From: an uncultured Clostridia bacterium
GTDB lineage: Bacteria > Bacillota > Clostridia > TANB77 > CAG-508
Direction: 5' to 3'
Assembly: GCA_947627755.1 (NCBI GenBank)
Contig: CANQXD010000014.1
Coordinates: 1 to 39,118 of the forward strand
DNA: 39,118 bases
The notes below the pieces were generated by a model. It had not been told where the DNA came from and made no database searches. It saw only the letters and a program-made list of their open reading frames with translations. A program made the position numbers and the translations under genes. This document shows, piece by piece, positions 1 through 39,118 of this stretch. The first letter of the stretch is position 1. The number at the start of each line of letters is the position of its first letter.

Positions 1-420
1 AAGTACATATTTACATTATTTAACAGTTTTAAAAATTAGATTTTGAAACTGTTATTAATCATGCAAATTTTTATCTAACAAATTATTAAACAAATTTTTT
101 AGAAAAACTATTGACAATTAATAGTTAGTCTTTCTTTAAGAATATATTAATAAATGTAAGTTTTTTAATATATGCTTACTTTCGTAAAATATTATACGAG
201 AGAATGTTAAAATATGTGATTAAAGGAAAATCAAATAACAAAAAATATTAGTACAAACAAAATAGTTAATGATATAATAAATTTACCAACAAAATTATAG
301 TTGAATATCGTCTAAAAAATAGAAAGGCGAAAAATCGAAAATCAGACTTTAAATAGAAAAGGTAACGTAAGAAAAATAATTTACGTTCAAAGCAAATATA
401 GAAAAGGAAAGTGATGAAAA
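1..420. other. AT-rich intergenic region before the first gene
   Basis: I see no convincing gene here. There is a weak hairpin at 22-53 (arms AACAGTTT and AAACTGTT), a TTGACA at 111-116 without a well placed -10 box, and a TATAAT at 273-278 that could be the -10 box of the following gene although its -35 region is poor. The short minus-strand reading frame in this stretch is extremely Phe/Leu rich, as expected for chance translation of A-rich DNA. Confidence 0.5.
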
Positions 421-1569
421 ATGAATAAAAAGAAAATAATAATAATTTTAGTAATAATACTTGTGATAACAATTGCGCTTAGCATTATTACATTCACAGG
501 AATAGGGACAGAAATTAGAAGTTATTTAAAATATAAAATAATGGTGCCAAAAGAAGTAGTTTCTTTTGAAGAAAAAGAGCATATTACAATAACATATACA
601 TATCAATTGCAAAATGAAAAATTCGACATAGACGTAACGAATGAAGAATTAATAAAAATAATCAAAGATAACATCAACAATAAAAAATTAGAAAATTATT
701 CAGGACTAATTGGCTTAGCCGTAATGGGAACCTACAAAGTAGAATTAGATGAAAACACAAGCTTTGCCTTTGATTATGAGGATGATGATGGATATGTAAT
801 GATGCATCATAATGAAAAACAATTCCTTACAAAAATAGAACCAAAAATATTAAGTAAAATAGTAGCAATTGTAGATGAAAAACTAACAGAAAATATTCAA
901 ATGTTTAAAACAGAAAAAATGACAATTACCAATAAAGAAGGAAAACAGATAGAAATAAATAGAAAAACAGCAATAGATTACCTATTAGAACAATGTAAAG
1001 ATATTACATCAGAAGAAATAATAGATGAACTAAATATAGTAGCACCAGACTATAGAATAAAATTTAATGATGAAGTAGAGATTTTTAAATATAACCAAAG
1101 TGGGCAGGGATTTCTATTAAAAAATGGAAATTTAAATAGAGCTTATGGATTAGAAGGTTTTAATACTTTTTTAGAAAATGCTTTTGAAAATTTAGAAGAA
1201 AAGGAAAAAATGTTTACAGCAGATAAAATTACTATTACAAGTAAAGATAAATCTATGGAAATAACAGATGAAGCTGTCATTGAAAAAATAACAACTCCTT
1301 TAATCTATTCTGACATACAAGAGCGAGATTGGCTTGAAAATCATGATATTACAGAAGAATATGAAAATGGAATCAAAATTAAAATCAATACTTGTGAATT
1401 TTTAATTCCAGGGAAAATAGGATATGTTACAATAGGCAACCGATATATTATGACAGAAGATAAAAAGATAAAATTATGTTTTCCATTACAAGACATAGAA
1501 AAGTACGTAAATGAATTATTAGGAAACAAACAAGAAAAAACAACAGGACCGGTTAGCATTGCTATATAA
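421..1569 (+). CDS. membrane-anchored protein of unknown function with three tandem repeats
   Basis: I do not recognise this 382-residue protein. Residues 6-28 form one hydrophobic N-terminal segment preceded by MNKKK, so it is probably a signal anchor with the rest outside the membrane. The exterior part seems to contain three divergent repeats of about 100 residues (roughly 50-155, 160-262, 265-368). Each opens with an ITI-type strand, has a Lys/Glu-rich helix, and closes with a strand pair and a helix containing Leu and Ile. This repeat reading is by eye. The start ATG follows an AAAGGAAAGTGATG stretch with a purine-rich ribosome binding site. The next gene lies 75 bases downstream and also encodes an N-terminally anchored protein, so the two may be co-transcribed up to the terminator at 2563. 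No catalytic motif was seen. Confidence 0.75.
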   Translation: MNKKKIIIILVIILVITIALSIITFTGIGTEIRSYLKYKIMVPKEVVSFEEKEHITITYTYQLQNEKFDIDVTNEELIKIIKDNINNKKLENYSGLIGLAVMGTYKVELDENTSFAFDYEDDDGYVMMHHNEKQFLTKIEPKILSKIVAIVDEKLTENIQMFKTEKMTITNKEGKQIEINRKTAIDYLLEQCKDITSEEIIDELNIVAPDYRIKFNDEVEIFKYNQSGQGFLLKNGNLNRAYGLEGFNTFLENAFENLEEKEKMFTADKITITSKDKSMEITDEAVIEKITTPLIYSDIQERDWLENHDITEEYENGIKIKINTCEFLIPGKIGYVTIGNRYIMTEDKKIKLCFPLQDIEKYVNELLGNKQEKTTGPVSIAI

Positions 1570-1644
1570 ATATTAGTAGGAAAGTAAAGCCAAAACGAAG
1601 TATTTCAAAATTAAATTGATAAATAAGAAAGAAGTGAGGTAAAT

Positions 1645-2562
1645 ATGGAAAAAAATATCAAAATAAGTGGAAAAATAATTATTTTCATAGTAGCAATTTG
1701 CATCATAGTTATTTTGGCAACAATTATTTATGCGCTTAATATATTAGAAGATAAAAAACAAAGTGGAGAAGGTAGCACGCAAGATATTGAAATAATTAAC
1801 TATGAAGGAACTTTTCAAGCAAGAGGAGTCGTGGTTCGAGCAGAAGGCAATATCTTTACTCTTATGCCAATTATAGCAAACGAAGAATATAGAAATGAAG
1901 AAAACTTTTATATTGAAAATAGTCAAGTACAAAATTTAAAACAAGACCAAGAAGTAATAGTCACTTTCCACTATCGTAAATCTTCTAATGAAAACTTTAC
2001 TTATGAGCCAATAGTAGAAAAAGTAGAAATTCTAAAAGAAAAAAGTGATATTGAAATTCCAATAGATGTATTAGTAAAGGCTTATAGTACAAAAGAAAAT
2101 GTTACAGTTACAATAGACAAAGAGAAAAGTAATAACAAACAAATTGTATTTACTATAACAGATAAAAATGAATTAAAATATGATTATTCTACTATGAAAT
2201 ATAATTTGTATAGGTACAATGCACCACCAGACAAACAAGAAGTAATATATACTGAAAATGGAGCATCTACATCTGGATATAATCAATGGCCAGAACTTAC
2301 AAAGATAGCAGAGATTTCAAATCAAGCAAATTATACTTTAAATGAAAATGGACAAATAGAGGTAATAATTGATTGGTCTAAAATGTATGGAGAATTAAAA
2401 GAAGAAAAATATCGTTTCACACTTTCTACAGTAAATAGTTTAAGACAAAGTATTACAAATCCAAATGCGCAAGAATACCCTTATGATGGCGTTATGATAA
2501 ATATTAACTTTAACATAGATGCCAATGGAAAAGTAGAGTTTGGAGAGATAGAAATACACTAG
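1645..2562 (+). CDS. membrane-anchored protein of unknown function
   Basis: This 305-residue protein has one N-terminal hydrophobic segment (about residues 10-31, IIIFIVAICIIVILATIIY) after a Lys-rich start, then an acidic, mainly beta-predicted exterior part. Residues about 53-118 resemble an OB-like or beta-barrel stretch (repeated G-x-V-V-R and E-V-I-V-T strands). The C-terminal half is rich in Asn, Tyr and Thr. I cannot assign a family. The ATG follows a GAAGTGAGGT ribosome binding site. It sits in the same direction as the preceding anchored protein and ends directly at a strong terminator, so the two form a small unit separate from recG. Confidence 0.75.
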   Translation: MEKNIKISGKIIIFIVAICIIVILATIIYALNILEDKKQSGEGSTQDIEIINYEGTFQARGVVVRAEGNIFTLMPIIANEEYRNEENFYIENSQVQNLKQDQEVIVTFHYRKSSNENFTYEPIVEKVEILKEKSDIEIPIDVLVKAYSTKENVTVTIDKEKSNNKQIVFTITDKNELKYDYSTMKYNLYRYNAPPDKQEVIYTENGASTSGYNQWPELTKIAEISNQANYTLNENGQIEVIIDWSKMYGELKEEKYRFTLSTVNSLRQSITNPNAQEYPYDGVMININFNIDANGKVEFGEIEIH

Positions 2563-2597
2563 AAAAAATGAACAAGTCAAAGCTTGTTCATTTTTTT
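2563..2597 (+). terminator. Rho-independent terminator
   Basis: The arms AATGAACAAG and CTTGTTCATT enclose a short loop and are followed by a run of T. The hairpin begins at the stop codon of the preceding gene and separates it from recG. Confidence 0.85.
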
Positions 2598-2639
2598 ATT
2601 TTATGATATAGTTTGAATAGAAAAAATGAAGGAGAAGCT

Positions 2640-4695
2640 ATGCAAGGTTTAGAAAAAGAAATACAATTTATAAAAGGAGTTGGCCCACAAAGAGCAGCAC
2701 TTATGCACAAACTTGGTATTGATACATTAGAAGATTTAATCACCTACTATCCAAGAGACTATGAAGATAGAAGTAAGCCAAAGAAAATTGCTTATTTAGA
2801 GCATGGAGAAGAAGCTTTAATTGAAGCAATGGTCGTATCACGTATGAGTGAGCAAAGAATAAGAAAAAATATGACAATTTACAAACTAATTGTGCGAGAT
2901 GAAACAGGAACTTGTATGCTTACTTGGTTCAACCAAAGTTATTTAAAAAATAAATTTGTATTAGGACAAAAATATAAATTCTATGGAAAAGTATCTATGC
3001 AATATGGAAAAATAGAAATGAATTCGCCTGTATATGATAGCGAGCAAACCAGCAAAAATACAGGAAAAATCATTCCTATTTATCCTGCAACTTTTGGACT
3101 TACACAAACAACAATTAGACAAGTAATTGAAAATGGACTAAATGTAGCAAAAGAAGAAAATTTATTAGAAGAGACCTTGCCAGACTATATATTAAAAGAA
3201 TATCATTTAGAAAATAGAGAAGAAGCAAATATGCAAATTCATTTTCCAAAAGACTTTCAAAGCTTTGAAATAGCAAGAAAAAGGCTAGTATTTGAAGAAT
3301 TACTTGCAATGCAATTAGCTCTAATCAGTCTAAAAAATCAATATACCAAAGAAGAAAAAGGAATTGCTTTTTCAAAAGACGTCAAAATGTCAGATGTTAT
3401 AAATGAACTTCCTTTCAAGCTAACGAAAGCCCAATTAAAAGTATTAGAAGAAATAGATAACAACATGGAAGGCGAAAAGCCAATGAATAGGTTGCTTCAA
3501 GGAGATGTAGGATCACGGAAAAACAGTTGTGGCTATGATAGCAGCATACAAAGCAGTAAAATGTGGCTATCAAGTAGCAGTAATGGCACCAACAGCCATT
3601 CTTGCTACACAACATTTATCTTCCTTTGAAGAAATTTTAGGAAAGTATGGTATTAGAACAGAACTTTTAATAGGAAGTGTTAGCAAAAAGAAAAAAGAAG
3701 AATTATTAGAACGACTAAAAAATGGGCAAATCGATATTTTAATTGGAACTCATGCTTTACTAGAAGAAAATGTGGTATTTCAAAAATTAGGACTAGTCGT
3801 TACAGATGAGCAACATCGTTTTGGCGTAAGACAAAGAAGCATAATTGCTAATAAAGGAGAAAATCCAGATGTTTTAGTTATGAGTGCAACACCAATTCCA
3901 AGAACTTTGGCTCTAATTTTATATGGTGACCTAGACATTTCCATTATTGATGAATTGCCACCAAATAGAAAGAAAATTGATACATTTGCAGTAACCAAAG
4001 CAATGGAGCAAAGGGTAAATAACTTCATCAAAAAACAAATAGGAGAAGGCAGACAAGCATATATTGTTTGCCCATTAGTAGAAGAAAACGAAGAAATTGA
4101 TGCAAAAGCAGTTTTAGAACTTGCAGAAAGATATAAAACAGAAGTATTTCCAGAATTAAGAGTAGAATATTTACACGGCAAAATGAAACCAAAAGAAAAA
4201 GATGCCATTATGCAAGAATTTAAAGAAGGAAACATTGATATTTTAATTTCAACTACAGTAATTGAAGTAGGCGTAAATGTTCCAAATGCTAGTATTATGG
4301 TAGTAGAAAATGCTGAACGCTTTGGACTTGCCCAGCTTCACCAATTAAGAGGAAGAGTAGGAAGAGGAGAATATCAATCATATTGTATTTTAAAATACCA
4401 AGGAAATTCAGATGTCATTAGGCAAAGAATGAAAACTATGCAAGAAACAAACGATGGATTTGTTATTGCAGAAAAAGACTTAGAATTAAGAGGAAGCGGA
4501 GAATTTTTTGGAACCAAACAACATGGTATTCCAGAATTTAAAATTGCTAATTTATTTCAAGATATGCCAATTCTAAAAGTGGTGCAAGGACTAGCTATAA
4601 AAATAGAACAAGAAGATCCAAAATTGGAATTAGAGAAAAATGAATTATTAAATAAATTGGTAGAGAAAAAATTTAGCAATCGAATTGAAATTTAA
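2640..4695 (+). CDS. recG: ATP-dependent DNA helicase RecG, interrupted by a one-base frameshift
   Basis: RecG remodels stalled replication forks and Holliday junctions. The N-terminal part (to about residue 290) has the helix-hairpin-helix-like GVGPQRA segment and the OB-fold wedge domain. The helicase part carries DEQHRFG (about residue 389), SATPIPRT, ISTTVIEVGVNVPNA and QLRGRVGR. The reading frame breaks inside the Walker A motif. The codons run GGA GAT GTA GGA TCA, then an extra C at 3516, then GGA AAA ACA. Removing that base restores GDVGSGKT and a continuous protein of about 685 residues, the usual RecG length. I chose ATG 2640 because AAGGAG at 2629-2634 sits five bases upstream; an in-frame ATG at 2613 lacks such a site. 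The gene is otherwise intact, so either the mutation is very recent or the base is a sequence error. Confidence 0.93.
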
Positions 4696-4730
4696 AGTAA
4701 TAAAAATTTACATAAAATATACAAATAATA

Positions 4731-4759
4731 TTGACAATCTTATTTTGATATGTTAAGAT
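4731..4759 (+). promoter_or_regulatory. sigma-A-type promoter for the AntA leader
   Basis: TTGACA at 4731-4736 and TAAGAT at 4754-4759 are 17 bases apart, with TG one base before the -10 box (extended -10). Confidence 0.75.
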
Positions 4760-4777
4760 GGCGAATAACAAATAAGG

Positions 4778-4857
4778 TTTGCTAATTAGAGAGCAAATAA
4801 AATAAAGTCTAATGAACAAATATTTAATAGGGGGCTAATTATAAAATTAGTCCCTTT
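4778..4857 (+). promoter_or_regulatory. leader with terminator hairpin upstream of the antirepressor gene (possible attenuator)
   Basis: Between the promoter at 4731 and the gene at 4882 lies a terminator-like hairpin: GGGGCTAATT (4831-4840) pairs with AATTAGTCCC and is followed by TTTTT. A first, smaller hairpin (TTTGCT at 4778-4783 with AGCAAA at 4792-4797) contains GCTAATTA, an exact copy of part of the terminator's 5' arm (4834-4841). The 3' arm of the terminator could therefore pair with either copy. This fits attenuation or a short RNA ending here, with read-through into the gene. The regulatory reading is inference; I recognise no known riboswitch. Confidence 0.5.
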
Positions 4858-4881
4858 TTGAGTGAAAAGGAGGAATGAAAT

Positions 4882-5568
4882 TTGGAAAAAGACTTAAAGC
4901 TAGTAGAGGAAGATATTGTGCCTATTTATGAAAATAAGCAAGGAGAGAGATTGATTGATGCAAGAGAATTACATGGTGCTTTACAAAGTAAAAGACAGTT
5001 TGCAAATTGGATAAAACAACGAATAGAGCATTATAAATTTAAAGAAAACCAAGATTTTTTCACGTTTAACAAATTTGTTAAACGTGACCAAAATGACAAT
5101 TTAGGAAACAAGAGCAAAGAATATTATATTACAATTGATATGGCAAAAGAGTTATGTATGATAGAAAATAATGAAATAGGAAGAAAAATACGTAAATATT
5201 TTATAGAAATTGAAAAGAGATATAGAACTATTATAGAATCTCCTCAAACTATTTTTGATATAATGCATTATAGTAACTTTATTGGTGCAATTGCAAGAAC
5301 ATTAGGAATGAAAATATCTTATAAACATTATTACGAAGATGAAAAAATAGCTATTGTACCAGATATCTCAAAAGGAAATCAATATTATCAAGTTTATTAT
5401 AAACCACAAGCAGTAGAAGAAATTATCAAATGGTTTAAGCAAAATAAGGAAGATATAGAGTATAAAATTATTTATGAAAGAAATACAAAACATGGAGAAA
5501 AAGGAAAAATAAAAGAACAAGGGTTTAAAATAGAAAATATTTGCTATAAAATAAAAGAAGAAAAATAG
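4882..5568 (+). CDS. AntA/AntB-type antirepressor domain protein
   Basis: Residues about 10-110 match the AntA antirepressor domain known from phages: LIDARELHGAL, then a segment rich in W-I-K-Q-R-I, ENQDFFTF, and YYITIDMAKELCMIE. Residues 110-228 form a different C-terminal domain that I cannot name (Tyr/Lys rich, IMHYSNFIGAIARTLGMK). Phage antirepressors usually inactivate repressors or control lysogeny. Here no other phage gene is nearby, so it may be a domesticated or remnant gene. The start is TTG at 4882, nine bases after AAGGAGG (4867-4873). A terminator-like hairpin stands between promoter and gene, and a perfect 26-base palindrome lies inside the coding region at 5061-5086. Confidence 0.8.
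   Translation: MEKDLKLVEEDIVPIYENKQGERLIDARELHGALQSKRQFANWIKQRIEHYKFKENQDFFTFNKFVKRDQNDNLGNKSKEYYITIDMAKELCMIENNEIGRKIRKYFIEIEKRYRTIIESPQTIFDIMHYSNFIGAIARTLGMKISYKHYYEDEKIAIVPDISKGNQYYQVYYKPQAVEEIIKWFKQNKEDIEYKIIYERNTKHGEKGKIKEQGFKIENICYKIKEEK
5061..5086. repeat. perfect 26-base palindrome inside the antirepressor gene
   Basis: The half-site CACGTTTAACAAA is followed immediately by its exact reverse complement. It encodes the TFNKFVKR segment of the AntA domain. It may be an operator or hairpin, or simply follow from the amino acids required there. Confidence 0.6.
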
Positions 5569-5588
5569 TAGAAAACTTCTCCAAAGCC

Positions 5589-5617
5589 TTGACATTTACA
5601 TAAAAAAAGAATAAGAT
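5589..5617 (+). promoter_or_regulatory. sigma-A-type promoter for the aldose epimerase gene
   Basis: TTGACA at 5589-5594 and TAAGAT at 5612-5617 with 17-base spacing, 38 bases upstream of the ATG at 5655. Confidence 0.65.
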
Positions 5618-5654
5618 AATAGCAGAAAAAGTAGAAAAAAGGAGAAAGGCTTTT

Positions 5655-6524
5655 ATGCATACACAAATATTAACCTCGAAAGAGGGAGCCCAGCTTCTTA
5701 GTTTTAAAATCGATGGAGAAGAAAAAATTCACCAAGGGGAAGAATGTGTAAGTGAAAACGGAAAAGTATATTGGAAAAGACGCTGGCCAGTTTTATTTCC
5801 TACGGTTGGAAAATGTAAGCAAAACAAAACCATTATCAATGGAAAAACGTATGAAATGCAAGCAAACGGCTTCGTAAAAGATATGTCATTTGAGCCAATT
5901 AGTAAATTAGATAATTTTCACTCTTATCTTTTAAAAAGTGAAAACAAACTAATTGATAAATACCCATACAAATTTTCTTTACTTGTTACATATAGAACAG
6001 ATGGAAATAAATTAACAACTATATACAAAGTAACCAATGAAGGTGACGTAGATATGCCATTTGGAATTGGTTCAAAACCAGCTTTCCCTATTTCTTTCGA
6101 AGATTTAGAAAAAGGAAACTACTATTTAGAATTTGAAGAAGAGGAAGAAAAAATTCATTTTTTATATTTAGTTGATGGCTTAGTAGGAATTGAATATGCA
6201 AAAAACATAATGATAGACAAAAAAACAATTCCACTAGATTCTCATACTTTCGACCACGATGCACTTATTATGAAAGGGTTAAAATCAAAGAAAATTAGCT
6301 TAAAGAAAAAAGGAAGAAAAACACCAATTTTAAATTTGTACTTTGAAGGTTTCCCTTATCTTGCACTTTGGTCAAAACCAAAAGCACCATTTCTTAGTAT
6401 TGCACCATGTATGACAACAGCGGATAGCATAAATGGTTCTGGTGTCTTTAGGCAAAAAACAGATATTTTACTATTACCACCAAAGCAAGAATTTGAGTGT
6501 AAATTTACTGTAGAATTTTTTTAA
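5655..6524 (+). CDS. aldose 1-epimerase family protein, LacX-like
   Basis: The 289-residue protein belongs to the galactose-mutarotase-like fold, LacX type. Marks are the N-terminal GAQLLSFKIDGEE strand pair, the KRRWPVLFPTVGK segment typical of LacX-like proteins, QANGFVKDMSFE (equivalent to the HGFAR region of mutarotases, with Asn-Gly in place of His-Gly), the FGIGSKPAFPI strand, and the C-terminal FPYLALWSKPKAPFLSIAPC. Such proteins interconvert anomers of aldoses or sugar phosphates; the substrate here is unknown. The ATG is preceded by GGAGAAAGG. It has its own promoter and is followed 14 bases later by a small membrane protein gene, probably in the same transcript. Confidence 0.87.
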   Translation: MHTQILTSKEGAQLLSFKIDGEEKIHQGEECVSENGKVYWKRRWPVLFPTVGKCKQNKTIINGKTYEMQANGFVKDMSFEPISKLDNFHSYLLKSENKLIDKYPYKFSLLVTYRTDGNKLTTIYKVTNEGDVDMPFGIGSKPAFPISFEDLEKGNYYLEFEEEEEKIHFLYLVDGLVGIEYAKNIMIDKKTIPLDSHTFDHDALIMKGLKSKKISLKKKGRKTPILNLYFEGFPYLALWSKPKAPFLSIAPCMTTADSINGSGVFRQKTDILLLPPKQEFECKFTVEFF

Positions 6525-6538
6525 AAGGATGTATTAAT

Positions 6539-6739
6539 ATGGAAATAATAAAATTGATTGGTATGCTTATTGCCTTATTATTAGCAATGGTAGGAGTTAT
6601 TTGCATTTATGACGCAAGAAAACTAGCAAAAAAATATTTTAGTTTTCACGACCAAAATGAAGGAGCAAAATGGTTTAAAATAGGTGGATTTTTTGTAACT
6701 ATGATAGGAATAATAAGTTTATACTTCACTGTTGTATAA
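6539..6739 (+). CDS. small two-TM membrane protein of unknown function
   Basis: This 66-residue protein has hydrophobic segments at about 4-23 and 45-65, joined by a charged loop (DARKLAKKYFSFHDQNEGAKWFK). I do not know its function. The AAAAGGATG region provides a ribosome binding site, and the 14-base gap after the epimerase gene suggests co-transcription. The clean two-helix pattern and short intergenic gap make it a real gene. Confidence 0.7.
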   Translation: MEIIKLIGMLIALLLAMVGVICIYDARKLAKKYFSFHDQNEGAKWFKIGGFFVTMIGIISLYFTVV

Positions 6740-6786
6740 AAATATAAAAAAATTGCTAAAAAGTATAAAATAAAACACAAAAACCA

Positions 6787-6815
6787 GTTGCATAAAATAA
6801 AAAAATAGGGTATAA
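6787..6815 (+). promoter_or_regulatory. sigma-A-type promoter of the valS T-box unit
   Basis: TTGCAT at 6787-6792 and TATAAT at 6810-6815, spacing 17 bases; the T-box leader begins about 25 bases downstream. Confidence 0.75.
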
Positions 6816-6844
6816 TAAAACACATAGTAAAAAATAAAAAACAA

Positions 6845-7100
6845 AGAAAAAGAGGAGTATGTTTGAACTAACTAGAATAGAGAAAAGAAGCCAAAGGCTG
6901 AAAGCTTCTTATAGAATAGCAAACAGAAGGTAGCTTTGGAGTTAATATAGAGAAATAAAAAGTAACTATATTCGCGTTGCTAGCGTTAAAAAGCAAAATA
7001 AGAAAAATAAATAGAAGCATTTATATAATACTCTATTTATTTAACTTAAGGTGGTACCGTGAGAAATATGCTCGCCCTTAAATACAAGGGCGAGTTTTTT
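6845..7100 (+). promoter_or_regulatory. T-box riboswitch leader controlling valS
   Basis: The T-box sequence AAGGTGGTACCGTG is at 7048-7061, followed by a terminator hairpin (CTCGCCCTT 7071-7079 with AAGGGCGAG 7086-7094) and six T. Stem I is recognisable: the basal pairing AAAG (6847-6850) with CTTT (6934-6937), an AGTA element at 6856-6859, GTTTG (6861-6865) with CAAAC (6920-6924), and a distal hairpin AGAAGC/GCTTCT. The specifier position reads GTA at 6930-6932, followed by a purine, which is a valine codon and agrees with the downstream valS. T-boxes bind the cognate tRNA; uncharged tRNA stabilises the antiterminator and allows transcription. The specifier assignment is my own folding by eye. 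Confidence 0.93.
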
Positions 7101-7104
7101 GTTG

Positions 7105-7226
7105 GGTACCATTAGGGACGTTTCCTTTTGGTATATCTGTCCCTTTTGGTACTTTTATATTATCATTATAAAATTGAATATCCATTAGGGACAGATATAC
7201 CAAAAGGAAACGTCCCCAATGGTACC
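7105..7226. repeat. long imperfect palindrome (MITE/REP-like) between T-box and valS
   Basis: Arm 7105-7150 is nearly the exact reverse complement of arm 7181-7226 (about 42 of 46 positions), with a 30-base A+T-rich loop. Both ends are GGTACC. The arms contain GGGACGTTTCC, which recurs in the hairpin at 11079-11113. The element lies after the T-box terminator and before the valS ribosome binding site, so it is in the valS mRNA whenever read-through occurs. Short TAATGGT motifs follow at 7227-7250. Confidence 0.85.
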
Positions 7227-7269
7227 TAATGGTCACAAAAGGTAATGGTAACTAAAAGGAGGAAATTGT

Positions 7270-9921
7270 ATGCAAAACAAACATGAATTAGAAGGAAAGT
7301 ATAATCCGAAGAACTTTGAAGAAAAGTGGTATGAAGAGTGGGAAGAAAAAGGCTATTTTAAGCCATCTGAAGATAAGACTAAAAAGCCATATACCATTGT
7401 TATTCCACCACCAAACATTACAGGAAAATTACACATGGGGCATGCTTTAGACGACACCATTCAAGATATTTTAATTCGTTATAAAAGGATGCAAGGCTAT
7501 AATGCTCTATGGGTTCCAGGAACCGACCATGCTGCTATTGCAACTGAGGCAAAAATTGTAGAAAAAATGAAAGAGGCAGGCATTACCAAAGAAGACATAG
7601 GAAGAGAAGGCTTCTTAGAAAGAGCATGGGACTGGAAAAAAGAATATGGTGGAGCCATTGTCAATCAAATTAAAAAATTAGGTTGTTCTTGCGACTGGAC
7701 AAGAGAAAGATTCACTATGGATGAAGGGTTATCCAAAGCAGTACAACAAGTTTTCATTAACCTATATAAAGAAGGCTTAATTTATAGAGGAAAGAGAATG
7801 ATTAACTGGTGCCCTTGTTGTAATACTTCTATTTCTGATGCCGAAGTAGAATACGAAGAAGAACCAACGCATTTATGGCACATTCGTTACAAAGTAAAAG
7901 ACGAAGATAGATACATTATTGTAGCTACCACAAGGCCAGAAACCATGCTAGGAGATACTGGTGTTGCCGTTCACCCAGATGATGAAAGATATACTGACTT
8001 AGTCGGAAAAACTGTTATTTTACCAATTATGAATAAAGAAATCCCAATTATTGCAGACGAATTCGTAGAAAAAGAATTTGGAACAGGTGCGGTTAAATTA
8101 ACACCAGCACACGATCCAAACGATTATCAAGCAGCACAAAAACATAACCTAGAAATTATTGAAGTATTTGATGAAAACTTCAAAATGGGAGACCTAGTAG
8201 AAGAATATAAGGGTATGGATTTATACGAAGCAAGACAAAAAATAGTAGAAAAGCTAGAAGAAATAGGTGCTTTAGTAAAAATAGAAGATTATACTCATAA
8301 TGTAGGAAAATGTTACAGATGTCATAGCACTATTGAACCTAAAATTTCAGAGCAATGGTTTGTAAAAATGGAACCTTTAGCAAAACCTGCAAATGAAGCG
8401 GTAAGAGAAGGAAAAGTTCGCTTTATCCCTGCAAAATACGATAAAACCTATTTTGCTTGGATGGATAATGTAAAAGACTGGTGTATTTCAAGACAATTAT
8501 GGTGGGGACATAGAATACCAGCATACTACTGTGAAGATTGCCATGAAATGATGGTAGAAGAAACCATGCCAGAGCAATGTAATAAATGTGGAAGCACGCA
8601 CATTCACCAAGACGAAGATACATTAGACACTTGGTTTAGCTCTGCATTATGGCCATTTTCAACATTAGGCTGGCCAGAAAAAACAGAAGATTTAGAATAC
8701 TTCTATCCAACATCAACCTTAGTTACAGGTTACGATATTATTTTCTTCTGGGTAGCAAGAATGATTTTCTCTGCAATAAAACATACAGGAGAAGTTCCAT
8801 TCCAAGATGTTTTAATCCATGGTATTGTACGTGATAGCCAAGGAAGAAAAATGTCTAAAAGTTTAGGTAATGGTATAGACCCATTGGAAATTATTGATAA
8901 ATATGGAACAGATGCATTGCGTTTTTCACTTATTTATGGAATTTCTGCAGGAAACGATATTCGTTATATGCCAGAAAAACTAGAACTTGCATCAAACTTT
9001 GCAAATAAATTATGGAATGCTTCAAAATTTGTATTAGGAAATATTCAAGGAAAAATAGAGGATAGCTATTTAGAAAAAGAAGAACTACCAACAAACTTAG
9101 CTTATGAAGATAAATGGATTTTAGCAAAATTAAATCGTATTACAAAAGAAATTACCAATAACTTAGATAAATACGATATTGGTGTTGCACTTCAAAAAGT
9201 TTATGATTTTATTTGGAATGAATTCTGCGATTGGTATATAGAAATGGTAAAACCACGTCTATATGACGAAAACGCTAACAATAAAGATGCTTGCTTATGG
9301 ACATTAAATAAAGTGTTAATCAATTCTTTAAAATTATTACATCCAGTTATGCCATTTATGAGCGAAGAAATTTTCCAAAAACTATATCATACAGAAGAAA
9401 GTATTATGATAGCAAAATGGCCAGAATATAAGGAAGAATGGAATTTTGAAAAAGAAGAAAATGAAATAGAACAACTAAAAGAAATAATAGTTGCAATTAG
9501 AAACTTAAGAACAACACAAAATATTCACCCTTCAAAAAAATCAAGCCTAATCTTTGTTACCAAAGAATTAGCACAAATGGTAGAAGAATCAAAAGCTATG
9601 ATAGAAAAATTAGGTTTTGCCAATAACATTGAAGTAAAAACAGAAAACGAAAATATGCCAGAAAATGCAACTTCTATCCATACTTCACAAATGGAGGTTA
9701 TCATTCCGCTTGGTGATTTAATAGATAAAGAAGCAGAAAAAGCAAGACTACAAGAAGAAATTAAAAGACTAGAATCAGAAGTACAAAGAGCAGAGAAAAT
9801 GCTTTCAAACCAAGGTTTCATCAGCAAAGCACCAGCAGAAAAAGTAGAAGAAGAAAAACAAAAATTAATAAAATACCAAGACTTATTACAAAAAGCAAAA
9901 GAGAACCTAAAAATGTGGTAA
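7270..9921 (+). CDS. valS: valyl-tRNA synthetase
   Basis: Valyl-tRNA synthetase charges tRNA-Val. The 883-residue protein has the class I signature PPPNITGKLHMGHAL (HMGH at 55-58), the editing (CP1) domain with TTRPETMLGDTGVAVHP, KMSKS at 527-531, the WFSSALWPF segment, an anticodon-binding domain, and the C-terminal coiled coil (about 810-880) typical of ValRS. Two Cys clusters (CPCC near residue 181; CEDC and CNKC near 420-440) may bind zinc. Start: ATG at 7270 after AAAAGGAGG. Expression is under the T-box at 6845-7100. Length and motifs are complete. Confidence 0.97.
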   Translation: MQNKHELEGKYNPKNFEEKWYEEWEEKGYFKPSEDKTKKPYTIVIPPPNITGKLHMGHALDDTIQDILIRYKRMQGYNALWVPGTDHAAIATEAKIVEKMKEAGITKEDIGREGFLERAWDWKKEYGGAIVNQIKKLGCSCDWTRERFTMDEGLSKAVQQVFINLYKEGLIYRGKRMINWCPCCNTSISDAEVEYEEEPTHLWHIRYKVKDEDRYIIVATTRPETMLGDTGVAVHPDDERYTDLVGKTVILPIMNKEIPIIADEFVEKEFGTGAVKLTPAHDPNDYQAAQKHNLEIIEVFDENFKMGDLVEEYKGMDLYEARQKIVEKLEEIGALVKIEDYTHNVGKCYRCHSTIEPKISEQWFVKMEPLAKPANEAVREGKVRFIPAKYDKTYFAWMDNVKDWCISRQLWWGHRIPAYYCEDCHEMMVEETMPEQCNKCGSTHIHQDEDTLDTWFSSALWPFSTLGWPEKTEDLEYFYPTSTLVTGYDIIFFWVARMIFSAIKHTGEVPFQDVLIHGIVRDSQGRKMSKSLGNGIDPLEIIDKYGTDALRFSLIYGISAGNDIRYMPEKLELASNFANKLWNASKFVLGNIQGKIEDSYLEKEELPTNLAYEDKWILAKLNRITKEITNNLDKYDIGVALQKVYDFIWNEFCDWYIEMVKPRLYDENANNKDACLWTLNKVLINSLKLLHPVMPFMSEEIFQKLYHTEESIMIAKWPEYKEEWNFEKEENEIEQLKEIIVAIRNLRTTQNIHPSKKSSLIFVTKELAQMVEESKAMIEKLGFANNIEVKTENENMPENATSIHTSQMEVIIPLGDLIDKEAEKARLQEEIKRLESEVQRAEKMLSNQGFISKAPAEKVEEEKQKLIKYQDLLQKAKENLKMW

Positions 9922-9981
9922 AAAATCGATAGATTTTGAAATATAGTTATGAAAAATAAGCATGGCAGCTTTTTACAACAC

Positions 9982-10023
9982 AAAGAAAACCAGACTGTGA
10001 AATTTCACAGTCTGGTTTTCTTT
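9982..10023. terminator. bidirectional terminator between valS and the GNAT gene
   Basis: A perfect 42-base palindrome (arms AAAGAAAACCAGACTGTGAAA and its complement) separates two convergent genes. It has A-rich and T-rich flanks on the two sides, so it can act in both directions. Confidence 0.88.
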
Positions 10024-10101
10024 ACTATATTTTACATAATTTATCAATAATAATCAATTTTAATCTATAAAAACTTATAGATACTGAAATTTAAATTAAA
10101 C

Positions 10102-10584
10102 TTAAGGATGACTTCTTAATTGTTGTATAGCATTTTCAAAATTTTGTTGTAGCACAACAAGGGAAGAATTTAATTCAACATCTAATATATTCTGCAATTT
10201 CATTACGTCTTTTTTAGGAACAATCATTTTTATTTGCGAAACATTATATTTTGCATCAGAAAGTTCTAAAAGATTGTATAATAATTGTTTCATAACATCT
10301 TTACTATCTTTATTTTTAATATCTTCTGCTACAAAAAGTTCTATTTGTGTTAAATAATTACCATCAAAACTAGGCTTTAAAACAGACATAACAGCGCCAA
10401 TAGGAATGCCATCTTCACTATAAGCTACAAGGAATAAATCTGGTTGATGTTGATAGTAATATTCTAAATAAGAAAGAGCAGTTTCGTAAGTCCACTCTTC
10501 TTCAGAATTATTATTCAAATGCGCTATAGCAAATAAATTAGATAAAATAGATAAATCTTTCTCTCTAATTTCATGAATTGTCAT
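10102..10584 (-). CDS. GNAT-like acetyltransferase family protein
   Basis: The 160-residue protein begins MTIHEIREKDL, the usual first strand of GNAT proteins, and has a central LFLVAYSEDGIPIGAVMSV beta hairpin followed by a TQIELFVAED strand. This corresponds to motif A of acetyl-CoA-dependent N-acetyltransferases, though the Q/RxxGxG/A loop is weak (KNKDSKDVMKQLL). Substrate is unknown and the catalytic status uncertain. The start is supported by AAAGGAG nine bases upstream on the minus strand. It is convergent with valS, sharing a bidirectional terminator, and divergent from the spoIIA operon. Confidence 0.7.
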   Translation of the reverse strand: MTIHEIREKDLSILSNLFAIAHLNNNSEEEWTYETALSYLEYYYQHQPDLFLVAYSEDGIPIGAVMSVLKPSFDGNYLTQIELFVAEDIKNKDSKDVMKQLLYNLLELSDAKYNVSQIKMIVPKKDVMKLQNILDVELNSSLVVLQQNFENAIQQLRSHP

Positions 10585-10663
10585 GTTAAAATCTCCTTTC
10601 TACTATTCTATGTTTAGTATGAAAAGAAAATAAAAAAAATATGTAAAAAATAAATAAAAATAA

Positions 10664-10689
10664 TGTCGAAAACTTTTTAAAAATCGGCA
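10664..10689 (+). promoter_or_regulatory. Spo0A boxes upstream of spoIIAA
   Basis: TGTCGAA at 10664-10670 is a perfect Spo0A box (TGNCGAA). A second, inverted near-match is TGCCGAT on the minus strand at 10683-10689. They lie about 100 bases upstream of spoIIAA. In Bacillus and clostridia, phosphorylated Spo0A activates the spoIIA operon, so the position is as expected. A TATAAT at 10733-10738 could be the -10 box, but no clear sigma-H promoter was found. Confidence 0.7.
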
Positions 10690-10773
10690 AAACTTCCTAT
10701 ATTTTGCTATTGGAAAATAATGGAAAATACAATATAATATGCAAAGTAAACAAAAGAAAAGGAGGAAAAAATA

Positions 10774-11091
10774 TTGAATGTAAGTTATGAAGAAAAGGAC
10801 AAGCTCCTTTTACTAGAAATTACAGAAGAAATTGATCATCACACAAGCGAAAAAATAAGGAGGAAAGCGGATTATGAAATTACTAGATATATGCCAAGAA
10901 AAATTGTATTTGATTTTCATCATGTCACTTTTATGGATAGTGCAGGAATAGGAATGGTACTAGGAAGATACAAGCTGATGAAAATGCTAGGAGGAAGCGT
11001 AGAAATGATAAACGTTTCTCCAATGCTAAAAAAAGTATTTGAAATGAGTGGAATTACAAAAATATGTCCATTAAAAGAAATGTCTCTTTAG
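10774..11091 (+). CDS. spoIIAA: anti-sigma-F factor antagonist SpoIIAA
   Basis: SpoIIAA is a STAS-domain protein that, when dephosphorylated, releases sigma-F from SpoIIAB in the forespore. The FDFHHVTFMDSAGIG segment carries the phosphorylated serine, here Ser56. The 105 residues make it slightly shorter than Bacillus subtilis SpoIIAA, with the missing part at the C-terminus. Start TTG at 10774 follows GGAGG by eight bases. The last codons and the stop (11089-11091) lie inside a hairpin repeat, so the repeat has supplied the C-terminus (MSL). Confidence 0.95.
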   Translation: MNVSYEEKDKLLLLEITEEIDHHTSEKIRRKADYEITRYMPRKIVFDFHHVTFMDSAGIGMVLGRYKLMKMLGGSVEMINVSPMLKKVFEMSGITKICPLKEMSL

Positions 11092-11113
11092 GGACGTTTC
11101 CTAAAGAGACATT
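11079..11113. repeat. hairpin repeat with GGGACGTTTCC between spoIIAA and spoIIAB
   Basis: A perfect 14-base-pair stem (AATGTCTCTTTAGG at 11079-11092 with its complement at 11100-11113) has loop GACGTTT. The GGGACGTTTCC core is shared with the palindrome upstream of valS. It spans the stop codon of spoIIAA and ends 15 bases before spoIIAB. It has no T-run, so it is not an ordinary terminator. Confidence 0.8.
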
Positions 11114-11128
11114 AAAAAAGGAGTAAAA

Positions 11129-11617
11129 ATGAAAAGTATATACGAAAATGAAATGAATTTAGAATTCATTAGTAAATCTAGCAATGAAGCCTTTGCTAGA
11201 ATTAGTGTAGCAGCTTTTGCTGCTCAATTAGACCCAACAATAGAAGAAATTGCAGATATTAAAACAGCAGTTTCTGAGGCGGTAACTAACAGCATTGTTC
11301 ATGGGTACGAAGATACAGAAGGCATTGTAAAAGTGCATTGTAAAATCATTGGAAATTCCATCATTGTTGAAGTTTCTGACACTGGAAAAGGAATTGAAAA
11401 TGTAGAAGAGGCAAGAAAGCCACTTTATACTTCTAAACCAAATTTAGAACGCTCTGGAATGGGATTTACTATTATGGAAAGCTTTATGGATGAAGTGAAA
11501 ATTGAATCTATTGTAGGCTTGGGAACGAAAGTAACTATGAAAAAACTCATTAAAAAAGAAGAAGTAACCCAAGAGGAAATTGAAGAAGTTTTAAGCCAAA
11601 TAGGAAAAGAACAATAA
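11129..11617 (+). CDS. spoIIAB: anti-sigma-F factor / serine kinase SpoIIAB
   Basis: SpoIIAB binds and inhibits sigma-F and phosphorylates SpoIIAA. The 162-residue GHKL-type kinase has the N box [12 protein letters not shown]1 box DTGKGI, and G2 box RSGMGFTIM. It has about 16 residues more than the B. subtilis protein, as a Glu-rich C-terminal tail ([18 protein letters not shown]). ATG 11129 follows AAAAGGAG. It lies in the spoIIAA-spoIIAB-sigF order of all sporulating Firmicutes. Confidence 0.96.
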
Positions 11618-11636
11618 CAAAAGAGGAGTGTCATCA

Positions 11637-12362
11637 ATGGTATATGAAAATAATGTGAAAGATATTATAGATGCTCAAAACGGAAACCAAGAAATGATGA
11701 CAAAATTAATCGAAGAAAATAATGGACTTATTTGGAGCATAGTAAAAAGATTTAAAGATAGAGGATATGAGTTAGAAGATTTGTATCAAATTGGAACTAT
11801 TGGATTTGTGAAATCTATCAAACGATTTGACAGTTCTTTTGATGTGAGATTATCTACGTATGCAGTTCCTTATATTTTAGGTGAAATTAAACGCTTTATT
11901 CGTGATGACGGCAGCATAAAGGTAAGCCGCAGCACAAAAGAATTAGCAATGAAAATTAGAGATTTACAAAATAAGCATTTAGCTAAAACAGGTGAAGAAA
12001 TAAGCATTACAGAAATTGCAAAAGAACTTAAATTACCAAAAGAAGAAATTGCGCTTGCTTTAGATTCTTTAAAACCAACAGTTTCTATTTATGAAGATAG
12101 CTATAGTGATGAAGAAGGAGGTATTTCTTTTATTGATTCTTTAAGTACTGGGGTAGATGAAGCAGAGCAAGTAGTTAGCAAAATTGCAATTAAAGAAATG
12201 ATTAATAATTTACAAGATAGAGAAAAAGAACTAATTTTACTTCGTTATTATAAAAATAAAACACAAATGGAAGTAGCAAAAATTTTAGGTGTCAGTCAAG
12301 TACAAGTTTCAAGAATTGAAAAAAAGATATTAAATTCAATGAAATTAAAATTGGCACAATAA
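11637..12362 (+). CDS. sigF: RNA polymerase sigma-F factor (early forespore)
   Basis: Sigma-F is the first forespore-specific sigma factor. The protein carries region 2 (DLYQIGTIGFVKSIKRFD, STYAVPYILGEIKRFIRDDG), region 3 (SRSTKELAMKIR) and the region 4 helix-turn-helix (TQMEVAKILGVSQVQVSRIEKK). ATG 11637 lies nine bases after GAGGAG at 11622-11627. An in-frame GTG at 11628 overlaps that ribosome binding site, so I reject it. Length is 241 residues, close to the 255 of B. subtilis. spoIID follows 19 bases downstream. Confidence 0.96.
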   Translation: MVYENNVKDIIDAQNGNQEMMTKLIEENNGLIWSIVKRFKDRGYELEDLYQIGTIGFVKSIKRFDSSFDVRLSTYAVPYILGEIKRFIRDDGSIKVSRSTKELAMKIRDLQNKHLAKTGEEISITEIAKELKLPKEEIALALDSLKPTVSIYEDSYSDEEGGISFIDSLSTGVDEAEQVVSKIAIKEMINNLQDREKELILLRYYKNKTQMEVAKILGVSQVQVSRIEKKILNSMKLKLAQ

Positions 12363-12381
12363 TCTCAAGGAGGATAAAACT

Positions 12382-13371
12382 ATGAAAAAAATTTTAGGCT
12401 ATATTTTGCTATTTATATTGTTGTGTTTTGCTATACCAATTCTCTTTACACAAAAAAAAGAGAAACCAGTAGCTGCAATTGTAAATGAAGAACCACCAAC
12501 CGATATAGCTTATGATTATAAACAATATAATGTAGTAAAGTTATGGCATACAAAAACAAGTACAGTAGAAGAAATTGCTTTAGACGAATACCTATATGGT
12601 GTGGTATCTGCAGAAATGCCAGCAAGTTTTGAAGAAGAAGCATTAAAAGCACAAGCAGTAGTAGCAAGAACATATACTATTTATAAAATTGTGAATAATG
12701 CAAATAAGCATGAAGGAGCAGATATTTGTGACGATTCTGCTTGTTGTCAAGCATGGATTTCAAAAGAAGATAGATTTGCAAAATGGAATGAGCAAGACAG
12801 AGAAAACAATTGGAATAAAATAGTAGCTAGTGTGAATGCTACAAAAGGAAAGATAATCACTTATGAAGGAAAGCCAATCAATGCCTTTTTCCATTCTAAT
12901 AGTGGAGGAAAAACAGAAACCACCCTAAATGTATGGGGAGGGGATGGATATCCTTATTTGCAATCTGTTGCCACTGCTGGGGAAGAAGCTTATAGTCAGT
13001 ATCAATCCGAAGTTACATTAACCAAGCAAACCTTCATTGATAAAATAAAAGAAAAATATGCAGACTTTGAAATTGATTTTACACAAGAAAATGCAATTCA
13101 AGTATTAGAATACACAGAATCAGGCAGAGTAAAAACAATTAGAATGGGAAATAAAGAATTTTCTGGAGTAGAAGTACGAACACTTTTAGGCTTAAAATCT
13201 GCTAATTTTACAATAACCATAGAAGGAGATAACTTAAAATTTTCTGTAATAGGCTACGGACATGGCGTAGGTATGAGTCAAACTGGTGCAGATAGTATGG
13301 CAAAACAAGGAAGTAATTATGAAGAAATTATAAAACATTTTTATACAGGAGTAGAAATAGTAGATTTATAA
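12382..13371 (+). CDS. spoIID: stage II sporulation protein D (peptidoglycan lytic transglycosylase)
   Basis: SpoIID cleaves septal glycan strands during engulfment, acting from the mother cell with SpoIIM and SpoIIP. One N-terminal membrane segment (about 5-22) precedes the SpoIID domain: YLYGVVSAEMP with the expected catalytic Glu78, AFFHSNSGGKTE, and C-terminal GHGVGMSQTGA. The 329 residues are near the family length. ATG follows CAAGGAGG. In B. subtilis spoIID is expressed under sigma-E; here the gene sits directly behind sigF, so read-through from spoIIA is possible. I found no clear sigma-E promoter in the 19-base gap or at the end of sigF. Confidence 0.95.
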   Translation: MKKILGYILLFILLCFAIPILFTQKKEKPVAAIVNEEPPTDIAYDYKQYNVVKLWHTKTSTVEEIALDEYLYGVVSAEMPASFEEEALKAQAVVARTYTIYKIVNNANKHEGADICDDSACCQAWISKEDRFAKWNEQDRENNWNKIVASVNATKGKIITYEGKPINAFFHSNSGGKTETTLNVWGGDGYPYLQSVATAGEEAYSQYQSEVTLTKQTFIDKIKEKYADFEIDFTQENAIQVLEYTESGRVKTIRMGNKEFSGVEVRTLLGLKSANFTITIEGDNLKFSVIGYGHGVGMSQTGADSMAKQGSNYEEIIKHFYTGVEIVDL

Positions 13372-13418
13372 TTATCAAACCTTATTAGAACAGATTTTAA
13401 ATAAAATAAAAACAAATG

Positions 13419-13446
13419 GTATAAAACTACAAAAAGCGGAAACAAT
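13419..13446 (+). promoter_or_regulatory. candidate sigma-F promoter of spoIIQ
   Basis: GTATA at 13419-13423 and GGAAACAAT at 13438-13446 resemble the sigma-F consensus of Bacillus (GYATA and GGnnAnAnT), with 14 bases between. The promoter precedes a gene that is sigma-F dependent in Bacillus. Confidence 0.55.
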
Positions 13447-13479
13447 CTAACTAAAGAAAAAAATGAAGGAGGAAAATAC

Positions 13480-14292
13480 ATGAGAAGAAATAACAGAAGA
13501 CCATTTGATGAGGAGAAGGAAACCAATAAAATAGTAATTATTTCTTTTGCTGTTTTAATAATGGCAGTCCTTGCATTTATTATTACTTTTGTAGTATATC
13601 GTAATTATTTAAATAAGCAAACGGATATAGCAAAATACAATACTTCTATTACAGATTTAGGAAAAACAAATCAAGAAGCAACTTCTAGTGCAAGTTCTAG
13701 TATAGGAAAAAGTGTAAATGAAATGCAAGAAGAAAATATAATATCAAATGAAATAACTAATGAAACTAGCACAGATAAAATAGCTATTAATACTTCTACA
13801 ATGGAAAAAGAAAATGTAAATGAGCAATCAACACAAACAACTACTACACCTCAAACAGAAGAAAAACAAGAAGAAAAGAAGCCAGATCCAACATTTGTAA
13901 AACCAGTAGAAGGACAAGTATCTACTGAATTTGCAAAGGATACCTTAATATATTCTAATACTTTGCAAGAATGGGTAACTCATAATGGAATTGACATTAA
14001 AGCAGACAAAACTACAGTTGTAAAAGCATCTGCAGAAGGAACTATAAAATCTATAAAAAATGATCCACGCTATGGAATTACAGTAGTAATAGAACATGTA
14101 AATGGCTATCAAACAGTTTATGCTAATTTACTAACAGCAGAATTTGTAAAAGAGGGAGAAACAGTAAAACAAGGACAAACCATAGGAACAGTAGGAAATA
14201 CAGCTACATTTGAAATTGCAGATGACTCTCATCTACATTTTGAAATGATAAAGGATGGAGAATATGTAGATCCAAACTTATATTTAAAATAG
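13480..14292 (+). CDS. spoIIQ: SpoIIQ-like M23-family protein
   Basis: SpoIIQ is the forespore membrane half of the SpoIIIAH-SpoIIQ engulfment channel. Layout: cytoplasmic arginine-rich start (MRRNNRRPFDEE), one membrane segment (about 17-40), a Ser/Thr/Glu-rich linker (45-135), and an LytM/M23 domain (140-270). The domain keeps the metal-ligand residues His168 and Asp172 (HNGID) and the HLH motif at 251-253. The usual YxHL histidine is Asn216 (YANL). B. subtilis SpoIIQ is inactive, whereas clostridial SpoIIQ proteins keep zinc ligands, so this one probably binds zinc; activity is uncertain. ATG follows GAAGGAGG. Placement directly after spoIID supports the assignment. Confidence 0.88.
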   Translation: MRRNNRRPFDEEKETNKIVIISFAVLIMAVLAFIITFVVYRNYLNKQTDIAKYNTSITDLGKTNQEATSSASSSIGKSVNEMQEENIISNEITNETSTDKIAINTSTMEKENVNEQSTQTTTTPQTEEKQEEKKPDPTFVKPVEGQVSTEFAKDTLIYSNTLQEWVTHNGIDIKADKTTVVKASAEGTIKSIKNDPRYGITVVIEHVNGYQTVYANLLTAEFVKEGETVKQGQTIGTVGNTATFEIADDSHLHFEMIKDGEYVDPNLYLK

Positions 14293-14353
14293 AATAAATA
14301 ATAAATATCACTCTAAATATACAAAAATACTTGCATTTACAATTTTATTAATT

Positions 14354-14382
14354 TTGACAAAAGGTAACATAAGTAGTATAAT
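14354..14382 (+). promoter_or_regulatory. sigma-A promoter for the gene at 14450
   Basis: TTGACA at 14354-14359 and TATAAT at 14377-14382, spacing 17 bases; both boxes are consensus. Confidence 0.85.
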
Positions 14383-14449
14383 AAAGATAAGTAGTTGCAA
14401 AAATATACATTGTATAATTGCAATGTAACAAAAAAAAGGAGAAAATAAT

Positions 14450-14812
14450 ATGAAGCAAATCAAAGATGTAGTAGCAACAATGAAGAATCTGACAGAACGG
14501 GAGGACGTAGAAAAAACAATCGATGAGTGCATGAAAAAAATCGGTTGTGAAAATGTAGACTGGAGAAACTTCTACATTTACGATTCTTCCTTACCTTGGA
14601 TAGAAAACATTTTATCGAAAATGCAAATCTTCTTTTTAATTCCTATTGCAGAAGAGGCTAAAGTAAATAGCAAAAGAAAAATAATTATCTTTTGCAATAA
14701 AACAAAAGAAAAAGAAGACGAAATTTGGACTATCCGGGTAAACGCAACACAGTTACATGTAAATCTTTATATTTCTCCCAAAACGGCGGAATACTTAAGT
14801 GTAACAGAATAA
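14450..14812 (+). CDS. hypothetical protein, 120 residues
   Basis: I do not recognise this protein. It has no signal peptide or membrane segment. An N-terminal helical part (KQIKDVVATMKNLTERED, KTIDECMKK) is followed by a mixed alpha/beta segment with SLPWIENILSKMQIFFLIPIAEE and a C-terminal IWTIRVNATQLHVNLYISP strand pair. It has a consensus promoter, AAAAAAGGAG ribosome binding site and its own terminator, so it is a monocistronic, probably well expressed gene. Two arginine codons are CGG, which is rare elsewhere in the window. Confidence 0.75.
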   Translation: MKQIKDVVATMKNLTEREDVEKTIDECMKKIGCENVDWRNFYIYDSSLPWIENILSKMQIFFLIPIAEEAKVNSKRKIIIFCNKTKEKEDEIWTIRVNATQLHVNLYISPKTAEYLSVTE

Positions 14813-14821
14813 CTACCGAAA

Positions 14822-14855
14822 GACTCTTGAAGGAAATTCCTTTAAGAGCCTTTTC
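14822..14855 (+). terminator. Rho-independent terminator
   Basis: GACTCTTGAAGG pairs with CCTTTAAGAGCC (one G-T pair and one mismatch), followed by TTTTCATTT. It lies just after the stop codon at 14812. Confidence 0.8.
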
Positions 14856-14885
14856 ATTTATATAAAATTTAAAATAATTAAATTA

Positions 14886-14914
14886 TAGACAATTTTTTTT
14901 TACAATGATATAAT
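14886..14914 (+). promoter_or_regulatory. sigma-A-type promoter for the P-loop/Asp23 gene
   Basis: TAGACA at 14886-14891 and TATAAT at 14909-14914, spacing 17 bases. Confidence 0.7.
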
Positions 14915-14968
14915 GGCATAGACAAGAAAAAATAGCATAAACATTTAAGCAAAAAAGGAGAAAAATAA

Positions 14969-15796
14969 GTGGATAAAATTAAAGTATTTGCCTTTGTAGG
15001 ACCATCTGGAACGGGAAAAAGTTACCGTGCACAAATGGTAGCAGGCGAAAATAACATATCTTATATTATAGATGATGGGTTGCTTGTAAATGAAAATGAA
15101 GTAGTAGCAGGTGAATCTGCAAAAAAAGCACCAACTAAAATAGAAACTGTAAAGCATGCTATATTTATTGAAAAAAAACAAAGAGATGAAATGATAAAAG
15201 CAATAAAAAAATATAAACCAGATTCTATTTTAATATTAGGAACATCAGATGATATGGTTGCAAAAATTGCAGAAAACTTAGGACTTCCTAAAATTCAAAA
15301 AACCATATATATTCAAGATGTAGCAACAGAAAATGAAATGGAAACAGCAAGAAATATTCGTGTAACACAAGGAAAGCATGTTATACCAGTACCTACATTT
15401 GAAATAAAAAAAGACTTTTCAGGTTACATATTAGACCCACTTCAAATTTTTAAATCAAAAGGAAGCGGACATGAGCCATACATTTCAGAAAAATCAATAA
15501 TAAGACCAACATTTAGCTACTTAGGAAACTTCACAATATCTGATACGGTCTTTCGTCAAATTGTAGAATATTTAGCAAAAAGAGAAGAAGGAATTGCAAA
15601 AGTTATACGTACTAGAGTAGAAAACTATGGAGAAGGACCTTCAATTTATATGGAAGTAAGCGTTGTGTATGGTCACAATGTAATCAATGAATTAAAAGCA
15701 TTCAAAGAAAAAAGTGCCAAAGAAATAGAAAAACTAACAACAATGAGCGTGCAAAAAATAACAGTTATTGCAAAATCAATTAGTATGCCAAATTAA
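14969..15796 (+). CDS. P-loop NTPase fused to an Asp23/Gls24-like domain
   Basis: The 275-residue protein starts with a P-loop, FVGPSGTGKS at about 9-18, followed by a IIDDGLLV segment (about 31-38) that could hold the acidic Mg-binding residue, and ends (about 180-275) in a segment resembling the Asp23/Gls24 (DUF322) family: SYLGNFTISDTVFRQIVEYLA, then YMEVSVVYGHNVINEL and SVQKITVIAKSI. Asp23 proteins in Firmicutes are envelope-associated alkaline shock proteins; this gene joins that fold to a nucleotide-binding module. I know of no assigned function. Start is GTG at 14969 after AAGGAG. cmk follows, separated by a repeat region. No membrane segment is visible. Confidence 0.7.
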   Translation: MDKIKVFAFVGPSGTGKSYRAQMVAGENNISYIIDDGLLVNENEVVAGESAKKAPTKIETVKHAIFIEKKQRDEMIKAIKKYKPDSILILGTSDDMVAKIAENLGLPKIQKTIYIQDVATENEMETARNIRVTQGKHVIPVPTFEIKKDFSGYILDPLQIFKSKGSGHEPYISEKSIIRPTFSYLGNFTISDTVFRQIVEYLAKREEGIAKVIRTRVENYGEGPSIYMEVSVVYGHNVINELKAFKEKSAKEIEKLTTMSVQKITVIAKSISMPN

Positions 15797-15866
15797 ATTG
15801 CCATTTGGGATGCCATTTGGGACGCCCTTTTTTGGCAATAAATTGCCATTTGGGACACCCCTTTGA
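15797..15866. repeat. repeated TTGCCATTTGGGA(C/T) motifs between two genes
   Basis: The motif occurs at 15798-15811, 15810-15822 (without the first T) and 15843-15855, with GGGACGCCC and GGGACACCC extensions. ATTGCCA near 15797 can pair with TGGCAAT at 15833-15839. A shorter copy, TTGCCATTTGG, lies at 16581-16591, after cmk. The GGGAC core recalls the repeats at 7105 and 11079. The element is the whole spacer between the P-loop gene and cmk. Confidence 0.75.
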
Positions 15867-15899
15867 GCTAAATAAAAATAATATAAAGGAGAAAAAATC

Positions 15900-16580
15900 A
15901 TGTCATTTATTGTAGCAATTGATGGACCAGCAGGTACAGGAAAAGGAACAGTTACCAAACTTTTATCAAAAGAAATGGGATTAGTAAATATTGATACAGG
16001 AGCAACTTATCGCTGTGTAGCTTTATACATGCTTAAAAATAATATCAAACTAGAAGAAAAAGAAAAGATTATTGCATCTTTGCCAAACATTCATATAGAT
16101 ATGAAAATAGAAGATGGAGAACAAACAATTTTCTTAAATGGAGAAGATGTTACCAAAGAAATTAGAAGTAAAGAAGTAACTCAAATTGTCTCACAAGTAT
16201 CTTCAATAAAAGAAGTACGTTTTGCCATGGTGGATGTGCAAAGAAATTTAGCAAAAGGAAAAGATGTTATTATGGAAGGTAGAGATATTACTACCTATGT
16301 TTTTCCAAATGCAGATGTAAAAATTTATTTAGATGCAGATGAAAAAGAAAGAGCACAAAGAAGATACAAAGAAATGCAAGAAAAAGGCATTGACATGTCT
16401 TATGAAGAAGTGCTAAAAAATATTCAAATTCGTGACAAAAACGATAAGGAAAAGGAAATAGGAGCATTAAAAATAGCAGAAGATGCTATTTACGTAGATA
16501 CCACTTTTTTAAGTGTAGAAGAAGAAAAAGAAAAGGTAAAACAAATTATTGAAGAAAAAAGAAGCCATTTTGCAAAGTAA
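15900..16580 (+). CDS. cmk: cytidylate kinase
   Basis: Cytidylate kinase phosphorylates CMP and dCMP. The 226-residue protein has the P-loop IDGPAGTGKGT, the DTGATYRC nucleotide-binding segment, the VIMEGRDITTYVFPNADVKIYLDA Walker B region, and the RAQRRYKEMQ lid. ATG at 15900 follows AAAGGAG. plsC follows 52 bases downstream, the usual clostridial arrangement, with rpsA farther on. Confidence 0.96.
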   Translation: MSFIVAIDGPAGTGKGTVTKLLSKEMGLVNIDTGATYRCVALYMLKNNIKLEEKEKIIASLPNIHIDMKIEDGEQTIFLNGEDVTKEIRSKEVTQIVSQVSSIKEVRFAMVDVQRNLAKGKDVIMEGRDITTYVFPNADVKIYLDADEKERAQRRYKEMQEKGIDMSYEEVLKNIQIRDKNDKEKEIGALKIAEDAIYVDTTFLSVEEEKEKVKQIIEEKRSHFAK

Positions 16581-16632
16581 TTGCCATTTGGCTTTGTTGA
16601 ACTTATACTAAAAAAGGAGAATGATTGTTAAA

Positions 16633-17229
16633 ATGAAACAAATTGGAAAGAAAATCATAAAGAAAATAGTAGAAGGTGCACTTTTTCTTTATTGCAAAAT
16701 AGTTCATAGAGTAAAAATAGAGGGAACAGAAAATATACCAATGGAAGGAGCAGTTATCTTTTGTGGAAATCATAGAAGCTTTTTAGACCCACCTTTAATG
16801 AAGGTAACTTGCAAAAGAGAAACCCACTTTTTAGCGAAAGAAAGCTTATATAGAAATCCATTTCTTGCTTTTTTAGGATGGGTATTTGAGGTTATTCCTG
16901 TTAAAAAAGATTCAAAAGATTTAAATGCCATTAAAGCTTCTTTGAAATATTTGAAAAAAGGGGAGAGTATTTCATTATACCCAGAAGGAACTAGAAATGG
17001 ACTTGCTAAAGGTGAAAAAGTAAAAGATGGAGCAGCATTTTTTGCAATAAGAACAGGAGCAAAAGTAGTACCAGTTGGAATTTCAGGAAAAAAAGGAGCT
17101 TTTTCAAAAGTAACTATTCGCTATGGCAAACCATTAGATTATAGCAAATACAAAGATGTAGATGAAAAAGAAGCATTAGAAACAGTAACTCAAGACATTA
17201 TGGACCATATTATAGAGCTTACAAAATAA
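16633..17229 (+). CDS. plsC: 1-acyl-sn-glycerol-3-phosphate acyltransferase
   Basis: PlsC acylates lysophosphatidic acid in phospholipid synthesis at the membrane. The protein contains the acyltransferase motifs NHRSFLDP (H-x4-D) and YPEGTRN, and VPVGISG. N-terminal KKIIKKIVEGALFLYCKIV is an amphipathic/hydrophobic anchor. Two starts are possible: ATG at 16621, which overlaps AAAAAGGAG almost completely, and ATG at 16633, 13 bases beyond it. I prefer 16633, but the spacing is long, so the start is uncertain by four codons. It follows cmk as in many Firmicutes. Confidence 0.92.
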   Translation: MKQIGKKIIKKIVEGALFLYCKIVHRVKIEGTENIPMEGAVIFCGNHRSFLDPPLMKVTCKRETHFLAKESLYRNPFLAFLGWVFEVIPVKKDSKDLNAIKASLKYLKKGESISLYPEGTRNGLAKGEKVKDGAAFFAIRTGAKVVPVGISGKKGAFSKVTIRYGKPLDYSKYKDVDEKEALETVTQDIMDHIIELTK

Positions 17230-17309
17230 AGTTTTATAAAAATTTTTTTTATTAAAATTTTGCCTTATGCAAATTTTTCTTATGAAATTAAAAAAATTAT
17301 AAAAAAGTA

Positions 17310-17338
17310 TTGACTTATGTAAATTATCATAATATACT
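17310..17338 (+). promoter_or_regulatory. sigma-A promoter of the candidate ncRNA
   Basis: TTGACT at 17310-17315 and TATACT at 17333-17338, spacing 17 bases. Confidence 0.8.
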
Positions 17339-17344
17339 AAATAC

Positions 17345-17718
17345 ATAAGTTAGCCAAGTGCTACTTATATGTAACTTCTCCTTAACACATATTCGTGTTA
17401 GGAGTACAACCACACATTCAAAATGGAGGACAAAACATGACAGCAAGAGGAAATCCCAGATCGATGAATCCTAATATTCTTAATAAGAAAAACATGTAGC
17501 GGCAGCCCCGGTAGCGGCAAAGCCAAAGGTGCGCAGTGATAGCGCGTAATGGGAGAAAAATCCTATATGAGAAAAGTCCCCGGGAAGTGGTTCTCTTAAG
17601 AATAATTAAGAGAAAAAAGATGTGAGTGAAGAGTCTAAGCATCTTCTATACCACGAAAACAGACTCAAAATAAAATTGAATAAAGAGATGGCGTTCAACT
17701 ATGTAGGACGTCATCTTT
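17345..17718 (+). ncRNA. candidate structured non-coding RNA with its own promoter and terminator
   Basis: The region between plsC and rpsA holds no long convincing gene, but it has a promoter (17310-17338), a terminator (17686-17720), and a G+C-rich core unlike the neighbouring AT-rich sequence. Foldable parts seen: a stem CTCCTTAACAC/GTGTTAGGAG (17378-17404), CCCGG 17507-17511 with CCGGG 17580-17584, GCGC/GCGC 17531-17545, GTGGT 17587-17591 with ACCAC 17650-17654, TTCTCTTAA/TTAAGAGAA 17591-17614, and AAGATG/CATCTT 17617-17645. GAGTCT in the last loop (17631-17636) is complementary to AGACTC (17661-17666), which makes a pseudoknot. I cannot match it to RNase P, SRP RNA, tmRNA or 6S RNA. It could be of the raiA-motif class, but that is a guess. 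The transcript would be about 375 nt. Confidence 0.72.
17437..17499 (+). CDS. possible 20-residue peptide inside the candidate ncRNA
   Basis: ATG at 17437 is preceded by GGAGG (17425-17429) at seven bases, and the frame runs to TAG at 17497-17499. The peptide (MTARGNPRSM, then NPNILNKKNM) is basic and has no hydrophobic part. It may be a real leader peptide, or a chance frame in a folded RNA. Evidence is only the good ribosome binding site. Confidence 0.3.
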   Translation: MTARGNPRSMNPNILNKKNM

Positions 17719-17720
17719 TG
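17686..17720 (+). terminator. terminator of the candidate ncRNA
   Basis: AGATGGCGTTC at 17686-17696 pairs with a segment ending CGTCATCT at 17716 (some G-T pairs), followed by TTTTGTTTTT. Confidence 0.82.
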
Positions 17721-17808
17721 TTTTTAATATTTTATCAAAATTTATATTGCTAAAAAATTTAACTATGTATTTTTAAGAAAAAAATAGTAAAAATATGGTA
17801 AAATTATG

Positions 17809-17837
17809 TTGACAACAAAAAAAGATTGCTATATAAT
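17809..17837 (+). promoter_or_regulatory. sigma-A promoter of rpsA
   Basis: TTGACA at 17809-17814 and TATAAT at 17832-17837, spacing 17 bases; a perfect consensus pair, 73 bases before rpsA. Confidence 0.85.
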
Positions 17838-17910
17838 AAAATAGTTCAAATTGAACAAATGCTAAAACCCTATTGTTTATAGCAAATTTACAAGAAAAAC
17901 AGGAGAAAAT

Positions 17911-19068
17911 ATGGAAAACGAAAAAGAACAATCTTTTGAAGAATTATATAAAGCATCTTTAAAAGAAACAAAATTAGAAAAAATAGTAACAGGAACTATT
18001 ATTAGCATAACTTCACAAGGAGAAATCTTTGTAGATTTACACTATAAAGCAGATGGAATCATTCCTAAAAAAGAATATAGTGATGACGAAAATGCAAATC
18101 CAAAAGAAGAATTTAAAGTAGGAGATAGCATTACAGCTATTGTATTAAAACAAAATGATGGTTTAGGAAATGTGTTGTTATCTTATAAACGTTATAAGGC
18201 ACAAGAAACCAAAAAAGAATTAGAACAAAAAGTAAATAATAGTGAAATTATAGAATCCGTAGTAACACAAGTAAATGAAAAAGGTTTAGTTACAACAATA
18301 AATAATATGAGAGTATTTATTCCAATGTCTTTATCTGGTATTCCTAGAGGAGAAGATGGAAGCTCTTTAAAAGGCCAAAAAGTAAGATATCGTATCACAG
18401 AATATGATGAAAAATCAAATCGTATCATTGGTTCTATTCGTAGCGTACTAGACGAAGAAAGAAAACAAAAACAAGAGGAATTTTGGAATACTGTAGAAGT
18501 AGGAAAAGAATATGAAGGAACAGTAGCAAGCTTAAGCGCTTATGGTGCTTTTGTAGATTTAGGAGCTGTGCAAGGCTTACTTCATGTATCTGAAATATCA
18601 TGGGATAGAAATGTTAAACCAAGTGATGTATTAAAGCAAGGTCAAAATATAAAAGTAACTATACTAGAATTAGACAAAGAAAATAAACGTTTAAAACTAA
18701 GTTATGAAGGTAAAGGTCCAAATCCATGGAACACAATAGAAAATAAATATCACATTGGTGATATAGTTACAGTTAAAGTAGTAAAAATGATGCCATTTGG
18801 TGCATTTGTAGAATTAGAACAAGGAATTGAAGGGCTAGTTCATATTTCACAAATTGCAGAAAAGAAAATTACAAAACCAGAAGAAGTATTAACATTAAAT
18901 GAAAAAGTTAATGCTAAAATTATAGATATTAACCTAGAAGCAAAGAAAATAGAACTTTCTATTAAAGAACTAGAAGGAACATCAAACGAGTACAAAGAAC
19001 AAAACGAAACAGAAAACAAAATAGAAAATGAAATAAAGGAAGAAAGTAAAGAAGAAATACAAGAATAG
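17911..19068 (+). CDS. rpsA: 30S ribosomal protein S1 homologue
   Basis: The 385-residue protein contains four S1 RNA-binding domains at about 25-95, 110-180, 195-265 and 280-350. The last two are the most canonical (GAFVDLGAVQGLLHVSEISW and GAFVELEQGIEGLVHISQIA). A Glu/Lys-rich tail follows residue 355. Clostridial S1 proteins often have four domains rather than six. ATG follows ACAGGAG. It has its own strong promoter and terminator. In many clostridia rpsA is linked to cmk, plsC and ispH; here ispH is absent and the ncRNA unit lies between. Confidence 0.94.
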   Translation: MENEKEQSFEELYKASLKETKLEKIVTGTIISITSQGEIFVDLHYKADGIIPKKEYSDDENANPKEEFKVGDSITAIVLKQNDGLGNVLLSYKRYKAQETKKELEQKVNNSEIIESVVTQVNEKGLVTTINNMRVFIPMSLSGIPRGEDGSSLKGQKVRYRITEYDEKSNRIIGSIRSVLDEERKQKQEEFWNTVEVGKEYEGTVASLSAYGAFVDLGAVQGLLHVSEISWDRNVKPSDVLKQGQNIKVTILELDKENKRLKLSYEGKGPNPWNTIENKYHIGDIVTVKVVKMMPFGAFVELEQGIEGLVHISQIAEKKITKPEEVLTLNEKVNAKIIDINLEAKKIELSIKELEGTSNEYKEQNETENKIENEIKEESKEEIQE

Positions 19069-19072
19069 TACT

Positions 19073-19100
19073 AAAGAGGTTACCAAATGTAACTTCTTTT
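19073..19100 (+). terminator. Rho-independent terminator after rpsA
   Basis: AAAGAGGTTAC pairs with GTAACTTCTTT around a five-base loop, followed by T. Confidence 0.8.
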
Positions 19101-19206
19101 CTACTGAAAATAAGAAATGAAACTACATATTGAAAATAATTTGAAAACAAGAAGAAGCATAAAGTATTGATAAAAATAAAAGATGAAATAAATGGGGGAA
19201 AATAAA

Positions 19207-21015
19207 ATGAAAAACGAAAAAATAAGAAATATAGCAATTATTGCACACGTAGACCACGGAAAGACAACATTAGTAGACTGTTTATTAAAACAAAGTCACG
19301 TATTTAGAGATAATGAACAAGTAGCAGAAAGAGTAATGGATTCTAACGATTTGGAAAAAGAAAGAGGAATTACAATTCTTTCTAAAAACACTTCTGTTAT
19401 GTACAATGATATAAAAATAAATATTGTAGATACACCAGGCCATGCAGACTTTGGTGGAGAAGTAGAACGTGTACTAAAAACAGTAGATGGCGTTCTTCTA
19501 TTAGTTGATGCTTTTGAAGGTCCAATGCCTCAAACAAGAGAGGTACTAAAAAAATCATTAGCATTAAACTTAAAACCAATTGTAGTAATCAATAAAATAG
19601 ATAGACCAGGTTCAAATCCAGCAAAAGTAGTAGACCAAGTATTAGAATTATTCATTGAACTTAATGCAAACGACGACCAATTGGACTTCCCAGTAGTTTA
19701 CGCTTCTGCAAAAAATGGGATTGCAAAAATGAACCTAGATGAAGAAAGTGATAATGTAAATTGCATTTTCGATACTATTATCAAATATATTGATGCACCA
19801 AATTGTGAAATAGAAGGGCCAGCTCAAATGCTAGTATCTAACATTGACTATGACGATTATTTAGGAAGAATTGCTGTAGGAAGAATTGAAAGAGGAAGCA
19901 TTAAGGTAGGTATGCCAATTGCAATTTGTAAGCAAGATAAAAACACACAAGGAAAAGTAGCAAAACTATTTGTATACCAAGGTTTAAAGAAAGTAGAAGT
20001 AGAAGAAGCAGTAGCAGGAGATATTGTTGCTTTATCTGGAATTGCAGACATCAACATTGGAGATACAATCTGCGATTTAAACAATCCTGAAAAAATACCA
20101 TTTGTAGATATTGATGAACCAACAGTATCTATGACATTTAGCGTAAATAATGGACCATTCGCAGGAAAAGAAGGTCAATATATAACTTCACGTCATATTC
20201 GTGATAGATTATTCAAAGAACTAGAAAGAAATGTAAGTCTTCGTGTAAAAGAAACAGATTCTGCTGATAGTTTCGAAGTATGCGGAAGAGGAGAATTACA
20301 TTTATCAGTTTTAATAGAAACTATGAGAAGAGAAGGTTTTGAACTAATAGTTTCTCGTCCAAAAGTTATCTTTAAAGAAATTGATGGCGTAAAATGTGAG
20401 CCAATGGAAAGATTAGTTGTTAATGTACCAGATGATTCTATTGGAACAGTTATTGAAAAATTAGGAAGACGTAAAGGTGAAATGCTAAACATGGAACCTG
20501 CAGAATTAGGACATACAAAAGTAGAATTTAAAATACCAGCTCGTGGTATTATTGGTTATAGAACAGAGTTCTTAACTGATACAAAAGGAGAAGGTACAAT
20601 GAACTCTATCTTTGATTCTTATGAACCATATAAAGGAGAAATTCAAGCAAGAACAAGAGGAGTGCTAGTTGCCTTTGAACAAGGAACCTCTGTTACTTAT
20701 GGTTTATACAATGCACAAGAAAGAGGAGAGCTTTTAATTGGAGCAGGTGTTGACGTATATGAAGGAATGATAGTAGGTATAAACTCAAGAAATGAAGATA
20801 TTGCAATTAACGTATGTAAAGAAAAACACTTAACCAATACCAGAGCTTCAGGTTCAGATGATGCACTTCGTTTAGTGCCACCACTTCAAATGTCTTTAGA
20901 AAAAGCAATTGAATTTATTGCAGAAGACGAATTAGTAGAAGTAACACCAAAAAATATTCGTTTAAGAAAGAAAATATTAGACACTAAAACAAGAGAAAGA
21001 GAAGCAAGAAGATAA
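19207..21015 (+). CDS. typA: ribosome-associated GTPase TypA/BipA
   Basis: TypA (BipA) is a translational GTPase related to EF-G that acts on the ribosome under stress and cold and during assembly. G1 is [11 protein letters not shown]2 RGITI, G3 [15 protein letters not shown] and G4 NKIDRPG. The EF-G-like domains and the TypA-specific C-terminal part ([39 protein letters not shown]) are complete in 602 residues. ATG 19207 is chosen: an in-frame ATG at 19192 overlaps the GGGGG ribosome binding site. A terminator follows. Confidence 0.96.
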
Positions 21016-21036
21016 AAGAATAAGATAAATAATAAG

Positions 21037-21068
21037 AAAAACCATTTGAACTAAACAAATGGTTTTTA
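21037..21068 (+). terminator. Rho-independent terminator after typA
   Basis: AAAAACCATTTG pairs perfectly with CAAATGGTTTTT around a seven-base loop. Confidence 0.85.
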
Positions 21069-21126
21069 AACACTTATTCACTAATAAAAATGTTAGGAAA
21101 TATATCATGGAATTAAAAAAATATGT

Positions 21127-21132
21127 TATAAT
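21127..21132 (+). promoter_or_regulatory. extended -10 promoter element for the gene at 21214
   Basis: TG at 21124-21125 precedes TATAAT at 21127-21132; no good -35 box is present, as is usual for extended -10 promoters. Confidence 0.5.
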
Positions 21133-21213
21133 ATATTTATCTATAAGAAAAATAGTATAAATAGATAAAACTTAAATGAAATTATAAAGTATAAGAAGAA
21201 AGGTAATTAAAAA

Positions 21214-21534
21214 ATGAGAGAAAATAGAACGAGTAAAGAATTTAGAGCAAGTTTTAAATTTGTAAACAACAGAATGCCCGGTGGATACATAGGAAGTCAT
21301 ATTTCACTTTATAATAATCAAGGAACAGAAAAAATAAGGATGGAAAGAAAGATAAGAAATGAAATTCAAGCAAAAATGAAAAAGATGGTAACTCAAAATA
21401 AAACTATAGAAGAAATACAAAAAGCATTAAACCAAGATGAATATAAAGCTTATGAACAATATTTCACGATTTGGATAGAAAATTGGATTATTAAATTAAA
21501 TCCAGATATAAAATCTATTATTATAAAGGGCTAA
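21214..21534 (+). CDS. hypothetical protein, possibly extended by a -1 frameshift to 21728
   Basis: The first frame gives 106 residues, with a basic N-terminal part (RENRTSKEFRASFKFVNN, GGYIGSHISLYNNQG) and helices with KKMVTQNKTIEEIQKALN. It stops at TAA (21532-21534). Directly before the stop is the slippery heptamer A_AAG_GGC (21525-21531) in the correct phase. In the -1 frame reading continues (KGLNRNKTQQEMTEKLEEL...) as a K/E/Q-rich sequence to TAG at 21726-21728, whose last base starts the next gene (GTG 21728). The full product would be about 171 residues. I do not recognise the family. It may be true frameshifting, a deletion, or two separate small frames (ATG at 21558 has no good ribosome binding site). 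Confidence 0.6.
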   Translation: MRENRTSKEFRASFKFVNNRMPGGYIGSHISLYNNQGTEKIRMERKIRNEIQAKMKKMVTQNKTIEEIQKALNQDEYKAYEQYFTIWIENWIIKLNPDIKSIIIKG

Positions 21535-21727
21535 ATAGAAATAAAACTCAACAAGAAATGACAGAAAAACTAGAAGAATTAAATAGCAAAACATATAAAT
21601 TATATAAAGAAACAATACAAAATAAAATTAGAAAAGAGATTGAATCAAAACAAGAAACTGAACTAAAGCAAAAGCAAGCAACTGAAACCATAGATAATCA
21701 AAACCAAGAAAAAGAAGAGGAAAGATA

Positions 21728-22318
21728 GTGAATAAAGAAGAACTAAAAAGAATAAAAGAAAAAGCCTTAAAAGAATACATTCCTATTATTATGGATGACA
21801 CATTAGAAGTGGTAGATAATATATTACAAGAATTAAAACCCAAAAGAATACTAGAAATTGGAACAGCAGTAGGCTATTCTGCTATGTGCTTTTCAGAATA
21901 TCTACAAGAAGGTGGAAAAATTGATACCATTGAACGTGATGAAGAAAGAGTAAAAGAAGCAAAAGAAAACATTAAAAAAGTAGGTGTTCAAAATAAAATT
22001 AACATTATGGAAGGAGATGCAGTAGAAATTTTGCCTACATTAAATGAAAAATATGATATGATATTTATAGATGCAGCAAAAGGAAAATATCCATTTTTCT
22101 TACAACAAGCTTTAAGAATGTTAAACAAAAATGGCGTAATTTTAGCAGATAATATTCTATATAAAGGCTATGTTATGAGTGATTATAATAAGCACAAACA
22201 ACGTACAGCCGTAAGAAATTTACGAGAATACATAGCAGAAGTAACAAACAATCCTAAATTAGAAACAGAAATTTTAGAAGTAGGAGATGGCCTTGCTATT
22301 TCCAAATTTATATTATAG
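21728..22318 (+). CDS. trmR: O-methyltransferase, TrmR-like (tRNA 5-hydroxyuridine methyltransferase)
   Basis: The 196-residue class I SAM-dependent methyltransferase has motif I EIGTAVGYSA, acidic residue of motif II IDTIERDE, motif III FIDAAKGKYP, and ADNILYKGYV. This is the YrrM/TrmR type of family 3 O-methyltransferases; TrmR methylates 5-hydroxyuridine at tRNA position 34 to 5-methoxyuridine. In Bacillus it is next to U32 genes, and a U32 gene lies 2.6 kb downstream here (24930), which supports the tRNA role. Start GTG at 21728 overlaps the TAG of the preceding frame, suggesting translational coupling. The assignment to TrmR rather than another O-methyltransferase is by similarity and context. 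Confidence 0.85.
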   Translation: MNKEELKRIKEKALKEYIPIIMDDTLEVVDNILQELKPKRILEIGTAVGYSAMCFSEYLQEGGKIDTIERDEERVKEAKENIKKVGVQNKINIMEGDAVEILPTLNEKYDMIFIDAAKGKYPFFLQQALRMLNKNGVILADNILYKGYVMSDYNKHKQRTAVRNLREYIAEVTNNPKLETEILEVGDGLAISKFIL

Positions 22319-22346
22319 TTTTTATAAAATATATAAGGAGAAAAAA

Positions 22347-24065
22347 ATGAATTTCAAGCAAATAAAAGAATTAGCTATTAATTTATATAAACAAGAAAAA
22401 ACGGAAGAAGAAATTAATAAACTATGCGGAGTTCCTCTTACAAAAGAACTGATATCAAGCTGGATACAAGAAGATGAAGAAATGGAAAGAGGAAAAAAGC
22501 TAGCTAAGTTATTTAAAAAATTGCAAAAATTAAAAAAGATAGAAATGACTGCAAAAAATAGAGATACATTAGCTCAAGAAATACAACAAATTGCATTTGA
22601 AATATTAAAAATAGACGAAAATAATGAAATCGCATTAAACGAATTAATAAGGTGTTTTTCATTGCAAAAACAATATGATTTAGGTAGAGTATATGGAAAT
22701 AAAGTATTAAATAATAATCCTAAAAACATTTTTACTCTATACAATATGGCAAGATTAGAAATAAGTGCACAAAATTATGAAAAGGCGATGGAATATAATG
22801 CACAATTATTAAAAATAGAGCCACAAAATATGCAAGGAAATACCCAAAAAAGTGTTATTGAAGAAAGAAGAAAACAGGCACAAATAGAAGAACAAAAAAG
22901 AAAAAGACAAGAAGAAATAGAAGAAAAGGAAAAACAAAAACAAGCAGAAATAGAGCAAAGAGTAAAACAATTAGAAAAAGCAGAAAATCAAATTTTGGAG
23001 GAAATCAAACAAGAAAATGTAACAATTGAAGCAAAACAAGAAGAATTTGCAAATCAAGTAGAAGAAGGACGTTATACAAAAGAAAATAAAGAAGTTTATA
23101 TGCAACAACTGCAAACTATGTTTTATGAAGGTAAGTTAAATAGCAAAAATATAGAAAGTGTAAAACAAGAGTTATATCGTTATCCAAATCAAGTTGAAAG
23201 TGCTATTTTTATATCAGAATTATATTATTTAATTACAGAAAATGAAGAAAAAGGAATTGAAGAATTAGATATTTGCTTGGAGAATACAGAATCTTTACAA
23301 CAAAAAGAGAAAAAGCAATTACAAGAAAAAAGAAAAGATTTCTTAAATCGAATAAAAATCAAAGAGCAAATGGAAGAAAATCAAATTAAGGCAAAAGAGC
23401 AAGAAAAAGAAACCAAAAATAAGCAAAGACAATATATGACAGAAATTACAACAAGATTAAATGAAGGAACAATTCAAAAAGAAGAAGTAGAAGAAATTGT
23501 GGCAAATTTAGAGAAATGCTTGGATAGAAATAAGGCAGTATTCCTTATTATTAAAGTTCAAGAAGCAGTATTTGGAAAAGCAGAAGCACTTAAAACGATT
23601 CAAAAATACTCTAAAATAAACAATATAACAGAGCAAGAAAGAAAAGTCATTGTAAAAATGATGGTAAGCATTAAACAAGGAAATAGGAACACCCAAAATT
23701 ATACTGAAAAATTACGTAATAGAACTAAAATTAGAAAAAGAAGAGAAGCGTATAAAAAACAAATATCTACAAAAACAATTAAAGACTTAATAATAGATGG
23801 AATGAGTGTAAAAGAAGTATTTGAAAAAATGAGTAATGAAAACTTTGCATCTTTAAAATCAATTGCAAAAATAAGAAGCAGTATGTTACAAAAAAATGAG
23901 TTATTAAGATCAAAACAGCAAGAAGATATACGTTTAGCAGAAGAATTTTTAAGAGAAGGCTATTCTATTAGACAAGTATATGAGTTATTTGATTACAATA
24001 TAGGAAACAATGAATTGATAGTATTACGAAAAAATATAAAAGAAAGAGAAGTAGTTTCTAAGTAG
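22347..24065 (+). CDS. long helical/coiled-coil protein with TPR-like part, unknown function
   Basis: The 572-residue protein has no membrane segment. Residues about 80-165 look TPR-like (ILKIDENNEIALNELIRCF, VLNNNPKNIFTLYNMARLE, AMEYNAQLLKIEPQN). Residues 175-250 and 330-400 are Glu/Lys/Gln coiled coil. The C-terminal 100 residues contain two segments resembling short helix-turn-helix pairs (LIIDGMSVKEVFEKM and FLREGYSIRQVYELF), and the N-terminal 40 residues have a similar motif (LAINLYKQEKTEEEINKL). These may be repeats of one small helical unit. ATG 22347 follows AAGGAG by seven bases. It is 28 bases after the methyltransferase gene, so co-transcription is likely. No function is assigned. 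Confidence 0.7.
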   Translation: MNFKQIKELAINLYKQEKTEEEINKLCGVPLTKELISSWIQEDEEMERGKKLAKLFKKLQKLKKIEMTAKNRDTLAQEIQQIAFEILKIDENNEIALNELIRCFSLQKQYDLGRVYGNKVLNNNPKNIFTLYNMARLEISAQNYEKAMEYNAQLLKIEPQNMQGNTQKSVIEERRKQAQIEEQKRKRQEEIEEKEKQKQAEIEQRVKQLEKAENQILEEIKQENVTIEAKQEEFANQVEEGRYTKENKEVYMQQLQTMFYEGKLNSKNIESVKQELYRYPNQVESAIFISELYYLITENEEKGIEELDICLENTESLQQKEKKQLQEKRKDFLNRIKIKEQMEENQIKAKEQEKETKNKQRQYMTEITTRLNEGTIQKEEVEEIVANLEKCLDRNKAVFLIIKVQEAVFGKAEALKTIQKYSKINNITEQERKVIVKMMVSIKQGNRNTQNYTEKLRNRTKIRKRREAYKKQISTKTIKDLIIDGMSVKEVFEKMSNENFASLKSIAKIRSSMLQKNELLRSKQQEDIRLAEEFLREGYSIRQVYELFDYNIGNNELIVLRKNIKEREVVSK

Positions 24066-24085
24066 TAGTTCATTCATAAAATGAA

Positions 24086-24214
24086 AAAAGAGGCTGTAAA
24101 AAACTATCTTAAAGAAATAAGATTTGAGTTAAAACTTTAGCTCAAATCTTATTTTGGTATTATAAAATTAGTAAATAATTAATTATAAATCAATATCCTT
24201 TTTTACAGCTCCTT
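24086..24214. terminator. bidirectional terminator region
   Basis: A stem AAATAAGATTTGAG (24115-24128) with its complement (24141-24154) is followed by TTTTGG. An outer pair, GAGGCTGTAAAAAA with TTTTTTACAGCTCC, encloses it. The region lies between convergent genes, ending at the stop of the minus-strand gene. Confidence 0.75.
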
Positions 24215-24764
24215 ATACATTTAGGTAACGTACACAAGATAAAATAGTGTCAACGATAAAAATAATACAAACAATATGCAATAAAAAAATTTTAATTTTA
24301 TATGGAATTTTAGATAATACTAAATTCACTTTTTTCTTAAAAAATGGATATAAATGCCCTACAAAAATAATAGCAATAATTCCCCAAGCAAGAGAATAAA
24401 AAATACTAATTCTACCATTTAAATTGAAAAAGTCATTTGTGTAATCCCACCAATAAGAGTGAAATAGTACTTCTAATACATAACTTGCCAAATATTCAAA
24501 AACGGAAAATATAACAGCAGAATAGACAAAAAGTTTAAAAGATTGGTTTCTATATTTGCCTAAAAAAACAATTAAAATTAATGCACCATATCCATAAATA
24601 GGGCATAGAGGACCATATAGAAAACCACGCTTAGTAAAGTGACCTAATACAATGAAACCATAAATAGTTTCCATACACCAACCTAAAAAAGCAAATAAGA
24701 AAAAGTATAAAATATAGGTTTGTGTTTTGGTTAATTTCTTAGTTTTCTTTTTCTCTATTGGCAT
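24213..24764 (-). CDS. membrane protein of the putative ABC-transporter type IV family (PF06541)
   Basis: The 183-residue protein has about five membrane segments and the family pattern: GWCMETIYGFI near residue 28, KRGFLYGPLCPIYGYGA, EYLASYVLEVLFHSYWWDYT, and LNGRISIFYSLAWG. The family name is historical and true transport function has not been shown. Start ATG at 24764 follows AAAGGAG on the minus strand. The gene is isolated: convergent with the helical-protein gene and divergent from the U32 gene. Confidence 0.85.
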   Translation of the reverse strand: MPIEKKKTKKLTKTQTYILYFFLFAFLGWCMETIYGFIVLGHFTKRGFLYGPLCPIYGYGALILIVFLGKYRNQSFKLFVYSAVIFSVFEYLASYVLEVLFHSYWWDYTNDFFNLNGRISIFYSLAWGIIAIIFVGHLYPFFKKKVNLVLSKIPYKIKIFLLHIVCIIFIVDTILSCVRYLNV

Positions 24765-24821
24765 TTAAATTCTCCTTTCAACTTTTTCATATTGTATCAA
24801 AAAGAATGATAATTGTAAAGG

Positions 24822-24850
24822 TAGATATTTATAAAAAAATATGATATAAT
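24822..24850 (+). promoter_or_regulatory. probable sigma-A promoter of the U32 gene
   Basis: TAGATA at 24822-24827 and TATAAT at 24845-24850, spacing 17 bases. Confidence 0.55.
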
Positions 24851-24929
24851 ACAAATACTTATGATAAAAATAGTATTACGAACTAAAGCAAAAAAGTATA
24901 AAAACAAGTAAGAAGGGATGAAACAAAAA

Positions 24930-26159
24930 ATGAAGAAACCAGAATTATTAGCCCCAGCGGGTTCATTTGAAAAAGCAAAAATTGCCTTTTTATATGGAGC
25001 AGATGCTGTTTATGCAGGAACTTCAAGTTTATCTTTAAGAACAAGAGCAGAAATGCAAGATAATGACCTTGTAAACACCATTAAATATGCACATTCTATT
25101 AATAAAAAAGTATATACAGCCATAAACATTTATGCATGGGACGAAACCTACGAAGAAATAAAAAAGCAAGCAAAAATGTTAAATGAATTAAAAGTAGATG
25201 GCATTATTGTAGCAGATGGTGGCGTAGTAGAAATCATTAAAGAATATGCGCCAGATGTGGAAATTCATATTAGTACGCAAGCAAATACGGTAAGCTACCA
25301 TGCAGCTAATTTCTGGTATAAAAATGGAGCTAAAAGAGTCATTTTAGGAAGAGAAATGAACAAAGAACAAATAAAAGAAATGATTAAAAATAAGCCAAAA
25401 GATTTAGAAATTGAAATGTTTATTCATGGAGCAATTTGCTTTGGCTATTCTGGAAGATGTTTCTTAAGTGACTTTTTAGCAGGAAGAAGTGCAAATTTAG
25501 GAGATTGTGCACAAAGTTGTAGATGGGCTTACAACGTTTATGTAGAAGAAGCAAATAAGCCAGGCAATTTAATGCCAGTAGAATATGACGAAAAGGGAAC
25601 ATATATTTTTTCTTCTAAAGATATGTGCTTGATAAAAGAAATTCCAGAAATTGTTGAAATGGGAGTAGATAGCTTAAAAATAGAAGGAAGGCTAAAAACA
25701 GAATATTATTTAGCATCTGTAGTAAATGCCTACCGCAATGCAATAGACGATTATTGCAAAGATCCTAAAAAATATGATTACACGAAGTATTTAGTAGAAT
25801 TAGAAAAAACAAAAACAAGAGGCTTAACAACCTTCTATTTCAACGATAGAAATAATAAAGACTTCCAAGAATATGAAGGAAAACAATATAATCCAGAATA
25901 TGAATTTGGAGGAAAAGTAGTAGAAGAGCAAGAAGATAAAGTAGTGATAGAAATTAAAAATAAATTACAAGTAGGAGATAAATTAGAACTCATTGTACCA
26001 CATCAAATAGAAACAATTTCCTTTACAATAGATGCTTTGTGGGACATTGATACACAAGAACCAATAGAATATATTAACCCAGGGAAAGCAGAGCAAAAAG
26101 TGCTTATGAAATTACCAGTAAAGGTAGAAAAAGACTGGATTTTAAGAAGAAAAAAATAA
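24930..26159 (+). CDS. U32 peptidase family protein, TrhP-like tRNA hydroxylation protein
   Basis: U32 proteins of this kind (YrrN/YrrO, TrhP) are needed for prephenate-dependent 5-hydroxyuridine formation at tRNA position 34; some have been called collagenase-like peptidases. The protein has KPELLAPAGSFEKAKIAFLYGADAVYAG at the N-terminus, the FIHGAICFGYSGRCFLS and GDCAQSCRW cysteine motifs that ligate an Fe-S cluster in this family, and KIEGRLKTEYY. The 409 residues include a C-terminal beta domain. I chose ATG 24930 over 24918 because AAGGG would touch the first one. A TrmR-like gene upstream (21728) would act next in the same modification. Confidence 0.9.
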   Translation: MKKPELLAPAGSFEKAKIAFLYGADAVYAGTSSLSLRTRAEMQDNDLVNTIKYAHSINKKVYTAINIYAWDETYEEIKKQAKMLNELKVDGIIVADGGVVEIIKEYAPDVEIHISTQANTVSYHAANFWYKNGAKRVILGREMNKEQIKEMIKNKPKDLEIEMFIHGAICFGYSGRCFLSDFLAGRSANLGDCAQSCRWAYNVYVEEANKPGNLMPVEYDEKGTYIFSSKDMCLIKEIPEIVEMGVDSLKIEGRLKTEYYLASVVNAYRNAIDDYCKDPKKYDYTKYLVELEKTKTRGLTTFYFNDRNNKDFQEYEGKQYNPEYEFGGKVVEEQEDKVVIEIKNKLQVGDKLELIVPHQIETISFTIDALWDIDTQEPIEYINPGKAEQKVLMKLPVKVEKDWILRRKK

Positions 26160-26175
26160 AAAAAGGGAAAAAGAC

Positions 26176-26204
26176 TTGTAATTATCTATATTATGTAATA
26201 TAAT
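26176..26204 (+). promoter_or_regulatory. sigma-A promoter for the membrane protein at 26262
   Basis: TTGTAA at 26176-26181 and TATAAT at 26199-26204, spacing 17 bases. Confidence 0.75.
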
Positions 26205-26261
26205 ACCAATATATTATTTTAGTAACTTAAAAATATAATTATATTTTAAGGAGGAAAAAGT

Positions 26262-27044
26262 ATGATACGTGTAACAATTTATTGGATTGGCTTTGCAATA
26301 GTATTAGTATTGTTAGTGGTTTATTCAATTTTCGAAAATGAATATGAAAGAAGTAAAGAGAATTCAAAGTACGAACAAGTAATAGGACTATTATGTGGAA
26401 TATTTGGGGTGCTATTTTTCATATTTTTAGCTACATTTTATGTGTATAATATATATCTATTGGCAATAAGATATGATTCAACGCTTATGTGGCTTTCTCT
26501 ATGTTTTATTGTATTTTTTCCTAGCTTGGCTATATGCGTTTTACTATTCGACAAAGAATGGAAATACTTTAATATCATTCGGAGCTCATTTGTAGGTATT
26601 TCTGGGGTAGTTGCTTTGTTTAGTTGTATTGCATACATAATATTTTTTATTTTTGGATTTCTATTAACTGGATTTTCTTATCCTATGAATGAAGATGCAA
26701 AATATACACAGTATGGCTATTCCATTGATATTCTGGAAATGAGAGAGGTACCATATACGAATGTCTCGGGTAGCAGGTGGTATATTCGTTCTGCTCCAAG
26801 CAATGCTTATTATTATGAAGTAGCTACGGAAAGTGGTAATACTACTACAAAAGTATTGGATGGATATGGACATTATGTGGAAAAGGATGAAGATGACAAG
26901 TACATCAATAATCCTCATATTGAAGTAATTTACACAATGCATGAATGCTACAATATGTACACTATGAAAACACATACGGAAGTAATAGGAGAAAATTATA
27001 TTATTTGTATTCCTGAAAATGCAATTTATTATGAGGAAGAATAA
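26262..27044 (+). CDS. four-TM membrane protein with exterior or cytoplasmic C-terminal domain, unknown
   Basis: The 260 residues contain hydrophobic segments at about 3-23, 40-70, 75-90 and 108-135, then a hydrophilic domain of about 120 residues rich in Tyr, Thr and Asn (PMNEDAKYTQYGYSIDILEMREVPY, a GYGHYVEKDEDDKYINNPHIEVIYTMHE segment in part). I do not know the family. ATG follows AAGGAGG. It has its own promoter and terminator. It uses an in-frame CGG codon (26580-26582), rare in the window. Confidence 0.75.
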   Translation: MIRVTIYWIGFAIVLVLLVVYSIFENEYERSKENSKYEQVIGLLCGIFGVLFFIFLATFYVYNIYLLAIRYDSTLMWLSLCFIVFFPSLAICVLLFDKEWKYFNIIRSSFVGISGVVALFSCIAYIIFFIFGFLLTGFSYPMNEDAKYTQYGYSIDILEMREVPYTNVSGSRWYIRSAPSNAYYYEVATESGNTTTKVLDGYGHYVEKDEDDKYINNPHIEVIYTMHECYNMYTMKTHTEVIGENYIICIPENAIYYEEE

Positions 27045-27055
27045 TAGTAAAAAGG

Positions 27056-27092
27056 AAATACTTTATCACAAATGTGGTAGAGTATTTTTTTT
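27056..27092 (+). terminator. Rho-independent terminator
   Basis: AAATACTTTATCACA pairs with TGTGGTAGAGTATTT (two G-T pairs), followed by a T-run. Confidence 0.82.
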
Positions 27093-27149
27093 TAGTTATA
27101 TTTTTTAAAGATAGTTATTTAATTTATATTACTATAGACAGCAGTTCTG

Positions 27150-27933
27150 TCATCTTTCTAATACAAAGGCAAGCCAAAAACCAATCATAAAAAGAAGCAA
27201 AGAAACAAGCGAAAAAGAAGAAGGAAGAAGCACAAAAATACTACCAAGCACAAAACCAATAATAGCATAATAGGTTTGCACAGAATAATTAGTTAGTAAA
27301 AAACGAATGACGAGTAAAAAGAAAATGGAGCCACAAAAAATACCAAGTCCCATTGGAACTAAAACAGGCAAATAAAAGCTAGCTACTGCTTGTAAATAAA
27401 TAGAATAAGTGCCAAGGCATAATAAAATAACTGTACTACTAACGCCGGGAATAATAATACCGCAAGACATAGCAAAGCCAGAAAAAAATAAAAATGAAAA
27501 ATGAGTATTATTAGGCGTTAAAACAACATTCATTCTTCTTTCAAATAAAAACAAAAGTAAGCCAATTGCAAAGCTGATGAAAGTATAAAGCAAAAAAGAA
27601 AGGCGAAATTTTTTCTTTTTACTAACTTCTTTAAATAAAGCAGGAACACTGCCTAAAATAAGTCCTAAGAATAATAATTTACATTCAGCCTCATACAAAA
27701 TGAAAAAATAGTGAAGCAAATTACCAAATAAGAAAAAACCAATAGCGATACCTATAACAATAGGAAGTAAAAAACTTGCATTTTTCTTAAAATCATGAAA
27801 AATACCTAAAACGCTATTTACTAATTTTTCATAAATACCAAAAATAACACAAAGAACACCACTACTAATTCCGTGGTAAAATAGCGCCAGCGCCAATTAA
27901 AATTCCTTTTCCAACGGAGCATAGAAAATTCAT
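27150..27933 (-). CDS. DUF368 membrane protein (PF04018), interrupted by a one-base frameshift
   Basis: On the minus strand the true start is ATG at 27933 after AAGGAGG. The frame runs MNFLCSVGKGILIGAGAILP, then meets CCA CGG AAT TAG. Removing the extra C (27873 on the plus strand reads as an extra G) gives CCA GGA ATT AGT, restoring the DUF368 signature G-x3-G-x3-(A/I)-x-PG-(I/V)-S-S-G, then VLCVIFGIYEKL and the rest, a total of about 260 residues with eight or nine membrane segments. A second conserved PGVSSTVILLCLG is present. DUF368 proteins are proposed undecaprenyl phosphate-type lipid translocases (PopT group); that role is from literature knowledge, not from this sequence. The only break is at this base, in the same sequence context as the recG break. 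Confidence 0.85.
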
Positions 27934-28062
27934 ATTGAAATTCCTCCTTATAGCTCTATATAAATAATATAAAAATGGCAAAATTCTACTAATAACTTAT
28001 AATGTTACACTTAAAAATATGCTATAAATAAGGCACATATACTTTAAAATCAAAGAAAAATG

Positions 28063-28091
28063 TTGTATCTTCCTGACCAGTGTGGTAAAAT
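28063..28091 (+). promoter_or_regulatory. probable sigma-A promoter of nagZ
   Basis: TTGTAT at 28063-28068 and TAAAAT at 28086-28091, spacing 17 bases. Confidence 0.6.
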
Positions 28092-28181
28092 AAAAACATA
28101 GAGTAAGGTTAAATTATAGCAATCAATGTTTCTAAAAAAAGCCTTGGTAATAGAGGAAAGTAAAAAAGGAATGAAGAAAAA

Positions 28182-29258
28182 ATGGAAGAACTAACCTTAG
28201 AAGAAAAAATAGGACAACTATTCATAGTAGGACTAGAGAACAAAGAGGAAGTAGAAATATCAAAATTAATTAAAGAAAATAAAATAGGTGGGGTTGTATT
28301 ATATAAAAAGAATTACCATACCTATCAAGAAATGTTACAATTTGTAAATCATTTAAAGCAAATAAATGCAAATAACAAAGTTCCTTTAATGATTAGTATA
28401 GACCAAGAAGGTGGACGAGTAAATCGAATGCCTCCTGAAATAGCTAACTTAAAAAGTGCTGCAAAAATTGCTAGTACAAAAAATGAAGAAATTTTACAAG
28501 AAAGTGGAAAAATTTTAGGGACAATGTTAAAGCAAACTGGAATCTCTATGAATTATGCACCAGTATTAGATATATGCAGGTTTGAAGAAAAACACGCAAT
28601 TGGAGATCGCTCTTATGCAAAAACAAAAGAAGAAGTATCTAAATATGCACTTATAGTTATGAAAGAAATGCAAAAGCAAGGAATTATTCCGGTTGTAAAG
28701 CATTTTCCTGGGCACGGACTTACACAAAAAGATTCTCACTTTCAAATTCCTAAAATAACAGCTAAAATAGAACAACTAGAACAAGAAGATATGCTTCCTT
28801 TTGAAAAAGCAATTCAAGAAGGAACAGAGGCAGTAATGGTAGGGCACCTTATTCTAAAAGATGTAGATAAGAAGTATCCAGCATCTCTATCTAAAAAGGT
28901 AATACAAAAATATTTAATAGAAAAGTATCAATATAAAGGCTTAATTATTACAGATGACTTAAAAATGATGGCAATTCAGCTCCATTATAATATAAAAAAG
29001 GCAGCATATAAGGCTATAGAAGCAGGAAACGATATCGTTATGGTTGGACTTCCTTATAAGAAAATAAAGCGAATGATAAAATATCTTTTGAAAAAAGTAA
29101 AAAAAGGAAAGATTAGTATAGATAGAATTAATGCAAGCATAGAAAAAATATTGCAAATAAAAGAAAAGTATAAAATAACAGATGAATTAGTAGAAGGAAT
29201 GAACATAGAGCAAATAAATGAAAGAATAACAAAACTAAACGAACAAATAAAAAATTAG
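28182..29258 (+). CDS. nagZ: beta-N-acetylhexosaminidase, glycoside hydrolase family 3 (NagZ type)
   Basis: The 358-residue protein has a single GH3 barrel of NagZ type, which removes N-acetylglucosamine from cell-wall muropeptides. Key motifs are LFIVGL, ISIDQEGGRVNRM, MNYAPVLDI, the mobile loop KHFPGHGLTQKDSHFQIP with the Asp-His pair of NagZ, and ITDDLKMMAI (the nucleophile Asp). No signal peptide is seen, so it appears cytoplasmic. ATG is preceded by a purine-rich AAAAAAGGAATGAAG. sigK lies 155 bases downstream in the same direction. Confidence 0.92.
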   Translation: MEELTLEEKIGQLFIVGLENKEEVEISKLIKENKIGGVVLYKKNYHTYQEMLQFVNHLKQINANNKVPLMISIDQEGGRVNRMPPEIANLKSAAKIASTKNEEILQESGKILGTMLKQTGISMNYAPVLDICRFEEKHAIGDRSYAKTKEEVSKYALIVMKEMQKQGIIPVVKHFPGHGLTQKDSHFQIPKITAKIEQLEQEDMLPFEKAIQEGTEAVMVGHLILKDVDKKYPASLSKKVIQKYLIEKYQYKGLIITDDLKMMAIQLHYNIKKAAYKAIEAGNDIVMVGLPYKKIKRMIKYLLKKVKKGKISIDRINASIEKILQIKEKYKITDELVEGMNIEQINERITKLNEQIKN

Positions 29259-29413
29259 AACATAATAATAGGCTATCAACTATTGAATAACCAACAAACA
29301 ATTAAGTAAAAAATAAAAATAAATGTGAAAAAATAATAATCATAGTCAGGCACTTTTTGTTTTTTAAAACATATAATTTGGTATGTAAAAAAAGAAACGG
29401 AGGTGCCTATTAT

Positions 29414-30112
29414 TTGCTTAGCCTTAGTCTATCAGGATTTTTTGCTTTTCTTTCTTCAGCAATTTTTTTAGTAGGTTATATTTCTAATAATCAATTATTC
29501 CCAGAACCACTATCAGCAGAAGAAGAGAAGATGTATTTACAAAGGTTAAAAGAAAAAGATGAGGAAGCAAGGAATATTTTAATTGAAAGAAATTTAAGAT
29601 TAGTGGCACACGTATGTAAAAAATATGCTTCTTGTAAGGTGGAACAAGATGACTTAATTTCTATTGGAACTATTGGCTTAATAAAAGGAATCAATAGTTT
29701 TGAACCAACAAAAAATGTAAAACTTTCTACGTATGTGTCAAGATGTATTGATAATGAAATATTGATGCACTTAAGAGCAACGAAAAAAATTAGTGCAGAA
29801 GTTTCTTTAGAAGACCCAATAGGAAAAGATAAAGACGACAATACTGTAACTTTGCAAGATGTATTAGAAAACAATGAAAAGAATATCGAAGATGAAGTAG
29901 ACTTAAAAATGAAAATGAAAAAACTATATGAAAAAATGAAATGCGTATTAAAAGATAGAGAAAAACTTATATTAGAATTACGCTTTGGTTTAGATGGAAA
30001 AAAGCCAAAAACACAAAATCAAATAGCAGAAATGATGGGAATTTCGCGCTCTTATGTGTCAAGAATTGAGACTAAAGCCATTGGAAAATTAGCAAAAGAA
30101 ATGAGAGAATAA
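29414..30112 (+). CDS. sigK: RNA polymerase sigma-K factor precursor (late mother cell), uninterrupted
   Basis: Sigma-K directs late mother-cell transcription. The protein has a hydrophobic pro-sequence (LSLSLSGFFAFLSSAIFLVGYI) cleaved in Bacillus by SpoIVFB, followed by NQLFPEPLSAEEE as in sigma-K, region 2 (ARNILIERNLRLVAHVCKKYA, DLISIGTIGLIKGINSFEP, LSTYVSRCIDNEILMHLRA) and region 4 (KTQNQIAEMMGISRSYVSRIETKAIGKL). I chose TTG 29414, eight bases after GGAGGTG (29399-29405). A frame with an upstream ATG at 29357 has no such site. Length is 233 residues. The gene is continuous, so no skin element splits it. Confidence 0.93.
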   Translation: MLSLSLSGFFAFLSSAIFLVGYISNNQLFPEPLSAEEEKMYLQRLKEKDEEARNILIERNLRLVAHVCKKYASCKVEQDDLISIGTIGLIKGINSFEPTKNVKLSTYVSRCIDNEILMHLRATKKISAEVSLEDPIGKDKDDNTVTLQDVLENNEKNIEDEVDLKMKMKKLYEKMKCVLKDREKLILELRFGLDGKKPKTQNQIAEMMGISRSYVSRIETKAIGKLAKEMRE

Positions 30113-30123
30113 AATAAAAGGAA

Positions 30124-30166
30124 GAACTTTGAAAGATTTGTTAAATTTACAAATCATTCAAAGCTC
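30124..30166. terminator. bidirectional terminator after sigK
   Basis: GAACTTTGAAAGATTTGT pairs with ACAAATCATTCAAAGCTC (a few mismatches), between convergent sigK and the gene at 30174. Confidence 0.78.
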
Positions 30167-30173
30167 TTTACAT

Positions 30174-30554
30174 TTAATGCCACCATACCCAATAATAATC
30201 ATTTTCTAATTGCTCTTTTTCATCCCATAAAAAACAATCCGTTCTATAATAACTAGAATTAGGAGATTTTATACTTACGTATAATTTGTCCTTATTATAG
30301 CCATAATCTTTTTTGAAAACTGTCTTTATAAGTGTCTTATCTTCTGGTGTATAGTTAGAATCTTTTTCAAAATTATCTTTTAATGGTTTTACATTATAAG
30401 TTTGACCACCATCTGTACTACTATTGTAATCAACCTCAGATTTTATTTCTTTCAAAATTACCTGTTTCTTAGCTTTTAAACTTATTACTTGAAAAAATAT
30501 TTTTATTTCTGTATTAGAAACAAATATGTCACCTACTTTAATACCATAATCCAT
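30174..30554 (-). CDS. hypothetical protein, 126 residues
   Basis: The protein has no membrane segment. It opens with MDYGIKVGDIFVSNT followed by strands, and ends with the aromatic segment DYYWVWWH. It is rich in Asp, Lys and Tyr, and looks like a small beta-rich cytoplasmic protein. I do not recognise it. The minus-strand start is preceded by AAAGGAGAGAAAATT, a good ribosome binding site. The gene is isolated, next to sigK. Confidence 0.65.
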   Translation of the reverse strand: MDYGIKVGDIFVSNTEIKIFFQVISLKAKKQVILKEIKSEVDYNSSTDGGQTYNVKPLKDNFEKDSNYTPEDKTLIKTVFKKDYGYNKDKLYVSIKSPNSSYYRTDCFLWDEKEQLENDYYWVWWH

Positions 30555-30827
30555 AATTTTCTCTCCTTTATTCTCATTATAATATTATAAAAAAAAAATA
30601 CCAAATGAGTTGGTCATATATTGTATGAACTAATTAATTATAAATTAAATGTTATTTAGAATAAATATTTTAAGTATTTTATTATTTAATATATAATAAA
30701 ACAAAAAGAAAATAAAAAAAATAGCAACATTTTCTTGCTATTTTCTTAAAGTTAGTGTATTATATTATAAGTAATATTTATGCTTAAAAATGGAAGAAAT
30801 AAGAAATATTAGAAAGGAGCATTATAA
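30555..30827. other. AT-rich intergenic region with a hairpin and a promoter
   Basis: The region between the divergent genes contains a hairpin AAAATAGCAA/TTGCTATTTT at about 30717-30743, which overlaps the -35 box of the promoter at 30735-30763. No gene is seen. Confidence 0.5.
30735..30763 (+). promoter_or_regulatory. probable sigma-A promoter of the operon starting at 30828
   Basis: TTGCTA at 30735-30740 and TATTAT at 30758-30763, spacing 17 bases. Confidence 0.55.
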
Positions 30828-31250
30828 ATGAAAAAAATAGGCATACTATTAGCAATAATGCTTTGTATTGTTTCAAGTAGTGCTGTGTTAGCAACTAATG
30901 CAAAAACGGTGCAAAATAGTAGTCAAGTGCAAACACAAAGTGAAACAGTCAATCAATTAGTTGAAATGAAAGATAATGAAAAGAAAACATTAGATGATTA
31001 TGTAGCATCGTATGGCTCAGAAACTTACGGACTTACGGCTTACATATTAAATAAAGTGCAAATATACAGTATTCCACTTTGTTTTGTAGGAATTGCCATT
31101 AGTGCAATTTATCAATATGTATTAGGAATTCGTAAATTAGACACAAGAGATAAAGGTTTTGCTATTATGATATCTATTATCACCATATTTATCATAGCGC
31201 AAGTATTACCACTAATATTTGCAATTGTAGTAAAAGGTTGGAGGGGTTAA
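30828..31250 (+). CDS. secreted/membrane protein with signal peptide and two TM segments
   Basis: The 140-residue protein has a signal peptide (1-22, MKKIGILLAIMLCIVSSSAV, then LAT), a polar Gln/Ser/Thr-rich segment, a helix (ETVNQLVEMKDNEKKTLDDYV), and two membrane segments at about 78-98 and 111-134. The layout of signal peptide plus two helices resembles VirB2/TrbC-type pilin subunits, but I see no diagnostic motif and no type IV secretion gene nearby. ATG follows AGAAAGGAG. Only three bases separate its stop from the next start (31254), so the two genes belong together. Confidence 0.7.
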   Translation: MKKIGILLAIMLCIVSSSAVLATNAKTVQNSSQVQTQSETVNQLVEMKDNEKKTLDDYVASYGSETYGLTAYILNKVQIYSIPLCFVGIAISAIYQYVLGIRKLDTRDKGFAIMISIITIFIIAQVLPLIFAIVVKGWRG

Positions 31251-31253
31251 CAA

Positions 31254-33569
31254 ATGAAAGTTTTATTTGCAGTCAATAATGAGGCTGTTTCAGAATCTAT
31301 TGTAAAAAAATATCAACAAATGTATAAAGAAATTATTTTAAGTAAAAATGTATATTATTTTAATGCTATTTTAAAAGAAATACAAAAAGATAAAACTTAT
31401 GATTGCATTGTTATTAGTGAAGATTTAGAACCATTTACAAATAACAATTATGAAGCAATTAATAATTTTATATTCGAAAAATTAGATAGCATTTCAGATG
31501 AAGCAGTTTCACCTACAGGAGAAGATATACCAATTATTCTAATAACTACAGATAGACGCACTAAATCTGATGAGTTACTTATAAAACTATTTGGAATTGG
31601 AATTTATAGTGCATTATTAGGACAAGATAGAAGTATTGAAGAAGTCTGCAAATTAATTCATAAACCACGTTCTAAAAAAGAGGCAAAAGTTTATTATAAA
31701 ATTGATTCTAATGATGTAGAATATAAACCAGAAAGTGAAACAGATGTAAGTGAAACAGAAATTCAAAATATTCTAACACATTATAAACGCTTAGGAAGAA
31801 ATGAAGACCGCTATGTAGAAAGTTTTGATAGTATTGCTTCACAATACACAGATCAACAATTAAAGGTTATTATTAAATTTTTACCATTAAATGTAAAAGC
31901 AGTTTTAGAGGCAAACAGTCCAAAATATCAACAGCTAATGGCATTTGGTAACAATAGAGGAAAGCAACAAAATCAATATCAACCAAAAAATAAGACAAAA
32001 ATTAAGAACAATACAGATAAGGCAATTAGTAATTCAGGTATTAAAGTAGAGTCTATTCCAAGTGGAGAAAAGAAAATAACAAAACCTGTTATTATTCCAC
32101 CTGTTACTCAAACAAAAAGAGTTGAAAAAGCTGATAATGTGGATAATATACAAGATATTATAAATCAAAATGAAAAAATAGAGATTCCAGAAGTAGAAAA
32201 TTTAGAAGAAGTGCAAGAAGCTCCAAAAAGAAGAGGAAGACCAAAAAAAGTACAAGTACAGCCACAAGAACTAACAATGGAAGAACCAACAAAGAAAAGA
32301 AGAGGAAGACCAAAAAAGAATATAGAAAATGAGTCAGAACAACAAAATCAAAAAGTTCTATCAAATATTGGCACACTACCAAATTATGCTGAAGAACCAA
32401 AAGAAACAATGCTATTAGGTTCTGATGAGGAACAAGAAGAAGCCATACTTCCAGGATTTGATGACGAACAAGAAGAAACTATGCTTCCAGGATTTGATAT
32501 GGTAGAAGATACTGTATTACCAGGCTTTGAAGATGTAGATGAACAAGAAACTATATTACCAGGATTTGATGTAGTAGATGATACAGAAAAATCTTATGAA
32601 AACACTCAAACGCAATATAATTCAAATGAAAATATGCAAGAGCTTCAATCAATTTCGACAACTTCAACAACGAATTATGAAAATGCTTTAACTGGAAATA
32701 CAAAAATAGTTGCATTTGTAGGAACTACAAAAAATGGAACATCTTTCTTAGTAAACAACATAGCAGAACTTATATCACAACAAGGAATAAAAACAGCAAT
32801 TCTAGATTTAACAAAAAATAGAAATTCTTATTACATTTTTACAAAAAATGAAGAAGAATTAAGACAACTTGCATTTTCTTGTGTAGAAAAATTATCACAG
32901 GGGGTAGCACAAGGAATTAGAGTAAACAATAATTTAGATGTATACACATCATTACCGGGTGAAAATACTCCTACAGAAAATTACCAAACAATCATACAAA
33001 CATTAACACAAAATTACTCTCTTATTTTATTAGATTGTGACTTTACTTCAAAATATGAATATTTAATGCAAGCGCAAGAAATTTATTTAGTACAAAATAT
33101 GGATGTATTAACAATTCAACCATTAACTGCATATTTAAGAGATTTAAAGGCAAAAGGTGTACTAGAACAAAGTAAATTAAGAGCAGTAATAAATCAATAT
33201 ACAAGAGTAAAAGGCGTAACAGAAAAGGCTATAATTGGAGGAATGGCATTCTATAATGACCCTGCAATGTCTTTTATGACAGAATTATTTAATAGAGAGA
33301 CAGTGCCTTATTGCACTATTCCATTTGATAATCAAGTATATGCAAAATATTTGGAAGGATTAGTAAATTGTAATATTTCTATCCAAGGTTATCCAAAAGA
33401 ATTTTTGCAAGCACTTAAAAAATTAGGAAATATGGTATATCCTCTAATAGGAAATGAAAAAAACAATAAAAAGCAAAAGTATGAGAACCAAAAATATAAT
33501 AAATATGCAACAAATGTATTTTCAAGTAATACAAATTCTACTTTAGATAAGATGAGAAGAAATAATTAG
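31254..33569 (+). CDS. TadZ/CpaE-like protein with AT-hooks and a degenerate P-loop ATPase domain
   Basis: The 771-residue protein shows: residues 1-140, a response-receiver-like fold without the usual phosphorylation motif; 170-230, a helical part (ILTHYKRLGRNEDRY, FLPLNVKAVLEANSPKYQQL); 320-356, two AT-hook-like KRRGRPKK segments; 395-443, acidic repeats ending LPGFD (four copies); 480-760, a MinD/ParA-type domain. Its P-loop reads FVGTTKNGTS, with Thr where both the signature and the P-loop lysines are expected, so ATP hydrolysis is doubtful. This REC-like plus atypical ATPase order is that of TadZ/CpaE, which place Tad pili or flagella at the pole, but no tad genes are near. ATG follows GGAGGGG. 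The next gene starts within 25 bases. Confidence 0.75.
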   Translation: MKVLFAVNNEAVSESIVKKYQQMYKEIILSKNVYYFNAILKEIQKDKTYDCIVISEDLEPFTNNNYEAINNFIFEKLDSISDEAVSPTGEDIPIILITTDRRTKSDELLIKLFGIGIYSALLGQDRSIEEVCKLIHKPRSKKEAKVYYKIDSNDVEYKPESETDVSETEIQNILTHYKRLGRNEDRYVESFDSIASQYTDQQLKVIIKFLPLNVKAVLEANSPKYQQLMAFGNNRGKQQNQYQPKNKTKIKNNTDKAISNSGIKVESIPSGEKKITKPVIIPPVTQTKRVEKADNVDNIQDIINQNEKIEIPEVENLEEVQEAPKRRGRPKKVQVQPQELTMEEPTKKRRGRPKKNIENESEQQNQKVLSNIGTLPNYAEEPKETMLLGSDEEQEEAILPGFDDEQEETMLPGFDMVEDTVLPGFEDVDEQETILPGFDVVDDTEKSYENTQTQYNSNENMQELQSISTTSTTNYENALTGNTKIVAFVGTTKNGTSFLVNNIAELISQQGIKTAILDLTKNRNSYYIFTKNEEELRQLAFSCVEKLSQGVAQGIRVNNNLDVYTSLPGENTPTENYQTIIQTLTQNYSLILLDCDFTSKYEYLMQAQEIYLVQNMDVLTIQPLTAYLRDLKAKGVLEQSKLRAVINQYTRVKGVTEKAIIGGMAFYNDPAMSFMTELFNRETVPYCTIPFDNQVYAKYLEGLVNCNISIQGYPKEFLQALKKLGNMVYPLIGNEKNNKKQKYENQKYNKYATNVFSSNTNSTLDKMRRNN

Positions 33570-33592
33570 AAATAGAGATGGAGGTACAAGCT

Positions 33593-34690
33593 TTGATTAT
33601 AGCAATCATTATACTATTAGTAATCATTATTGTATTTTTAATGCTATACAATATGTCAGTACACAAAAAAATAGATACATTTAGTAATTTGAATCAAAAA
33701 ATTGTTAGTTTAAATGTATTACAAGAATTTATGGATACAATAAGTGAAGAAAAAACAGCAGATGAAAAAATTGAGAATATAAACAGTATTTTAATTGAAA
33801 AATATGATATTAAATATTCTACAATTGTAGTATATAATGGTGCAGAATATACTATTAAAGCTACTAATGTAGATGAAAAACACTGGGATACTCTTAAAAA
33901 TTTGCATACAGAACAAATTTTTAAAGATAGTATTGAAACAGCAACTCCAAAATACATTACAGTAGATAAAGAAGGAGAAAGACTTCCTTATCAAAGAATG
34001 GAATTTGGAAGGGCAAAGTCAGCTATGTTCTTCCCTCTATATATTGATAATATTTATATTGGATATTGGATTATTGAAAGTGGTAAGCCACATGATTTTG
34101 ATAATATTGATACCACAATATTAGAAGTAGTAAAGAATAATATTATTTCTGTTATTAGAACAGTAGAAAAGCAAAATGTTATTGAAAATATTGTAAGAGA
34201 CGATCAATTTACAGGTTTAAAGACAGAGGAATATTTATATGGAGAAGGAAAAAGAAAAATTGATGAATATGATACTTCAGCAATATGTATGTTTGAAGTT
34301 ACAAACATTGTAGATATCAATGAAACATTAGGAAGACATACAGGAAACCAAGTAATTGCAAAAATAAGTGATGTAGTAAGACAAAGTATTGCATCAGAAT
34401 ATATATTTGTAAGATATATGGGGCCTAAATTTGTAGTTGTATTTTCTGGAATTGATACTGAAGGGACTTCTAACTTTATAACAGAAATTAAAAATCAAAT
34501 AGAAAAGTTAAAAGTAGAACAGGCAGAAGAAGATATATTTGAAAATGAAAAAGCAAAAACAGCAACACCAAAAATTAATGTTGCTATTACTACTTATTAT
34601 AAAGGAACAGCACTAGAAGGAACTACTCATAAACTTGAAAAATATCTTGATTCTGCACCAAAAGAAGAAAGTCAAATCAATTACATATAA
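33593..34690 (+). CDS. membrane-anchored GAF and degenerate GGDEF domain protein
   Basis: Order: one N-terminal membrane segment (IIAIIILLVIIIVFLMLYNM), a GAF-like domain (about 40-180, with FFPLYIDNIYIGYWIIES), and a GGDEF-fold domain (about 200-360). The active-site signature is RYMGPKFVVVFSG, where diguanylate cyclases have GGDEF. Gly, Asp and Glu are changed, so cyclic-di-GMP synthesis is not expected; it may bind nucleotide or act as a scaffold. I chose TTG 33593, seven bases after GGAGG at 33580-33584, over ATG 33578, which overlaps that site. The gene follows the TadZ-like gene and precedes ireB. Confidence 0.8.
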   Translation: MIIAIIILLVIIIVFLMLYNMSVHKKIDTFSNLNQKIVSLNVLQEFMDTISEEKTADEKIENINSILIEKYDIKYSTIVVYNGAEYTIKATNVDEKHWDTLKNLHTEQIFKDSIETATPKYITVDKEGERLPYQRMEFGRAKSAMFFPLYIDNIYIGYWIIESGKPHDFDNIDTTILEVVKNNIISVIRTVEKQNVIENIVRDDQFTGLKTEEYLYGEGKRKIDEYDTSAICMFEVTNIVDINETLGRHTGNQVIAKISDVVRQSIASEYIFVRYMGPKFVVVFSGIDTEGTSNFITEIKNQIEKLKVEQAEEDIFENEKAKTATPKINVAITTYYKGTALEGTTHKLEKYLDSAPKEESQINYI

Positions 34691-34717
34691 AGTTTTCAAA
34701 AGAAGGAGGTATCATCT

Positions 34718-34972
34718 ATGACCAATGATGAAACCATGTTTTTTCAAAAGCCAAAACAAGAAAAGACACAGACAAAAGAAATTTTAAAAGAGGTATATGA
34801 AGCCTTAACAGAAAAAGGATATAATCCAATAAATCAAATAGTAGGTTATATTTTATCAGGAGATCCAACTTATATTACAAGCTACAAAGGTGCTAGAAAC
34901 TTAATTCGTCAAATTGAAAGAGACGAATTATTAGAAAAAATGGTAAAAAATTATATAGGAATGGAAGACTAA
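34718..34972 (+). CDS. ireB: IreB family regulatory phosphoprotein
   Basis: The 84-residue protein matches the UPF0297 (YrzL/IreB) family: [52 protein letters not shown] is the conserved part (positions about 22-72). In Enterococcus IreB is a substrate of the Ser/Thr kinase IreK. In Firmicutes ireB, ruvX and a DUF1292 gene form a conserved cluster (yrzL-yrrK-yrzB), as here. ATG follows GAAGGAGGT by nine bases. Confidence 0.95.
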
Positions 34973-35039
34973 AAACAATAAAAGTTAATGTAGTTCAAGT
35001 GTACTTTTAAAGCTAAATAAGAAAGAAATGGAATTTAAA

Positions 35040-35468
35040 ATGAGAAAATTAGGAATTGATTATGGAGATGCAAGAGTAGGAATTGCAATGACAGATGCTC
35101 TAAATATTACAGTTCAAGGAATAGAAACAATTCATCATCAAGGAAATGATAAAATAGTACTAAAAAGGCTAGAAGAATTCTTAAATGAATATGAAATAGA
35201 TACCTTTGTGGTTGGAATGCCTATAAATATGAATGGTTCAAAAGCAGAGAGAGTAGAACTAACAGAAAAATTTATTCATAAACTAAAATGTAAATTTCCT
35301 AAGATAAATATAGAAACAATTGATGAAAGGCTTACTACAGTAGCAGCACATAAAACAATGAACTTCTTAAATATAGATAACAAAAAAAAGAAAAATATAG
35401 TAGATACTATATCTGCGGTATATATATTAGAAACTTATATGAAAAAAATAGAAAATAAGAAAGAATAA
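35040..35468 (+). CDS. ruvX: putative pre-16S rRNA nuclease, YqgF/RuvX family
   Basis: The RNase H-fold protein (YqgF, YrrK) is required for 16S rRNA 5' end processing. It starts MRKLGIDYGDARVGIAMTD, with VVGMPINMNGSKAERVE and IETIDERLTT carrying the conserved acidic residues. The length is near the usual 140. The start is uncertain: ATG at 35028 gives four extra residues (MEFK), ATG at 35040 begins at the first conserved strand. Neither has a strong ribosome binding site. Confidence 0.93.
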   Translation: MRKLGIDYGDARVGIAMTDALNITVQGIETIHHQGNDKIVLKRLEEFLNEYEIDTFVVGMPINMNGSKAERVELTEKFIHKLKCKFPKINIETIDERLTTVAAHKTMNFLNIDNKKKKNIVDTISAVYILETYMKKIENKKE

Positions 35469-35589
35469 ATATTGCATAAAGAGAGAAAATAGTATATGAT
35501 AAACAAAAATAACAAATACTAAACAAAAAGAATATTAAAATTGTAGAAATACAATATAATATATAAATTTGAAAGGAGAAAAAAGAAAA

Positions 35590-35895
35590 ATGGATGAAGA
35601 AAACGACAATATCATTGTATTAAATGATGAAAATGGAGAGGAAGTTCCATTTGAGTTTTTAGATTTAATTGAACTAAATGGAGAAGAGTATGTTGTATTA
35701 CTTCCAGTAGAAGATGAAGAGGAAGATAATGAAGAAGCAGGAGAAGTTGTTATTCTAAAAGTAGAAGATACAGAATCAGAAGATGAAGAGTCTTATGTTA
35801 GCGTTGATGATGATGAAATTTTAAATAAAGTATTTGATATATTCAAAGAAAAATTTAAAGACGAATTTAATTTTGTTGATGATGAAGAACAATAA
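35590..35895 (+). CDS. DUF1292 family acidic protein (YrzB-like)
   Basis: This short, very acidic protein has NIIVLNDENGEEVPFEFLDLIELNGEEYVVLLPVEDEE in part, the DUF1292 pattern, and a Glu/Asp tail. Function is unknown. It is the third member of the ireB-ruvX cluster. ATG 35590 follows AAAGGAG by 11 bases; an upstream TTG (35569) lies before that site and is rejected. Confidence 0.9.
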   Translation: MDEENDNIIVLNDENGEEVPFEFLDLIELNGEEYVVLLPVEDEEEDNEEAGEVVILKVEDTESEDEESYVSVDDDEILNKVFDIFKEKFKDEFNFVDDEEQ

Positions 35896-35908
35896 AAATA
35901 AAAGGCGG

Positions 35909-35936
35909 GGGTTGGAAGTATTCCAACTTCTTTTTA
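35909..35936 (+). terminator. Rho-independent terminator
   Basis: GTTGGAA pairs with TTCCAAC around GTA, with T-rich sequence after; it closes the ireB-ruvX-DUF1292 unit. Confidence 0.8.
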
Positions 35937-36007
35937 TTTATAAAAATTACATAAAAAAGAAATTATAAAGAAAAATAAAAAAGGAAAAACGAAAGGAAAG
36001 AGAAAAA

Positions 36008-36484
36008 ATGAAAAATTTAAGTAGTTGGTTAATCGTATTTTTTATTATTATGTTTTGGGGCTTTAGAGTGTTAGTTGCTGTTATGGGGCAAATGGATGCA
36101 GAATTTATTTTAAAACCAACAGATATCACAACAGAAATTATTTTATTATTTGTTGTGCTAGCATTAGTACCATTCATATTTAAAAGAAAAATATGGGCAG
36201 GTATTATTTATTTAGGAGTATATGCATACTATTTTGGACCAAATTTATTTTCAAATGTAATGGCAGTAATAAATCAAGAAACATTAACAGCAACTACATA
36301 TTTAGAAATGTTAATTGCATTAATTGCTATTACTTTAGGTGTAGTAGCTGTATTTGATATTTTATTTGATAAAGCAAGAATGAAAAATCCAGTAAATAAA
36401 GACACAGATTGGTTTTATAAGAACAAAGATTACGATAGAAAATTAGACGATAGAGCTGATAAAAATAATTATAGAACGTTATAA
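36008..36484 (+). CDS. membrane protein of unknown function
   Basis: The 158 residues have four hydrophobic segments (about 6-27, 43-60, 63-82, 98-118), then a charged C-terminal tail (MKNPVNKDTDWFYKNKDYDRK). ATG follows GAAAGGAAAG. I do not recognise a family. It lies alone between a terminator and rbgA. Confidence 0.75.
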   Translation: MKNLSSWLIVFFIIMFWGFRVLVAVMGQMDAEFILKPTDITTEIILLFVVLALVPFIFKRKIWAGIIYLGVYAYYFGPNLFSNVMAVINQETLTATTYLEMLIALIAITLGVVAVFDILFDKARMKNPVNKDTDWFYKNKDYDRKLDDRADKNNYRTL

Positions 36485-36585
36485 AATATTATGATTATTT
36501 TTATCTTACATAGTTTAACGAAAACTATATATGAAGAAACTAAAATAGAAAAAGTAATTAAGTAAAAACTTAAGGAAGTGAAAAG

Positions 36586-37482
36586 ATGGATAACAACAAG
36601 ATAAACGTCAACTGGTACCCCGGGCACATGGCAAAAACAAAAAAACAAATTGTAGAAGACTTAAGACTAATTGATGTTGTAATTGAAATATTGGATGCTA
36701 GAATTCCAAGAGCAAGTCAAAATAAAGATTTAGAAGAATTATTTAAAAACAAGAAAAGAATTATTTTGCTAAACAAAAGTGATTTAGCAGAAGAAATAAT
36801 AAGCAAAAAATGGGTAGAATTTTACAAAAAACAAGGTATACCTGCCATTTTAACAAACTTAAATAATTCAAATGAAATATCAAAAGTGTTGCAAGAAGTA
36901 CAAAAAATAGCACAAGAAGAAAAACAAGCAATAGCAGAAAAAGGGCGTGTAGGGAAAGCCATTCGTGTTATGGTAGTAGGAATTCCAAATGTAGGGAAAT
37001 CCTCTTTTATAAATAGAATTACGAAAAAAACAGTAGCAATGGTGGGAAATAAGCCGGGTGTTACCAAACAAAAACAATGGGTAAAAATAAAAGAAAATAT
37101 TGAATTACTAGATACTCCAGGTATGTTATGGCCAAAATTAGAGCCACAAGAAACAGCACTTCATTTAGCATTCATAGGAACAATAAAAGACGATAACATA
37201 GAAAAAATAGAAATTGCCTATTACTTATTAAAATATCTATTACAAGAAAAGAGACAAAACTTAATAGAAAGATATCATTTACAAGCAGAAGAAATAGAGA
37301 AAATTTTAAATAACAAAGAGCAAGCGGAAAACGAAAATATTATAGAAATATTTCATATAATAGGAAGAAAAAGAGGTGCCATTGTTTCAGGTGGACAAGT
37401 AGATGAAGAAAAAGTAGCAAATCTATTATTAGAAGAATTTAGAAGCGGAAAATTAGGAAGAATCACATTAGAAAAACCATAA
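36586..37482 (+). CDS. rbgA: ribosome biogenesis GTPase RbgA (YlqF)
   Basis: RbgA is a circularly permuted GTPase that promotes late 50S subunit assembly. It begins NVNWYPGHMAKTKKQI and has motifs in permuted order: G4 LLNKSD, G1 GIPNVGKSSFINR, G2/G3 region PGVTKQKQW and LLDTPGM, then a C-terminal RNA-binding helical domain. The 298 residues are close to the 282 of B. subtilis. ATG follows TTAAGGAAGTG. Confidence 0.96.
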   Translation: MDNNKINVNWYPGHMAKTKKQIVEDLRLIDVVIEILDARIPRASQNKDLEELFKNKKRIILLNKSDLAEEIISKKWVEFYKKQGIPAILTNLNNSNEISKVLQEVQKIAQEEKQAIAEKGRVGKAIRVMVVGIPNVGKSSFINRITKKTVAMVGNKPGVTKQKQWVKIKENIELLDTPGMLWPKLEPQETALHLAFIGTIKDDNIEKIEIAYYLLKYLLQEKRQNLIERYHLQAEEIEKILNNKEQAENENIIEIFHIIGRKRGAIVSGGQVDEEKVANLLLEEFRSGKLGRITLEKP

Positions 37483-37670
37483 AATAGTAAAAATGCTATA
37501 ATTGTGAAGTTATGAGAAATATAATAACAGAAATATAATAATTCAAAATATAATAACTAAATTATAGTAACAGAAAATATAATTATGAAAGTTTAGTTAA
37601 GAAATAACAGAGAAAAAAGTTAGGATACAGTTAAGAAAGTATAGTTAGAAAAAGAAAGGTAAAAAGCAAA
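37483..37670. repeat. AT-rich spacer with short repeats
   Basis: ATATAATAA(C/T) recurs several times (about 37517-37560) with a fuzzier AGTTAAGAAA pattern after it. It is low complexity rather than a defined repeat family. No gene seen. Confidence 0.45.
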
Positions 37671-38066
37671 ATGGAAGAAACAATTGAAAGAAAAAAGAAA
37701 ATAGAAGAAGTAAAGCTTATGCCACCATTAGTTTGGGCATATATAGGAGATTGTGTATACGAATTATTCATTCGTATGCAACTCGTAAACACAACCAAAT
37801 TAAACCCTCATAAATTACATATAGAAGCAGTAAAATATGTAAAAGCAAAGGCACAAGCAGAAATATTAGCAAAAATTTATGACGAACTAACAGACGAAGA
37901 AAAAGACATTGTAAGAAGAGGAAGAAATGCAGAAAACCATCACTTGCCCAAAAATGCAGATGCAACAGACTATATGTATGCTACGGCTTTTGAAGCCTTA
38001 ATAGGCTATCTATATTTAACTAAGCAAGACACAAGATTAAAAGAAGTTTTAGAAAAGGTAATATAA
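37671..38066 (+). CDS. mrnC: Mini-ribonuclease 3
   Basis: Mini-RNase III matures 23S rRNA ends. The 131-residue protein has the RNase III catalytic fold without a double-stranded RNA-binding domain: VWAYIGDCVYELFIR (catalytic Asp), the HKLHIEAVKYVKA helix, RRGRNA, and YATAFEALIGYLYL (catalytic Glu). It is followed by a promoter of the next gene. Confidence 0.95.
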   Translation: MEETIERKKKIEEVKLMPPLVWAYIGDCVYELFIRMQLVNTTKLNPHKLHIEAVKYVKAKAQAEILAKIYDELTDEEKDIVRRGRNAENHHLPKNADATDYMYATAFEALIGYLYLTKQDTRLKEVLEKVI

Positions 38067-38114
38067 ATAAAAAATGAATACATATTTTTTATATAGAAGA
38101 ATTATATAATGTAT

Positions 38115-38143
38115 TTGCAAATATATGATAACTGTAGTATAAT
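38115..38143 (+). promoter_or_regulatory. sigma-A promoter for the gene at 38166
   Basis: TTGCAA at 38115-38120 and TATAAT at 38138-38143, spacing 17 bases. Confidence 0.75.
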
Positions 38144-38165
38144 TATGATATAGGGAGGAAATTTT

Positions 38166-38816
38166 ATGGGATTGTTAAATAAATTTAAAAAGGAAAAAAA
38201 CGGAAACATTCAAAGAACACAAGAAAAGTCACCTTATCAACTACTTTTCAGTAAGACAAAAGATGATAAAGTTCAACTAGATTTTTATGATGGAAAAGCA
38301 AATTTTAAACAATTTTATGATACGACAAGATTAATTATAAATAGAAAAATACAAATAAAAAATACTATATTAACAGAGGCTCTTATATCATACTACTCAG
38401 AAAATGATGCAATAATGATAAATAAGGATGGTCAAGAATTTGGTCGTAGAGTACAATATGAAAAAATTTTAATGGATGTTGATACTAATTTATTACAAAG
38501 AAATAGCAACTATTGTAATTATGTTATGAAGAATCTATTAAACAAGGAAAGAGTTGATGAATACTTAAAAAGAGGATTACAAGAAAATTCTGAACAACCT
38601 TGTGGAAATTATGTAGGAGGGGTTAGAACAATAAATAATGGATATAGAAAGGTATTTGATCCAATAGTAGGAAAAATGGTTCACGAATCTTTAGAAATGA
38701 AACAAAAAAGAGAAGAAGATAGAGAAAGACAAGAACAGCAAAAACAAGACAATATATCAAAAAGAAAATCTGAAATAGAGAGATTACAACGAGAAATTGA
38801 AGATATGCAAAAATAA
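38166..38816 (+). CDS. hypothetical protein, 216 residues
   Basis: The protein has no membrane segment. Residues 1-135 are a mixed alpha/beta part (SPYQLLFSKTKDDKVQLDFYDG, YEKILMDVDTNLLQRNSNYC), residues 136-175 include CGNYVGGVRTINNGYRK, and residues 180-216 are coiled coil rich in Glu, Arg and Gln. I do not recognise it. ATG follows AGGGAGG. It has its own promoter. Confidence 0.7.
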   Translation: MGLLNKFKKEKNGNIQRTQEKSPYQLLFSKTKDDKVQLDFYDGKANFKQFYDTTRLIINRKIQIKNTILTEALISYYSENDAIMINKDGQEFGRRVQYEKILMDVDTNLLQRNSNYCNYVMKNLLNKERVDEYLKRGLQENSEQPCGNYVGGVRTINNGYRKVFDPIVGKMVHESLEMKQKREEDRERQEQQKQDNISKRKSEIERLQREIEDMQK

Positions 38817-39012
38817 AAATAGCAATATTTTTTATAATTAAAATAAGTGATTTATAGTTTTAATTTTTAATAAAAAAATTAAAGATAAGGCTAAAATCAC
38901 TTTATTATTTTCAATATAGATTATTATGAAAGCAATTATTATCTTAAAATAAAAAATATTATGAAAAGAGTAATAAAATAGTAATAAATCATAAAAAGTA
39001 GAGCAAGGGCAA
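38817..39012. other. AT-rich intergenic region
   Basis: The only structure seen is an inverted pair AAGTGATTTATAG (about 38846-38858) with CTAAAATCACTT (about 38891-38902), which may be a terminator of the preceding gene. No gene is seen. Confidence 0.4.
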
Positions 39013-39041
39013 TTGACAGAAATAAAAAAACGTGCTATTAT
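39013..39041 (+). promoter_or_regulatory. promoter of the tRNA gene
   Basis: TTGACA at 39013-39018 and TATTAT at 39036-39041, spacing 17 bases, with an extended TG element. Confidence 0.8.
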
Positions 39042-39063
39042 AAGAAAGTATAAAAAATAATAA

Positions 39064-39118
39064 GGCCCCTTGGTCAAGCGGTTAAGACGCAGCCCTCTCA
39101 AGGCTGAATCATGGGTTC
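39064..39118 (+). tRNA. tRNA-Glu (anticodon CTC), cut off by the window end
   Basis: The acceptor 5' strand GGCCCCT begins at 39064. The anticodon stem CAGCC/GGCTG (39090-39094, 39102-39106) closes a seven-base loop with CTC at 39097-39099, which reads GAG (glutamate). GGTTC at the end of the window is the start of the T-arm; the 3' part lies outside. Confidence 0.92.

Follow-up and report, generated by a model that had tools for sequence, protein, structure and literature searches.

A Predicted RNA Gene Family of Clostridia with a Covarying Pseudoknot and Two Conserved Micro-ORFs

The window examined in this study (the whole 39,118-nucleotide stretch of DNA from an uncultured gut Clostridia bacterium) contains a promoter-to-terminator unit at 17310-17720, between plsC and rpsA, and this locus raises the question of whether the unit is a non-coding RNA of a known class, a leader of the gene that follows, or a gene that acts both as RNA and through encoded peptides. 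Table 1 lists the features on which the answer depends.

A structured RNA gene searched against known families

The initial annotation described an independent gene with its own promoter, and this description is supported by the promoter box together with the 13-mer TTGACTTATGTAA, of which the 1.64 Mb genome has only two occurrences, each at a copy of the RNA family; taken alone, the TTGACT-17-TATACT pattern is no rarer than in shuffled sequences. Folding recovered the annotated terminator, a stem of approximately 14 bp spanning about 17685-17717 with TTTTGTTTTT after it, though the terminator pattern scanner listed none for the RNA gene. The predicted transcript would begin near 17345, extend for approximately 375 nt, and comprise two 5' hairpins, micro-ORF1, a variable GC-rich middle, micro-ORF2, a 3' pseudoknot domain formed by stems P1, P2, and P3, and the terminator. 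The claim of a foldable structured RNA is borne out by the fold energy of the region (z = -3.7, with 0 of 100 shuffles equally good) and by helices that covary in homologues. Promoter positions 17313-17321 (ACTTATGTA) and positions 17342-17350 at the start of hairpin 1 (TACATAAGT) form inverted repeats, clearest in type A copies (see below), which represent a possible operator.

Searching the whole window against Rfam 15 at the gathering cut-off identified a tRNA at 39064 as the sole match. When the threshold was relaxed to E<=10, the RNA region gave chance-level matches only, none of them near its cut-off (the best match near the RNA gene, a minus-strand Qrr, scored 23.5 bits against a cut-off of 50), and 10 relative loci searched at E<=1 yielded only a neighbouring tRNA. 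The placement of the gene outside known RNA classes is consistent with these searches, while the suggested identity as raiA (or OLE or ROOL) was not supported at either threshold; GOLLD was rejected on the same grounds. Comparison with plasmids and phages by BLAST matched nothing.

Table 1. Coordinates of the gene, its neighbours, and its predicted elements in the window.
Feature	Position	Strand	Remarks
plsC	16621-17229		
Promoter TTGACT-17-TATACT with family-specific TTGACTTATGTAAA	17310-17338	+	Kept in g1 and g9 members
Hairpin 1, at predicted transcript start	17345-17368	+	86% of cells paired in alignment A5
Hairpin 2	17378-17404	+	7/8 pairs covary, changed on both sides
Shine-Dalgarno GGAGG of micro-ORF1	17425-17429	+	Retained in relatives
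Micro-ORF1, MTARGNPRSMNPNILNKKNM and stop	17437-17499	+	Start, Shine-Dalgarno site, and R[AG](G/N)P motif kept
Hairpin GTGCGC/GCGCGT, GC-rich middle	17529-17547	+	U-A, U-G, and C-G versions in type A
Micro-ORF2, MRKVPGKWFS and stop, reduced form	17567-17599	+	Relatives carry [FY]P[VS]GF[VA]
V codon of ORF2	17576-17578	+	11 nt before P1; P1 starts at +12
Stem P1, 5' strand GTGG	17587-17590	+	Paired in all members
Hairpin P2	17591-17614	+	5/8 pairs covary
Stem P3, 5' strand AAGATG	17617-17622	+	Comparative pairing
Pseudoknot strand GAGTCT	17631-17636	+	4/6 pairs covary, changed on both sides
Stem P3, 3' strand CATCTT	17640-17645	+	Comparative pairing
Stem P1, 3' strand CCAC	17651-17654	+	Comparative pairing
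Pseudoknot strand AGACTC	17661-17666	+	Comparative pairing
Terminator-like stem and T-run	17685-17719	+	By folding; G010 has the same terminator without the RNA
rpsA promoter, perfect consensus	17809-17837		Pattern scan
rpsA	17911-19068		Directly downstream of the RNA gene, same strand

Family members and locus types

The gene had been regarded as an orphan, but its own genome holds a paralogue on contig C35 (G000:C35, from 6515). Approximately 21 copies are known from 16 genomes, all within a single bacterial family (genera g1, g9, and g39), and they occupy several unrelated loci; this count excludes a truncated copy in G002. BLAST located the RNA gene between plsC and rpsA in three congeners as well (approximately 80% identical), while model R1, built on the 3' half, led to longer relatives within the genus, one of which, used as a BLAST query, identified a third locus type that includes the second copy in the window's own genome. 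With model R2 (5' domain), members were detected in 11 of 27 genomes from this genus and in a single g39 genome, and model R3 (3' core) contributed a further four genomes from genus g9, of which one has the gene twice in tandem. A core-pattern scan across approximately 85,000 species returned gut-type Clostridia records and one chance match; among the 291 genomes of a class-wide sample, the window's own genome alone matched. Judged from these sequence searches, this RNA family has no name in Rfam and, within the genomes searched, does not extend beyond one bacterial family, although its absence elsewhere is unproven because model R2 misses known g9 members. Viral matches (L009, L103) and a Flavobacteriales match (L097) from pattern scans were attributed to chance, as were weak model matches with E above about 0.004 (e.g., L082-L084) on inspection, and where other genera matched the AT-rich promoter by BLAST (L028, L030-L038, L040), no such RNA accompanied it.

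Copies of type A occupy the plsC/rpsA site (window, G022, G002, and G003), those of type B lie behind an rRNA-methyltransferase-like gene (G017, G006, G025, G024, G026, and G001), and those of type C lie beside a GAPDH-like gene (G000, G003, G022, G010, and G002), with further members in G348 (g39) and in G368, G477 (two copies), G509, and G572 (g9). Each type keeps its locus across species; neighbouring genes and their orientation vary between loci, which indicates that the RNA gene is self-contained. The plsC site of G010 (L005) is empty, with plsC leading directly into the same terminator without the RNA, and since CAAAATAAA flanks the insert on both sides, a clean loss or gain is possible. 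Length varies from approximately 270-300 nt in the compact g9 forms to as much as about 750 nt in type B, through extra GC-rich hairpins.

Several additional features were observed among these copies. The middle of the RNA in the type C copies of G003 (L026) and G010 (L056) contains nearly identical hairpin repeats of the GCGCAGATGGCGCGGAAATGTGAATC kind, which vary in number. In G022 and G002, the -10 region and hairpin 1 of the type C copies (L029 and L065) resemble those of type A when set against L002 and L003, a pattern suggestive of gene conversion between paralogues. The truncated second copy in G002 (L003 2457-2691) adjoins a repeated piece of plsC and contains the promoter and both hairpins followed by a terminator-like stem, without ORFs or core; it may reflect an assembly artefact. 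In several congeners, but not in G024, a conserved gene for a small membrane protein (MENRKLIF.., MERNRKLVF..; L013 2208-2777, L014 1991-2587) lies 3' of the type B RNA.

Covarying helices and micro-ORFs

Covariation among homologues is clear in hairpin 2, in P2/P3, and in the pseudoknot. In hairpin 2, 96.7% of the cells are paired across 15 distinct rows, while the 3' core, which is the best conserved part of the gene across genera, has 100% of its 191 cells paired and double-sided changes in six pairs; because alignments A8 and A9 were hand-joined around the helices and the sequences are related, shuffle counts for them are not probabilities. The pseudoknot proposed in the initial annotation is retained in every core-bearing relative with compensatory changes: type A, g9, G024, and G001 have GAGTCT/AGACTC, most type B copies have GAGCCT/AGGCTC, G026 has GAGCCT/AGGTTC, and G348 has AATTCTCT/AGAGAATT. 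On this comparative evidence, we regard the RNA gene as real, along with its helices and pseudoknot.

The gene indeed has no long coding frame, as annotated, but two conserved micro-ORFs had been overlooked, each with its own Shine-Dalgarno site that is kept throughout. ORF1 opens with M..R[AG](G/N)P after a GGAGG-type site and has a variable tail; it begins MTRGPT, MIRGPT, or MIRAPT within the genus and MKRAGP, MHKRAGP, MRAGPT, or MMKRAGPS in g9 and g39, and G572 lacks it. Length differences inside the ORF1 motif are whole codons, and a third-position test on its three motif codons alone was not significant (p=0.15). ORF2 of the relatives has a variable, mostly basic N-terminus followed by [FY]P[VS]GF[VA], and 11 of the 16 extra states in its variation fall at third codon positions (p=0.00135), which points to selection on ORF2. 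The motif is followed by PLEWFH, PLEWSH, PGKWFT, or LQMWCT and a stop in g9, and directly by a stop (after FPSGF[VA]) in types B and C. The ORF2 of the window is a reduced form, since type A retains only VPGKWFS before the stop and has lost FPVGF. Four of the micropeptides had no match in Pfam, as expected at 20-24 aa, and an extended frame arising from ORF2 by read-through or frameshifting is not conserved, with the frames of relatives, compared by eye, breaking at differing points beyond the stop. In the 3' part of the type C copies other than that of G000 (L029, L026, L056, and L065), the Shine-Dalgarno sequence AAGGAG precedes MKK(N/Y)(N/Y)TS... upstream of the terminator, a possible third micro-ORF.

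Because type C copies contain both ORFs without a clear pseudoknot core, the two halves of the gene are separable. The window's own genome offers a natural dissection, in that its type A and type C copies have lost complementary halves, the former keeping the knot and the latter FPSGFV. Since both micro-ORFs look selected, the RNA is probably not simply non-coding. The initial interpretation stands for a structured, independent RNA with a pseudoknot and no Rfam family, but not for raiA-type identity or a simply non-coding RNA. Intergenic RNAs of gut Clostridia that are assumed to be non-coding can hide conserved frames of 10-20 codons.

Proposed ribosome gating and alternative explanations

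In each of the 15 cores, the first base of P1 lies at +12 relative to the V/A codon of ORF2. With this codon in the P site, 5 nt would separate the A-site codon from P1, roughly the distance at which the ribosome encounters a downstream structure. Type B places this stretch behind the stop codon, and therefore the spacing is not kept for coding; however, the cores represent few independent lineages, and RNA structure alone could explain the constant distance. When a ribosome footprint at this codon was blocked in silico, at a cost of about 10-20 kcal/mol in all seven members folded, P1 was lost in six, those whose free fold contains it (the free minimum-energy fold of G017 lacks P1). As this loss follows from the imposed constraint, the simulation shows geometry rather than behaviour. 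Frameshift and read-through pseudoknots are alike in having a fixed short spacer, with structure 5 nt behind the A-site codon, but neither a slippery heptamer nor a downstream frame is conserved in the RNA described here.

We estimate at roughly 0.5 the probability that this locus is a stand-alone gene acting as both RNA and micropeptide source, with the folding of the 3' pseudoknot domain gated by a ribosome on ORF2, a role suggested by the fixed spacing combined with the footprint geometry. Ribosomes would translate ORF1 and ORF2, and at the [VA] codon of FP[VS]GF[VA] the leading edge of the ribosome would meet P1. A ribosome pausing or terminating at this codon would hold P1 open, ribosome-free RNA would fold the entire knot, and the RNA would in this way report the local translation state, acting in trans via the folded 3' domain, the micropeptides, or both. 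Cis control of a neighbour is unlikely because neighbours and orientations differ and rpsA has its own consensus promoter, which leaves putative action in trans, through the RNA, the peptide, or both. A more elaborate version, in which a trans-acting riboregulator senses translation through a pseudoknot fold switched by ribosomes on two built-in arrest-type micropeptides, with no downstream gene controlled, is offered tentatively. If the ribosome does gate the knot, one small gene would join nascent-peptide control with a trans-acting structured RNA. The covariation, coding signal, and ribosome spacing of this Rfam-absent family are all testable with one short construct.

The raiA motif RNA, or ModT, of Clostridia and other groups is likewise a stand-alone, structured RNA of similar size with pseudoknots, but it occurs in more than 2,500 species (PMC11706538) compared to the one bacterial family found here, and the present RNA contains micro-ORFs and does not match the raiA Rfam model. 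Dual-function small RNAs such as VcdRP (PMC8672173) likewise carry small ORFs; the RNA examined here differs in having two micro-ORFs together with a covarying pseudoknot domain and a fixed ribosome-to-knot spacing. As for RAPP-type and SecM arrest peptides (ApcA, ApdA, ApdP, and SecM; PMC10987492, PMC12992588), the RAGP, RGPT, and RAPT of ORF1 are all among RAPP-like arrest query motifs (PMC10987492), and RAGP is absent from more than 70% of Bacillota proteomes (PMC12992588). The RAPP-like pattern R-[AG]-(G/P)-P/T appears in ORF1 as RAGP in g9 and g39 and as RGPT or RAPT in types B and C, but the window's copy has RGNP. However, known arrests require a preceding N-terminal region (PMC12992588), and such a region contacting the exit tunnel is missing in ORF1, which has only 1-4 residues ahead of the motif; in addition, no regulated gene lies downstream. 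We hypothesize that ORF1 may cause arrest.

The sequence features can also be read without ribosome gating. Selection on ORF2, the separate Shine-Dalgarno sites, and the stop just after FPSGF[VA] in types B and C would all be expected of an ordinary bicistronic mRNA encoding two functional micropeptides (signals or regulators), with a 3' pseudoknot that merely protects it from decay. This is somewhat unlikely given that the peptide tails vary freely, the RNA core persists in a member without ORF1 and in type A, where FPVGF is missing, helix covariation far exceeds that of a simple stem, and the ORF2-P1 distance is constant even past the stop codon. Conversely, the preservation of the core across genera and the degradation of ORF2 in type A and of ORF1 in G572 would suit a trans-acting structured RNA whose micro-ORFs are of little importance, serving just to load ribosomes or persisting as relics; the third-position bias of ORF2, the whole-codon indels in ORF1, and the Shine-Dalgarno sites retained throughout make this unlikely.

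A divergent known large RNA class or mobile-element RNA (raiA, OLE, ROOL, GOLLD, group I/II intron, or omega RNA) might explain the patchy distribution, the several loci, and the tandem copies in G477, and raiA RNA has pseudoknots too (PMC11706538). It is nevertheless very improbable, as no such Rfam match was obtained for the window at E<=10 or the 10 relative loci at E<=1, no transposase or reverse transcriptase was noted in the flanks listed, and the locus is constant per type across species. Least probable of all is action in cis, as a leader or riboswitch, on the gene that follows, which in the window would be rpsA, directly downstream on the same strand; a terminator separates the two, rpsA has its own perfect promoter, and relatives adjoin unrelated genes, often in the opposite orientation.

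Elsewhere in the window, a recG-like gene (2613-4695) is broken into frames 2613-3629 and 3529-4695, which overlap, reflecting either a frameshift or an assembly error. Frames resembling SpoIIAB, SigF, SpoIID, SpoIIQ, and SigK were recognized by eye at 11129-14292 and 29357-30112, and the host is therefore probably a spore former.
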